Below, piece after piece: positions 1 through 48,316 of a DNA stretch of 48,316 nt. The notes under the pieces are model-generated. The model searched no databases, had not been told where the DNA came from, and saw only the letters and a list, made by a program, of their open reading frames with translations. Origin of the DNA: Gammaproteobacteria bacterium (GTDB lineage Bacteria > Pseudomonadota > Gammaproteobacteria > Steroidobacterales > Steroidobacteraceae); contig JANYLM010000037.1 in the NCBI GenBank assembly GCA_025357835.1, positions 1-48,316 on the forward strand, given 5' to 3'. Both the position numbers and the translations under genes were made by a program. How positions within the stretch are numbered: position 1 is the stretch's first letter; each line of letters opens with the position of its first letter.

Positions 1-138
1 GGCGAGGCGAGGGCGCACCGCTTCGAGGCAATCGATCGCGTCGCTGAGTTCGAGCGTGCGCGCGGCGGCGGTGGCGTCGTCGCCGATCTCGAGCGCGTCG
101 TCGAGCGGTTGTGCGGCCACGCCACCGCCGCGTTTGTC
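1..138 (-). pseudogene. Fragment of an ECF RNA polymerase sigma factor gene
   Basis: On the minus strand, from about 138 down to the window edge, the reading KRGGG, then LDDALEIGDDATA, then LELSDAIDCLEAVRPRLA resembles the linker and start of region 4 of large ECF sigma factors (the TIGR02999-like group). The C-terminal part would lie beyond the left edge. No sigma-like N-terminus can be read to the right, because that DNA encodes the C-terminal membrane segments of a permease on the other strand. The plus-strand frame here is open, but gives a hydrophilic Arg/Glu-rich stretch unlike a permease. I infer two unrelated genes joined somewhere in 105-145. The match rests on memory of the family, without alignment, so confidence is moderate. 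Confidence 0.45.
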
Positions 139-462
139 GTAGCCGTCGGCGGCACCTTCAACAGGCTCGCACTGGTCGCCGGCGGCGCTTTCTGTTTCGT
201 TTACATCGGTTGCGCTGCGGCGGCGTGGCAATTGCAGCGGCGCAATTTCAGTCAGACGCCGGCACCGCTCGTGCTGCCGGGAGGCCCGGTGATCCCCGTC
301 ATCGGCATTATAGGTTTCGTCTCAATCCTGACGACGCTGCAGCGTCAGGAGTGGCTGGCCATCGGCGCGGCCGTCGTCTGCATCAGTGCGCTGTACGCAA
401 TCGCGAAATATGCCGAGAAAGCCCGCCACCGATCGCGGCATATCACGGACGACCGTGAGTAA
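109..462 (+). CDS. C-terminal part of an APC-family amino acid permease
   Basis: The readable protein is the last ~115 residues of an amino acid/polyamine/organocation permease. A helix-loop-helix (GGTFNRLALVAGGAFCF, then the cytoplasmic WQLQRRN) is followed by the family's typical LPGGPVIPVIGIIGF re-entry and one more helix before a charged tail. Such permeases are normally 430-500 residues with about 12 membrane helices, so at least three quarters is missing. Position 109 is a TTG codon and not a credible start; the true N-terminus is absent. Upstream sequence in this frame is open but not permease-like (see the sigma fragment), so the gene is broken here or the contig is chimeric. Substrate cannot be assigned. 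Confidence 0.6.
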   Translation: MCGHATAAFVVAVGGTFNRLALVAGGAFCFVYIGCAAAAWQLQRRNFSQTPAPLVLPGGPVIPVIGIIGFVSILTTLQRQEWLAIGAAVVCISALYAIAKYAEKARHRSRHITDDRE

Positions 463-875
463 TGCTTCGCGGTATTCGAACGCACATCTTGAATCGCGCA
501 CGATACGCAGAATACATCAGCCTCTAGCGCGCGATAAAGGTCAGAGAAGGCGACACAACTGGACGCACGATGGGCGGAGTAACACGCAAGTGTACTTTTT
601 AGCTAGTTCAGACGTATTGGCGCACGTCATGCAGCCCGCAACACCACAGCGCGGTCGACCCCGATGCTTTTATTTAGCGCACCACGATGGCGGTGCATCC
701 AAACGGTGCGGCACCAGCACCAACCAACACGCAGAAAACATTTCGCGCAAACCCCTCCTGCACATCTCGCAGTGCGAGGAATGTGCAAGCTGTTTTGTGT
801 GCAGTAACTGAATGGTCGCCCGCATGCGCGCGGCCGTTCGCTCGGTATTCATCAATCATAATTGGGGAGTTAAGC
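463..875. other. Non-coding gap of about 410 bases
   Basis: This stretch lies between the permease stop and the start of the EF-hand protein gene. Open frames cross it on both strands (for example 386-811), but they give low-complexity Arg/His/Cys-rich translations without recognisable domains and lack convincing Shine-Dalgarno sequences. It is less GC-rich than its neighbours near 590-680. A short ACAC/GTGT hairpin followed by a T-rich run near 585-602 is too weak to call a terminator. The promoter of the downstream gene presumably lies here, but no clear -35/-10 pair was found. Confidence 0.5.
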
Positions 876-2306
876 ATGAAAGCCCAAACGCTTATCCGGA
901 CCACCGCAGTGCTTGCGGTTGGTCTCCTGAACTACGCCTACGCGGAACAACCGCCCGCCCCTTGTCACCCGAATCTGCATGCGGCGGCGGACCGCCAGAC
1001 CGTTGCCACGCGCGGCGATGTCGTCAAGCTGCCTGATGCACTGCAGGATCGACTGATGCGATTGGCGGATCGGCCTCACACAAACTTGCCGATGCAAGCA
1101 TTTGCCGAAGCGGACAACGCCAGTCAGCTCTTCCAATACTATTTGCTGGATACGGAAGGGTTCGAGCCGAACGTATTCACGCATATCTTCCCGGGCATCA
1201 ATGACGCTGCTCAACTCACGACCACGGGCGGCAATTGCGGCTTACCCACGCTCGGGTCTGTGCGCGTGGTCCTGGAGCCGAAGCCAGGGCTTCCTACCGA
1301 TCCGATGAATCCGAAGGCCTTCATCGATGTCTTTACGGATATTTCGCCCTTATTCGTCATCAACAACGAGAGTGGCTGGTACGAAGGCTGGATGATTCAT
1401 GATGTTGTGGTTCCCGATACCGCGGCGCCCCGCAAAGATGGGCATGCGCAGTTCGGCACGATTACCAAAGCAGATGCAGACGAACTCAAGGAGATGGGCG
1501 CTCACCACAACGTCGCAGCAGCACTCTTCACGACGGATGGAAAGAACGTGCACTTCCCGAGCAAGTGGGACCACTTTCCGGACCGACAAACGAACGTCGT
1601 CTCGCTCTTTGAAAGCATGGGGGCGTATAACGCAATGCAGCAGAGCGATGTGCATTCTTATTGGGAATTCAATTACCTGGGAACCAACTGGATACACCCT
1701 CTGTACGAGCTGCCGTCGACCGGCGGATTTCCCGATGACTTCGGCAAGGCTCCCGATGCGTTTAAGGATGGCGAAATCGGTAAGCTGCAATCCATCGTTC
1801 CCGGCTCCGGTCCGCGCGGCATCAACAATGATCCTCGCGTCATGGGGGACAATCCCAATCGGCCTCGCGATCCTGATAGGTTCGATGGCACCGTGGACGC
1901 ACAGCGGGAGTTTCGCCAGCGTGGAGTTCCGAGCGGGCTGGCCAATGAAATTTACCTGGACGTCTATGCCCGGCCGGTCTCATTTGAGCCAGCAGTGAAA
2001 AACCTCCAGCGCCGGTTGTTCGACGCCTATGCCGTAGAAGTGGCCCGTGTCGATACCAACCATGATGGGATAATCTCGGCACCCGAAGGCGATGCGGACA
2101 CCGCATCGGACGGCTTTCCGAGCAACTTTCGCCTGTATCTCCCGCCGTCTGCGTTCAACCGCTTTGCGGTTACGCGAGAGATCAACGACGGCTTGCTCGC
2201 GCCGCGATTCTCTCCCAGCCAGAGAGCATGGGTCCTCTCCGGATTCCGGGTTGCCGTCAATCCGTCCGTGCCCGCTTCCGCAGAACGTGATTCTGATGAT
2301 CGATAG
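876..2306 (+). CDS. Secreted protein with one EF-hand, unknown function
   Basis: I do not recognise this 476-residue protein. The ATG at 876 is preceded by GGGGAG at 864-869 and starts a typical signal peptide (MKAQ, hydrophobic core, AYA-EQ cleavage site), so it should be periplasmic or secreted. The frame stays open upstream to 687, but that extension would bury the signal peptide. A canonical 12-residue EF-hand loop (DTNHDGIISAPE, residues 393-404) has all calcium-coordinating positions. The middle is rich in Trp, His and Asp, including SKWDHFPDRQTNV and WEFNYLGTNWIHPLYE. It stands alone, closed by a strong terminator. A calcium-stabilised extracytoplasmic enzyme or binding protein is possible, but nothing shows a reaction. 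Confidence 0.85.
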   Translation: MKAQTLIRTTAVLAVGLLNYAYAEQPPAPCHPNLHAAADRQTVATRGDVVKLPDALQDRLMRLADRPHTNLPMQAFAEADNASQLFQYYLLDTEGFEPNVFTHIFPGINDAAQLTTTGGNCGLPTLGSVRVVLEPKPGLPTDPMNPKAFIDVFTDISPLFVINNESGWYEGWMIHDVVVPDTAAPRKDGHAQFGTITKADADELKEMGAHHNVAAALFTTDGKNVHFPSKWDHFPDRQTNVVSLFESMGAYNAMQQSDVHSYWEFNYLGTNWIHPLYELPSTGGFPDDFGKAPDAFKDGEIGKLQSIVPGSGPRGINNDPRVMGDNPNRPRDPDRFDGTVDAQREFRQRGVPSGLANEIYLDVYARPVSFEPAVKNLQRRLFDAYAVEVARVDTNHDGIISAPEGDADTASDGFPSNFRLYLPPSAFNRFAVTREINDGLLAPRFSPSQRAWVLSGFRVAVNPSVPASAERDSDDR

Positions 2307-2333
2307 CTAGGCACGTTGTTCTTGAAATGACCC

Positions 2334-2367
2334 GGGCCATGATCGCCAGATCATGGCCCTTTATTTT
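2334..2367 (+). terminator. Intrinsic terminator after the EF-hand protein gene
   Basis: A perfect 11-bp stem (GGGCCATGATC at 2334-2344, GATCATGGCCC at 2349-2359) closes a GCCA tetraloop and is followed directly by TTTATTTT. It lies 27 bases past the stop codon of the secreted EF-hand protein. This is the clearest Rho-independent terminator in the window and isolates that gene from the next. Confidence 0.9.
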
Positions 2368-2557
2368 GAGCATATGCGCTTTGGGGAAGGTGCAGGGAAC
2401 TGCCTCGCAGCCGCCGCGGAAACTCGCGACGCCGATATGTGGATACCGGGCGGGAAAAATAGGGCACGGAGATTGCCGCTTCGTTGGGATCGCTACGCCT
2501 ACCTGTGTATTATTGCACCCGCCGGCGGCCCTTTCACGGCTGAGCACTCACATCTCG

Positions 2558-3103
2558 ATGAATAGAATTACACCCAGAGATTTTCGCAATGCTTTCGTGG
2601 CGGTCATGAAATCCGAGCACGATAGCTTTCGCACAGCGGTCGGCTTTGAAGCAAAGTCTTATAACTATTACATGCGAGCCACCATTTTTCCCAAGATCGC
2701 CAAACATCTTGGCTTGTTGTCTTGGAAAAAGCAGTACTACACGCTCGAGGGAATGTTTTATGAAGAGCGGGGTATGGATAATTTCGGTAACCACGCCGCC
2801 TATGCGAAATGGATTTCGGTCGCACTGGAGCACCAGAACAGCGCTACCAAGGCGCACGAATCAATCAACAAACTGCAATTGTTCAACGCACCGCTGAAAG
2901 TGTTGATCACCTATGCTGCCGAAGGCACCGCAGCAGATTCACTGTTACACCAGTACGAGAAGATTATAAGCGCCTCGGATGTGTTCAACGATTTCGCTAC
3001 GCTGCGGCAACAACTCGTGATCCTAGGCACGCCGAAAACGGTTAGAGAATGGCGTTTTTACGCCTACGAAAGTGATGGCTTCGTATTGATGTTGCCGACG
3101 TGA
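2558..3103 (+). CDS. Hypothetical protein of 181 residues
   Basis: The product is not recognised. The frame is open from 2327, but the terminator hairpin lies inside that extension and its translation looks non-coding, so I place the start at the ATG at 2558 (MNRITPRDF). No good Shine-Dalgarno precedes it, so the start is uncertain. The protein is soluble and probably mostly alpha-helical, with no signal peptide or membrane segment. It is rich in Tyr, Phe and Lys in its first half (SYNYYMRATIFPKI, WKKQYYTLEGMFY). Codon use is less GC-biased than in neighbouring genes, which may indicate later acquisition. It is transcribed towards the araC-type gene and has no obvious operon partner. Confidence 0.65.
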   Translation: MNRITPRDFRNAFVAVMKSEHDSFRTAVGFEAKSYNYYMRATIFPKIAKHLGLLSWKKQYYTLEGMFYEERGMDNFGNHAAYAKWISVALEHQNSATKAHESINKLQLFNAPLKVLITYAAEGTAADSLLHQYEKIISASDVFNDFATLRQQLVILGTPKTVREWRFYAYESDGFVLMLPT

Positions 3104-3160
3104 TGTCGGGCACACACGCCGCCAAATGGATGTCAACCTCGGGTACCAGAGTCGGCGCTG

Positions 3161-3925
3161 TCAGGACTGATAGTGGCTCGGCGGGATCCCAAGCCGACGT
3201 TTGAACATGGTGGCAAAAGCCGCTGGGCTGTCGTAGCCCAGATCGAGGGCGATTGAGGTAACGGCCTCGCCCGCCGCAAGCCGCGGTAGCGCGATCAACA
3301 GGCAGGCTTGCTGGCGCCACTCGGCGAAACTCATTCCCGTCTCACGCCGAAAAGCGCGGGTAAAACTGCGGCGGCCGACACCCAGCTCGGCGCTCCAAGC
3401 CGTGATGGTGTCGTGCGGGCTCGGGCGCTCCAGAAATGCATGGCATTTATGCGCCAGCGCCGTCGCGATCGGGAATGGCACCGCGATGGGAATCACCGGC
3501 GCACGCTGCAGCTCCGCCAGCAGCAGATCGATGACCATTCGGTCGCGGCCAGCGAGATCGTACTCCATGGGCATCTCTGCGGCGGCCACCAACAAGCTGC
3601 GCAACAATGTACTTACGCCGAAGACGCGGCAGACCCCACCCAGCGAGACACAGACATCGGTTTCGATCAGCACGCTTCGTATACTGACCGCGCCCACCAT
3701 GCGCACCGAGTGCGGTGTGCCGCCGGGTATCCACACCGCCCTTTCGGGCGGCGCCACCCAAGCCCCTTCGGGAGTGCTGACGGCGATGACGCCGCGTGCT
3801 GCATAGAGTAACTGGCCCCTACGGTGCTGGTGACGATCGAGCTCGTATGAGGCCGGATAGTCGTTACTGATGGCAAGCACCGGCCTTGGGATATCCTCTA
3901 GTTCATTCGATATAATGCGCTGCAA
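3161..3925 (-). CDS. AraC-family transcriptional regulator
   Basis: The 254-residue protein has the usual two-part architecture. An N-terminal cupin-like ligand-binding half (ELDRHQHRRGQLLYAARG, then WIPGGTPHSV) occupies about residues 25-110. A C-terminal AraC DNA-binding domain occupies roughly 160-254, with two helix-turn-helix units, the second carrying the signature SIALDLGYDSPAAFATMFKRRLG. The layout resembles the NimR group, which controls adjacent MFS exporters. It is divergent from fsr with a short shared upstream region, so control of fsr and of itself is the natural inference. No ligand can be named. The start follows family length. Confidence 0.9.
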   Translation of the reverse strand: MQRIISNELEDIPRPVLAISNDYPASYELDRHQHRRGQLLYAARGVIAVSTPEGAWVAPPERAVWIPGGTPHSVRMVGAVSIRSVLIETDVCVSLGGVCRVFGVSTLLRSLLVAAAEMPMEYDLAGRDRMVIDLLLAELQRAPVIPIAVPFPIATALAHKCHAFLERPSPHDTITAWSAELGVGRRSFTRAFRRETGMSFAEWRQQACLLIALPRLAAGEAVTSIALDLGYDSPAAFATMFKRRLGIPPSHYQS

Positions 3926-4020
3926 TAAAGGCCCACCCTCAAAGGTTATCGACCCATCTGGTAAAGCGGGCCGCCGCCAAGGGCCGTATGGTAGCGCCCT
4001 TTGAGTCAGCAGGAATACAC

Positions 4021-5262
4021 ATGGAAGAGCGAGTCATGAGCCAAAGCAGCGGCAAGGCCGTGGGGCAAGCCGACCAGACGGTGTTTGCCGTGATACTTGC
4101 AATCAGCTTCTGCCACTTACTGAACGACATGATGCAGTCGCTGCTGCCGGCGATATATCCGGACCTCAAGACGAATTTCGGCCTGAGCTTCGGCCAGATT
4201 GGAATCGTCAGCTTGGTGTACCAACTGACCGCTTCCATTCTCCAACCCCTCGTTGGGTTGTACGCCGATCGGCGTCCGACACCTCTGGCACTGCCGGGCG
4301 GCACGGTGTTTTCACTCGCGGGTCTCGTGGTGCTGTCGATCGCGCATAGCTATGCAGTGCTTCTGATCGGCGCCGGCCTACTCGGTGTGGGCTCATCCGT
4401 GTTCCACCCGGAGTCCTCACGCGTCGCCCGAATGGCGGCCGGCGGTCGGCACGGCCTGGCGCAGTCCCTGTTTCAGGTGGGCGGCAATTCCGGACAGGCG
4501 CTCGGTCCGCTGGCGGCGGCGCTAGTGGTGGTGCGATGGGGGCAATCGAGCCTGGTTTTCTTTGCACTCCTGGCGCTGATATCCGGCGCGATTCTGTGGA
4601 ATGTGGGAACTTGGTATAAACACCACGGATTGGCGCGACTGTCCGACGGTGCTGCTCACGAGGCATTGCGCGCGCAACTGCCATCCGGCAGCGTGAAACG
4701 CGGCATGGCCTTGCTGCTGGCGCTGGTGTTCTCGAAGTATGTCTATCTGGCGAGTCTGACCAGTTATTTCACGTTTTACCTGATTCACCGTTTCGGCGTG
4801 TCGGTGCAAAGTGCGCAGCTGGAGCTCTTTGCCTTCCTGGCTGCGGCGGCCGTCGGCACCATACTCGGTGGACCCCTGGGCGATCGCATCGGACGTAAGC
4901 GCGTGATCTGGTTTTCAATCCTCGGCACCCTGCCGTTCACGCTGGCATTACCGTACGCAAACCTATTCTGGACCGGCCCCTTGGTGGTGCTCATCGGCCT
5001 CATTCTGGCCTCGGCTTTTCCTGCCATGGTGGTGTTCGCGCAGGAGCTGGTGCCAGGCAAGGTCGGCATGATCTCTGGGTTGTTCTTCGGACTGGCGTTC
5101 GGCTTAGGCGGCCTCGGCGCGGCCGGCCTCGGCGCGCTGGCTGATGTTATCGGCCTAGAGAGGGTCTATGGCCTGTGTTCGTTTTTGCCGCTGATTGGTC
5201 TGCTGGCGGCCCTGCTGCCCGATGTTGAACGGCGTGCGGCCAAAAGCCTGGGCCACCCCTAG
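4021..5262 (+). CDS. fsr: Fosmidomycin resistance MFS exporter Fsr
   Basis: This inner-membrane major facilitator closely follows E. coli Fsr along its whole length, including LLNDMMQSLLPAIYP near the N-terminus, GVGSSVFHPESSRVARMA, GGRHGLAQSLFQVGGN, and the C-terminal QELVPGKVGMISGLFFG. The expected product is 413 residues against about 406 in E. coli, with 12 predicted helices. Of three in-frame ATGs (3988, 4021, 4036) I prefer 4021, which has AGGAA about 8 bases upstream; 3988 lacks a ribosome site. An inverted repeat AAGGGC/GCCCTT at 3979-4001 sits just upstream of that start and could be an operator for the divergent AraC regulator. The family exports fosmidomycin; the natural substrate is unknown. 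Confidence 0.93.
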   Translation: MEERVMSQSSGKAVGQADQTVFAVILAISFCHLLNDMMQSLLPAIYPDLKTNFGLSFGQIGIVSLVYQLTASILQPLVGLYADRRPTPLALPGGTVFSLAGLVVLSIAHSYAVLLIGAGLLGVGSSVFHPESSRVARMAAGGRHGLAQSLFQVGGNSGQALGPLAAALVVVRWGQSSLVFFALLALISGAILWNVGTWYKHHGLARLSDGAAHEALRAQLPSGSVKRGMALLLALVFSKYVYLASLTSYFTFYLIHRFGVSVQSAQLELFAFLAAAAVGTILGGPLGDRIGRKRVIWFSILGTLPFTLALPYANLFWTGPLVVLIGLILASAFPAMVVFAQELVPGKVGMISGLFFGLAFGLGGLGAAGLGALADVIGLERVYGLCSFLPLIGLLAALLPDVERRAAKSLGHP

Positions 5263-5291
5263 CACGGACCGCTCTGTTAGGTTTACGACAC

Positions 5292-6467
5292 GTGAATACG
5301 GACAGGCTCCAAGTTAAGTTGCGAAACAGTCAAACGGGTGGCTTGTCGTGCCCGCACCGCCCGCCTTGCCCGGGCTGCCCGCGCTTCGGCCTGCAGGGCA
5401 TCGCCCTCACAGCTCGCGGCGCACTGGAGGGCCTCGAGTACGCTCACGGCTTACCCGAGGTCTCGGTGATTTCAGGACAAACCGCCGGGTTCCGGCTCCG
5501 TGCACGACTCGCCATCCGAGGCCGACTGAGCACCCCTAAACTGGGGTTGTTTGAATTGGGTACCCACCGAGTCGTTCATATCCCCAACTGCAGCATTCAG
5601 CACCCCTTGATCAACCGCGTCGCCGCCGTGGTGCGGCGCGCCATGGTCGACTCTCGAATCACCAGTTACTCGGACGCCGCCCACTTGGGTCTCGCGCGCT
5701 ACTTGCAAGTGGTGGTGGAACGCAGCTCGCAAACCGCGCAGGTGGTGATCGTCGCCAACAGCGCCACCCCCGCGCCCTTGGCCGCGTGCTTGGATTTGAT
5801 TCGTGAGCGGCTTGGGCCAGCCCTGCACAGTCTGTGGTTCAACGCCAACTGTGAGCACTCGAACACCATCCTCGGTCCCGACTTCCAAAACTGGTTCGGA
5901 CCGGCCAGCGTGGTCGAACATTTCGGTGGCGCGGCGGTGCACTACCCGCCGGGAGCATTCGGACAAAGCAATCTCGACATCGCACAGCAAATCATAGAGC
6001 ATGTGCGCGCCGAAATACCGCAGGGCGCACGAGTCACCGAGTTCTACGCGGGGGTCGGCGCCATTGGCTTGTCGGTGCTGGATCGAGCCGGCGAAATACG
6101 AATGAACGAAGTCGGTTGCCACTCCTTGCACGGGCTCGACCTCGGGATGGCGCAACTTGATTCGGCACATCGGGCCAAGATTTCAGTGGTCCCCGGTCCG
6201 GCGGGCGCTGCGCACCTGGCCGCTGCCGGCGCGCAGGTGGTAATCGCCGATCCACCGCGCAAGGGCCTCGACCCTGAGCTGACCGCGTACCTAAGCCAGC
6301 ACCCCCCCGAGCGCTTCGTGTATGTGAGCTGCGGGCTAGGGTCCTTCCTCAACGACGCCGCGCAACTGACCTCCCGCGGCAAGCTGCGCTTGGCCGCGGT
6401 CACCGCCTTCAATCTTATGCCATTCACCGAGCACGTCGAAACCGTCGCTCGCTTCGAGCGCGCCTGA
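5292..6467 (+). CDS. RNA 5-methyluridine methyltransferase (TrmA/RlmC/RlmD family)
   Basis: A 391-residue SAM-dependent enzyme that should methylate C5 of a uridine in tRNA or rRNA. An Fe-S cluster motif near residue 20 (CPHRPPCPGC) is completed by a fourth Cys in HIPNCSIQHPLIN near residue 100. The Rossmann SAM site is EFYAGVGAIGLSVLD (around 250), followed by the family motif ADPPRKGLDPEL. The catalytic Cys lies in YVSCGLGSF, replacing the more usual SCNP-x-T form, and the C-terminal general base is in PFTEHVETVARFE. No N-terminal TRAM domain is present. The GTG at 5292 is the first credible start, but its ribosome site is weak. The divergent SCGLG motif leaves the target site (tRNA U54, or 23S U747/U1939) undetermined. 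Confidence 0.88.
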   Translation: MNTDRLQVKLRNSQTGGLSCPHRPPCPGCPRFGLQGIALTARGALEGLEYAHGLPEVSVISGQTAGFRLRARLAIRGRLSTPKLGLFELGTHRVVHIPNCSIQHPLINRVAAVVRRAMVDSRITSYSDAAHLGLARYLQVVVERSSQTAQVVIVANSATPAPLAACLDLIRERLGPALHSLWFNANCEHSNTILGPDFQNWFGPASVVEHFGGAAVHYPPGAFGQSNLDIAQQIIEHVRAEIPQGARVTEFYAGVGAIGLSVLDRAGEIRMNEVGCHSLHGLDLGMAQLDSAHRAKISVVPGPAGAAHLAAAGAQVVIADPPRKGLDPELTAYLSQHPPERFVYVSCGLGSFLNDAAQLTSRGKLRLAAVTAFNLMPFTEHVETVARFERA

Positions 6468-6675
6468 CGCACGCCAGCCAAGTTCCTGCACTCCCGCCTG
6501 TCTCCCGATCGATAAGCCGCATGGTAAGGCCGCGGTACGGGTATCGGCACCTTGCTCACTCGCAGGCCGCTGGTTCATCTCGGGCACCAGCTGTTCGGCG
6601 GCCGGAGTATGATGTCCGTAACAAAGTTTCTCAGAGCGAAACGATTCAACCTATCCGGCGAATGGAGAAATGGTC

Positions 6676-7758
6676 ATGTTTCTCAAAAACTGTTGGTACG
6701 TTGCGGCATTGGATCAAGAGCTGATCGACGGCAAACTCTTGGGCCGGACTTTGCTCGGAGAGCATGTGCTCCTCTACCGGGGCGAGAGCGGCCAAGTCAT
6801 TGCGCTCAATGATCGGTGCCCGCATCGCGGCGCGCTGCTCTCCAAAGGCCGGCTTGAGGGCGACAGCGTGCGCTGCATGTACCACGGCATCAAGTACGAC
6901 GGCAGCGGCAAGTGCGTGCAGATTCCTGGGCAGGAAATGATCCCGCCGAAGCTCAAGGTACGCGCCTACCCCGTCGTAGAACGCGGTCACTTTATTTGGG
7001 TGTGGATGGGGGATGCCGCCGCGGCGGACCCGGCGCTGATCGTCGACCTTCCCTACCTCAGCGAACCGAATTGGAAGGGTATCCCAGCTTATCTGCACTA
7101 CAGGGCGAATTATCTACTGATTGTGGACAACCTGAGCGATTTCTCGCACTTGGCGTTCGTGCATACCAAGACCCTCGGCGGATCGGAAGAATACGCCTAC
7201 GTGACGAAACCGACCGTCGTCGAGCGGCTGGAGCGCGGCTTCCGTGTGGAGCGCTGGCATGTCAATAGCGATCCGCCGCCCTTTCACAAGAAGGTGATTC
7301 GCGACAAGGACTCGAAGCTGGACCGCCGCAATATAGCCACCATGTACGTGCCCGGCATCTTCTACATGGAAACACTGTTCGCGGCGGCGGGCCAGGGCGC
7401 ACAGACGGGCAACCTCGCGGGGGCTAAGGAGTACCGGAACTGTCAGTTCATGACGCCGGAAACCGAAGGGACGACTCACTTTTTCTGGTCCTATCTAAAC
7501 AACTTCGAGGGCGAGGACTCGATTATGTCTCGGTCGCTTCTCAATAGCCTCATCGAGGGGTTCATGGAGGACAAGGAGATTATCGAGCGGCAGCAGCAAA
7601 CGCTGGTTGAGGACCCGAGCTTCCAGCCGCTCGCCATCCTGGCGGACGCGCCGCTTGCGCATTTTCGGCGTGTACTCGACAAGCTGATCGCTGCGGAGCA
7701 AGCCGGCGCGCCGGGTCAATCCAGCCAGCCGCGGGCAACGGCGACCGTTGCCGGTTAG
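6676..7758 (+). CDS. Rieske non-heme iron oxygenase, vanillate O-demethylase-like
   Basis: A 360-residue oxygenase component of the VanA/phthalate-dioxygenase class. The Rieske [2Fe-2S] ligands are C48, H50 (CPHRG) and C67, H70 (CMYHG). The mononuclear iron site is in DNLSDFSHLAFVH, with H158 and H163 as ligands and D155 as the bridging Asp. Such enzymes demethylate or hydroxylate aromatic substrates with electrons from a separate flavin/ferredoxin reductase. No reductase gene lies nearby, so the partner must be encoded elsewhere. The ATG at 6676 (MFLKNCWYVAAL) is preferred over 6670 because GGAG lies at the right distance and family members begin this way. Substrate is not predictable; methoxylated aromatics are plausible given the hpa cluster. 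Confidence 0.92.
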   Translation: MFLKNCWYVAALDQELIDGKLLGRTLLGEHVLLYRGESGQVIALNDRCPHRGALLSKGRLEGDSVRCMYHGIKYDGSGKCVQIPGQEMIPPKLKVRAYPVVERGHFIWVWMGDAAAADPALIVDLPYLSEPNWKGIPAYLHYRANYLLIVDNLSDFSHLAFVHTKTLGGSEEYAYVTKPTVVERLERGFRVERWHVNSDPPPFHKKVIRDKDSKLDRRNIATMYVPGIFYMETLFAAAGQGAQTGNLAGAKEYRNCQFMTPETEGTTHFFWSYLNNFEGEDSIMSRSLLNSLIEGFMEDKEIIERQQQTLVEDPSFQPLAILADAPLAHFRRVLDKLIAAEQAGAPGQSSQPRATATVAG

Positions 7759-7761
7759 CCT

Positions 7762-7786
7762 GCACATGGCGCGGTGTGCCATGTGC
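7762..7786 (+). terminator. Perfect hairpin after the Rieske oxygenase gene
   Basis: GCACATGGC (7762-7770) pairs perfectly with GCCATGTGC (7778-7786) around a 7-base loop, starting 3 bases after the oxygenase stop codon. There is no T-run behind it, so it may protect the transcript 3' end or be part of a non-canonical terminator. The remaining stretch to 8011 shows nothing else. Confidence 0.45.
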
Positions 7787-8011
7787 TCGCTCACCGCCCG
7801 GGATGGCTGCCGCGTGATCGCATGCGGCGAACGGTTGCGTCGAATAGAAGCCGGGCCACTCGGACCGCGCCGGCCAAATTGGTGACCACGTCCAGCGGCG
7901 GACGTTAACCGCCTCGACGGCGCCGCACTGGGCCGCCCGCTAAATTACGGAACCGTGCGGTATTATATCGACAGTTCCGAATACGCCGACAATCATCCGC
8001 AAAGGCAAAAC

Positions 8012-8551
8012 ATGTTCAACTCAGGTCAGCATTGGAAACGAACTGCTAACGTCAATGCCAAATCCGCGCGACGGCATGGAATGCTCGCAATACTAGCCGC
8101 ACTGCCTTTGTCGATCCTGGGCGGTTCCGTCGAGCCCGCGATCGGCGCGGAGGCGGGGCGCCACGCCGTCACGCCCCTCAAGAACGCTGCCTTTTTGCAG
8201 GACGACGATGTCAAATGTCTGAAGAGCGCGCTCGAGAATGGGAATCCTGACACGGGCCCTTCCACCTTCCTTCTGCAAGCCCCGGCCGGTTGCCGGGTGG
8301 CGGCTCACTACCATTCGGCCGAAGAACAACTCATCGTGATCCGCGGCAGCGTACTGACCGGGATGCAGGGCATGCGCAGCGTCACCCTCACTCCCGGGGG
8401 CTTCGCCGTCATGCCGGGCAAAGCCATTCATTGGTTTAGCTGCAGCGGCAAGGACCCCTGCCTCATGGCGGTCGCTTTCAATCAAAAGTATGACATTGTG
8501 TGGGTCGATGCCGCCGCCGGCAAGACCGAGAGTCCACCCCCTAAACGTTGA
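8012..8551 (+). CDS. Exported cupin-domain protein
   Basis: A 179-residue single-domain cupin with an N-terminal export signal (a basic stretch ending SARRHG, a hydrophobic run LAILAALPLSILGG, and cleavage near IGAEA). Cupin motif 1 is HYHSAEEQLIVIRG, with two His and a Glu as probable metal ligands, and motif 2 is GGFAVMPGKAIHWF. Two Cys follow (FSCSGKDPC). A GTG at 7955 would give a 19-residue extension; the ATG at 8012, preceded by AAAGG, puts the hydrophobic segment at a sensible distance. The stop overlaps a possible TTG start of the following MFS gene, so the two are probably co-transcribed. The reaction, if any, is unknown. Confidence 0.85.
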   Translation: MFNSGQHWKRTANVNAKSARRHGMLAILAALPLSILGGSVEPAIGAEAGRHAVTPLKNAAFLQDDDVKCLKSALENGNPDTGPSTFLLQAPAGCRVAAHYHSAEEQLIVIRGSVLTGMQGMRSVTLTPGGFAVMPGKAIHWFSCSGKDPCLMAVAFNQKYDIVWVDAAAGKTESPPPKR

Positions 8552-8565
8552 CGGTACCCGCTCTG

Positions 8566-9813
8566 ATGAATATTGCCACCCGGCAGCCCCGCAAGGCTGC
8601 GTTGACTTTCATCTTCGTCACGGTGCTCATCGATATGCTGGCCTTCGGCATGATCATTCCCGTGCTGCCCATATTGGTGCAGAACTTCGTCGGCGGAAGC
8701 GCCGCGAGTGCGGCGCAAATGTACGGCCTATTCGGTACTGCCTGGGCCCTGATGCAGTTCATCTTCTCGCCGGTGCAGGGCTCGCTCTCGGATCATTTTG
8801 GACGACGTCCCGTAATCCTGATTTCCTGCGCGGGCTTGGGTCTGGACTTCATTCTCATGGCGCTGGCGCCGACGCTGTGGTGGCTGCTGGTAGGAAGGAT
8901 CATATCCGGTATAACTGCGGCGAGCTTCAGCACGGCCGGCGCGTATATCTCGGATGTCACTGCGCCGGAGAAGCGCGCCGCGAGCTTCGGATTGATCGGC
9001 GCTGCATTTGGTGCCGGATTCATTCTGGGACCGGCACTGGGGGGTCTGCTGGGCGCAATCTCTCCTCGCCTGCCGTTTTGGGCCTCAGCCTGCATGGCCC
9101 TTGCCAATGTTTGCTGGGGTTTGTTCGTGCTGCCGGAATCACTGCCCAAGGAAATGCGAGTGCCTTTCTCATGGAAGAACGCCAATCCACTGGGCGCCCT
9201 CAAACTGCTTCGAGCTCATCCCATGCTCACGGGTCTCGCCGGCAGCTACTTCCTGTTGAATCTCGCGCACGGGGTGCTTCCCAGCACCACGGTGCTGTAT
9301 ATGCACTATCGCTTCGGCTGGGATACACGTGCCGTAGGCATCCTGCTGGCCGGTGTAGGTATCTCATCCCTCATCGTCCAGGGTTTTCTGGTCAAGCCCC
9401 TGGTAAAGTGGCTGAAGGAACGGCGCGCCATGGCACTGGGTTTGACATTCGGTGCCGTGGGCTTCGCCATCTACGGCCTCGCGCCCAGCGGGGCGATTTT
9501 CTGGATTGGCGTGCCGATCATGGCTCTATGGGGTATCGCCACGCCCTCCTTGCAAACCATCATGACGCGATTCGTGGACCCCACCGAGCAGGGGCGGCTG
9601 CAGGGGGCGCTGGCGAGCCTCGTCGGCCTTGGGAGCCTCATCGGTCCCACGATGTTCACCCAAACCTTTGCCGCCTTCATCAGCACACGCGCCGACTTGG
9701 GCCTGCCGGGCGCGCCCTTCTTGCTGGCGGCGGCACTGGTGATCGCGGCCATGTATGTGGGCTGGCGCGCCACTCAACCGCTAGGGATGCCCGCCGCGAC
9801 CGAACCGGCGTAA
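8566..9813 (+). CDS. MFS transporter of the TetA/multidrug type
   Basis: A 415-residue, 12-helix drug:H+ antiporter-like protein. The loop 2-3 motif A is clear (GSLSDHFGRRPV, about residue 70), and the helix 5 region reads GAAFGAGFILGPALGGLLG, as in tetracycline-resistance exporters of the TetA(A/B) class. It also carries GVGISSLIVQGFLVKPL in the second half. The start is either TTG at 8548, overlapping the cupin stop, or ATG at 8566; the ATG matches family N-termini. It likely forms a two-gene operon with the exported cupin. Homology gives drug or metabolite efflux; the substrate is not known. Confidence 0.9.
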   Translation: MNIATRQPRKAALTFIFVTVLIDMLAFGMIIPVLPILVQNFVGGSAASAAQMYGLFGTAWALMQFIFSPVQGSLSDHFGRRPVILISCAGLGLDFILMALAPTLWWLLVGRIISGITAASFSTAGAYISDVTAPEKRAASFGLIGAAFGAGFILGPALGGLLGAISPRLPFWASACMALANVCWGLFVLPESLPKEMRVPFSWKNANPLGALKLLRAHPMLTGLAGSYFLLNLAHGVLPSTTVLYMHYRFGWDTRAVGILLAGVGISSLIVQGFLVKPLVKWLKERRAMALGLTFGAVGFAIYGLAPSGAIFWIGVPIMALWGIATPSLQTIMTRFVDPTEQGRLQGALASLVGLGSLIGPTMFTQTFAAFISTRADLGLPGAPFLLAAALVIAAMYVGWRATQPLGMPAATEPA

Positions 9814-9824
9814 AACCGAGACTC

Positions 9825-11078
9825 TTACCCGAATTCGCCCCAATCAGGAAAAGCCCGCAAGGCATCGACGTAATTGTGTATCACGTCCGTGTGGGCATCC
9901 TCCTGCCAGCCGCCGGGTCCGGGGTTCTTGAACAGATCGCGCGGACGGCCCAACTCGTCGATGGAATAGAGGGTGAAATTCAGCGCTTGCCGCGCTTCAT
10001 CGGCCAGGGTCGACGATCCGATGTCTTTCGCGTACAGGGCAAGCACCGCACCGTAAGTTGAATTGATGCCGCCCCAGGCCTGCTTATCTTCATCCTGCTC
10101 GTGACAAACCGTGACGCCAAATTCCTGATGAGTGAAGGTGGCGCGAACAAATTCCAGTAGCGCAGCGCAGTCTGCACACCAGTCGGGACCCAGCGCCGTT
10201 TTCTTCTCGAGCAAGTATCGCGCAAGATTCAGCGGCGCCCAGGCCGTTCGATTGGTGGGTGTGTCGTGATCCTCGAAGAATTGCGCAAACAGCGAACCAT
10301 CGGCGGCGGCGTTCGGTATCTGATAGTGCTTGATCCATTTCCACAGCGACTCGCAAGGAGCGGAAAACTCCTCGTATCCCTGCGCGAGCAACGCGTCGTA
10401 GAGCCGAAGAATGTAGGTCATGTTCCCTGATACCGGCCCGCGGCCGTCGCCATTTCTGTAATCGACCCGAAAGGGCCAGGGCGAATGGGACGCGTCACCG
10501 CTTTTCTGATTTGCGACAAGGATGCGGGCGTTGTGCAGTCCTTGTTCCAGGTACTTGCGCTCGCCGGTCGCCTCGAAAAGCAGCAGCAAAGAGTAGCCGG
10601 CGATGCCGCCCTTGTCGGGTTCAACTTCATACGGACGATCGCTCTGCGAGCCGCAATCCGCAGCCAGCGGAAACTGATCTCGTTTGCCGGTGGAGCGCGT
10701 GAACGCCGGATATTGACCGGAATTCGGGGTAAGTGCTTCCTGTACCAGGTAGTCGCCCATGGCGCGCGCCGTCCGCACAAACCTGGGATCCTGCTTGCCC
10801 CGCAATTCATGGAACTTAAGGTGGGAGAGAATGCCCATCCCGTTCTGAGTCGACGGGATGGTGTCCGTGCGATCGGGCATCGGAGTCCAGTCGCCATCGA
10901 GAAAGGTGGCCAGAACGAAGCGGGGATAGCCGTGCTCCGCCGGACATTGTTGGTAGAAATTCATTTCCCGATCGAGGGCGTCGTTCCAGGAAGTCCAAGG
11001 CCTCAACCGACCTTGGGCATCGAAACTTGCTACGTGCCCCGCGATACTTACCGGCGGGTGGGTGTGACGATTTGACAC
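9825..11078 (-). CDS. Uncharacterised alpha/alpha-toroid-like protein
   Basis: A 417-residue soluble protein. Repeating helical stretches with aromatic-acid patches (LRPWTSWNDALDREMNFYQ, YILRLYDALLAQGYEEF, RTAWAPLNLARYLLEKK, WGGINSTYGAVLALYAKD) suggest an (alpha/alpha)6 barrel as in six-hairpin glycosidases and epimerases such as AGE. No family signature or catalytic pair can be named with confidence. There is no signal peptide. The gene starts at a GTG and ends 11 bases from the convergent MFS stop, so it is its own unit or is led from the 11.1 kb intergenic region. A carbohydrate-active role is inference from fold impression only. Confidence 0.7.
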   Translation of the reverse strand: MSNRHTHPPVSIAGHVASFDAQGRLRPWTSWNDALDREMNFYQQCPAEHGYPRFVLATFLDGDWTPMPDRTDTIPSTQNGMGILSHLKFHELRGKQDPRFVRTARAMGDYLVQEALTPNSGQYPAFTRSTGKRDQFPLAADCGSQSDRPYEVEPDKGGIAGYSLLLLFEATGERKYLEQGLHNARILVANQKSGDASHSPWPFRVDYRNGDGRGPVSGNMTYILRLYDALLAQGYEEFSAPCESLWKWIKHYQIPNAAADGSLFAQFFEDHDTPTNRTAWAPLNLARYLLEKKTALGPDWCADCAALLEFVRATFTHQEFGVTVCHEQDEDKQAWGGINSTYGAVLALYAKDIGSSTLADEARQALNFTLYSIDELGRPRDLFKNPGPGGWQEDAHTDVIHNYVDALRAFPDWGEFG

Positions 11079-11288
11079 GCAATATTCCGAACCGGACTAA
11101 AGCGTCCGAGCCTAAGATACCTCCTAGTCGCGGGAACGCAAATGGCAAGTCCGCTAATGAACGGGCGCCGCTTTCTGTAGGAAGTAGTAAAGTTCTATGC
11201 CGACGGTGCAGATTGAAGCCACCGCTCCGCGCCCCGGCACCAGAGTTCGCGATTGACGCCGGCTATGGCGCTGATAGAGAGCACCAAT

Positions 11289-11316
11289 TTGACTTGGCGT
11301 GGCTATGGGGTCTAAC
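11289..11316 (+). promoter_or_regulatory. Possible promoter of the rubrerythrin operon
   Basis: TTGACT (11289-11294) lies 16 bases before TCTAAC (11311-11316), a 5/6 and 4/6 match to sigma-70 boxes, within the 270-base gap between the divergent toroid-like gene and the rubrerythrin gene. If used, transcription would start near 11323, inside the inverted repeat that covers the ribosome site, so either this promoter or the RNA-hairpin idea is wrong. Confidence 0.3.
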
Positions 11317-11338
11317 TTCCGAGTTTATCTGTCGGAAG
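11316..11338 (+). promoter_or_regulatory. Inverted repeat overlapping the rubrerythrin Shine-Dalgarno
   Basis: CTTCCGA (11316-11322) and TCGGAAG (11332-11338) are perfect 7-bp inverted repeats with a 9-base spacer. The right arm shares bases with the Shine-Dalgarno AAGGAG (11336-11341) of the GTG start at 11348. In RNA the hairpin would partly hide the ribosome site; in DNA it could be an operator. Which of these applies, if either, is not decided by the sequence. Confidence 0.45.
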
Positions 11339-11347
11339 GAGTGGGCT

Positions 11348-11761
11348 GTGAATTTAAAAGGTAGTAAGACGGAAAAGAATCTGAAGGATGCATTTGCAGG
11401 CGAATCGCAGGCGAATCGACGTTATTTGTACTTCGCAGCCAAGGCGGACGTCGAGGGTTTCAACGACGTGTCCGCGGTGTTCCGTTCCACCGCCGAAGGT
11501 GAAACAGGCCATGCTCACGGACATTTGGAGTACCTGGAAGCGGTGGGCGACCCGGCTACCGGACTGCCCATCGGCGCGACCTCGCTAAATCTCAAGGCCG
11601 CGATCGCAGGCGAAACTCACGAATACACGGACATGTATCCCGGCATGGCGAAAAGCGCCAGGGACGAGGGTTTCGGCGAAATCGCCGATTGGTTCGAGAC
11701 GCTGGCTAAAGCCGAACGCTCACACGCCAATCGCTTCCAAAAGGCTCTAGATAACCTTTAG
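11348..11761 (+). CDS. Rubrerythrin, diiron domain only
   Basis: A 137-residue ferritin-like protein of the rubrerythrin family. The diiron ligand pattern is visible in two helix pairs: [15 protein letters not shown] with [14 protein letters not shown], and [15 protein letters not shown] with [12 protein letters not shown]. The C-terminal rubredoxin domain of classical rubrerythrins is absent, so electrons must come from another protein. Members reduce hydrogen peroxide in the cytoplasm. GTG 11348 is chosen because AAGGAG lies just upstream and the protein begins like its relatives ([11 protein letters not shown]); the open frame from 11027 is non-coding. It heads a set with an Fe-S protein and a DUF3501 protein, a grouping seen in other proteobacteria and thought to act in peroxide/redox defence. 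Confidence 0.93.
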
Positions 11762-11792
11762 CTCTACGACGTCGCCGCGAGGGCGTCGACAC

Positions 11793-11816
11793 GCGGGCTC
11801 CGTTCTTGGAGCCCGC
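11793..11816 (+). terminator. GC-rich hairpin between rubrerythrin and the Fe-S protein gene
   Basis: GCGGGCTCC (11793-11801) pairs perfectly with GGAGCCCGC (11808-11816) around GTTCTT, followed by CACTTATTT, which is only a weak T-run. It could act as a partial terminator giving more rubrerythrin than downstream products, or as a processing or stabilising stem. It lies 23 bases before the Fe-S protein start. Confidence 0.6.
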
Positions 11817-11839
11817 CACTTATTTGGTCGGGAGATAGC

Positions 11840-13198
11840 GTGTCAGATGGACAGACCAAGACAGGCCGCGAAGGTAACCTGGAGGCACCCACACGTCATG
11901 CTCTTGGTTGGCGGGAACCGCAATTCTATGACGCTGATGCGTTGCAGAAGGAACTCGAAAGAGTATTCGATATCTGCCATGGTTGCCGCCGCTGCTTCAA
12001 TTTGTGTAATTCCTTTCCGACGTTGTTCGCTCTGATCGACGAATCAAAGACAGGCGAACTCGATGGCGTAGATAAAAGTGCCTTTGGCCAAGTGGTCGAC
12101 CAGTGCTACCTATGCGACATGTGCTACATGACCAAGTGCCCGTATGTGCCGCCGCACCCCTGGAACGTCGACTTTCCGCACTTGATGTTGCGCGCCAAAG
12201 CCGTCAAGAACCGCAATGGCGGCGCACGCTGGCGCGACAAGATCTTGAGTTCGACGGACATGGTCGGAAAGCTCGCAGGGATTCCCGTCGTCGCCGAAGT
12301 CGTCAACGCGGTCAATCGCAGTTCAGTCGGACGCAAGCTCCTGGACGCGGCGCTCGGCGTGCACCCTGACGCGCCCGTGCCGCCCTACCGATCCAATACC
12401 TTGCGCAAGCAGCTCGGCAAACGCCGCAAGCCGGCCGGCGCCGCGCAAGCAGCGGGAGTGACTCGCGGTAAAGTCGCCCTGTTCGCGACCTGCTACGGAA
12501 ATCGCAATGAGCCGCAGATCGGACTGGACCTCGTCAGCGTCTTCGAGCACAACGGCATCGAGGTTGCGTTGGTCGCAGCGGAGAATTGCTGCGGCATGCC
12601 CAAACTGGAACTGGGCGATCTGCAGGCGGTCGCAGATTTGAAGACCAAGAATCTGCCGCATCTGCTCGCGATGATCGAGCGCGGCTACGACATCGTCGCG
12701 CCCATTCCGTCCTGCGTGCTGATGTTCAAGCAAGAGCTGCCGCTGATGTTTCCGGATGAACCCGAGGTGGCGAGGGTCAAACAACATATGTTCGATCCTT
12801 TCGAATATTTGGCGCACAGGCACAAATCCGGAATGATGCGCACGGATTTCACGCGCTCCCTCGGTAAGGTGGCGTACCACGTCGCCTGCCATTTGCGCGT
12901 GCAGAATATCGGCCTCAAGACTCGCGACGTGTTGCAGCTGATCCCGGGAACCACAGTGGAGCCCATCGAGCGCTGTTCGGGCCACAACGGAACCTACGGC
13001 GTCAAGCGCGAGTTTCGCGACACCTCAATGAAGATCGGCAAGCCGGTCATCCAGCGCGTACAGGCGAGCGGCGCAGATTTCTATGCCAGCGATTGTCCGA
13101 TGGCCGGGCATCAAATCGAGAGCGGCTTGGAAAATGGGCCGCCGCCGACGCATCCACTTACTTTGCTCAGAATGGCCTACGGTTTGACGGGGACATAG
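11840..13198 (+). CDS. HdrB/GlpC-like Fe-S oxidoreductase of the rubrerythrin operon
   Basis: A 452-residue soluble Fe-S protein. Two ferredoxin-type [4Fe-4S] motifs lie near residues 46-60 (CHGCRRCFNLC) and 92-105 (CYLCDMCYMTKCP). Two CCG-like domains follow. The first has FATCYGN, ENCCGMPK and PSCVLM; the second has VACHLR, RCSGHNG and SDCPMAG. In the second domain CCG has become CSG, so its cluster would differ from that of HdrB or GlpC. The role is probably electron transfer, plausibly to rubrerythrin, which here lacks its own rubredoxin domain; that link is inference. GTG 11840 has GGGAG six bases upstream. The next gene starts one base after the stop. Confidence 0.88.
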   Translation: MSDGQTKTGREGNLEAPTRHALGWREPQFYDADALQKELERVFDICHGCRRCFNLCNSFPTLFALIDESKTGELDGVDKSAFGQVVDQCYLCDMCYMTKCPYVPPHPWNVDFPHLMLRAKAVKNRNGGARWRDKILSSTDMVGKLAGIPVVAEVVNAVNRSSVGRKLLDAALGVHPDAPVPPYRSNTLRKQLGKRRKPAGAAQAAGVTRGKVALFATCYGNRNEPQIGLDLVSVFEHNGIEVALVAAENCCGMPKLELGDLQAVADLKTKNLPHLLAMIERGYDIVAPIPSCVLMFKQELPLMFPDEPEVARVKQHMFDPFEYLAHRHKSGMMRTDFTRSLGKVAYHVACHLRVQNIGLKTRDVLQLIPGTTVEPIERCSGHNGTYGVKREFRDTSMKIGKPVIQRVQASGADFYASDCPMAGHQIESGLENGPPPTHPLTLLRMAYGLTGT

Positions 13199-13199
13199 T

Positions 13200-13784
13200 G
13201 TGAAGAAATTGCGGCGCGAGGAACTGCTGAGCCTGGAACAATACGCCGCCGACCGGACTAGGTTGCGCAGCGAAGTTATTGCCCACAAACAACGGCGCAA
13301 CGTTCAATTGGGACCCAATATGACTTGGTGTTTTGAGGATTACACCACCATACGCTATCAAGTCCAGGAGATGCTGCGCGCCGAGCGCATCTTCGAAAGC
13401 GGCGGCATCCAGGGCGAACTCGACGCTTACAATCCGCTGATACCCGACGGCAGCAACTGGAAAGTCACATTGCTGCTGGAGTTTCCCGATCCCGAGGTGC
13501 GCCGCGTCGCGCTCGAGAAAATGATCGGTGTCGAAGACCGCTGTTGGATACGCGTCAGCGAAATGGAGCGGGTGTTTGCGATCGCCGACGAAGACATGGA
13601 TCGCGAAAACGAAGAGAAGACCTCGGCGGTACATTTTCTGCGCTTCGAGCTGACACCCTCGATGATCGAAGCGATGCGAAGCGGCGCTAACTTGAACATG
13701 GGTGTCGATCATGACTACTATCGGCACTTGCTGAGCCCACTACCACGTCCGATCCGGGATACCCTGGGTCGCGATCTCGACTAG
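13200..13784 (+). CDS. DUF3501 family protein
   Basis: A 194-residue cytoplasmic protein matching DUF3501: an N-terminal LRREELLSLEQYAADR, then KQRRNVQLGPNMTWCFED, QVQEMLRAERIF, DAYNPLIPDG and the C-terminal LNMGVDHDYY. No catalytic motif is known for the family. It is found next to rubrerythrin and the HdrB/GlpC-like Fe-S protein, as here, which suggests a common role in peroxide defence. The GTG start follows the previous stop with one base between, so translation is likely coupled. Confidence 0.92.
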   Translation: MKKLRREELLSLEQYAADRTRLRSEVIAHKQRRNVQLGPNMTWCFEDYTTIRYQVQEMLRAERIFESGGIQGELDAYNPLIPDGSNWKVTLLLEFPDPEVRRVALEKMIGVEDRCWIRVSEMERVFAIADEDMDRENEEKTSAVHFLRFELTPSMIEAMRSGANLNMGVDHDYYRHLLSPLPRPIRDTLGRDLD

Positions 13785-13799
13785 CAACAGGAAATCGAC

Positions 13800-15836
13800 A
13801 TGGGCACGAGAACAGAGCCGGTGCGGTTGTCGGCGGCACCGATGAGCGGTGAAGGCGCTACTCTCGAGTGGCTGGATGCCCTGGCGAGCGGCGCTTGTAC
13901 TCCTGAGGCATTTTTGGGCGCAATGCGCCATCACTTCCAGGGAAACCGCGATGGGAGCTGGGAAGTTCTATCGCTGCTCGACCAACACTACCGCCGCGGG
14001 AAGATAAAGGCCGAGGTCTTCCGCTCGCTCAAAATGCGCCTTGAGGGCGCGGCGCTCAACGGCGAGGAGGGTGCGACGCTCCCGCAAGCGAGCGAAAGGC
14101 AAGAGGCGACAAGCAGTGTTGCCGCGCCCACCCCAGCGTCGCAGAACAAGCCACCACCAAAATCGCCCGCAGCCGTGCAAGAAGTGACCATAGGTGACTT
14201 ACTACGCAGCCGGTACTTGGTACGGGGAGTACTCGGGCGCGGCGGCATGGGCACGGTGTTCGAGGCGGTGGATGAGTATCGCCTCGACCTGCCGTCAACC
14301 GGTCAACGCATAGCCGTCAAAGTACTGCATAGGGCGGTTACCCGCCGGGAGGAGCTTCTCGCCGAACTGCAACGCGAGTTCCAGCATTTGCAATTGCTGT
14401 CTCATCCGAACATCGTTCGGGTACACGAATTTGACCGTGACGGCGAGTTCGCCTTCTTCACGATGGAGCTGCTGAACGGAGCGCTACTGAGCAAAGTGCT
14501 GAACGCGAGAAATTCGATTGCCTTGCCGCGACACTACGCGCTGGCCATCATGCGCGACGTGGGCGCCGCGCTCGCGCACGCTCATTCGCGTGGGGTATTA
14601 CATGGAGACGTCAATCCGCAGAATATATTTATTACCAATGACGGTGAATTGCGAGTCTTGGACTTCGGCGCCTCGCACAAATTGCGCCGGCCAAGCCCGG
14701 CCGTGGACAACGAATTATCGCAACGTGCTCCGGTCGCCACCGCAGGCTATGCAAGCTGCCAGTTGCTCGAAGGACAGCAGCCGGATGCCCGGGATGATTT
14801 GTTCGCATTTGCATGCGTAGCCTATGTACTGTTGTCCGGGCGGCACCCTTTTCCGGACTGCAGCGCCGTGGAGGCGCGCGCGCAGGCTTTGCGTCCGCGC
14901 CGACCTCCCCGACTCACGGGCCGCCAATGGCGACTCCTGCGGCAGGGCCTAGGGTGGGAACGCGACCGGCGTCCCTCGGACGTACGACAATGGCTGGACA
15001 AATTCGACCTCACCGGCGCCGCAGTTCGCCTACCCTCGTTGTCCGTACTTGCGGATGCACGGCGTCCCTGGAAACGTCAGGCCGTACTCGCGGTCGCGGG
15101 CATTATGACGTTCGTCTTGTTGGCGCTCGGTGGCTATTGGGCGGCGACGGAACGCGATTCCATCGCGCACCACGTCATGGAATGGACTGCCCGGGCGCGA
15201 GCCGCAGTCGACGCCCCTCATGCGTCGCCCAAGGCATCCGTACCTGCAGTTGCCCCGCCATCAGCATCCCTGACACCGCGTCCCACCCCCACTCAGAGAG
15301 CAGCTTCACAACCACCCCAGACTGACGCGCCCAGCACAGCGTCGACACCGCGCCCCACAGACACGGCGGCAGCTTCGAGGCCGTCCACTGCCGACACCTC
15401 ACCATTGCCTTCCGCCTCGCTTCCCGCGAGCACCCGAGCAGCCGTGGTTACTCAACCCTCCATCCAAGAGGCATCGGCTCACGCCGGTACTGGGTGGCCG
15501 ACTCGCGTGGAAATGGTGGCGGACACCGTCGACGTCCTGAGCAGCGAGACTACGGCGCGCGTCACCGTCCGTCGCAAAGGAAGTCTGCACGGCGACACGA
15601 ATTTTAGCTGGTGGACGGAATCCGGCACCGCAAAGCCCGGCCGAGATTTTGCGGCCGTGGCGCCTCGAGTCGAGCACATCGGGAACGGCAGCGTCAGCGT
15701 CAGTTTGAGCATCCCTGTTTTAAATACGCCACGCGCCCGAGCGAAAAGCTTTTATGTGGTAATCGACCGGACTGAAACGGGTGCCGCGGTGGGTGCGCGA
15801 ACACTGACGATGGTGACGCTACAACCCCCGGATTGA
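13800..15836 (+). CDS. Membrane-anchored non-RD Ser/Thr kinase with Calx-beta-like domain
   Basis: A 678-residue protein. Residues ~20-85 form a helical N-terminal domain; the kinase domain spans ~135-405, with the glycine loop GRGGMG at 146-151, AVKVL with K174, catalytic-loop HGDVNPQN with D270 and N275, and DFG at 288-290. HRD is replaced by HGD, making it a non-RD kinase, and the loop Lys is Asn; phosphotransfer looks possible but not assured. One membrane helix (~428-450) follows, then a long Pro/Ser/Thr/Ala-rich linker, and a Calx-beta-like domain (~560-678) expected in the periplasm. AGGA eight bases before ATG 13800 and the 15-base gap after the DUF3501 gene suggest the same operon. 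An extracytoplasmic sensor reporting to a cytoplasmic kinase is the likely design; its targets are unknown. Confidence 0.9.
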   Translation: MGTRTEPVRLSAAPMSGEGATLEWLDALASGACTPEAFLGAMRHHFQGNRDGSWEVLSLLDQHYRRGKIKAEVFRSLKMRLEGAALNGEEGATLPQASERQEATSSVAAPTPASQNKPPPKSPAAVQEVTIGDLLRSRYLVRGVLGRGGMGTVFEAVDEYRLDLPSTGQRIAVKVLHRAVTRREELLAELQREFQHLQLLSHPNIVRVHEFDRDGEFAFFTMELLNGALLSKVLNARNSIALPRHYALAIMRDVGAALAHAHSRGVLHGDVNPQNIFITNDGELRVLDFGASHKLRRPSPAVDNELSQRAPVATAGYASCQLLEGQQPDARDDLFAFACVAYVLLSGRHPFPDCSAVEARAQALRPRRPPRLTGRQWRLLRQGLGWERDRRPSDVRQWLDKFDLTGAAVRLPSLSVLADARRPWKRQAVLAVAGIMTFVLLALGGYWAATERDSIAHHVMEWTARARAAVDAPHASPKASVPAVAPPSASLTPRPTPTQRAASQPPQTDAPSTASTPRPTDTAAASRPSTADTSPLPSASLPASTRAAVVTQPSIQEASAHAGTGWPTRVEMVADTVDVLSSETTARVTVRRKGSLHGDTNFSWWTESGTAKPGRDFAAVAPRVEHIGNGSVSVSLSIPVLNTPRARAKSFYVVIDRTETGAAVGARTLTMVTLQPPD

Positions 15837-15936
15837 CAATAGCGCGCTCACCCTCAAACGGGAGCTGGTAGAACCCTAGGAACTGGTCCAACCCGCGAGG
15901 GTCGTGAGAAATGGCCGCAACGCTTGATCGCGAGCG

Positions 15937-15956
15937 GCAGATTCAATCCAATCTGC
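15937..15956. repeat. Short perfect hairpin between convergent genes
   Basis: GCAGATT (15937-15943) and AATCTGC (15950-15956) form a 7-bp stem with a CAATCC loop in the 183-base gap between the kinase gene and the convergent MHS transporter gene. No T-run follows on either strand. It may mark a bidirectional transcript end; nothing else is visible in this gap. Confidence 0.35.
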
Positions 15957-16019
15957 GGGTCTAAGGCGGCTGGCATGGTGAGAGTATGCCTTCGCGCCTG
16001 AAGCAGCGAGATTAAGGTC

Positions 16020-17306
16020 TCAGTCCTCGATAATGCGACTATGCACGCGAGTCTCCTGCATGGTCAGTGCGGTCAAAAAACTAACCCCCGCCAACACCGA
16101 AGCGTAGATATAGAATCCGCTCTCGAATCCGATCGATTTGAACCACAGCGCGACATACTCGGCGGTACCGCCGAATGCGGCATTGGCCAGGGCATACGGT
16201 ACCGACACTCCAAGAGCGCGTATGGCCGTGGGAAAGAGCTCAGCTTTTACCACGGCACTGATCGAGGTGTAGCCCGACTGGATCATCATGGCAGCGAAGA
16301 TTAGAAGAAAGGCAATCCACGATGAGCGGGCCGCAGCCACTCCGGTCATCACCGGCCAAGTGATTAGAGTGCCTCCTGCGAACGCAGCCAGCAGCATGGG
16401 CTTGCGCCCCACCTTGTCCGACAGCCAGCCAAAAAGCGGCTGTGCGACCATGAATGCGATTAGGCTGAGGGCGCTGATCTCGGTTGCCTGGTCCTTGGAA
16501 AACCCCGCGGTGTTGGTCAAGAACTTCTGCATGTAGGTGGTATAGACGTAGAAGACCATGGAGCCGCCGGCGGTAAGTCCCAAAACGGTTAAAACCTCGC
16601 GCGGATGCTCGAGAAAGAGCCGGCGCACGCCTTCGAGCGCCGTTCCCCGCTTCGCCGTGGGCACGAATGCCTGCGACTCTTGGATTCCACGTCGCAGCCA
16701 GTAGGCGACAATGGCCAGTGCCGCTCCGATCACGAAAGGAATTCGCCATCCCCAGGCGGCCATGTCGGCCTTGCGCAGCAGGTGCTGAAGGACGATCAGC
16801 ACCGCCAGCGCGGTCAGTTGACCGCCTATCAATGTTACGTAGTGGAAGCTGGACCAGAAGCCGCGATATTTGCGCCCGGCCATTTCGCTCATGTAAGTAG
16901 CACTGGCGCCGTATTCACCGCCCAGAGACAGGCCCTGAAAGATCCGCGCCAGCAGCAAAATGACAGGAGCCGCGACGCCCAGCGTCGCCGCTCCGGGACA
17001 CACCGCGATTACCAGCGATCCTCCGCACATCATGGATACCGACAGAGTCAGCGCGGCCTTGCGGCCCACACGGTCGGCATACAGCCCCATCAGCCACGCG
17101 CCTATCGGCCGGGCAAAGAAACCGACGGCAAACACGGCCGCGGTTTGCAGAAGTTGTGCAGTCTGATCGCCCTGCGGAAAAAAAATCGGCGCGAAATAAA
17201 GCGCCGCAGCCGAGTAGGTATACCAGTCGAACCACTCGACCAGATTGCCCGCCGAGCCGCCGATAACGGCTCTAATACGCGAAATGCCGGACTGTCCTGC
17301 GGACAT
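16020..17306 (-). CDS. MHS-family metabolite:H+ symporter (KgtP/ProP-like)
   Basis: A 428-residue, 12-helix major facilitator of the metabolite:H+ symporter family, which imports dicarboxylates, citrate, shikimate, betaine or proline. Hallmarks are GNLVEWFDWYTYSA in helix 1, RPIGAWLMGLYADRVGRK for the 2-3 loop motif, RIFQGLSLGGEYGASATYM in helix 5 and WLSDKVGRKPML for the 8-9 loop. The frame is open to 17396, but the Met at 17306 has GGAAGG five bases upstream and gives a normal N-terminus, so the 30-residue extension is rejected. It diverges from the GFA gene. Order of similarity suggests alpha-ketoglutarate-type substrates, without certainty. Confidence 0.9.
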   Translation of the reverse strand: MSAGQSGISRIRAVIGGSAGNLVEWFDWYTYSAAALYFAPIFFPQGDQTAQLLQTAAVFAVGFFARPIGAWLMGLYADRVGRKAALTLSVSMMCGGSLVIAVCPGAATLGVAAPVILLLARIFQGLSLGGEYGASATYMSEMAGRKYRGFWSSFHYVTLIGGQLTALAVLIVLQHLLRKADMAAWGWRIPFVIGAALAIVAYWLRRGIQESQAFVPTAKRGTALEGVRRLFLEHPREVLTVLGLTAGGSMVFYVYTTYMQKFLTNTAGFSKDQATEISALSLIAFMVAQPLFGWLSDKVGRKPMLLAAFAGGTLITWPVMTGVAAARSSWIAFLLIFAAMMIQSGYTSISAVVKAELFPTAIRALGVSVPYALANAAFGGTAEYVALWFKSIGFESGFYIYASVLAGVSFLTALTMQETRVHSRIIED

Positions 17307-17372
17307 TGAGCCTTCCCCGATGACTTTTGGTGCGGAATATCGCGCCGGCCGACGCAGGATAGTGTTGCGCAC

Positions 17373-17378
17373 TATAAT
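17373..17378 (+). promoter_or_regulatory. Exact TATAAT box upstream of the GFA gene
   Basis: A perfect -10 hexamer lies 33 bases before the ATG at 17411. No consensus -35 hexamer sits 16-18 bases upstream, so an activator may help. On the other strand the same bases read TATTAT-like and could serve the divergent MHS transporter. Confidence 0.35.
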
Positions 17379-17410
17379 AGGTGTGCTCGTATTCATCCCG
17401 AGGATTTCAA

Positions 17411-17809
17411 ATGTACCAAGGTAGCTGTCTCTGTGGGAAGGTCAAGTACGAGATCCACGGCGAGCTTGGGCCGATCGGACTGTGCCATTGTTCGCGCTGT
17501 CGCAAGGCAAACGGCACCGCTTTCCTCGCCGCTGCGCAAGTCAACCCCGACGAATTCAAGTTGGTTTCGGGTCAAGAATGCCTCGGCGACTATGAATCTT
17601 CCGCCGGCGTGCATCGAGTATTCTGCAAACACTGCGGCTCGCCGTTGTTCAGCCGGCGCCCCGGGCCTGCCGTGGTGATGCGGTTGCGCATCGGGACGCT
17701 CGATACTCCATTGCAGGCCAAGGCGCAATCCCACATCTTCTTTGCGGACAGAGCACCGTGGTTCGAATTTCAGGACGATGCGCCTAAATACGCCCAACGC
17801 CCCATGTGA
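17411..17809 (+). CDS. GFA-family (CENP-V/Gfa) zinc protein
   Basis: A 132-residue protein with both zinc sites of the glutathione-dependent formaldehyde-activating enzyme family: CLCGKVKYEI at the N-terminus, CHCSRCRK near residue 33 and FCKHCGSPLF near residue 75. The family fold holds structural zinc; most members have no proven activity and the formaldehyde link is doubtful for many. The Met at 17411 (MYQGSCLCG), with CGAGGA upstream, is chosen over 17381. It stands alone between the MHS transporter and a thioesterase remnant. Confidence 0.92.
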   Translation: MYQGSCLCGKVKYEIHGELGPIGLCHCSRCRKANGTAFLAAAQVNPDEFKLVSGQECLGDYESSAGVHRVFCKHCGSPLFSRRPGPAVVMRLRIGTLDTPLQAKAQSHIFFADRAPWFEFQDDAPKYAQRPM

Positions 17810-17868
17810 GGCTCGCGCTTACCGCGAGTTCTGATGGCCCTGCATAGGCTACAATCCTCCGCCTTGCC

Positions 17869-18027
17869 ATGACTCAATTGACCGCATTTCGAAATGACAT
17901 CCTCTTCTTTAAGGGCGCCGCCTATCACCGCTCCAGCACCATGGCATTCTGTGAGGGCGAGGTGCGCGACAGCAGCGATCGGCTCATCGCCAAGTCGATG
18001 GGCACATTCAAGTATTTGAAACAATAA
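17869..18027 (+). pseudogene. C-terminal remnant of a PaaI-type hotdog thioesterase
   Basis: A 52-codon ORF reads MTQLTAFRNDILFF, then STMAFCEGEVRDSSDRLIAK, then SMGTFKYLKQ-stop. This is the last third of a hotdog-fold PaaI-like thioesterase: the strand with CEGEVRD, the Asp/Gly-Arg-Leu-Ile turn and the final GTFKYL strand are characteristic. Full-length relatives have about 130-160 residues, with the active-site Asp/Asn and Gly-rich helix in the first half. Only 59 bases separate it from the GFA stop, so that half is missing. I read it as a decayed or deletion-truncated gene; a functional small protein is less likely, as no ribosome site precedes its ATG. It lies just upstream of the aldehyde dehydrogenase. 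Confidence 0.65.
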
Positions 18028-18070
18028 CGAGCTCGAATGACCCATAGTGTCATGTCGGCGAGGTAGATTC

Positions 18071-19588
18071 ATGAGCGCAATAGCGGCATTTGCAAGACTG
18101 AGTGGCCAGCAAAGAATCGGCGGACGGTTGGTAGCTTCGAGCGGCAGCGCGGCGATCAGCGTATGGAATCCCGCGACCGAGGAGCGCGTCGGCGAAATAG
18201 CGGAAGCGAGCGCCCTGGATATGGATCAGGCGGTTGCGGCAGCCAATACCGCGCAGCGCGGCTGGCGCAGAGTGAACCATCATCGCCGCGCGGAATTGCT
18301 GCATGCCGTGTCGAGGCAGGTGATGACGGACCGCCCGCTGGTGGCGGAGATGCTGACCCGCGAAATGGGTAAACCTTATAAAGAATCATTCGACGAGGTA
18401 GCCTGGTCGGCCAGCGCCATCGACTACTACGCTGAAATAGCGCGTCACGAGAATGGCAAAGTGCTGGGGTCTGCGGTGGATGGTCAGTTTCATTTCACGA
18501 CCAAGGACCCTCTCGGCGTTGTCGTCATCATTCTGCCCTTCAACTACCCGCTCTGTCTGCTGTGCTGGCAGGCAGCGGCCGCCCTCGCGAGCGGCAATGC
18601 GGTAATCATCAAGCCCTCGGAATTGACGTCGCTGACCACTCTCCAATTCATCGCCGCATTCGATGCGCTGCCCGCCGGACTCGTCCAAGTTCTGACCGGC
18701 GGCGGCTCCGTTGGTAAGCGCTTGGTTGAACACCCCGACACGCACATGGTGGCCTTCACGGGCGGAATAGACACCGGACGCGTGGTCGCGGAAACTTGCG
18801 GACGCCTGTACAAGCGAACCCTGATCGAGACTTCCGGGAATGACCCCTTCATCGTCATGCCGTCGGCGCCCGTCGATATCGCGGCGCGCGGTGCGGCCTT
18901 CGGAGCGTTTCTCAACTGCGGCCAAGTGTGCGCGGCCGCCGAGCGCTTCTACGTCCATGAACGAATTTACGGCGAGTTCATGGAAAAGCTCGTGCATTAC
19001 ACGCGGCAGATTCGGGTCGGCAACGGACTTGAGCGGGTCGACATGGGCCCGCTTGCATCGAAGCGCGAACTCACTCGGTATTTGCGCATTCTCGACGGCG
19101 CGACCGCGCAAGGTGCAAAAGTGCTGGCCGGCGGCGGCCGACCCGCGCATCTGGTCAAGGGTTGGTTCGTGAACCCGACCGTTCTGGGCGATGTTTCGCC
19201 CGATGCCCCCATCATGAATGACGAGACATTTGGACCCGTTGCGCCTGTCAGCGTGGTCAAGAGTTTCGATGAGGCATTGATGCTGGCCAACCGCTCCCGA
19301 TACGCCCTGGGCGCCACGGTGTACACCACCGACTTGGACGAATCCATGCGAGCGGTCGACGAACTGGAAGCGGGGATGGTATGGATCAACGCGCCGCTCC
19401 TCGACAATGATGCGGGGCCGTTCGGCGGAAGAAAGCAGTCCGGAATGGGCAGGCAGCTGGGGGCGGAGGGTTTGGATACCTTCAGGCATACGAAATTGTC
19501 CATGATCGACCACGGCGCAAAGGCCCACGATTTCTGGTGGTTTCCCTATTCCGACGCCGAAGCCTTTCCCGGCAGCACCAGTGGCTGA
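18071..19588 (+). CDS. NAD(P)-dependent aldehyde dehydrogenase
   Basis: A 505-residue member of the ALDH superfamily, oxidising an aldehyde to a carboxylate. The catalytic Cys is C287 in NCGQVCAAAER. The general-base Glu lies in LIETSGNDPF, where the usual ELGG is ETSG, a notable change beside the catalytic residue. Cofactor and fold motifs include ILPFNYPLCLLCWQAA, IIKPSELT and NDETFGPVAPV. The Met at 18071 has AGG nine bases before it; the open frame from 18047 adds eight unlikely residues. It overlaps the next small gene by 8 bases, heading a five-gene run. The aldehyde could derive from whatever the NCS1 permease imports; no substrate can be named. Confidence 0.92.
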   Translation: MSAIAAFARLSGQQRIGGRLVASSGSAAISVWNPATEERVGEIAEASALDMDQAVAAANTAQRGWRRVNHHRRAELLHAVSRQVMTDRPLVAEMLTREMGKPYKESFDEVAWSASAIDYYAEIARHENGKVLGSAVDGQFHFTTKDPLGVVVIILPFNYPLCLLCWQAAAALASGNAVIIKPSELTSLTTLQFIAAFDALPAGLVQVLTGGGSVGKRLVEHPDTHMVAFTGGIDTGRVVAETCGRLYKRTLIETSGNDPFIVMPSAPVDIAARGAAFGAFLNCGQVCAAAERFYVHERIYGEFMEKLVHYTRQIRVGNGLERVDMGPLASKRELTRYLRILDGATAQGAKVLAGGGRPAHLVKGWFVNPTVLGDVSPDAPIMNDETFGPVAPVSVVKSFDEALMLANRSRYALGATVYTTDLDESMRAVDELEAGMVWINAPLLDNDAGPFGGRKQSGMGRQLGAEGLDTFRHTKLSMIDHGAKAHDFWWFPYSDAEAFPGSTSG

Positions 19589-19769
19589 TCCTGTCGAGAG
19601 CGATATTCCACCGCGGGCGGCGGCATTGCCGCCGGAACTCGAGGCGCGGATTGCGGCGTTCGAAAACACCGTGCCGCCCACCGACTTCGATGCGGCAAGC
19701 TGGTTCTGGATGTTTCTTCTGGGCGTTGCGATTCCCCTTATATTGCTGGCGGTCGGCTGGTGGGCATGA
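19581..19769 (+). CDS. Small single-span membrane protein (62 aa)
   Basis: This 62-residue protein begins at a GTG inside the end of the aldehyde dehydrogenase gene and ends in an ATGA overlap with the NCS1 permease start. It has an acidic, Pro-rich N-terminal half (ELEARIAAFENTVPPTDFDA) and one hydrophobic helix near the C-terminus (WFWMFLLGVAIPLILLAVGW). The overlaps at both ends and the clear membrane helix argue that it is translated. By position it could be a small accessory subunit of the transporter, as small single-helix partners are known for other transporter families; that is inference. I know no named family for it. Confidence 0.75.
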   Translation: MADPVESDIPPRAAALPPELEARIAAFENTVPPTDFDAASWFWMFLLGVAIPLILLAVGWWA

Positions 19770-21178
19770 CGGTGCAGGCGAGTCCGCTGGCCGACGAGAG
19801 TGGCTGGCCCCTGCTCCCCCACGAGCGCACCTGGGGCGCGGCGCGCTTGACCCTGACGCTCGCCACCACGGCCGCCGCGACCTGGTGTTATCTGATCGGC
19901 GAATCGGTGGGCAGTTATCTTGGCTTCATCAAGGGCGGGCTTGCGCTCGGCGCCGGATGCATGATCGGCATGGTCTTGGTATTGCTTGCCGCAGGGCCCA
20001 CCTGCGTGCGGTACGGTATCGACTCCATCGCCTCCACCAAGCCGCAATTCGGGTCTCGCGGCTGGGTGGTGCCCGCCGCCCTGCAAGCCGTTTCCATCAT
20101 CGGCTGGAATTCTCTGCTGATCATATTCTTCGCAAAGTCCGCAGTGCAGCTGGGTATGGCCCTCGGAATCCTCGGCTTAAGGGAGCACAGCGCGGCATTG
20201 GTGCCGATGCTGACGGTGATCGCGTGCGCGATCATTTTCACGGCGCTGCGGCGCGGCGCGTCCGGCGTGTCCATGGTGTCGAACATCCTCGTCGCGCATG
20301 TTTTCATCGGCCTCTGGATGCTCTATCTGCTCGTGTCGCGCCGCTGGCCTGAACTCATGGCGGCCCAGCCCGCAGCCGCGAGTCCCAGTCCGCTGTGGAA
20401 CTACACCACGGGCATCGAGCTCGGCATAGGAGCGACCCTCTCGTGGTGGCCCTATATTGGAGCCATGATCCGGATGGCGCCCAATGGGCGAAGCATCGTT
20501 CTGCCCGTGATGCTCGGCATGGCAGCCCCGGTACCGGTACTCAGTCTCATCGGGCTCGCAGGCTCGCTGGTCCTCAGGACATCCGATCCCACCGAGTGGT
20601 TGCGCATCGTCGGCGGCCCCACCTATGCCATCATCTCGCTGTCCTTCGTCACGGCGGCGAATTTCGGCACGACGACCGCCGGCATCTACGCCTCGGCGAT
20701 TGGCCTGCGCAATTTCACGACCTTGCAAAAATGCACTTGGACTACTTTGTTACTGATCACCATAGCGCCGGTTGCATTGGTCGGCATATTCATTCCGGAG
20801 TTGTTCTTTGCCAAATTCGGCAATTTTCTGGCGTTGATCGCCGTCGCGTTCGCACCGCTGTGCGGTATCCAAATCATGGACTACTTCGTTCTACGCCGCG
20901 GCCGCATCGATATACGCGCAATGTACGCGAATGAATCCGGGCGACCCTACTACTTCTGGCGGGGCATCAATCCGGCTGCGATGATCGCTCTGACTGCCGG
21001 TTGCCTCACCTACATCGCCTTTCTCAATCCACTGACTTACGCCTCCATCGCGCCGTATCCGTATATGACGGCATCCCTACCCTCGGCGGCAGTGTCCGCC
21101 TTGGTGTACTTTTTCGGCAGCCACGTGGTGATCCGCGCGGGACTCGGCGGTTACCGGCGTCGAACCGAGCGCCCATGA
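19766..21178 (+). CDS. NCS1-family permease (cytosine/purine/hydantoin type)
   Basis: A 470-residue transporter with about 12 membrane helices and the NCS1 layout: TWCYLIGESVGSYLGFIKGG early, SRGWVVPAALQAVSIIGWN near residue 105, ATLSWWPYIGAMIRMAP near 230, and the C-terminal APLCGIQIMDYFVLRRGRI that marks the family. Members import nucleobases, hydantoins, thiamine or related heterocycles by cation symport. The start is the ATG at 19766, overlapping the stop of the 62-residue gene (ATGA). Co-directional with the aldehyde dehydrogenase and a PLP lyase, it is probably the uptake step for that unit's substrate. Confidence 0.9.
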   Translation: MTVQASPLADESGWPLLPHERTWGAARLTLTLATTAAATWCYLIGESVGSYLGFIKGGLALGAGCMIGMVLVLLAAGPTCVRYGIDSIASTKPQFGSRGWVVPAALQAVSIIGWNSLLIIFFAKSAVQLGMALGILGLREHSAALVPMLTVIACAIIFTALRRGASGVSMVSNILVAHVFIGLWMLYLLVSRRWPELMAAQPAAASPSPLWNYTTGIELGIGATLSWWPYIGAMIRMAPNGRSIVLPVMLGMAAPVPVLSLIGLAGSLVLRTSDPTEWLRIVGGPTYAIISLSFVTAANFGTTTAGIYASAIGLRNFTTLQKCTWTTLLLITIAPVALVGIFIPELFFAKFGNFLALIAVAFAPLCGIQIMDYFVLRRGRIDIRAMYANESGRPYYFWRGINPAAMIALTAGCLTYIAFLNPLTYASIAPYPYMTASLPSAAVSALVYFFGSHVVIRAGLGGYRRRTERP

Positions 21179-21226
21179 TATTTCCATATAGCTGGCGCCC
21201 GGACGGTTGTGCTGCGATCATTAGAC

Positions 21227-22390
21227 ATGCATTGGCGATCCAAACTCATTCACCCCAGCGCTCACGCGCCTGCCGATTTCCGTTCCTTGGCAATGCCGAC
21301 GTATCGCGGCTCGACGGTCCTGTTCAAACGCCAGGCCGACGCCTCGGACGATTGGCGACAGACCGAAAATGGATACAGCTACGGCGTTTACGGCACCCCG
21401 ACCGTGCTGGAGCTTGGCGCGCGGATAGCGGAAATCGAGGGAGCGCATCATAGCTTCATCGTTCCGGGCGGTCAGGCAGCCATCTCGCTGATCTATCTGG
21501 CGTTCTGCGCTGCCGGGACGCATGCCTTGGTGCCGGTCACTGCCTATGGCCCGAATCGCGAGCTGGCCGCGGGACTACTGAAGCGCCTCGGAATCTCCGT
21601 TGAAGCCTATGACCCGCTGGTCGGCGCGGGGATTGCCGATCTAATTCGTGACAACACGGCTCTCATCTGGGTAGAGAGCCCCGGATCCGTGACCATGGAA
21701 ATTCAAGACGTGCCGGCCATCGTCGCCGCGGCGCATCGTCGCAATGTGCCGGTGGCGCTCGATAATACCTACGCTGCTGGAGTTCTCTTCGACGCCTTTG
21801 CGCACGGCCTCGACGTCAGCACGCAGGCATTGACCAAGTACGTAGGGGGGCATAGCGATCTATTGCTCGGCTCGGTGTCGGTCGCCGGCGGCCATGCCTA
21901 TGAAGCGATTGGGACTGTGCACAAGCAACTCGGCATGGCCGCCTCGCCGGACGATTGCAGTTTGGCGCTGCGCGGTTTGCAGACCTTGGGTATTAGGCTG
22001 GAAAGGCTGGAGAAAACGGCCCTCGATGTGGCGCAATGGCTGGCGAAACACCCTGCCGTCGCAACCGTGTTGCACCCGGCGCTGCCATCCTGCCCTGGGC
22101 ATGAGTATTGGCTGCGCGACTTCACCGGCAGTTCCAGCATATTCTCCATCGTGTTCGACGCGACGTTCAGTGCCGACCAGGTAGCCGCATTTGCCGATCG
22201 GTTGAAGCTGTTCAAAATTGGTTACAGTTGGGGCGGCGTCACCAGCCTCGCCATGGTATATCCCAAACTAGATCGCCCGGGACAAGATTACGGCGGCCGG
22301 CTGGTGCGGCTCAATGTGGGGCTCGAAGAATCTTCGGATTTGATTGTCGACCTGACTCAGGCATTGAGCACCATGGCTGCACCGGCCTAG
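21227..22390 (+). CDS. Cys/Met-metabolism PLP enzyme (cystathionine beta-lyase-like)
   Basis: A 387-residue fold-type I PLP enzyme of the MetB/MetC family. The PLP Lys is in QALTKYVGGHSDLLLGS, with phosphate and ring contacts in GVYGTPTVLELGARI (Tyr), PGGQAAISL and VALDNTYAAGVL (Asp). The C-terminal SSSIFSIVF and SWGGVTSLAM fit the cystathionine beta-lyase (MetC) branch, which cleaves cystathionine to homocysteine, pyruvate and ammonia. The ATG at 21227 (MHWRSKLIHPS) is preferred to GTG 21209. Its place behind an NCS1 permease rather than among methionine genes raises the chance of another sulfur or amino acid substrate. The next gene starts 4 bases after its stop. Confidence 0.88.
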   Translation: MHWRSKLIHPSAHAPADFRSLAMPTYRGSTVLFKRQADASDDWRQTENGYSYGVYGTPTVLELGARIAEIEGAHHSFIVPGGQAAISLIYLAFCAAGTHALVPVTAYGPNRELAAGLLKRLGISVEAYDPLVGAGIADLIRDNTALIWVESPGSVTMEIQDVPAIVAAAHRRNVPVALDNTYAAGVLFDAFAHGLDVSTQALTKYVGGHSDLLLGSVSVAGGHAYEAIGTVHKQLGMAASPDDCSLALRGLQTLGIRLERLEKTALDVAQWLAKHPAVATVLHPALPSCPGHEYWLRDFTGSSSIFSIVFDATFSADQVAAFADRLKLFKIGYSWGGVTSLAMVYPKLDRPGQDYGGRLVRLNVGLEESSDLIVDLTQALSTMAAPA

Positions 22391-22394
22391 GACG

Positions 22395-23408
22395 ATGGCC
22401 ATCCGCACGGCAACCCTGTTGCGCTTCGCAGTCACCTTGCTGGCGGCGCTGATCGTAGGGTGCGCGGGAGTCTGGGGTGCATTCGCCCTGTGGTACCAGG
22501 CGCCGGGCAGTCAAGCGTTAAAGACTTTGTGCGTGCTGCTCTGGGTGGGCTTCAGCCTTTTCCTGGTGATAATCTTATGGCAGGGAAAGACCGCAGTCGG
22601 CATTCTGGCGTTTACCCTGGCATTTGGCGGACTTCTGACATGGTGGCACGGGATCGAGCCGTCGAACGATAGAGTCTGGGCCGACGATGTGGCCCAAATC
22701 GCCACCGGCGAAATCGAAGGCAATCGCGTCACCTTGCATCATGTGCGTAATTTCGAATGGCGCAGCAATACCGACTACACCCAGCGCTGGGAAACACGCA
22801 GCTACGAACTCGATCGCTTGAATTCGGTCGACATGATCATGTCCTATTGGACCGTGCCCGCGATTGCGCACATGCTGATCTCCTTCGGCTTTGACGACGG
22901 CGAGCCCGTGGCTTTTTCCGTGGAAATCCGCCGCGCGAAGACCGAGAGCTTTTCCGAGATCGGCGGCTTCTTCAAGGAGTTCGAACTTAGCATTATCGCG
23001 GCCGACGAACGCGACGTAATCCATGTGCGCACCAATGTGCGCGGCGAAGACGCCTATCTATACCGTATTCACATGCCGGCTTCAGCGATGCGTTCATTGT
23101 TCCTCGCGTATGTCGATGAAGCCAATAGCCTGCCGCGTACGCCGCGCTTCTACAACACCATTACGGTTAACTGCACCACTCTCGTCTATCACATGATGAA
23201 ACGCATCGTCGGTTATCTGCCGTTGAGCTACCGCCTGATTCTCTCCGGCTACCTACCCGACTACGTTTACCAAGTTGGCGGTCTCGATCAACGACACACC
23301 CTCGAAGAACTGCGCACTCTTGGGCACATTACTGAGCGCGCCAGGATCGCCGGTCGCAGCGGCACCTTCTCAGCGGACATCCGCAAGGGCATTCCGGACC
23401 TCCACTAG
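22395..23408 (+). CDS. DUF4105 membrane protein
   Basis: A 337-residue protein with three hydrophobic segments in the first ~90 residues (around 10-30, 42-60 and 63-82), then a ~250-residue domain of the DUF4105 type. That domain shows WETRSYELDRLNSVDMIMSY, HMLISFGFDDGEPVAFSVEI, and NTITVNCTTLVYHMMKR with the conserved Cys. In the family the Cys and His of such motifs recall papain-like or NlpC-like hydrolases, but no activity is proven. The catalytic-looking domain is likely extracytoplasmic. Its ATG follows the PLP enzyme stop by 4 bases, so the two are co-translated. It closes the run that begins with the aldehyde dehydrogenase. Confidence 0.88.
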   Translation: MAIRTATLLRFAVTLLAALIVGCAGVWGAFALWYQAPGSQALKTLCVLLWVGFSLFLVIILWQGKTAVGILAFTLAFGGLLTWWHGIEPSNDRVWADDVAQIATGEIEGNRVTLHHVRNFEWRSNTDYTQRWETRSYELDRLNSVDMIMSYWTVPAIAHMLISFGFDDGEPVAFSVEIRRAKTESFSEIGGFFKEFELSIIAADERDVIHVRTNVRGEDAYLYRIHMPASAMRSLFLAYVDEANSLPRTPRFYNTITVNCTTLVYHMMKRIVGYLPLSYRLILSGYLPDYVYQVGGLDQRHTLEELRTLGHITERARIAGRSGTFSADIRKGIPDLH

Positions 23409-23473
23409 ATTCGACGTACACGGCATCCTCCTACGATACCAACCCATACTGGTACGCATGCGCCTGAGCCTGC

Positions 23474-24295
23474 CTAGTGCAGTGGCGTGAAACCTTGGGC
23501 TTTGAATGCAGCCACGCCCACGGGGCCGCGTATGTACGCGACAAAGCTGGCCGCGTCGGTCTTGGCCGCGCCGATCAGGGCAATGGGATAGACGATGGGC
23601 AAATGACTGTTGGCGGGGAACACATCCACCACGCGTACGCGCTTGTCGATTAGCGCATCGGTCTCGTATACGATGCCAAGCGGCGCCTCGCCTCGATCCA
23701 CAAAAGCCAGCGCCGACCGTACGCTGTCCGCGCGCACGAGACGGTCCGCGACATTGTTCCAGATTCCGAGCGTGGTCAAAGCCTCCCGTGCGTAGCGTCC
23801 GACAGGCACCCCATCGGGATCGCCCGTGGCCAAGCGGCCCTTTCCCAATGCACTGGCCAGCGGAAAATGAGCTTCAATCTTCAGTTTTATTTTGCTGTCG
23901 GCGGGTGCGATCAGAACCAATCGATTGCCGAGCACATCGTGCCGAGTGTCGCGCTGAATCAGATTTCGCATCTGTAGATAGTCCATCCACTCCAGGTCGG
24001 CCGAAAAGAATATATCGGCGGGCGCGCCGTTTTCGATCTGGCGAGCAAGGGCGGAACTGGCGGCGAAGGAGAATCTGACGGGAATCGACGTTTCCCGCGT
24101 AAATTTGTCGCCCAGCGCCTGCAGCACATCGGTCAACGAAGCGGCGGCGAATACGGTGATTGGCGGCCTACCGGCGTTGACCGCCGCAGACGCCTGCGCC
24201 GCAACCGGCGGCGAATCCCAAAGAATAATTGTGAACGCGACGGCCACGAGCAGCGCTGCCGGCCGCAATAGCGCAGGGATTTTCGGGATTGACAT
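23474..24295 (-). CDS. modA: Molybdate ABC transporter substrate-binding protein ModA
   Basis: A 273-residue periplasmic protein that captures molybdate or tungstate for an ABC importer. It has a signal peptide (MSIPKIPALL, hydrophobic core, PPVAAQASA) and the ModA body: ITVFAAASLTDVLQ, FSFAASSALARQIENGAPAD, GDPDGVPVGRYAREAL, and EAPLGIVYETDA. The frame is open to 24406, but the Met at 24295 has GGAG six bases upstream and opens the signal peptide. No modB or modC lies nearby; a convergent DUF4105 gene follows 65 bases later, so this is an orphan component. A 7-bp hairpin GAGCGCC/GGCGCTC lies at 24318-24335 in its leader. Confidence 0.92.
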   Translation of the reverse strand: MSIPKIPALLRPAALLVAVAFTIILWDSPPVAAQASAAVNAGRPPITVFAAASLTDVLQALGDKFTRETSIPVRFSFAASSALARQIENGAPADIFFSADLEWMDYLQMRNLIQRDTRHDVLGNRLVLIAPADSKIKLKIEAHFPLASALGKGRLATGDPDGVPVGRYAREALTTLGIWNNVADRLVRADSVRSALAFVDRGEAPLGIVYETDALIDKRVRVVDVFPANSHLPIVYPIALIGAAKTDAASFVAYIRGPVGVAAFKAQGFTPLH

Positions 24296-24317
24296 TGTTG
24301 CTCCGTAGATTAAAGCC

Positions 24318-24335
24318 GAGCGCCCGCAGGCGCTC
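24318..24335 (-). promoter_or_regulatory. Hairpin in the modA leader
   Basis: GAGCGCC (24318-24324) and GGCGCTC (24329-24335) form a 7-bp stem with a CGCA loop, 23 bases before the modA start. It is too small to be the molybdenum cofactor riboswitch, and no ModE-type box was seen. It may affect initiation or be incidental. Confidence 0.25.
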
Positions 24336-24488
24336 TGACGCACACCAGGGTGATTTATTGTACCCTCTACTTTCTGTACACCGGCGCACCACCCATTCAA
24401 CCGCAACGGAAGCTCGCTATGCTCGTTCGTATACTACGATCTTTTTCGGCCCGCCGGGTAGCCCCTGCGGACCCAGCGGAGGGAATCC

Positions 24489-25376
24489 ATGCTGGCGACT
24501 GAGGCATTCATTACTTGCGCGATAACCGGCTCGGCCGATTCCGTTCGCAAAAATCCGCATGTCCCGGTAACGCCTGAGCAAATCGCCGCATCGGCACTCG
24601 AGGCGCATGCCGCCGGCGCCGCCATAGTCCATCTTCATGTTCGCGATCCGCAGTCCGGGTTGGCGAGCCGAGATCGCGCGCTTTTTCGCGATGTCGTGGA
24701 CAGAATCAGAAGCCGGAACCACAGTGTGATTCTGAACCTGACGGGCGGTATGGGGGGCGATCTTTACTTAGGACCGGAGCATGCGCCGCTAGCATACCAA
24801 ACGGGCACCGATTTCGTGGGTCCACAAGATCGAATGGCGCACATACTCGAACTACAGCCCGAGATCGGCAGCCTAGACTGTGGCTCGCTGAACTTCGACG
24901 AGTTGCTATACGGTACGACACCTGGCTTTCTGCGCACCATGGCACGCGCCTACCGAGAGAAAAACGTTCGCCCCGAGCTGGAAGTGTTCGAGCTGGGCCA
25001 TATTGAACTGGCCAAGCAGCTTCTCGCGGAAGGATTGATCGATCAGCCTGGCTTGTTCCAGCTCTGCCTCGGCATCAAGTACGGTGCACCCGCGACCTCC
25101 GACGCGATGCAGGCCATGCGCGATTCGCTGCCGCCCGGGTCGATCTGGTCTGCGTTCGGCCTGGGCCGAATGCAAATGCCCATGGTCGCCCAATCGATAC
25201 TTCTCGGCGGCAATGTCCGAGTGGGTCTGGAGGACAATCTCTATCTCGACAAGGGAGTTGCGGCGACCAACGCTCAATTGGTGGAACGCGCCCGCACGAT
25301 AATGGAACTCTTGGGCGTACGCGTTCTGACTGCGCCGCAAACTCGCGCGCGGCTCGGCTTCCCGGCGCGATCGTGA
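24489..25376 (+). CDS. Beta-keto acid cleavage enzyme (BKACE, DUF849)
   Basis: A 295-residue TIM-barrel enzyme of the BKACE family, which condenses a beta-keto acid with acetyl-CoA and splits it into acetoacetate and a CoA ester (the founding member acts in lysine fermentation). Family signatures are TCAITGSADSVRKNPHVPVT at the N-terminus, IVHLHVRDP with the two zinc-binding His, SLDCGSLNF, LEVFELGHI and VGLEDNLYL with the zinc-binding Glu. GGAGGGA lies just before ATG 24489. It stands alone between modA and selO without CoA-transferase or thiolase neighbours, so the substrate is not predictable; carnitine or amino acid catabolism is typical of relatives. Confidence 0.92.
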   Translation: MLATEAFITCAITGSADSVRKNPHVPVTPEQIAASALEAHAAGAAIVHLHVRDPQSGLASRDRALFRDVVDRIRSRNHSVILNLTGGMGGDLYLGPEHAPLAYQTGTDFVGPQDRMAHILELQPEIGSLDCGSLNFDELLYGTTPGFLRTMARAYREKNVRPELEVFELGHIELAKQLLAEGLIDQPGLFQLCLGIKYGAPATSDAMQAMRDSLPPGSIWSAFGLGRMQMPMVAQSILLGGNVRVGLEDNLYLDKGVAATNAQLVERARTIMELLGVRVLTAPQTRARLGFPARS

Positions 25377-25389
25377 CGATTCGGCTGGG

Positions 25390-26862
25390 TCAAGTTCCGC
25401 AGAAGGTCTGCAGGACGCGCTCGCCGGCCTGCGGTGCCTCGGCATAGGTGTCGAATCCCTCACGCTGCTCGTATGGCTGCGAGAGCACAGTCGACAACTC
25501 CGCAAAGGGCCCGAAATCCTGGCCATCGATGGCCGCGTCGATGACCTGCTGGATGCGGTGATTGCGCGGAATATATGCGGGATTGACCCGCCGCATCGCC
25601 GCGGCCCGCTGTCGCGGATCCAGGACATCTCGCGCCAGCCGCGCCCGCCAGCGGCTCGCCCACTCGTCGTAGTCGCGAGGATTCACGAATAAAACCCGCA
25701 CGTCCGCATCCGCCGCTTCTGGTTCCGCGGCATCGCACAGCCGCCGGAATGTGAGGGTGAAATCCGCTTGATTGCGATGCATGGCATCGAGCAAGTCTTC
25801 AGCCAGCGCCGCGTCGCCCTCCTCGCAAGCCGACAGGCCGAGCTTGCGCCGCACGCCCGCCAGCGACAAATCCGCGAAGCGCGTCGAGAACGTCGCGAGC
25901 ACCTCGCCGGCGAGTTCCACCGCCCGTTCCGCGCTCGTATCGATGATGGGCAGCAGCGTTTCTGCGAATCGGGCGAGATTCCAGACGGCGGCGTGGGGCT
26001 GATTGCCATAGGCGTAGCGGCCCTGCTGGTCGATCGAACTAAACACCGCCGCGGGATCATAGACGTCCATGAAGGCGCAGGGACCGAAATCGATGGTTTC
26101 ACCCGACACCGCCATGTTGTCGGTATTCATGACCCCATGAATGAAGCCCACGTGCATCCAACTGGCGATGAGCGATGCCTGAGCGCCGGTAACCTCGCGC
26201 AGCAACGCCAGATATGGATTCTGTTCGGTTTTGGCTTGCGGAAAATGCCGCTCGATCACGTAATCCGCGAGCCGGCGCACGGCATCCGCATCGTCGCGGG
26301 CGCCATAGTACTGAAACGTGCCCACCCGCACGAAGCTAGCGGCCACTCGCGTCAATATGGCTCCCGGCAGCGCTTCCTCACGGAAAACAGGCTCTCCCGT
26401 GGTGACCGCGGCGAGCGAGCGCGTCGTCGCTATGCCGAGCGCGTACATTGCCTCGCTGACGAGATATTCACGCAATACCGGACCGAGCGCTGCGCGTCCA
26501 TCGCCGCCCCGCGAATAGGGAGTCCGGCCGGAACCTTTCAGTTGAATGTCGCGCCGCACGCCGGCGCGGTCGATCGCGTCGGTCAGCAGGATGGCGCGGC
26601 CGTCGCCCAACTGCGGCACGAAGTGGCCGAACTGGTGACCCGCATAGGCCATCGCTATGGGCTCGGCGCCCTGTGGTACGACGTTTCCGGAAAAAATCCC
26701 CGCCAGCGCCCGCGGATCGAGGTCACCGATGTCGAGCGCCAATTCGAGCGCGAGCGCATGGTTGAATCTCAGCAGATGCGGCTCCGCGACCGGTGTCGGA
26801 TTCACTCGCGCGAAGAAGCGTTCGGGCAGGCCGGCATAGCTGCTGCGATTCATGGGCTTCAT
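25390..26862 (-). CDS. selO: Protein adenylyltransferase SelO (YdiU)
   Basis: A 490-residue pseudokinase-fold enzyme that transfers AMP to Ser, Thr or Tyr of proteins in redox control. The family block is unmistakable: MAYAGHQFGHFVPQLGDGRA, IQLKGSGRTPYSRGGDGRA, REYLVSEAMYALGI, HGVMNTDNMAVSGETIDFGP and the C-terminal NPAYIPRNHRIQQVI. The protein ends in FCGT, with a Cys near the C-terminus as in non-selenocysteine bacterial members. No signal peptide is present. Start codon ATG 26862 (MKPMN); a second Met three codons on is possible. It is convergent with the BKACE gene and divergent from the DUF861 cupin. Confidence 0.95.
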   Translation of the reverse strand: MKPMNRSSYAGLPERFFARVNPTPVAEPHLLRFNHALALELALDIGDLDPRALAGIFSGNVVPQGAEPIAMAYAGHQFGHFVPQLGDGRAILLTDAIDRAGVRRDIQLKGSGRTPYSRGGDGRAALGPVLREYLVSEAMYALGIATTRSLAAVTTGEPVFREEALPGAILTRVAASFVRVGTFQYYGARDDADAVRRLADYVIERHFPQAKTEQNPYLALLREVTGAQASLIASWMHVGFIHGVMNTDNMAVSGETIDFGPCAFMDVYDPAAVFSSIDQQGRYAYGNQPHAAVWNLARFAETLLPIIDTSAERAVELAGEVLATFSTRFADLSLAGVRRKLGLSACEEGDAALAEDLLDAMHRNQADFTLTFRRLCDAAEPEAADADVRVLFVNPRDYDEWASRWRARLARDVLDPRQRAAAMRRVNPAYIPRNHRIQQVIDAAIDGQDFGPFAELSTVLSQPYEQREGFDTYAEAPQAGERVLQTFCGT

Positions 26863-26928
26863 GGCGGCGTTACGGAGATTCGGTATGGCATCATAGGGGC
26901 GACATGCGGCTTAACGGACGACAATAAA

Positions 26929-27300
26929 ATGACCATCAATCATATCAAAGCACCTGCTCAATTCAGCACGGACATGATGACATCTGCGGGTAGCCCACCG
27001 AACCCGGCCGATGGCGAGTGTGTGCAGCTGTCAAAACGCGACGGGTTCTCGGCGCCGGACGGAGGAATCGAAACTGGTACATGGGAATGCACACCCGGGC
27101 AGTTCCGGCGCGCCGTCATGGACGCAGAATTCAGCCACTTCATCGCGGGCCGCGCCACATTTTTGGCCGACGACGGGCAGAAAGTAGAATTCGCCGCCGG
27201 AGACGCAGCGTTTTTCCCACCCTTCACGCGTGGTATTTGGATCGTCCACGAGACGCTTCGAAAGACCTATGTAGTTTGGCGGCACGAAGGTCAGGTTTAG
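26929..27300 (+). CDS. DUF861-type cupin protein
   Basis: A 123-residue single-domain cupin_3 (DUF861) protein: GGIETGTWECTPGQFRRAV, EFSHFIAGRATFLADDGQ, FAAGDAAFFPPFTRGIW and the closing TLRKTYVVW. The metal-binding His pattern of catalytic cupins is incomplete, as in most of this family, which is related to ureidoglycine aminohydrolase domains but mostly uncharacterised. The frame runs open from 25768 antisense to selO; the Met at 26929 is the first with cupin-like sequence behind it. Its stop overlaps the end of the convergent EamA gene by 4 bases. No partner suggests a substrate. Confidence 0.85.
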   Translation: MTINHIKAPAQFSTDMMTSAGSPPNPADGECVQLSKRDGFSAPDGGIETGTWECTPGQFRRAVMDAEFSHFIAGRATFLADDGQKVEFAAGDAAFFPPFTRGIWIVHETLRKTYVVWRHEGQV

Positions 27301-28187
27301 ACCGCTTCAGCGACCCGCCCGTGTGGCGTGGCGGCTCCCCGGGTCGCCAGCCACGAGCCCAGTAGGATGAGCACGAAGGCGAGGAATCCGCCCAACCCCA
27401 GGCGTTCATGCAGCAACGACACACCGAGCAAGGCCGCCACCGCGGGATTGATATAGGTGATCACGGCAGCCCGTGAAGCGCCGGCGTGGCCGACGAGGTA
27501 GAACATCAGCAGCATGGCCAGCGCCGTACAGACCAAGCCCAGCATGGCCATGGATGCGAGGACCTGAGTGGACGGCATCCGCGCCGGCAGGCTCAGCAAG
27601 GCCGGTATGAGTAGCACCACGCCGGCTACGGCCAAGCTCGCGGCGAGCGGGCCGAAGGGATCGAGTCCGGCGAGATGCCGCTGAATGATGAGAGGTCCGA
27701 TCGCATAACCTAGCGTGGCAACCAGCATGCAACCGACTGCGGCCCATCCTAGAGGACCTGAAATAGTCCCGAATCCGAGCAAGGCCGCGACGCCGACGAA
27801 CCCCAGCCCGAGACCCAGAATACGCCATACTCCCAGGCGCTCGTGCACACCGAAGAATCGCTGGATCAGCGCGATCGACAAGGGCACCATGGCGATGAGA
27901 ATGCCCGTCACGGAAGAACTGATCCAGCGCTCGCCGTACGAGATCGCCGAAAAGGGAATGACGAACTCGGCCAAAGCAAACGCGCAGATCGCGGCCTTGT
28001 GCCTCCCCAGGGAGCGTAGAGCGCCGCGCCGCCACGCAATCGGCATCAGGACGACGGCACCGAGGGTCACCCGGCCGAAAGCCACCACCACGGGCGAGAG
28101 CTCCTGCACCGACACCTTGATAAAGAAATACGGCACGCCCCAGATAATGCCGAGCGCCGCAAAAGCTCCCCATGCTCGCCAACTCAC
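27297..28187 (-). CDS. EamA-family (DMT) transporter
   Basis: A 296-residue, 10-helix drug/metabolite transporter with two EamA repeats. Repeat 1 begins WGAFAALGIIWGVPYFFIKV and repeat 2 begins near residue 150 (GWAAVGCMLVATLGYAIGPL). Characteristic pieces are TGILIAMVPLSIALIQRFFG at the end of repeat 1 and TYINPAVAALLGVSLLHERL at the end of repeat 2. Such proteins export amino acids or small metabolites. GTG 28187 has GAGG eight bases upstream, better than GTG 28196, which lies inside that site. It is divergent from the XdhC gene. Confidence 0.9.
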   Translation of the reverse strand: MSWRAWGAFAALGIIWGVPYFFIKVSVQELSPVVVAFGRVTLGAVVLMPIAWRRGALRSLGRHKAAICAFALAEFVIPFSAISYGERWISSSVTGILIAMVPLSIALIQRFFGVHERLGVWRILGLGLGFVGVAALLGFGTISGPLGWAAVGCMLVATLGYAIGPLIIQRHLAGLDPFGPLAASLAVAGVVLLIPALLSLPARMPSTQVLASMAMLGLVCTALAMLLMFYLVGHAGASRAAVITYINPAVAALLGVSLLHERLGLGGFLAFVLILLGSWLATRGAATPHGRVAEAV

Positions 28188-28346
28188 CGCATGCACCTCA
28201 ATGTCGAATTGCGCAATCTCAAGCCCATCATGCTACCAGGGATTGACTTGAGTTCACCCACCGGTAGCTCGAGTTCGGATATCTCGTGCCGAAATCGCGA
28301 TCGGCACCGAAATATTCTGCACACCGACGCGCTTCATTTTGAAACA

Positions 28347-29414
28347 ATGACGGATATGCCCACCGTTCGCCTCGACACCAGTCTTGAATTGCTCCTGGAG
28401 CGAGCGCCACCTACACAAACCCGCCGTGTTCTCGCGACCGTGGTGGCAACGGCCGGCTCGACCTATCGCAAGCCCGGCGCGCGTATGCTCATCATGGCCG
28501 ACGGTAGCTACTTAGGATTGCTCAGCGGTGGCTGCCTCGAAGCGGATCTCAAGCTGCACGCGCAGGAAGTGTTGGATAGCGGCGTGCCCCGCGCCATCGA
28601 ATACGACATGCGCGGCCCCGACGACATTTTATTCGGCATTGGTGCGGGTTGTGAAGGAGCGATGCGCGTGCTGCTCGAGCCCGCAGCTTCCGGCAGTCCT
28701 GCAGCGGTGGCACTGGCGGCGGCCGGGAGCGCAACCCAGTCGGGTCAGTCGACGTCGTTGGTCTCAGTGCATGAGTCCGCGGATCTGCCGCTCGGCACCT
28801 ATGCTGCCACGCCGCTGCTGCCGTCCGCGCTGCTCCAGGCAGCCACACAGGCCCTCGCGGACGGCGCGTCCGCCGGGATTCATCTAGGAGACGGCGCTCG
28901 ACGCACGCTGGCATTTGTACAATTCCTCGCACCACCCCCACATCTGCTAATTTGCGGAGCGGGGCCCGATGCGCAGCCCGTGGCAAGCGCTGCCCGCGCC
29001 CTAGGTTGGCGCGTCTCGGTCATAGACCATCGTCCAGCCTATGTGGTGGCGGCGGATTTTCCGGGCGCGCAACTGAAGCTGTGCGACCCACAATCGTTGC
29101 GCACGGCCATCGGCATCGAGCGCTGCCATGCGGCCGTGGTGATGAGCCATAATCTGCACTCCGATGCAATATATCTGCGCGAACTAGCGCAGGCCGGCGT
29201 GCCCGCCTATATCGGATTGTTAGGCCCCGCCGCGCGGCGCATCCGCCTCGCTCAAGAATTGGGCCCCATCGCTGATAAGCTCAAATCCAGGCTTCACAGC
29301 CCGGTGGGCATGGATATCGGCGCGGTGACCCCGGAAGGCATTGCCCTTGCCATCGTCAGCCAGATTCACGCATGGCTGGCAGGTCGCGGCGACCTTGAAC
29401 CCTCCACGCCGTAA
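28347..29414 (+). CDS. XdhC/CoxI-family protein
   Basis: A 355-residue protein with both XdhC parts: the N-terminal XdhC_CoxI region (TVVATAGSTYRKPGARMLI, GLLSGGCLEADL, GIGAGCEGAMRVLLEP) and the C-terminal Rossmann XdhC_C region (LLICGAGPDAQPVASAARAL, VVMSHNLHSDAIYLRELAQA, YIGLLGPAARR). XdhC binds molybdenum cofactor and helps to sulfurate and insert it into xanthine dehydrogenase-type enzymes. No molybdenum hydroxylase gene lies in the window, so its client is elsewhere; the orphan modA 4 kb upstream fits such a need. ATG 28347 (MTDMPTVRLD) is preferred to the frame opening at 28191; no strong ribosome site is visible. Confidence 0.9.
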   Translation: MTDMPTVRLDTSLELLLERAPPTQTRRVLATVVATAGSTYRKPGARMLIMADGSYLGLLSGGCLEADLKLHAQEVLDSGVPRAIEYDMRGPDDILFGIGAGCEGAMRVLLEPAASGSPAAVALAAAGSATQSGQSTSLVSVHESADLPLGTYAATPLLPSALLQAATQALADGASAGIHLGDGARRTLAFVQFLAPPPHLLICGAGPDAQPVASAARALGWRVSVIDHRPAYVVAADFPGAQLKLCDPQSLRTAIGIERCHAAVVMSHNLHSDAIYLRELAQAGVPAYIGLLGPAARRIRLAQELGPIADKLKSRLHSPVGMDIGAVTPEGIALAIVSQIHAWLAGRGDLEPSTP

Positions 29415-29578
29415 GGACTTCAGCAGTGGAATCTAGGTCCCGTGCCAGGGGGATGCCTGAAGCCCGCCGTTAGCGTAAGCTTTGGTCGGCACTGAGACTT
29501 GGTGCTCAAGAAAAGCAAAGATAAATCAGTCGCAGTGGCATCGTTTTAACTTCGCTCAATGGAAGTAGGGAGACCGCC

Positions 29579-31186
29579 ATGTTCAAGTTAGTGACGCCTT
29601 TGACCCTGATCCTGGCCGCTACGCTGCTCTATGCATGCGGTGGATCGAGTAGTCAGACCGCGATGATCGCCACATCCACTGCGCACGGCACACTGGCGGT
29701 GAACCCACCGTTTCGCATTGCCTCGCTGGACGCCGCGACCTTCCAGGCCGAACTCGCCGCAACCAGCAGCGGCGCTCAGCTATTGCAAATCACGGGCAAG
29801 CCCAGCTGCGGTGTGGATTTCTACTATCTCAAATTCTGGACCGTGGGCGGCGCGGCTGAAACCACTCAGTCATCAGGTGCATTGATGGTCCCTACGGGTG
29901 CGGCACCGGCTTGCTCCGGGCTGCGGCCCATCGTGCTGTATGCGCACGGTACGAATACCGATAAAGCTCTCAACATTGCAGATATCACCAACACCTCGAA
30001 TACCGAAGGCGTGCTGATCGCGGCCATGTTCGCGGCGCAGGGATTCATTGTGGTGGCGCCGAACTATGCCGGCTATGACATCTCAACCCTGGGCTATCAC
30101 CCCTTCCTCAACGCCGAGCAGCAGTCGGGAGAAATGATCGATATTTTGACGGCCGCACGCACGGCTCTGCCAAAGACTCAAAGTGCCGCGACCAGTGACG
30201 GCGGCAAGCTGTTCGTCACCGGCTACTCCGAAGGCGGTCATGTGGCCATGGCGACGCAGCGTGCGCTCGAGGCGAGCGGCGCCGTCATCACCGCTGCCGC
30301 ACCCATGTCCGGGCCCTATGCATTGGAAGCCTTCGGCGATGCCATTTTCTTCGGCAGCGTCAATATCGGCTCGACGGTGTTTGCGCCGCTGCTCAGCACC
30401 AGCTATCAAAAAGCCTACGGCAATATCTACGGCACACCCGCCGATCTGTACTCCGCGACCTATGTGAGCGGAATCGAAACGCTGTTGCCGAGCTTCACCC
30501 CAATCGATAAGATTTTCTCGACCGGCTTGCTGCCTCAAACTGCGGCATTCGACAGCACCACTCCCGGCAGCCCCCCGCTGTCCGCGGAACTGGCGGCGCT
30601 GCTGCTGGTGCCCACCGATCCTCACTATCCGTTGCCCGCCAGTCCTCTCACCCCGCTGTTTGCGGCGGGGTTCGGCTCGCCCAACCTCGTCAACAACAGC
30701 TACCGCGTGAGCTATGCGCTGGACGCGGCGTCGAATCCAGACGGCGCCATTCCCCTTCCCCCGCTGCGCGCCGGCGTGCCGCTCGCGGCGACCGTGCCGA
30801 CGCAGCCGCTGCGCCAGGCCTTGTACAAGAACGATCTGCGCAATGGCGCGTGGAAGCCAAACTCGCCCACCCTGCTGTGCGGCGGTGGGTCGGATCCCAC
30901 GGTGTTCTTCCCGGTGAACACGGGGGTTATGGCAACCTTTTGGAGTCCGCTGGTGGCGGCCGGTCTGATCACGGTGCTGGACGTGAGCGGCACACCTGCA
31001 GGACCGTTCGCGGCCACACAAACCGGATTCCAGGCAAGCCAGGCGGCACAACTGGCTTATTACGAATCGCCGGCCGGCGGTGGCCTGTCGCCGGCGGCGG
31101 CGCAGCTACTCCTCATCGAGGGATATCACGGCGCCGTGGCGCCCTTCTGCGCGGCGGCTGCGCGCGCTTTCTTCAGCGTACTATAA
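29579..31186 (+). CDS. Lipoprotein alpha/beta-hydrolase (secretory lipase-like)
   Basis: A 535-residue predicted lipoprotein: hydrophobic signal ending in LLYACGG, with C20 as the lipidated Cys. The hydrolase body has PIVLYAHGTNTDK (oxyanion region), GFIVVAPNYAGYDIS, and the nucleophile elbow GYSEGGHVAMAT with S217. The final EGYHGAVAPFCAAA supplies a likely catalytic His. The plan resembles secretory lipases and large bacterial esterases acting on lipids or polyesters at the cell surface. GGGAG precedes ATG 29579. The OmpW-type gene begins 11 bases after the stop, so a surface hydrolase is paired with an outer-membrane channel. The exact substrate is unknown. Confidence 0.9.
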   Translation: MFKLVTPLTLILAATLLYACGGSSSQTAMIATSTAHGTLAVNPPFRIASLDAATFQAELAATSSGAQLLQITGKPSCGVDFYYLKFWTVGGAAETTQSSGALMVPTGAAPACSGLRPIVLYAHGTNTDKALNIADITNTSNTEGVLIAAMFAAQGFIVVAPNYAGYDISTLGYHPFLNAEQQSGEMIDILTAARTALPKTQSAATSDGGKLFVTGYSEGGHVAMATQRALEASGAVITAAAPMSGPYALEAFGDAIFFGSVNIGSTVFAPLLSTSYQKAYGNIYGTPADLYSATYVSGIETLLPSFTPIDKIFSTGLLPQTAAFDSTTPGSPPLSAELAALLLVPTDPHYPLPASPLTPLFAAGFGSPNLVNNSYRVSYALDAASNPDGAIPLPPLRAGVPLAATVPTQPLRQALYKNDLRNGAWKPNSPTLLCGGGSDPTVFFPVNTGVMATFWSPLVAAGLITVLDVSGTPAGPFAATQTGFQASQAAQLAYYESPAGGGLSPAAAQLLLIEGYHGAVAPFCAAAARAFFSVL

Positions 31187-31197
31187 GGGGATTGGCA

Positions 31198-31902
31198 ATG
31201 ACCACTTTCTCTGTCCGCACACTGTTCGCCGTTGTCGTCGCTACGGCGAGCCTTTACGGCGCCGCGCCGGCGCTGGCCGATGACTTTCCCAGCAACAGCG
31301 CACGCGCCGGCCTGTACTCCGTGTTCTTCCATGTGAAAGCAGATGATCTGACAGGGCCCTATGTTCCTCACGGGGCCAACATCGATGCCAATAACGTGGA
31401 GACGCTATATCTGGCATACGTGCGCAGCCTATCGCCGAACTTCGATGTGGAATTAACCTTGGGCTATCCGCCGCTGCAGAAAACCGTGGGCAAGGGGCCC
31501 GCCACTCTGGGTTCAGTGCCCTACAACGGACAGGTCATCGCGACGGCCCGGTGGTTGGCGCCAACAGTGCTGTTTGAATACGTGTTCTTCGATCAGAACT
31601 CCAAGTGGCGTCCGTACATCGGCGTCGGCGTCAATTACACCAATTTCTACGATCGTAATTCGACCGCGCAGGGCAACGCTGCCAGCGGCGGTCCCACCAA
31701 GCTTTCTCTGACCGCATCGGTGGGCCCGGCGGGAACGGTGGGCGTGGGGTACCATATCGCGAACAATTGGCATATGTATGCATCCTATTCAATTTCCAAA
31801 GTGTCGACCGATCTCACCGCCGAAACCGCGGGGGTCATTCGTACCTCGCATATCAATTTCGGGCCGCAGGCCTTGGTCGTGTCCTTGGGTTATTCCTTCT
31901 AG
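31198..31902 (+). CDS. OmpW-family outer membrane protein
   Basis: A 234-residue outer-membrane beta-barrel of the OmpW/AlkL family. The signal peptide ends at APALADDF; the barrel includes SNSARAGLYSVFFHVKADD, VETLYLAYVRSLSPNFDVEL, PTVLFEYVFFDQNSKWRPYI and a final HINFGPQALVVSLGYSF ending in the C-terminal aromatic residue of outer-membrane proteins. OmpW-type barrels give hydrophobic molecules a lateral route into the membrane. The start at 31198 has AAGGGG upstream. Co-transcribed with the lipoprotein hydrolase, it probably takes up that enzyme's products; this is inference. Confidence 0.92.
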   Translation: MTTFSVRTLFAVVVATASLYGAAPALADDFPSNSARAGLYSVFFHVKADDLTGPYVPHGANIDANNVETLYLAYVRSLSPNFDVELTLGYPPLQKTVGKGPATLGSVPYNGQVIATARWLAPTVLFEYVFFDQNSKWRPYIGVGVNYTNFYDRNSTAQGNAASGGPTKLSLTASVGPAGTVGVGYHIANNWHMYASYSISKVSTDLTAETAGVIRTSHINFGPQALVVSLGYSF

Positions 31903-31916
31903 GGCCTTGAATTCCC

Positions 31917-32843
31917 ATGTCTGAAGGCGGGGCGCCGCCCACGAACCGGTCCGGCTCTCAGTCCGTTCCGGCCGGCAGCACCGCGACGACGCCGCAGGAA
32001 CGGGCGGCTGCATTGGCATTTCTGCACACCTTGGCGTCGGAGGTCTCAGAGGGCTCGATCGATTTGCCGTGCTTCCCGGATGTAGTCATCCGCATAAGCA
32101 CCGCATTGGCCGACCCGAACACCACCTCCGATCATGTAGTAACCATCGTCGGCGCCGAACCGCGCTTGGCGGCGCGCATATTGCAGACCGCGAATTCCGC
32201 AGCCTTCAATAGTTCGGGTAAACCCCTGACCGACTTGCAGTCCGCCATTACTCGCCTTGGACATCAGATGGTGCATGGAACCGCGATGTCCTATGCCATG
32301 CAGCAGATGAGGAACGAAGCATCGCTGCGGTCGATTGCGCAGCCGTTGACCGAGTTGTGGAACAAGAGCATCGCCGTCGCATCTATTTGCCGGATCGTCG
32401 CCCAGCGCACCAAACTCAGTGCAGACGAAGCCTTCTTGACCGGTTTATTGTCCGGAATCGGCAGCCTCTACATCATGGCTCGCGCCGCCACTCAGGCAAG
32501 TGCGCTTGGCAGCGAGCGTTCCTGGTTGGATTTATTGGCTGGTTGGCAGGCGTCCATCGGCAAAGCCGTGCTGGAGAGTTGGGGCTTCTCGGAAGAGCTA
32601 TGCGACGCAGTGGGCGAGCAAGAAGACTATGAACGCCGATGGAAGCACGCAGCGGGTCTCACCGATGTGCTCCTCGTAAGCCTTATACTCGCGGAAACAT
32701 TGAAAAACCCTAAGCCCCGCGTCGTGGCCACCGACGGGATCCACGCATTTCTAACCGTCGGTGCGACGGCTGAAGATTGCGCCGCCATTCTCAGCGAAGC
32801 GGAAAAGCAAATCGACTTGGTGCATCGAGCCCTTGCAATCTAG
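31917..32843 (+). CDS. HDOD-domain signalling protein
   Basis: A 308-residue protein with a disordered N-terminus (about 30 residues) and one HDOD domain: IDLPCFPDVVIRISTALADP, VGAEPRLAARILQTANSAAF, LTDLQSAITRLGHQMVHGTA and FLTGLLSGIGSLYIM. HDOD proteins resemble HD hydrolases without the metal-binding His-Asp pair and act in signalling, often with c-di-GMP or stress pathways. No receiver or GGDEF domain is attached. The ATG at 31917 is 14 bases after the OmpW stop, so it may share the transcript, though the functions seem unrelated. Confidence 0.9.
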   Translation: MSEGGAPPTNRSGSQSVPAGSTATTPQERAAALAFLHTLASEVSEGSIDLPCFPDVVIRISTALADPNTTSDHVVTIVGAEPRLAARILQTANSAAFNSSGKPLTDLQSAITRLGHQMVHGTAMSYAMQQMRNEASLRSIAQPLTELWNKSIAVASICRIVAQRTKLSADEAFLTGLLSGIGSLYIMARAATQASALGSERSWLDLLAGWQASIGKAVLESWGFSEELCDAVGEQEDYERRWKHAAGLTDVLLVSLILAETLKNPKPRVVATDGIHAFLTVGATAEDCAAILSEAEKQIDLVHRALAI

Positions 32844-32858
32844 CGGCGGCCCCGCCGC
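32843..32858. terminator. GC hairpin between the HDOD gene and the convergent hpaI gene
   Basis: GCGGCG (32843-32848) and CGCCGC (32853-32858) form a 6-bp stem around GCCC, starting at the last base of the HDOD stop codon. No T-run follows; it may end transcripts from both sides weakly. Confidence 0.35.
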
Positions 32859-32883
32859 ATCAACTCAGCGCCGCCGAGCTCGA

Positions 32884-33684
32884 TTAGTACACGCCATCCG
32901 AATGAGTGTTGCGGGATCCACCCGTGAACTCGGCGGCCAACGCCTTGGCGGCCTTGACGAGAATCGACGTATCCACACCTACCGCGACAAACAGAGCACC
33001 CTGCGCCAAGTACTCAGATGCAAGCTTGCGGTCTGCCGTGAGAGTACCCGCCGCCTTGCCAGCGCTTTTGACGGTTGCGATCCCTTGGACAATGGCGGCC
33101 TGCACAGCGGGATCGGAAGGCTTGCCGAGCAAGCTCATCGATGCCGCTAAATCCGCGGGACCGAAGAAGACGCCATCGACACCCTCCACCGCGGCAATGC
33201 TCTGCAGATTAGCCAAGCCCTTGAGGGATTCCACTTGAACGAACACGCACATTTCATCGTCTGCGCGCTGCAAGTAATCGTCGATCTGATTCCAGCGCGA
33301 CGAACGCGCCAAGGCGCTGCCGACTCCGCGCACGCCGCGCGTGGGGTAGCGAGTGGCCGCCACCATCTGTCGCGCCTGCTCCGCCGATTCGACCATGGGA
33401 ATGATAAGTGTCTGCGCACCGATATCCAGGTATTGCTTGATCAGTTCCACCGAACCGTGCACGGGCCGCACGATGGGGTGGACCGGATACGGTGCCATGG
33501 CCTGCAATTGGGGCAGGACACTGCGCGGATCATTGGGGGCGTGCTCGGCATCGATCACCAGGCAATCGAAGCCGACGCCGGCCAGAAGCTCGGCGACATA
33601 GGCATCGGCCAGCCCCACCCACAATCCGATTTGCGGTTTGTTATGGCGCAGCGCCCGTTTAAATACATTGACCGGAAGTTCCAT
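32884..33684 (-). CDS. hpaI: 4-hydroxy-2-oxoheptanedioate aldolase HpaI
   Basis: A 266-residue class II aldolase of the HpcH/HpaI family, splitting 4-hydroxy-2-oxoheptane-1,7-dioate into pyruvate and succinate semialdehyde, the last step of homoprotocatechuate meta-cleavage. Visible motifs: KPQIGLWVGLADAYVAELLA, CLVIDAEHAPND with the catalytic-site residues, ALIIPM-like QTLIIPMVESAEQARQMV, TRYPTRGVRGVGSALARSS, and VFVQVESLKGLANLQ with the metal-binding Glu followed by GVFFGPADLAASM with the Asp. It is the terminal gene of the operon, 17 bases after hpaH. The start is well defined by length and similarity. Confidence 0.94.
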   Translation of the reverse strand: MELPVNVFKRALRHNKPQIGLWVGLADAYVAELLAGVGFDCLVIDAEHAPNDPRSVLPQLQAMAPYPVHPIVRPVHGSVELIKQYLDIGAQTLIIPMVESAEQARQMVAATRYPTRGVRGVGSALARSSRWNQIDDYLQRADDEMCVFVQVESLKGLANLQSIAAVEGVDGVFFGPADLAASMSLLGKPSDPAVQAAIVQGIATVKSAGKAAGTLTADRKLASEYLAQGALFVAVGVDTSILVKAAKALAAEFTGGSRNTHSDGVY

Positions 33685-33701
33685 GGCGAATCTCTTAATA
33701 T

Positions 33702-34505
33702 TCAGATAAAGCGAAACGATATGCTGCCGAGAGGGCCATAGTCGGCATGCAGCACATCGCCGCGTCCTGCGTTCGTCGGCCGCGTGAACGAGCCGCCCAG
33801 AATGATGTCGCCGGCGTTGAGGCTCTCATCATAGGGCGCGATCTTGTTGGCAAGCCAAGCGACGCCGATGGCGGGATGATTCAGCACGGCCGCCGCGAGG
33901 CCAGTCTCCTCGATCACGGCATTCTTGTAGAGCATGGCCCCGACCCAGCGCAGATCCACCGCATTGGGCTTGACGGGCAGGCCGCCCACAACGATGCCCG
34001 CATTGGCCGCGAAATCCGCGATGGTGTCGAACACTTTGCGCGGCGCCTTGGTCTCACGATCGAATTGCTCAATGCGCGCATCGATGATCTCCAGCGCAGG
34101 CGTCACATACTCGGTGGCTCGCAATACATCGAATATCGTCACGCCCGGCCCCTTTAAGGGCGAGCGCAACACAAAAGCAACTTCCACTTCTACTCTTGGC
34201 GCAATGAAGCGCTCGAAGGGTATGTCGCTGCCGGTGGCGAAGAACATATCATCCATCAGCGGTGCAAAGTCTGGCTCCGTGATCTGCGATGCCTGCTGCA
34301 TAGCGCGCGAGGTGAGACCGATTTTCCGGCCTTTGACACTGCGGCCATCCGCCATTTCCAATTTAACCCATTCGCGCTGGATGGAGTATCCATCCTCGAT
34401 GGTCATACCCGGATGCTCCTTCGAGAAGTGCCGCAGCTGAGTCCGGGTCTTGCGCGCATCGTACAAGCGCCGCGCCAGTGATCGAATGGTATCCGTGGGC
34501 AACAT
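33702..34505 (-). CDS. hpaH: 2-oxo-hept-4-ene-1,7-dioate hydratase HpaH
   Basis: A 267-residue magnesium-dependent hydratase of the MhpD/HpaH family. It adds water to 2-oxohept-4-ene-1,7-dioate, giving the substrate of HpaI. Recognised stretches are [70 protein letters not shown] with the metal-binding Glu pair, and [12 protein letters not shown]. The length equals that of E. coli HpaH. It lies 26 bases after hpaF and 17 before hpaI. Confidence 0.94.
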
Positions 34506-34531
34506 GATGGTATCTCTCTGCCGTCTGGGTA

Positions 34532-34936
34532 TTAGGGTTTCTTGAATCGCGCGTGCAGGTTGTTGTGCTTGAGGGTACCGGCCTCGCTGAATTCGTTCAG
34601 CTCCAGCGACAGCGCCAGCCCGTGCTTCGAAAATGCTTCCGAAAAGTGCGATTTCATGATATCGAACAGGCCGTTGCAGGTGGCCTGCTTGGCGGCGTCG
34701 CTACGCCCCGCGCCTATTTTCAGGATGGCATGTACGAATCCCGCATCGGCGGCCGTGCCGTCTGCAATACAGTATTCCTCACAGGCGATGGCGCGCACGC
34801 GCACGCCCCCGGGCGGAAACACCGCGGCGCCGTCGACATGCAGCGCCGACATGAATTGCGCCAGTTTCCGGCATAGTCCGCCGAAGCGGCCTTCGCTGCG
34901 CAGATTGTCGCTGTATTCCAGTGTCATATGCGACAT
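34532..34936 (-). CDS. hpaF: 5-carboxymethyl-2-hydroxymuconate isomerase HpaF
   Basis: A 134-residue tautomerase-fold enzyme (CHMI). After removal of the initiator Met it would not start with the catalytic Pro of small tautomerases in the simplest way, but the N-terminus [12 protein letters not shown] and the body ([54 protein letters not shown]) match HpaF/HpcD, which begins MPH-x-x-x-EYS-x-N. Here Pro2 is replaced by Ser, worth noting because Pro1 of the mature protein is the catalytic base in that family. It sits 3 bases after the ligB-like gene, within the operon. Confidence 0.88.
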
Positions 34937-34939
34937 GTA

Positions 34940-35761
34940 CTAGGCCTCGATGCTCATTGTGGCGACCGTGCAGCCGACGGCGAAAATCGGAATCGGCCGG
35001 TAGAATTGCACCTGGCCCCGGCCTCGTGCGGCCGCCGCCACGCTGATGAAGGTACGAATCTCGAACCCGCCCTGACCGGCGTCGCGATAGGTCGCCTCGT
35101 CCGTGTAGGACAGCATCGCCGGCTTGTTGTTGGCCTGCCAGCGCCGCAGGAATTCGCGATCCCACTCCTCGTTGACCTTGCCCGAATCCGGCGTCGCGGG
35201 CCAATGCGAAATGCCGCCGGTGCCGACGACGGCGATGCGTTCCGGCACACTGTCCACGGCGCGTCTCAGCGCCTCGCCTAACGCCCAGGCGCGATGCAGA
35301 GGCGCCAGCGGCGGTCCCTGACAATTGATGTTCATGGGTATGACAGGCAGATCATATCGGGGCGTCAGGAAACTCAAGGGCACCATGATGCCGTGATCGA
35401 ATTTCCATTCTTCCGCGTAGGCCAGATCCACGGTCTGCATCATTTCACGTATCAGACGCAGCGACAGCGGCGCATCGCCGGGAATCGTGGTGCGAGGAAT
35501 GCCCAGCCATTGAGGATCTTCTATGGGCCCCTGGTAGCTATCCGCCATGCCCACCGCGAATGAGGGCATGTTGTTCATGAAAAAATTACCGAAGTGCTCG
35601 GCGGCAACAACGATTAGGGCATCGGGTTTTACGGCGGCGAGTTCCTCGCCCATGCCGCGATAGGCATCGTGGAATTCCTTGGTGATGAGCGGATCGGCCA
35701 AGTGCGTGCGCCCGGTGATACCGGGAGCATGGCTGCAGATACCTGCGAACACGAGGCTCAT
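34940..35761 (-). CDS. LigB-type extradiol ring-cleavage dioxygenase, catalytic subunit
   Basis: A 273-residue catalytic subunit of the type II (LigB-superfamily) extradiol dioxygenases. Expected ligands are all present: H11 (CSHAPG) and H56 (AAEHFGN) for iron, E234 (GGFEIRTF) for iron, with H123 (FDHGIMVPL) and H186 (GGISHWP) as active-site His. It opens a catecholic ring next to its hydroxyls. In a canonical hpa operon this position belongs to HpaD, which works without a separate LigA subunit; here the LigA-like gene overlaps its start by ATGA, so a two-subunit enzyme of the protocatechuate 4,5-dioxygenase class is encoded. From the surrounding hpa genes the substrate should be homoprotocatechuate or a close analogue. 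Confidence 0.88.
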   Translation of the reverse strand: MSLVFAGICSHAPGITGRTHLADPLITKEFHDAYRGMGEELAAVKPDALIVVAAEHFGNFFMNNMPSFAVGMADSYQGPIEDPQWLGIPRTTIPGDAPLSLRLIREMMQTVDLAYAEEWKFDHGIMVPLSFLTPRYDLPVIPMNINCQGPPLAPLHRAWALGEALRRAVDSVPERIAVVGTGGISHWPATPDSGKVNEEWDREFLRRWQANNKPAMLSYTDEATYRDAGQGGFEIRTFISVAAAARGRGQVQFYRPIPIFAVGCTVATMSIEA

Positions 35762-36084
35762 ACGTTAGCAACCTTTTCGTCCACGCCGGTCGTCATCGCA
35801 TACACGCCGGCGCGAACCGGCCCATGCCGGCTCACGCCGGCACGCATCGCGGCGATGTAGTCGGCCCAGGGCATGCCGAGCAAGGCGGCATAGTGCATCA
35901 ATAACTGCCCATTCACGCCTAGCACGTAGATCAATCCGATGTCTCCGGTCTCGAGCGCACCCCGCTCCTCGGCGCTCAGATCATAGCGATTCAGCACTGC
36001 CGGCCGATCCGCGCGAAATTCCTGCTGCACGGCGCGGTCGCGATTCAGATCGAACAAAAATTTCTGCATCTGATACAGACTCAT
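35758..36084 (-). CDS. LigA-type small subunit of the extradiol dioxygenase
   Basis: A 108-residue all-helical protein of the LigA family: SLYQMQKFLFDLNRDRAVQQ, ADRPAVLNRYDLSAEERGAL, and YVLGVNGQLLMHYAALLGM. In LigAB the small subunit caps the active site of the catalytic LigB subunit. It starts 3 bases after hpaE and its stop overlaps the ligB-like start (ATGA), showing tight coupling. Its presence inside an otherwise typical hpa operon is the main deviation from the textbook pathway. Confidence 0.9.
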   Translation of the reverse strand: MSLYQMQKFLFDLNRDRAVQQEFRADRPAVLNRYDLSAEERGALETGDIGLIYVLGVNGQLLMHYAALLGMPWADYIAAMRAGVSRHGPVRAGVYAMTTGVDEKVANV

Positions 36085-36087
36085 GGC

Positions 36088-37545
36088 TCAGGCACCCCAG
36101 TTCGGAATGTGGTGCGCCCCCAAACTCACGCAGACGTTCTTGGGTTCCAGGAACACCTCGTAGCTCCAGGTACCGCCCTCGCGGCCGGTACCCGAGGCCT
36201 TGGTGCCGCCGAAGGGCTGGCGCAGGTCGCGCACATTCTGGCTGTTCACGAAACACATGCCGGCCTCGATGGACGCGGCGACGCGGTGCGCGCGCCCGAG
36301 ATTTTCGCTCCAGACGTAACTGCTCAAGCCGTAGGCGATGTCGTTCGCCTGGGCGATGGCGTCGGCCTCGTCGGTAAATGGAATCAGGCAGGCCACCGGC
36401 CCGAAAATCTCCTCCTGGGCGATGCGCATTCGGTTGTCGACATCGGCGAACACCGTGGGCTTGACGAAATTTCCCTTGCTAAGTGCTTCGCTCACCAGCG
36501 GTGCGTCCAATCCACCGCACATCAGAGTTGCGCCCTCCTTGGGGCCGATCTCGATATAGCGGCGCACCTTCTCCAGGTGATTCGGGCTGATCATGGGGCC
36601 GATGATGGTCTTGTCGTCGAGAGGATCGCCGACCACGATGCGCTGCGCACGCTCGGTGAACTTGCGCACGAATTCGGCATATACGGACTTCTGCACCAGG
36701 ATGCGCGAGCCCGCCGTGCAACGTTCGCCGTTATTGGAGAAGATCATGAATATCGCGGCATCGAGGGCGCGCGCCAGATCCGCATCCTCGAATACGACGA
36801 AGGGGCTCTTACCTCCCAATTCCATGGAAAATTTCTTCAAGCCCGCGGCCTTGATGATGCGATTGCCGGTGGCCGTAGAACCGGTGAAGGAGATCGCTCG
36901 CACGTCGGGATGGCGGCACAGGGGCTCGCCGGTCTCCGCGCCGTAGCCGTGAACGATATTGAGAACGCCCCCCGGGATTCCGGCCTCCAAGGCCAACTCG
37001 CCGAGACGCGACGCCGACAGCGGCGATAGCTCGCTCATCTTGAGCACCGCCGTGTTGCCGAAGGCCAGGGCTGGCGCAACCTTCCAGGTGGAGGTCATAA
37101 AGGGCACGTTCCAGGGCGAGATCAGGGCGCAGACCCCCACCGGATGGAACAGCGTGTAGTTCAAGTGAGTGGGCGTGGGATAGGTATGCCCATCGACCCG
37201 CACGCACATTTCCGCGAAGTAGTAAAAATTTTCGGCCGAGCGCGGCACCAATTGCTTGGCGGTTTGCGAGATCACCTGGCCGGTATCCTGGGTTTCCGTG
37301 CGGGCGATTTGCGGAACGTGCTTCGCGATCAAGTCGCCGAGCTTGCGCAACACCGTAGCCCGCTCCGTTGCAGGCTTGCCGGCCCAACCGGGAAACGCCG
37401 CCTTCGCGGCCGCTACGGCGGCATTGATTTCCCGCTCGCCGCCGCGCGCCACTTCGGCCAGAACCTCCTGGGTGGCAGGATTGACGGTGTCGAAGTATTC
37501 CTGGCTTGCGACGGACTTGCCGTCGATTAAATGTTGAATCTGCAT
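36088..37545 (-). CDS. hpaE: 5-carboxymethyl-2-hydroxymuconate semialdehyde dehydrogenase HpaE
   Basis: A 485-residue NAD-dependent aldehyde dehydrogenase that oxidises the ring-cleavage product CHMS to 5-carboxymethyl-2-hydroxymuconate. The catalytic Cys is C276 in NNGERCTAGSR; the general-base Glu is in FSMELGGKSPFVVF. Cofactor site ISPWNVPFMTSTWKVAPALA and the C-terminal FGGTKASGTGREGGTWSYEV fit the HpaE branch. The length matches known HpaE (about 488). It follows hpaG2 by 12 bases. The semialdehyde formed by 2,3-cleavage of homoprotocatechuate is the natural substrate. Confidence 0.93.
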   Translation of the reverse strand: MQIQHLIDGKSVASQEYFDTVNPATQEVLAEVARGGEREINAAVAAAKAAFPGWAGKPATERATVLRKLGDLIAKHVPQIARTETQDTGQVISQTAKQLVPRSAENFYYFAEMCVRVDGHTYPTPTHLNYTLFHPVGVCALISPWNVPFMTSTWKVAPALAFGNTAVLKMSELSPLSASRLGELALEAGIPGGVLNIVHGYGAETGEPLCRHPDVRAISFTGSTATGNRIIKAAGLKKFSMELGGKSPFVVFEDADLARALDAAIFMIFSNNGERCTAGSRILVQKSVYAEFVRKFTERAQRIVVGDPLDDKTIIGPMISPNHLEKVRRYIEIGPKEGATLMCGGLDAPLVSEALSKGNFVKPTVFADVDNRMRIAQEEIFGPVACLIPFTDEADAIAQANDIAYGLSSYVWSENLGRAHRVAASIEAGMCFVNSQNVRDLRQPFGGTKASGTGREGGTWSYEVFLEPKNVCVSLGAHHIPNWGA

Positions 37546-37557
37546 GAACTGCGCCTC

Positions 37558-38325
37558 TCAACGGCCGAATTCATCGTCCGCAGCGATGGTGTTGACGAGC
37601 CGGCCAAGGCCGTCGATTTCACAGGCAACGACGTCGCCCGGCATTACATTGACCACGCCCTGCGGAGTGCCGGTGAGAATCACATCGCCCGGCGACAGAG
37701 TCATGAACGAACTGAGATATTCAACGAGATAGGGGATGTCGAAAATCAAATCTCGGGTGTTGCCCTGTTGGGTCAATTTGTCATTGACGAAGGTTCGAAG
37801 GCCAAGCTGCGCCGGATTCGCGACATCGGCCGCATCGACGAACCAGGGGCCCAGGACCGTGCCGCCATCGCGATTCTTCACGCGCAGGTTGGGGCGATAC
37901 CAGTTCTCCAGGTAGTCGCGAATGGCATAGTCGTTGGCGATGCAATAGCCTGCCACATGTGCCAGGGCTTGCGAACGCGGAACCTGCTTGGCCGGCCGAC
38001 CGATGACCACCGCCAATTCGCACTCATAGTGCATGAATTTCACGTCTGACGGCCGGCGGGTCACCCCACGATGGCCGAGCAAGGTGCCGGAGCCCTTAAG
38101 AAAGGCCAAGGGCTCTTCCTGTGCATTGAATGCTAATTCCTTGGCGTGATCTGCATAGTTCAGGCCGAGTGCAATCACCGTACCGACCTGAAACGGCGGC
38201 AGCCAAACCACATCTTGGGCGGCGACGACGCGGCCATCGGCGAGGCGCAGGTCCTCGTGGTCGGGCGCCGCAACAGGTGTCGCGTCATGGATGGCGCCCT
38301 TGTAAGCGACTCTTGCGCGCATCAT
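37558..38325 (-). CDS. hpaG2: HpaG2, isomerase/decarboxylase half of the FAH-fold HpaG pair
   Basis: A 255-residue fumarylacetoacetate-hydrolase-fold protein that corresponds to the C-terminal half of E. coli HpaG (HpcE), which decarboxylates 5-oxopent-3-ene-1,2,5-tricarboxylate and isomerises the product. Metal ligands are intact: HYECELAVVIG (E-x-E) and NDYAIRDYLENWYRPNLRV with the Asp. Other marks are VIALGLNYADHAKELAF and SSFMTLSPGDVILTGTPQGV. Its start overlaps the stop of hpaG1 by ATGA, so the two halves, fused in E. coli, are separate but coupled here. Confidence 0.92.
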   Translation of the reverse strand: MMRARVAYKGAIHDATPVAAPDHEDLRLADGRVVAAQDVVWLPPFQVGTVIALGLNYADHAKELAFNAQEEPLAFLKGSGTLLGHRGVTRRPSDVKFMHYECELAVVIGRPAKQVPRSQALAHVAGYCIANDYAIRDYLENWYRPNLRVKNRDGGTVLGPWFVDAADVANPAQLGLRTFVNDKLTQQGNTRDLIFDIPYLVEYLSSFMTLSPGDVILTGTPQGVVNVMPGDVVACEIDGLGRLVNTIAADDEFGR

Positions 38326-39017
38326 GCCGCGGCATCCATGAAAAGAATGGTGAGGCTGCCCAACCCGTCAACGGCGATGATCGCCGTCTCGCCCGAACGT
38401 ACCCGCGGCGCCGGCGCCGCGGCTCCCAGTGCCAGCACGTCTCCCGGGCTTAAAGTCATGAATTCGGTGACGTCCGCCAGCAATCGTGCCGTCGGCCTGA
38501 TCAAGTCGGCGGTACTCGTTGTTTGCACCAAGGCGCCTTCGACATAGGTGCGAATGATCAGCGCGTCGGGATTCGCGACGGCGGCGCGGGCGACGACGGC
38601 GGGCCCCATGGGGCAGTACCCATCGCGTGCTTTGAAACGAATGGAAGGCCGATGATAGTTCGAATGCGGGATACTCACGTCGGCGACGAGGAGATAGCCC
38701 GCTACATAGTCCAGAGCCTGGGACTCGGGCACCTTGCACGCCGTACGGCCAATGACTACGCCGACGCAGGCGCCGACCTCAAGCTGCGGGGTCCCGACCG
38801 GAATTTTCACCACACTGCCCGACCCAGCCAGGGTATTGCGCGGCTTGATATAGAGCACCGGAGCAATGGGCGCTGCCATGTAGGGAGGCTGGTTCGCTGA
38901 ATCACCAAGCACCGCCAGCGCCGAACGGTGGTTCATCAGAGTGCCGTACACCGAGCCGCTCAAGCGATACGGCGCGACGTCGAACGGTATCGAGAAATAA
39001 CCTGAATCAGTCAGCAT
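38322..39017 (-). CDS. hpaG1: HpaG1, N-terminal-half homologue of HpaG
   Basis: A 231-residue FAH-fold protein matching the N-terminal half of fused HpaG: SGSVYGTLMNHRSALAVLG, APVLYIKPRNTLAGSGSVV, SNYHRPSIRFKARDGYCPMG, FMTLSPGDVLALGAAAP. The E-x-E metal pair of its partner is replaced (VGACVGVVIG), as it is in the N-terminal half of E. coli HpaG, so the two subunits are probably not equivalent. It is the first gene of the eight-gene leftward operon; its promoter lies 61-90 bases upstream. A GGTGGG sequence a few bases before the ATG may serve as ribosome site. Confidence 0.9.
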   Translation of the reverse strand: MLTDSGYFSIPFDVAPYRLSGSVYGTLMNHRSALAVLGDSANQPPYMAAPIAPVLYIKPRNTLAGSGSVVKIPVGTPQLEVGACVGVVIGRTACKVPESQALDYVAGYLLVADVSIPHSNYHRPSIRFKARDGYCPMGPAVVARAAVANPDALIIRTYVEGALVQTTSTADLIRPTARLLADVTEFMTLSPGDVLALGAAAPAPRVRSGETAIIAVDGLGSLTILFMDAAA

Positions 39018-39063
39018 CTGCCCACCCGGTTGAGTTTTAAACCAATCGGCTCAATGGATATTC

Positions 39064-39077
39064 ACTAATATGTTAGT
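39064..39077. promoter_or_regulatory. Palindromic operator candidate for HpaR
   Basis: ACTAATATGTTAGT has perfect 5-bp arms around a 4-base centre. It directly follows the -10 box of the hpaG1 promoter and so covers the expected transcription start, as a repressor site would. The adjoining hpaR gene encodes a MarR-type repressor. A second, weaker TTGAG/CTCAA inverted repeat lies at 39030-39054. Confidence 0.5.
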
Positions 39078-39107
39078 AATATAGTAGCATGTAAATTGTC
39101 GTGTCAA
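39078..39107 (-). promoter_or_regulatory. Sigma-70 promoter of the hpaG1-hpaI operon
   Basis: On the minus strand a perfect -35 box TTGACA (39107-39102) is followed after 18 bases by TATATT (39083-39078). Transcription would start near 39071, 54 bases before the hpaG1 ATG. The DNA here is much more AT-rich than its surroundings. The palindrome at 39064-39077 abuts the -10 box. Confidence 0.65.
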
Positions 39108-39134
39108 GACGCTGCGCTTTCGCGAGGATACTGC

Positions 39135-39602
39135 TTGAATTCCGAATCGGGAAAACTGAGCCACCGCAATCTGCCCCTGCTGCTGTTGCAGGCGCGTGAG
39201 CAGGTGATCGCCCGCTTTAGACCCATTCTCAACGAGCACGGCGTCACGGAGCAGCAATGGCGCATCGTGCGCGCCTTAATCGACACAGGGCCGCTGGAGC
39301 CGCGCGAGATAGGCGAGCTGTGCCGCATATCAAGCCCCAGCCTGGCGGGTGTGCTGTCGCGCATGGAGGATCTGGGCTACATCACGCGCAAACGCCTCGA
39401 TCATGATCAGCGCCGGCTGCGCGTTTCGCTCACGCCCCGCAGCCGCGAGCTTGCCGGCCGCATGGCCCCGCAAATCGAAGCGACGTATCGCGACGTTGAG
39501 ACATTGATCGGGACAGAGTTTTCGACGCGTTTCTATCAAGCGCTCGACCAACTCATCGGCGCATTGGCGGCACGCGCGCCAAGCAGGTCCACGGACGAGT
39601 GA
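39135..39602 (+). CDS. hpaR: HpaR, MarR-family repressor of homoprotocatechuate degradation
   Basis: A 155-residue winged-helix regulator of the HpaR branch of MarR: NLPLLLLQAREQVIARFRPI, HGVTEQQWRIVRALIDTG, LCRISSPSLAGVLSRMEDLG (recognition helix) and RKRLDHDQRRLRVSLTPRSR (wing). In E. coli HpaR represses the hpa catabolic operon until a pathway aromatic binds. I choose the TTG at 39135, with GAGGA six bases upstream and an N-terminus matching E. coli HpaR; the earlier TTG at 39096 would run through the -35 box of the divergent operon. It is placed to control that operon and itself. Confidence 0.92.
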   Translation: MNSESGKLSHRNLPLLLLQAREQVIARFRPILNEHGVTEQQWRIVRALIDTGPLEPREIGELCRISSPSLAGVLSRMEDLGYITRKRLDHDQRRLRVSLTPRSRELAGRMAPQIEATYRDVETLIGTEFSTRFYQALDQLIGALAARAPSRSTDE

Positions 39603-39692
39603 GTCCAGGTTTAATCCGCGCGAGCAACCCCAGTGGTGCGCGACATCGCGTCTCTCGTCCTCGACTATGGGCGCGCGCACCCATCCCGTGCT

Positions 39693-40859
39693 CTAGTTCG
39701 GAAGCGAGAATCTGAATGTAGACCCGCGGCCCTCTGCGCTTTCAGCAGAAACCATGCCGCCGTGCGCTTCGATAAACGTCTTTACGATGGCAAGACCGAG
39801 GCCCGTACCGGCGGCCTCATCGCCTCCGGTTTTTCCTTTTTCGAAGACTGTCTCGAGCAGCTCCTTCTTAATACCCATGCCGTCATCGGAAACCCAGCAT
39901 TCGACAGCGCTGTTGGACCCTATCGACTTTGCCCCGACCGTAATCTCCCCGCTCGGAGCATACTTAATTGCATTGGCGATCAAATTCTGAAAGACGCGGC
40001 GCAACAAAACTGCATCTGCATAAACAACCATGTCGCCCGGTACTAGGTTAATCAGCTGTGCATGGCGCGTACCTAATACGGGGTAAAGATCATCGAAGAG
40101 CGCCTCCACGAGGGGCCAGAGATCCAAGTAACGCTTTACGATCTTGACCCCAACATCGGTTTTAACGTGTACATTCTCATCGAGAATTTTCCCTACCAGC
40201 GCCTCGAGTTGCATTACATTGCGTCGCATGCTGCCGAACATTTTGCCGCTTTGAGCCTCGCCCAATGCCGCAGGGAGTGTTCGCTCGAGAACTCGCGCAG
40301 CCAACGCCACCGCGTTTAACGGAGTACGCAGGTCGTGCATGACGAAGCCGAGGTATTCCTCTCGGCGTTTCTGTACTTCTGCTGCCTGATGAGCAGCAAA
40401 GGTTTGAACCGCGATGCCAATGGCACTATCCAGCACCCGATTGACAATGTGGAAAGCCCGTCCTTGGAGTACCAGCCCGGCGGCTGTGGCGAGGTCATGG
40501 ATGCAGCCTCGCAGGATATTGTACTCGGCGACAATTTCCGCAATATCAAAGCCTTCATCGGCGCGCTGCAGGCCATGCGCCGGGGGGCTGCCTTCCATGA
40601 GGGTTTCGGCAATGGTTTCATCGGATCTTGATCGCAATGCCATGGCCAATTCGATGAGAATTCCAGGCATATGATCGTTCAGCCTGGGCGTGTCCAAGCC
40701 GGCCGCGGAAGGCAATTGGCGAATCTGGATGCGCCAAGTGCTCAGCAAACGCTCGCGTTCGCGCTCGATAAGCGCAGCAAACTCATCAAGATCGTTGTTG
40801 CTCAATGCGCCACCTGCCTTCCGCGGCTCAGCTGCCACTTCAGCACTGCTGCCGCTCAC
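39693..40859 (-). CDS. Cytosolic histidine kinase with RsbRD-like N-terminus
   Basis: A 388-residue kinase without membrane segments. The N-terminal ~165 residues (LIERERERLLSTWRIQIRQL, then EIVAEYNILRGCIHDLA) resemble the RsbRD/globin-like sensory module of many proteobacterial kinases. HisKA follows with H175 in GFVMHDLRTPLNAVA, then the HATPase domain: NLIANAIKYAPSGEIT (N box), SDDGMGI (G1) and GTGLGLAIVKTFIEAHGG (G2). GTG 40859 is the assumed start, without a clear ribosome site. The response-regulator gene lies 119 bases upstream in the same direction, a probable cognate partner. The stimulus is unknown. Confidence 0.9.
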   Translation of the reverse strand: MSGSSAEVAAEPRKAGGALSNNDLDEFAALIERERERLLSTWRIQIRQLPSAAGLDTPRLNDHMPGILIELAMALRSRSDETIAETLMEGSPPAHGLQRADEGFDIAEIVAEYNILRGCIHDLATAAGLVLQGRAFHIVNRVLDSAIGIAVQTFAAHQAAEVQKRREEYLGFVMHDLRTPLNAVALAARVLERTLPAALGEAQSGKMFGSMRRNVMQLEALVGKILDENVHVKTDVGVKIVKRYLDLWPLVEALFDDLYPVLGTRHAQLINLVPGDMVVYADAVLLRRVFQNLIANAIKYAPSGEITVGAKSIGSNSAVECWVSDDGMGIKKELLETVFEKGKTGGDEAAGTGLGLAIVKTFIEAHGGMVSAESAEGRGSTFRFSLPN

Positions 40860-40978
40860 GGGCTATACCGGCCAAGACAGGTTCGTGTGCGGTCACCTGA
40901 TGGGCACTCCTGTAATTCGACCCAGTTAAAATAGCCGAAAAATAGGACTTTTGCACAGATCATGGCGCTAAACCCTAG

Positions 40979-41362
40979 CTAAGCGGGCCAAGAGATCATG
41001 CATTTGCGAATCGCATGCACCAGTTCGTCGGCGTTACCGGATTTCAACACGTAACCCGATGCGCCTGCAGCCAACGCGCCCGCTATCAATGCGGGGTGGC
41101 CATAGCCGCTATGCATAAGGAACCGCACCTTGGGTAGATCGCGCTTGAATTGAGGTAGAGAAGCCACGCTGGATTTGCCATTCAGTTCGATGTCAAGGAT
41201 GACCAACTGCGCGTCGGTAGCAGTGGCCAGGGGAACCACTTCCTCTAGCAAACCCGTGTCAGCCACACAGCGCAGGTCGGTTTCGGTGTCGAGCAACGAG
41301 ATCACCACCGAGCGCAATTCGTCATTGTCCTCAGCAATTAGTACGCGAATTGGGTCCCCCAT
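40979..41362 (-). CDS. Single-domain response regulator
   Basis: A 127-residue receiver-only protein. The phosphorylation site is D57 (LVILDIELNG), the acidic pair is AEDNDEL near residue 9, the Thr/Ser switch is in FLMHSGYG and the conserved Lys in GYVLKSGNADELVHAIR. There is no output domain, so it works by protein contacts or as part of a phosphorelay. The frame extends to 41530, but the Met at 41362 (MGDPIRVLIAEDND) begins at the normal place for a receiver. Co-directional with the kinase gene below it. Confidence 0.9.
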   Translation of the reverse strand: MGDPIRVLIAEDNDELRSVVISLLDTETDLRCVADTGLLEEVVPLATATDAQLVILDIELNGKSSVASLPQFKRDLPKVRFLMHSGYGHPALIAGALAAGASGYVLKSGNADELVHAIRKCMISWPA

Positions 41363-41576
41363 AGGCTGCAAATGTACACCGTCTGAGTAATTCCCGCTGC
41401 GGGCGCAGGATTTCTCATATCGGGCCCCACGGTATCGGGCACACGGCCCAGTGCTAAGGAACGCCGGAATATAGGACGCGGCAGGTTTCGCCAATACCGA
41501 ACTGTCCCAGGCTCCCAACTGGAGCACCATCGCCGCGGAGCACGCCGCAGGCGAGTAGCGGCCTAGCAGACCGGAA

Positions 41577-42050
41577 TCATTTCGTCACCGCCCGATGAAT
41601 TGGATCGACCCAGTATACTTCCTCCACCCGCTCGGCGGCATCGATGTTGAGGTTGACGACCACCGATTCATTGTCGCTGCGCACCAACACGCATTCGAGA
41701 GGCGTATCGCTCGAGCGATTAATCTCCTGGTGCGGCACATAGGGCGGTACGAATATAAAATCGCCTGCATCGGCCTCGGCGACGAATTCGAGACGCTCGC
41801 CCCAGCGCATCCGCGCCACGCCGCGTACTACGTAGATGACGCTTTCCAGCGCGCCGTGGTGGTGAGCGCCGGTCTTAGCGTTCGGATGAATGATCACGGT
41901 CCCGGCCCAAATCTTCTGCGCACCGCGGGCCGAATTCACGGCGGCGGCGCGGAGCATGCCGGGGGTCTGCGGCGTATTGCTATCCAGCCGGTCACTTCTG
42001 ATGACCTTGACACCGTCGTTGCGCCAGTCACGCAATTGAGCATTCGGCAT
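41577..42050 (-). CDS. Cupin-domain protein
   Basis: A 157-residue cytoplasmic cupin. Motif 1 is TGAHHHGALESVIYVVRG, with three His and a Glu available for a metal, and motif 2 is GDFIFVPPYVPHQEIN with the fourth ligand His. The upstream strand KIWAGTVIIHPNAKTG and the tail LVRSDNESVVVNLN are typical of uncharacterised cupin_2 proteins. GGA about 9 bases before the Met at 42050 favours it over 42074. It is divergent from the Lrp/AsnC-type gene, which may regulate it. A metal-dependent dioxygenase or isomerase is possible but unproven. Confidence 0.87.
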   Translation of the reverse strand: MPNAQLRDWRNDGVKVIRSDRLDSNTPQTPGMLRAAAVNSARGAQKIWAGTVIIHPNAKTGAHHHGALESVIYVVRGVARMRWGERLEFVAEADAGDFIFVPPYVPHQEINRSSDTPLECVLVRSDNESVVVNLNIDAAERVEEVYWVDPIHRAVTK

Positions 42051-42176
42051 GAAAATTTCCTCTATTCCGCGCACACTAAGCTAGTTCGGGCGACCCCCGC
42101 AAGTCGATCCCAGGCCGGCAAACAGTTGGGTGGTCGATATGACTTGGCGGCACGCGGTGACTAGGGAACCGGCGGC

Positions 42177-42660
42177 ATGAGCCTTTCAGCCGTGACGCCG
42201 GCCGACTTCTCCGTCGCCCAAGAGAACTCCATGGATCCCCTGGACCGCAAATTACTGGGCCTGCTGCGCGTCGGCGCACACACCAGCACCGCGACCCTGG
42301 CCAAGACGCTGGGCGTGTCGCGCGGCACGGTCGCCAATCGAATCGCCCGTCTCGAGAAGTCCGGCACCATCGTCGGTTTCACAGTGGCGCTGCGCACCGG
42401 CGCGCGTATCGCCGATGTCAAGGCCTGGGTCAGCGTTGCCATCGAGGGTGATAGAACTCGCGAAATCGCGCGGCTCCTGCTCGGCGACCCGGCTCTCACC
42501 GCACTACACGACACCAACGGGCGGTGGGACCTAATCGCCGAGGTATCCGCATCTTCGATGCGCCGATCTATCCGAGGTGCTCGAACGCATGCGCAAGATC
42601 AAGGGCATCGCAACCACTGAAACCAGCATCCATTTGCGCACTTTCCGGCTCGCCGCCTAG
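42177..42660 (+). pseudogene. Lrp/AsnC-family regulator, frameshifted near its end
   Basis: The first ~127 residues read as a normal Lrp/AsnC regulator: MDPLDRKLLGLLRVGAHTST, LAKTLGVSRGTVANRIARLE (helix-turn-helix), VGFTVALRTG and HDTNGRWDLIAEVSA. Then the frame breaks: after ASSM the 0 frame turns into Arg/His-rich sequence ending at 42620, whereas the +1 frame continues perfectly as DLSEVLERMRKIKGIATTET, then SIHLRTFRLAA and a stop at 42660. Removing one C in CGCC (42561-42564) restores a 160-residue protein. This is either a real inactivating frameshift or a sequencing error. The start is ATG 42177 (AGGGA upstream) or 42231. Confidence 0.85.
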
Positions 42661-42682
42661 ACGCCCGCAGGCCATCGATAAC

Positions 42683-43273
42683 CTAGTGCGTCGATGCGGG
42701 CGAAAGTTTGCCGCCGCGTAGACTGCCGTCGACAAAGAAATCGCCCTTGCACAGCCATACCCCATCGACCTTGGCCCACAGAAACAGGATCACGAAGGTG
42801 AATGGCGGCTTCTTGGGGTCGGTCGGATAGACGTGGAAGTCCGCCCAATCCCAGCCGGCATCGCCGTTGACAAAGGTGTAAACCGAATCCACTTTGACGC
42901 GGTTGCTCTTCACCACCTCTTGGTACAGCGGCCGTATCTGGTCGCGGCCCATGTAAATGCCCTCGCCCTCACCCACTGAAATGACATCGGGCGTATAGAA
43001 TTGGGTGACGATGGTTTCGGCGTCGTGAGCGGCGAACGCCCGCTCCTTCATATCATATCGCGCACGAATCGCTCGACGGAAGGCGGCAAGCTGGGGACTA
43101 TCCTTTGCGGCGGCCGCCTGTGCAGCGGCAGCGCTCGTAGGCACGGCAGCGGCCTTCAGGGGCAAGACAGCGGTCTTGCCCGGCGGCGCAGCCGGCACCG
43201 GCGCCTCCGCCATTGCCACGCTCGCGACCAGTAGTGCATGCAGCACGCCTGCTATCACAATCGACCGTTTCAT
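42683..43273 (-). CDS. Secreted SnoaL-like (NTF2-fold) protein
   Basis: A 196-residue protein with a signal peptide (MKRSIVIAGVLHALLVASVA, cleavage near AMA-EA), an Ala/Pro-rich spacer and an NTF2-fold domain: RRAIRARYDMKERAFAAHDA, TIVTQFYTPDVISVGEGEGI, YMGRDQIRPLYQEVV and WDWADFHVYP. SnoaL-like domains serve as isomerases, cyclases or binding scaffolds for small molecules; no activity can be chosen. Its ATG overlaps the stop of the flavoprotein gene (TGATG), so the two are translationally coupled and probably act together in the periplasm. Confidence 0.88.
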   Translation of the reverse strand: MKRSIVIAGVLHALLVASVAMAEAPVPAAPPGKTAVLPLKAAAVPTSAAAAQAAAAKDSPQLAAFRRAIRARYDMKERAFAAHDAETIVTQFYTPDVISVGEGEGIYMGRDQIRPLYQEVVKSNRVKVDSVYTFVNGDAGWDWADFHVYPTDPKKPPFTFVILFLWAKVDGVWLCKGDFFVDGSLRGGKLSPASTH

Positions 43274-45264
43274 CAGCTAACCTCCAATGCTTGCATTGCG
43301 GCGCGCTCGCCCTCTTCGGCCGCGGTCTCCCACATCTGCGCGCCCGACAATTCCGAATGACCGAAGCTTAAGCGATGAAAACGCCGGCGAATCACTTCCT
43401 TCGGCGCCGGCTTGCCGTCCTTGCCGAAAAAGAACCCGGGCGGATCGACTACGTAGGCATGTCCCCAGCGATTGGTGATGATCCCGGCAATGTCGCGATC
43501 GGCGTCGAAACCGTAATCACCAAACATCTTGGTGAATTGCCCACGAACCGCCATCTCGATCTGCGCATAGGACATTCCAAAGAGCTGCATCCGGGCGGCC
43601 GTGCACTGTTGGGGAAACGGCACGCCGGGCAGGGGGAAGGGGTTGTACATGGTCAGAACCACGGGCTTGGACGGATCCAACGGCTGCGTGACCTGCCCCG
43701 GAATCTCCAGGTTGCGGCGCAAGCTGACCCACCACCCGAAACCATCGAACCAGCGGGCAGATGCAATACCGAGTTTCTCAAGAAATTTCCAATGGCGAAG
43801 GGCGATGTTGACCGTCAGCATCGGCGCGTGCTGAAAGCCGTTCATCGCTTCGCGGTACTCGGGCGAAATGTCACGGCAAATGCGCCGGTTGGCGTGCTGC
43901 TGCCCGCAGAGGATGGCCGCCTTCGCGCGCACCTTGCACAACCGTCCGTCGCGCAAATAGGTCACGACGACGTGCTTGGCGGTTTCGGGCGGCCCGTCGT
44001 GCATCACTTGCACCACGGTCGAGGACAGCCGCATGCGCACCGGCTCATGAGCGCGATCGAGTTGATCCCATTGCACCGGGCTGTTGAGTATGTCCGTCAT
44101 CCGGTATTCGCCCAGCAACGCGGCTGGGAGTATCTTCTTGAGAAAGTGGCGCGCCGTTCCCGCATGGCCGCCGGGGAAACTTGCCAGATAAATCTCATCC
44201 GTGGGATCTACGCCGCCGGTTTGATAGCGGTAGTACCCGTTCACTCCCGGTTGAATGAAATTGTAGGCGGAATACGCCGAGATGACGTCGGCGCCGAGTC
44301 CGCAGCCCATGGCCGCGGTCACTGGATTGAGGTACTTGAGCACGTCCGGCAGCACCGACGGTTCGATTCCGACGACATTGGTCAGAAACTGGGCGTAGGT
44401 CATGCTGTCCAGCCAAGGCTCCCAGTCGGCGCGCCGCGGCGGGGTACGATAAAGCTCCATGTCAACGAGCGCTTTTTTGGCGGCATCCGAAATCGGTGCG
44501 TGCCTGAAGCCGTCGCGCCATGGGTTCTTCACCCAGCCGTGATTATCGTAATAAAAGCCGGTGTCGGAACGCTCCCATGCGACATGCATGGGACTCCACG
44601 CATCCTCGGGAATCAAAATATCCTTGTTCAGCCCCGACGGCTTTTGGTAGACGAACTCGTCGGGAAATCCAAGATCCGTGGCGAAGCGCGTCCACATGCC
44701 CGCATCCTTGGCCTTGCTGAACGGCACCACGATTCCGGTCGCACCCTGGGGCGCGGTCAAATGATACCCATCGACGTCGAACTCGTTTTGCTTGGCCTCT
44801 CCGCCGAAAATCGGATGTTGATCGAGCATGAGCACCTGAGCGCTCGGACGCTCCTTGCGGTAGGCCCAACAGGCCGACAGTCCCGCCATCCCGCAGCCCA
44901 CGATGACGACGTCGGGAATTTCGCCGGTGTCGAGGGCCGATCGCAGCGCGCGATCCCATTGCTGATTGCGAATGCCGGCGTGCGCCGCATTGACCACTTC
45001 GTGTGTGTTGCCGTTGGATCGTGCGTAGTCGCCGATTCCGCCCGGACCGGTCCAATCGGGGCCCAGCCCCGTCATGGGCATGGGACTGGTCTGCGCGGCG
45101 GCCGTCTTGATCGCCGCGGGAGACGCCAGGTTCAACAGCGCCGCGCCCGCGCCGATGAGTGAACCGCCGACGAAATCCCTGCGGGTGATGGAAGAACCGT
45201 CCCGCAGAGTTTCTATGGCGTCGGCATCGATGCCGGTTGCATTGTTGGGGTCGAGTTCCATCAT
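43273..45264 (-). CDS. Tat-exported FAD oxidoreductase, spermidine dehydrogenase-like
   Basis: A 663-residue flavoprotein. The Tat motif SSITRRDF (R28-R29) and hydrophobic stretch GGSLIGAGAALLNLASPAA direct folded export. The FAD site is VVIVGCGMAGLSA (G123-G128) with the Glu/Asp loop LMLDQHPIFGGEAKQNEFDV; the C-terminal FAD contact lies near VIRRRFHRLSFGHSELSG. This plan (ITRRDF, then FGG-x-A-K-x-NEF) matches SpdH spermidine dehydrogenase and its relatives, which oxidise amines in the periplasm. Related proteins act on other substrates, so polyamine is a suggestion only. It begins at ATG 45264 (MMELDPNNA) and diverges from a TetR regulator. Confidence 0.9.
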   Translation of the reverse strand: MMELDPNNATGIDADAIETLRDGSSITRRDFVGGSLIGAGAALLNLASPAAIKTAAAQTSPMPMTGLGPDWTGPGGIGDYARSNGNTHEVVNAAHAGIRNQQWDRALRSALDTGEIPDVVIVGCGMAGLSACWAYRKERPSAQVLMLDQHPIFGGEAKQNEFDVDGYHLTAPQGATGIVVPFSKAKDAGMWTRFATDLGFPDEFVYQKPSGLNKDILIPEDAWSPMHVAWERSDTGFYYDNHGWVKNPWRDGFRHAPISDAAKKALVDMELYRTPPRRADWEPWLDSMTYAQFLTNVVGIEPSVLPDVLKYLNPVTAAMGCGLGADVISAYSAYNFIQPGVNGYYRYQTGGVDPTDEIYLASFPGGHAGTARHFLKKILPAALLGEYRMTDILNSPVQWDQLDRAHEPVRMRLSSTVVQVMHDGPPETAKHVVVTYLRDGRLCKVRAKAAILCGQQHANRRICRDISPEYREAMNGFQHAPMLTVNIALRHWKFLEKLGIASARWFDGFGWWVSLRRNLEIPGQVTQPLDPSKPVVLTMYNPFPLPGVPFPQQCTAARMQLFGMSYAQIEMAVRGQFTKMFGDYGFDADRDIAGIITNRWGHAYVVDPPGFFFGKDGKPAPKEVIRRRFHRLSFGHSELSGAQMWETAAEEGERAAMQALEVS

Positions 45265-45277
45265 GCGTCTCTCTATA

Positions 45278-45346
45278 TTTGGTCAAGTGACCTATTTCAC
45301 GACGATACGTTACAATCGGTCCCGGCCGCAGTCAAGTTTGGCCAAG
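45278..45346. promoter_or_regulatory. Operator region of the TetR-flavoprotein divergon
   Basis: TTTGGTCAAG (45278-45287) recurs as TTTGGCCAAG (45337-45346), the second copy lying just before the tetR start and touching its ribosome site. The first overlaps a perfect 5-bp-arm palindrome GGTCAAGTGACC (45281-45292). GTGACC (45287-45292) and TACAAT (45311-45316) could be the tetR -35/-10 boxes, 18 bases apart. This is the expected layout for autorepression, but the boxes are weak. Confidence 0.45.
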
Positions 45347-45356
45347 AGGACTGGAT

Positions 45357-45983
45357 ATGCCCGCCAGGAAGCGGCCCGCTCGGGGCACAAGCCGCACAGG
45401 CAAACAAACGGCTCAGCGCGTGATCGATGCGGCGCGCGAATTATTGACGGATGAGGGCTGCGGCGAGTTTTCGATGCGCCATATCGCGGCACGCGCTGCG
45501 ATGCGATTGTCGAACGTGCAGTATTACTTTCCCACCCGCAACGATCTGGTTCGCGGTCTGTTCCGTGACGCCGATACCCGCTATCGCGGCGCCTACGTCC
45601 AGGTGCTGGCGAATGCAGAGAACGATCGTGTCGCGCGCTTCGAAGCGGTGATGGATTTCAATTTGCACGACATCGCTCAAACGCCGACGCGGTGCTTTTT
45701 CCTGCAGTTTTGGGCGCTGCTCAACTGCTTGGACGCCCGCTCCGACGGTCTGCTGAGCGACCTCTACGGCATCGACATCCAGCAACTCAGCGAACGCATT
45801 GCGGAACTCGTGCCACGAGCCGGCGCCGCCGAGGTCAGACGCCGAGCAACTTTGCTCGCCGCCCTCATCGAAGGGTTGATGGTGGTGCGGGGCGCGCACA
45901 GCCCGAAAGCGGCCGAAATGCGCCGCCTGACCGCCGCCGCGAAGCGCACGGCTCTGCAGATTGCGCTGGGCAGACCCGGTTAA
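45357..45983 (+). CDS. TetR-family transcriptional regulator
   Basis: A 208-residue TetR repressor. The N-terminal helix-turn-helix is VIDAARELLTDEGCGEFSMR, then HIAARAAMRLSNVQYYFPTR, which carries the recognition helix and the YYFPTR end typical of the family; the rest is the helical ligand-binding and dimer domain. The Lys/Arg-rich head (MPARKRPARGTSRTG) adds nonspecific DNA contacts. AGAGGA precedes ATG 45357. It diverges from the Tat flavoprotein and likely represses it and itself; a polyamine or the flavoprotein's substrate could be the inducer (inference). Confidence 0.92.
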   Translation: MPARKRPARGTSRTGKQTAQRVIDAARELLTDEGCGEFSMRHIAARAAMRLSNVQYYFPTRNDLVRGLFRDADTRYRGAYVQVLANAENDRVARFEAVMDFNLHDIAQTPTRCFFLQFWALLNCLDARSDGLLSDLYGIDIQQLSERIAELVPRAGAAEVRRRATLLAALIEGLMVVRGAHSPKAAEMRRLTAAAKRTALQIALGRPG

Positions 45984-47398
45984 CCCGCGAGGGCCTTGAT
46001 CAGCACATCCCAGTAGGCCAATGCCTTGTAGAACTCGTTCACTCGGATTCGCTCATTTAGACCGTGCGAGAACTCCTCGCTGTTCATGACAAACACCCCG
46101 CCCACGCCATAGGTGGGTATCCCAGCGTTGCGGTATACGGCGCCATCAGTTGCGTACGCTGCTTGGGTCGGCACGACCGGCACGCCCGGAGATGATGCCT
46201 GTACGGCTTTTGCCACCGCACTCATGACGTCGGCACGCATCGGCGAGGCATTCGACACCAGCGCGTCGTAGCCTTGTTTCACTTCTACCTTAGGGCCCAC
46301 CAGCCCTTGCAACGTATTCTGCACGTCTGCCGGGCTGGTGCCCGGAAAAATTCGGCAATTGACGGTGGCGGTAGCCGACTGCGGCAGTGCGTTTTCAGCG
46401 TGGCCGCCCACAAGCATGGTCGCCACACAGGTGGTACGGATGCGGCCGATGAAGGCCGAAGTCTTCGCGATTTCCGCCGCCGCAGTCGCGTTGCCTGGGT
46501 CCGCCGCGAAACGCGACATCGCATCGCCCAGCGGGCCTTTGTTCACGACACTCGCGGCCTTGAAATCTCCGACCGTCCATTCATTCCACATGACCGGAAA
46601 TTCGTAACCCTGCACCGCCTTGAGGGCATCGGCTAGCTCGTAAATCGCGTTGTCGGGACGCGGCTGGGAACTGTGGCCGCCGGGGTTGTGCGTGGTCAGT
46701 AAAAATTGCGCCGAGCTCTTCTCAGCACCCTGTACATAGAAAATAAGCGGCTTGGCCATTCCCTCGCTGAGCACACCGCCGCCGCCATCCCCGTTCAGAG
46801 CGAACTCCGCGTCGACGAGGTCCCGATGCGTGGTCACCAGATCTCTTGCCGTTGCCTGCGCGGTTTCCTCGTCGCCGCTGAACGCAATGATCAGATCGCG
46901 CGTCGGCACGAAACCCTCGGCCTTGAGCCGCAGGAAGGTCGTGGTCAGAAGCGCCACTTCCTGTTTGACATCCGATGTGCCGCGGCCGTAGAAAAACCCA
47001 TCTTCCTCGGTGAGATGGTAAGGGTCTCGCTGCCAATCGCTGCGCTTCGCGGTGACCACGTCCATATGAGCGATGAATGCGATCGGTCGTCCGCCGCTGC
47101 CATTGCCCCTATAGCGCACGACCAAGGATGCGGTCTCGCCCAGCGGTAAAATATGAATGTCGGCGGCGGGAAAGCCCCCCGCCTTGAAGCGTTCCGCGAG
47201 ATACTTGGCCACGACGGGGACTTTCCCCGTGCCGATCGAGCTTTCAATGCCGATGACCTGGGCGAATATCTCTCGCGCCTGGGCACGCACGGCATCCGGG
47301 GCGGCGGCGGTAGCGTTGGCGCTTGAGTTCTCGTATGCGGCCAGGCTCATGCCGACCGCCGCAGCGCTGAAGCAAAGGCTCATGTATCGTTGTCTCAT
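45980..47398 (-). CDS. Exported M20-family metallopeptidase
   Basis: A 472-residue di-zinc peptidase of the M20 (ArgE/DapE/CPG2) family. Metal and catalytic residues are in IAFIAHMDVV (His, catalytic Asp), GRGTSDVKQE (bridging Asp), FSGDEETAQA (Glu pair) and, at the C-terminus, EEFSHGLNERI (His). The dimerisation segment includes LLTTHNPGGHSSQPRPDNA. The N-terminus has a signal-like stretch (LCFSAAAVGMSLAAYENS). ATG 47398 is preferred; GTG 47410 is an alternative with a better ribosome-site distance. The frame opening at 47458 is rejected. It probably degrades dipeptides or acylated amino acids in the periplasm. Its stop overlaps the tetR end by four bases. Confidence 0.9.
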   Translation of the reverse strand: MRQRYMSLCFSAAAVGMSLAAYENSSANATAAAPDAVRAQAREIFAQVIGIESSIGTGKVPVVAKYLAERFKAGGFPAADIHILPLGETASLVVRYRGNGSGGRPIAFIAHMDVVTAKRSDWQRDPYHLTEEDGFFYGRGTSDVKQEVALLTTTFLRLKAEGFVPTRDLIIAFSGDEETAQATARDLVTTHRDLVDAEFALNGDGGGGVLSEGMAKPLIFYVQGAEKSSAQFLLTTHNPGGHSSQPRPDNAIYELADALKAVQGYEFPVMWNEWTVGDFKAASVVNKGPLGDAMSRFAADPGNATAAAEIAKTSAFIGRIRTTCVATMLVGGHAENALPQSATATVNCRIFPGTSPADVQNTLQGLVGPKVEVKQGYDALVSNASPMRADVMSAVAKAVQASSPGVPVVPTQAAYATDGAVYRNAGIPTYGVGGVFVMNSEEFSHGLNERIRVNEFYKALAYWDVLIKALAG

Positions 47399-47458
47399 TA
47401 TTTTCAACACTCCCCGGTAGCGATTTTCCGACCAGACCTGCGAGAATAACCGAACCAT

Positions 47459-48316
47459 ATGAAACCTAGGGCTCGAATTCCGATTTGGACGATTGCCGCC
47501 CCGCTGCTTGCGGGGGCTGTGTTGCTGGCGGCGGGGTTCGGATTCGGTGGAATTATCTTAGGTTTCATCGCGGTGGGTCTCGCCGGCAGTGTGTTCGCCG
47601 CCGTACACCATGCAGAGGTGGTCGCTCATCGCGTGGGGGAACCCTACGGGACCTTGGTACTGGCGCTGGCCGTCACCCTAATCGAGGTCGCACTCATAGT
47701 GTCCTTGATGGCCGCCGGTGGGGAGGAAGCTGCGGGCTTGGCGCGGGATACGGTGTTCGCGGCCGTGATGATCATACTGAACGGCATCATCGGTCTATGC
47801 CTGCTGGTCGGCGGGGTCATGCACCGCGAGCAGAGCTTCGGCCTCGACGGGGTCAGCGCGGCACTGGTGGCCTTGGGGACCATCGCCATCATGACCATGG
47901 TCTTTCCCAACTACACCGTCACCATTCCCGGACCCTATTATTCCTCCAGCCAGCTCGCGCTCATCGGCGTCGTGACGCTGGTGATCTACGGCGCATTCGT
48001 TTTTACGCAAACCATCGGCCACCGGCAGTACTTTCTGCAAGACGAGGCCCTCGAGGCATCGACGCAGCACACGGCACGGCCAAACAATGCGATGACCGCC
48101 ATAAGCTCCTTACTCTTGCTGTTGTGCCTGATAGCGGTGGTGCTGCTGGCGAAGAAGCTGGCTCCCAGCCTGGAGGCGGCGGTGTCGCGATTAGGAGCCC
48201 CGAATGCATTGGTCGGAGTCATCATCGCCGCCATTGTGTTGCTGCCCGAGGCGCTGGCGGCGCTGCGGGCGGCGCGCGCGAATCGCTTGCAAACCAGCCT
48301 CAATCTTGCGCTGGGA
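47459..48316 (+). CDS. chaA: Ca2+/H+ antiporter ChaA, cut by the window edge
   Basis: An open frame from ATG 47459 runs off the right edge without a stop (286 codons visible; E. coli ChaA has 366 residues). It encodes a CaCA-superfamily antiporter with several hydrophobic helices. The first alpha-repeat is diagnostic: VGEPYGTLVLALAVTLIEVA with its acidic Glu, followed by ARDTVFAAVMIILNGIIGLC. The start of the second repeat, with LLPEALAALRAARANRLQTS, is reached before the edge. It exports calcium (or sodium/potassium) in exchange for protons. It is divergent from the M20 peptidase gene with 60 bases between the starts; no clear ribosome site is seen. Confidence 0.9.
   Translation, partial: MKPRARIPIWTIAAPLLAGAVLLAAGFGFGGIILGFIAVGLAGSVFAAVHHAEVVAHRVGEPYGTLVLALAVTLIEVALIVSLMAAGGEEAAGLARDTVFAAVMIILNGIIGLCLLVGGVMHREQSFGLDGVSAALVALGTIAIMTMVFPNYTVTIPGPYYSSSQLALIGVVTLVIYGAFVFTQTIGHRQYFLQDEALEASTQHTARPNNAMTAISSLLLLLCLIAVVLLAKKLAPSLEAAVSRLGAPNALVGVIIAAIVLLPEALAALRAARANRLQTSLNLALG

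What the first reader, a model, noticed from the sequence alone, without database searches (positions are those of the whole stretch)
11348..15836. Rubrerythrin, Fe-S protein and DUF3501 joined by a transmembrane kinase
The rubrerythrin/HdrB-GlpC-like/DUF3501 trio recurs in proteobacteria but has no established mechanism. Here rubrerythrin lacks its rubredoxin domain, so the Fe-S protein could be its electron donor, and DUF3501 would be a third partner. A kinase with an outer Calx-beta-like domain follows 15 bases later in the same direction, suggesting that the peroxide-reducing unit is under phosphorylation control from an extracytoplasmic signal. This is my best candidate for an undescribed system.
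Basis: partly seen in the sequence, partly recalled or inferred. Interest (0 to 1): 0.7.

Follow-up and report, generated by a model that had tools for sequence, protein, structure and literature searches.

The report
OxyR-wired rubrerythrin trio beside a kinase
A known set of three genes thought to destroy peroxide has, just upstream, a DNA box that the peroxide sensor OxyR is predicted to bind, and the membrane kinase gene beside it was found there in only one small lineage of the genomes read, so it is unlikely to be the system's general switch.

Summary
The trio is the published "aerobic-type" rubrerythrin system (rubrerythrin, GlpC-like Fe-S oxidoreductase RFO, DUF3501; PMC5114695), where RFO was already proposed as electron donor. 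The kinase is real, but it directly follows DUF3501 in only 3 of 15 readable genus loci (one clade) and 0 of 66 other relatives' loci; a close relative keeps the flanks without it. Ten contig lengths shared by kinase and DUF3501 hits hint at wider linkage in uncultured relatives. The trio here is more likely controlled by OxyR: a 14/16 OxyR-type box (11252-11288) abuts the predicted rubrerythrin promoter. Of 128 rubrerythrin upstream regions, 23 have an OxyR-type box and 90 a palindrome TTAGACTnAGTCTAA, none both; 606 controls give 0 and 6. The palindrome goes with a second, mostly Irr-like, Fur-family protein (44 of 48 genomes; OxyR-type 0 of 14). A stem-loop (11793-11816) separates rubrerythrin from RFO/DUF3501; such stems are common in this gap (77 of 100; controls 22 of 150), suggesting uneven expression. 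Kinase control is unsupported, not excluded. All regulation is predicted from sequence.

The parts
11252..11288 (+). OxyR-type box ATTG-N7-CTAT-N7-ATAG-N7-CAAT (14 of 16 consensus bases), abutting the -35
   Evidence: consensus from PMC5720770 passages
11289..11316 (+). predicted promoter TTGACT-N16-TCTAAC, conserved in the genus
   Evidence: alignment of 7 upstream regions; the stricter consensus scan reported no promoter in 11000-16200
11334..11341 (+). likely ribosome binding site GGAAGGAG before the GTG start
11348..11761 (+). rbr: aerobic-type rubrerythrin without rubredoxin domain
   Evidence: sulerythrin and other one-domain rubrerythrins among solved relatives
11793..11816 (+). stem-loop between rbr and rfo: 10 pairs (one G-U), loop of 4, followed by a T-rich tail (5 T in 8 bases)
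   Evidence: z -3.95; z -3.79
11840..13198 (+). rfo: GlpC-like Fe-S oxidoreductase (two 4Fe-4S-type cysteine motifs, CCG parts)
13200..13784 (+). DUF3501
   Evidence: fold of PDB 3fjv
13785..13799 (+). 15-base gap with AGGA before the kinase start
13800..15836 (+). transmembrane Ser/Thr kinase with marginal C-terminal Calx-beta domain; lineage-specific neighbour

Best explanation
The window carries the known aerobic-type rubrerythrin system (rubrerythrin, RFO, DUF3501), which is likely induced by peroxide through OxyR, predicted to bind the box found directly upstream of the predicted rubrerythrin promoter, while the kinase gene 15 bases after DUF3501 is a neighbour found in one lineage of the genomes read and its effect on the trio is untested. 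Shown by sequence: gene order, OxyR-type box, stem-loop, an OxyR gene with both redox cysteines elsewhere in the genome, and the patchy presence of the kinase. Inferred: peroxide oxidises OxyR and OxyR activates transcription from the box; the stem-loop between rubrerythrin and RFO would end part of the transcripts or stabilise the rubrerythrin message, giving much rubrerythrin and less RFO/DUF3501; rubrerythrin reduces peroxide at its di-iron site; RFO passes electrons to it; DUF3501, which has no conserved cysteine and a fold matched well only by 3fjv, would act as adaptor. The kinase would ride on read-through from this promoter and sense something in the periplasm, with targets unknown.
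For: Trio; RFO lies beside DUF3501 in 78 of 80 relatives' loci and rubrerythrin in 75 of 80. OxyR box: window 14/16; at least 12/16 in 23 of 128 unique rbr upstream regions against 0 of 606 control regions; seen directly before the -35 in 6 of 7 aligned genus regions. Operator classes exclude each other: palindrome 90, OxyR 23, both 0, neither 15 (Fisher 1e-15). Place: 46 palindrome, 8 neither, 0 OxyR among loci with xseB or parE; 13 OxyR, 2 neither, 0 palindrome elsewhere. Second Fur-family protein in 44 of 48 palindrome genomes and 0 of 14 OxyR-type genomes (Fisher 1e-10). OxyR gene C109:68676-69557, 293.5 bits, CLRDQALEVC; katG has a 12/16 site upstream and oxyR an 11/16 site. Stem-loop: 77 of 100 rbr-rfo gaps have z below -2, against 22 of 150 control gaps. 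Kinase patchiness.
Against: No expression or binding data. The OxyR gene is below the NCBIfam cut-off (293.5 of 329 bits), as are all matches in the 118 genomes searched, own included. Twelve of the 14 OxyR-type genomes belong to one genus, so the class test counts related genomes; two of the 14 (window genome, G009) had no Fur match of any kind and are uninformative; G018's second match was taken by me as a copy of canonical Fur (both near 149 bits). A second Fur protein also occurs in 13 of 26 genomes outside the genus that lack DUF3501, so it must have other targets. Two genus genomes (G004, G013) have neither operator at threshold. The stem-loop cannot exist where the gap is short: 18 of 122 unique gaps are under 45 bases (G003 has 10); 15 of 78 strong stems, the window's among them, have a T-rich tail and could be plain terminators. 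Kinase and DUF3501 hits share 10 contig lengths, and those kinases are scattered over the kinase tree, which speaks for an older link than the genome set shows.
Confidence: 0.7

Rival explanations
1. The kinase is a dedicated regulator of the trio: a periplasmic signal read by its outer domain would make it phosphorylate RFO or DUF3501.
Against: Not beside the trio in 12 of 15 genus loci and in 66 of 66 other relatives' loci (64 with at least 800 bases downstream); absent from the syntenic site of G008; gaps of about 110 and 153 bases in relatives; G021 has a related kinase beside a ligase-like gene but no DUF3501 match; 15 kinase-domain matches in this genome. A search for rubrerythrin + threonine kinase + phosphorylation + operon gave 3 papers; the one read in passages ties no kinase to rubrerythrin.
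Confidence: 0.12
2. The kinase is a passenger: a fast-evolving membrane kinase gene that settled between DUF3501 and the ligase/MFS genes and acts elsewhere.
For: Flanks without kinase in G008; kinase plus ligase-like gene without trio in G021; kinase identity 57% (G018) and 65-67% (G015) where RFO is 84% and 92%, DUF3501 80% and 84%, and rubrerythrin 98% (G018; not on the G015 contig).
Against: Tight gap with a plausible ribosome binding site here; shared contig lengths are more than one recent event would give.
Confidence: 0.55
3. The OxyR-type box is a chance match and the trio is constitutive or under another regulator.
For: No experiment; OxyR gene below the curated cut-off; two genus genomes lack the box.
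Against: Box in 12 of 14 genus genomes with a readable upstream region; 0 of 606 controls reach the threshold.
Confidence: 0.12
4. The stem-loop at 11793-11816 is simply the terminator of a one-gene rbr unit, and RFO/DUF3501 have their own promoter.
For: GC-rich stem with a T-rich tail in the window (5 T in 8 bases); 15 of 78 strong stems in this gap have such a tail.
Against: 63 of 78 have none; short gaps in some genomes; no sigma-70-type promoter reported in 11000-16200 (which also missed the predicted rbr promoter); terminator-like sites in this stretch are no more than in shuffles (3 against 4.7).
Confidence: 0.35

Closest known systems
Aerobic-type rubrerythrin system RBR-RFO-DUF3501 (PMC5114695)
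   Same: Same three genes; rubrerythrin without rubredoxin; RFO proposed as electron donor
   Different: That paper does not mention a kinase (0 occurrences) or OxyR (0 occurrences); here an OxyR-type box, a stem-loop after rbr and a kinase neighbour
DUF3501-rubrerythrin operon with oxyR in Sideroxydans (PMC7852563)
   Same: Trio clustered with an OxyR gene, so the same peroxide link
   Different: There the oxyR gene is the neighbour; here the box is at rbr and oxyR is on another contig
OxyR regulon promoters (PMC5720770)
   Same: ATAG-N7-CTAT-N7-ATAG-N7-CTAT spacing; 14 of 16 bases
   Different: No binding test here; target is a rubrerythrin operon
Irr-controlled mbfA/rubrerythrin-like genes in alphaproteobacteria (PMC3413700)
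   Same: A Fur-family repressor before a ferritin-like peroxide gene; resembles the palindrome class found in relatives
   Different: The window's genus lacks palindrome and second Fur protein; mbfA is a membrane ferritin, not the trio
Transmembrane Ser/Thr kinases (PknB type)
   Same: Kinase domain, one predicted membrane span, C-terminal outer part
   Different: Not a PASTA kinase by score (164.5 of 450 bits); marginal Calx-beta instead

Membership tests
Aerobic-type rubrerythrin system | Ferritin-like rubrerythrin without rubredoxin domain | tested here: met
Aerobic-type rubrerythrin system | Adjacent DUF3501 (PF12007) | tested here: met
   225 bits
Aerobic-type rubrerythrin system | Adjacent COG0247/GlpC-like Fe-S oxidoreductase with CCG domain | tested here: met
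Aerobic-type rubrerythrin system | Peroxide reduction with electrons from RFO | not testable with these tools
   needs biochemistry; proposed, not shown, in PMC5114695
OxyR-regulated promoter | Four tetranucleotides at N7 spacing next to the promoter | tested here: met
   14/16; 0 of 606 controls at 12 or more
OxyR-regulated promoter | OxyR protein with both redox cysteines in the genome | tested here: met
   score below the NCBIfam cut-off (293.5 of 329 bits); the role of the two cysteines is recalled
OxyR-regulated promoter | Peroxide induction dependent on OxyR | not testable with these tools
   needs experiment
PASTA-type kinases (PknB/Stk1, NF033483) | Curated score of the PASTA kinase model | tested here: not met
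   164.5 of 450 bits
Calx-beta domain proteins (PF03160) | Domain score over cut-off | tested here: inconclusive
   26.3 of 27 bits

The most novel reading that the evidence does not exclude
The aerobic-type rubrerythrin system runs on one of two interchangeable switches: an Irr-like Fur protein at TTAGACTnAGTCTAA, or OxyR. Lineages that lost the Irr-like gene, such as the window's genus, moved the trio out of its xseB-parE place and rewired it to OxyR; a stem-loop after rbr sets a high rubrerythrin to RFO ratio; the kinase is a later, local addition.
Probability: 0.5. Interest if true: 0.6.

Novelty: new variant of a known kind. Interest (0 to 1): 0.45.

Why it matters
The trio is found from archaea to mitochondria of some protists (PMC5114695, PMC7050145), yet in the papers seen here the roles of DUF3501 and RFO are proposed, not tested. 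Two operator classes that exclude each other, one tracking a second Fur-family gene, give a direct handle on when cells use it: an Irr-like switch in most relatives, peroxide in this genus. The stem-loop after rbr suggests the three proteins are not made in equal amounts, which bears on whether they form one complex. PMC5114695 wondered whether separate genes allow differential expression; this gives it a testable element.

Tried and rejected
Order-wide kinase near the trio: weak kinase hits upstream in 39 of 80 loci turned out, where the gene was read (L071), to be a different kinase in what looks like a nusB-thiL-pgpA cluster; rejected as part of the system.

Kinase gap as an operon mark: not conserved in length.

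RNA family for the stem-loop: one weak CRISPR-repeat match inside the kinase gene, below threshold, and nothing at the stem-loop. PADLOC hits of the kinase lie almost wholly in the kinase domain and were not used.

Does the second Fur gene carry the palindrome itself? Of 20 loci one has a good copy (13/14, G114) and two have weak ones (11/14): no general autoregulation.

First controls: 700 upstream regions that still included sequence shared with rbr gave 1 OxyR-type match and 44 palindromes; regions near rbr were then left out, giving 606. The place table counted three loci without gene calls (L125, L134, L141) as relocated and left out loci whose upstream region also stood in the named set; one search replaces it.

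Motif literature: 'TTAGACT' gave 1,442 papers, the 20 listed unspecific; Irr + Fur family + rubrerythrin + gammaproteobacteria gave none; rubrerythrin + threonine kinase + phosphorylation + operon gave 3, one read in passages. PMC2739297 reports rubrerythrin isoforms in Sulfolobus ascribed to unspecified modification; the three proteins it names as both phospho-stained and differentially expressed do not include rubrerythrin.

Rows dropped: the stem-loop test used 100 of 122 unique gaps; 18 under 45 bases and 4 over 250 were left out. The class-against-Fur test used the 72 genomes with a readable rbr upstream region. The kinase search in relatives scored the best 10 candidates per genome. G002 has DUF3501 at a contig end and was not read for context. 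Class-level loci carry only 1.5 kb on each side.
Full report
Observation. The four genes are present at the stated coordinates and strand. Rubrerythrin is 137 residues with two ExxH motifs and no rubredoxin part; sulerythrin and other one-domain rubrerythrins are among its solved relatives. The Fe-S protein is GlpC-like (254 of 278 bits for the GlpC equivalog model, so not filed as GlpC itself). DUF3501 scores 225 bits and has a solved relative of unknown function, 3fjv. The kinase keeps its catalytic motifs; its Calx-beta domain is just under the cut-off.

The trio is known. PMC5114695 (abstract, passages and section 15 read) named this set the aerobic-type rubrerythrin lineage with RFO and DUF3501, and proposed that RFO compensates for the lost rubredoxin domain. 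PMC7050145 (passages) calls it a functional module in some mitochondria. PMC7852563 (passages) notes the set beside oxyR in Sideroxydans. A search for DUF3501 in the held library found 5 papers.

Conservation. 85 of 118 genomes, own included, have DUF3501. In 80 relatives' loci read, RFO is beside it in 78 and rubrerythrin in 75. Of 78 loci with gene calls (window included) 56 have a parE-like and 52 an xseB-like gene, 59 either; the trio stands between the two (gene names such as parE, xseB and nusB are recalled from the sequences, not from a call). In the window's genus it has left that place.

The kinase. Among the 80 relatives' loci a kinase within 4 kb downstream of DUF3501 is found in two, G018 and G015. 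With the window this is 3 of 15 loci in the genus and 0 of 66 outside it (64 with at least 800 bases downstream). None of 30 class-level loci has one, with only 1.5 kb of flank. G014 has the kinase at a contig end, followed by genes that look by eye like the same ligase-like and MFS genes, so probably the same place. The trio tree puts the window, G018 and G015 together (support 76), with G008 as their sister (97). G008 has the same flanks and no kinase: DUF3501 and the ligase-like gene are 70 bases apart. G021 has a related kinase beside such a ligase-like gene and no DUF3501 match. The gap is 15 bases here, about 153 in G018 (start called by script) and about 110 in G015 (from the alignment). 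The genome has 15 matches to the kinase domain, 14 over the cut-off.

Against this, the best-120 lists of kinase homologues and DUF3501 homologues share 10 contig lengths besides the window's own: 4926, 3660, 3262, 55975, 11560, 11874, 148625, 40003, 3498 and 45883, with the same source tag in all 10. I take these as the same contigs (inferred; positions were not seen, and both lists are cut at 120, so this is a lower bound). These kinases are scattered over the kinase tree (the common ancestor of the linked ones spans 124 of 133 tips). So kinase and DUF3501 may have been neighbours for longer, in uncultured relatives, than the genome set shows.

Promoter. Aligned upstream regions of seven genus members show a conserved TTGACT...CTAA promoter and, directly before it in six of them, an OxyR-type box (G004 lacks it). 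[quoted passage not shown] the window box matches at 14 of 16. In 128 unique rubrerythrin upstream regions 23 reach 12 or more, against 0 of 606 regions upstream of other genes in the same loci (regions near rbr left out; gene starts were called by my own script). Twelve of the 23 belong to the window's genus; the other 11 are two relatives (G048, G076) and nine named loci whose titles point to several other lineages.

The other class. 90 of the 128 regions have a palindrome close to TTAGACTnAGTCTAA (11 or more of 14; controls 6 of 606). No region has both, 15 have neither. Place goes with class: of 54 loci with xseB or parE 46 have the palindrome, 8 neither and none the OxyR box; of 15 loci elsewhere 13 have the OxyR box, 2 neither and none the palindrome. 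A second Fur-family protein is found in 44 of 48 palindrome genomes, 0 of 14 OxyR-type genomes and 7 of 10 with neither. The four palindrome genomes without it are 74-90% complete drafts. Two of the 14 OxyR-type genomes, the window's and G009, had no Fur match at all, so they say little. Of 20 such proteins read (19 from genomes with DUF3501 and G049 without), the script counted an HxH[FL] motif in 18; G084 was missed through a slicing fault, as its sequence shows HHHFY. The exception, G024, scores best with a PerR model, below cut-off, and has CxxC; G024 has no palindrome. The script's second CxxC call (G091) may come from the frame upstream of its likely start. The two members tested score best with NCBIfam IrrA (104 and 130 of 150 bits, below cut-off). 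That Irr boxes read TTAGAA-NNN-TTCTAA is recalled. PMC3413700 (passages) describes Irr boxes before a ferritin-like gene. Relatedness inflates these tests: the 14 OxyR-type genomes stand for three lineages (the genus, G048, G076).

OxyR is present: 293.5 bits with CLRDQALEVC. KatG has a 12/16 site upstream, and an 11/16 site lies just before oxyR; 5 of 606 control regions reach 11. 97 of 118 genomes, own included, have an OxyR-like match at E 1e-60 or better, so OxyR presence itself does not separate the classes.

Stem-loop. Between rubrerythrin and RFO lies a stem of 10 pairs, one of them G-U (11793-11816; z -3.79, -3.95). Of 100 such gaps (45-250 bases, out of 122 unique gaps) 77 have z below -2, against 22 of 150 control gaps between co-directional genes (Mann-Whitney 1.5e-26). 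78 have a stem of at least 8 pairs, with 77 distinct sequences, against 37 of 160 controls; 15 of the 78, the window's among them, have a T-rich tail. The place is kept while the letters change, which argues for the structure; whether it terminates, attenuates or protects is open.

Mechanism. I commit to peroxide control through OxyR in this genus, with the stem-loop giving more rubrerythrin than RFO and DUF3501, rubrerythrin as the peroxide reductase and RFO as its donor. Gene order, box, stem and distributions are shown by sequence; every functional step is inferred. The kinase may be co-transcribed here, but nothing ties its activity to the trio.

Novelty. The trio is known, and the kinase neighbour is local in the genomes read. 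The two operator classes, their link with the second Fur gene and the conserved stem-loop were not seen in the listings and passages; most of the papers listed there were not opened, so this is a statement about those searches only.

Noticed in passing
rbr upstream regions of relatives, e.g. L199, L215, L255: Palindrome TTAGACTnAGTCTAA before rubrerythrin in 90 of 128 unique regions, tracking a second, mostly Irr-like Fur-family gene; never together with an OxyR-type box.
   Followed up: yes
window 11793-11816 and rbr-rfo gaps of relatives: Strong stem-loop kept in place with changing sequence between rubrerythrin and RFO.
   Followed up: partly
window 9825-11078 (-): 417-residue protein without Pfam or NCBIfam match, kept near the trio in G008 and G018.
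   Followed up: no
L071 15207-16526 (-) and relatives: A different kinase with what looks like a cyclic-nucleotide-binding C-terminus, in what looks like a nusB-thiL-pgpA cluster; weak kinase hits upstream of the trio in 39 of 80 loci.
   Followed up: partly
L281, upstream of katG: OxyR-type site (12/16) before katG in the window's genome; no AhpC over the curated cut-off.
   Followed up: partly
G091/L289, G064/L292 and similar: Fur-like reading frames run far upstream of the likely start, so the true starts of these genes are unsettled.
   Followed up: no
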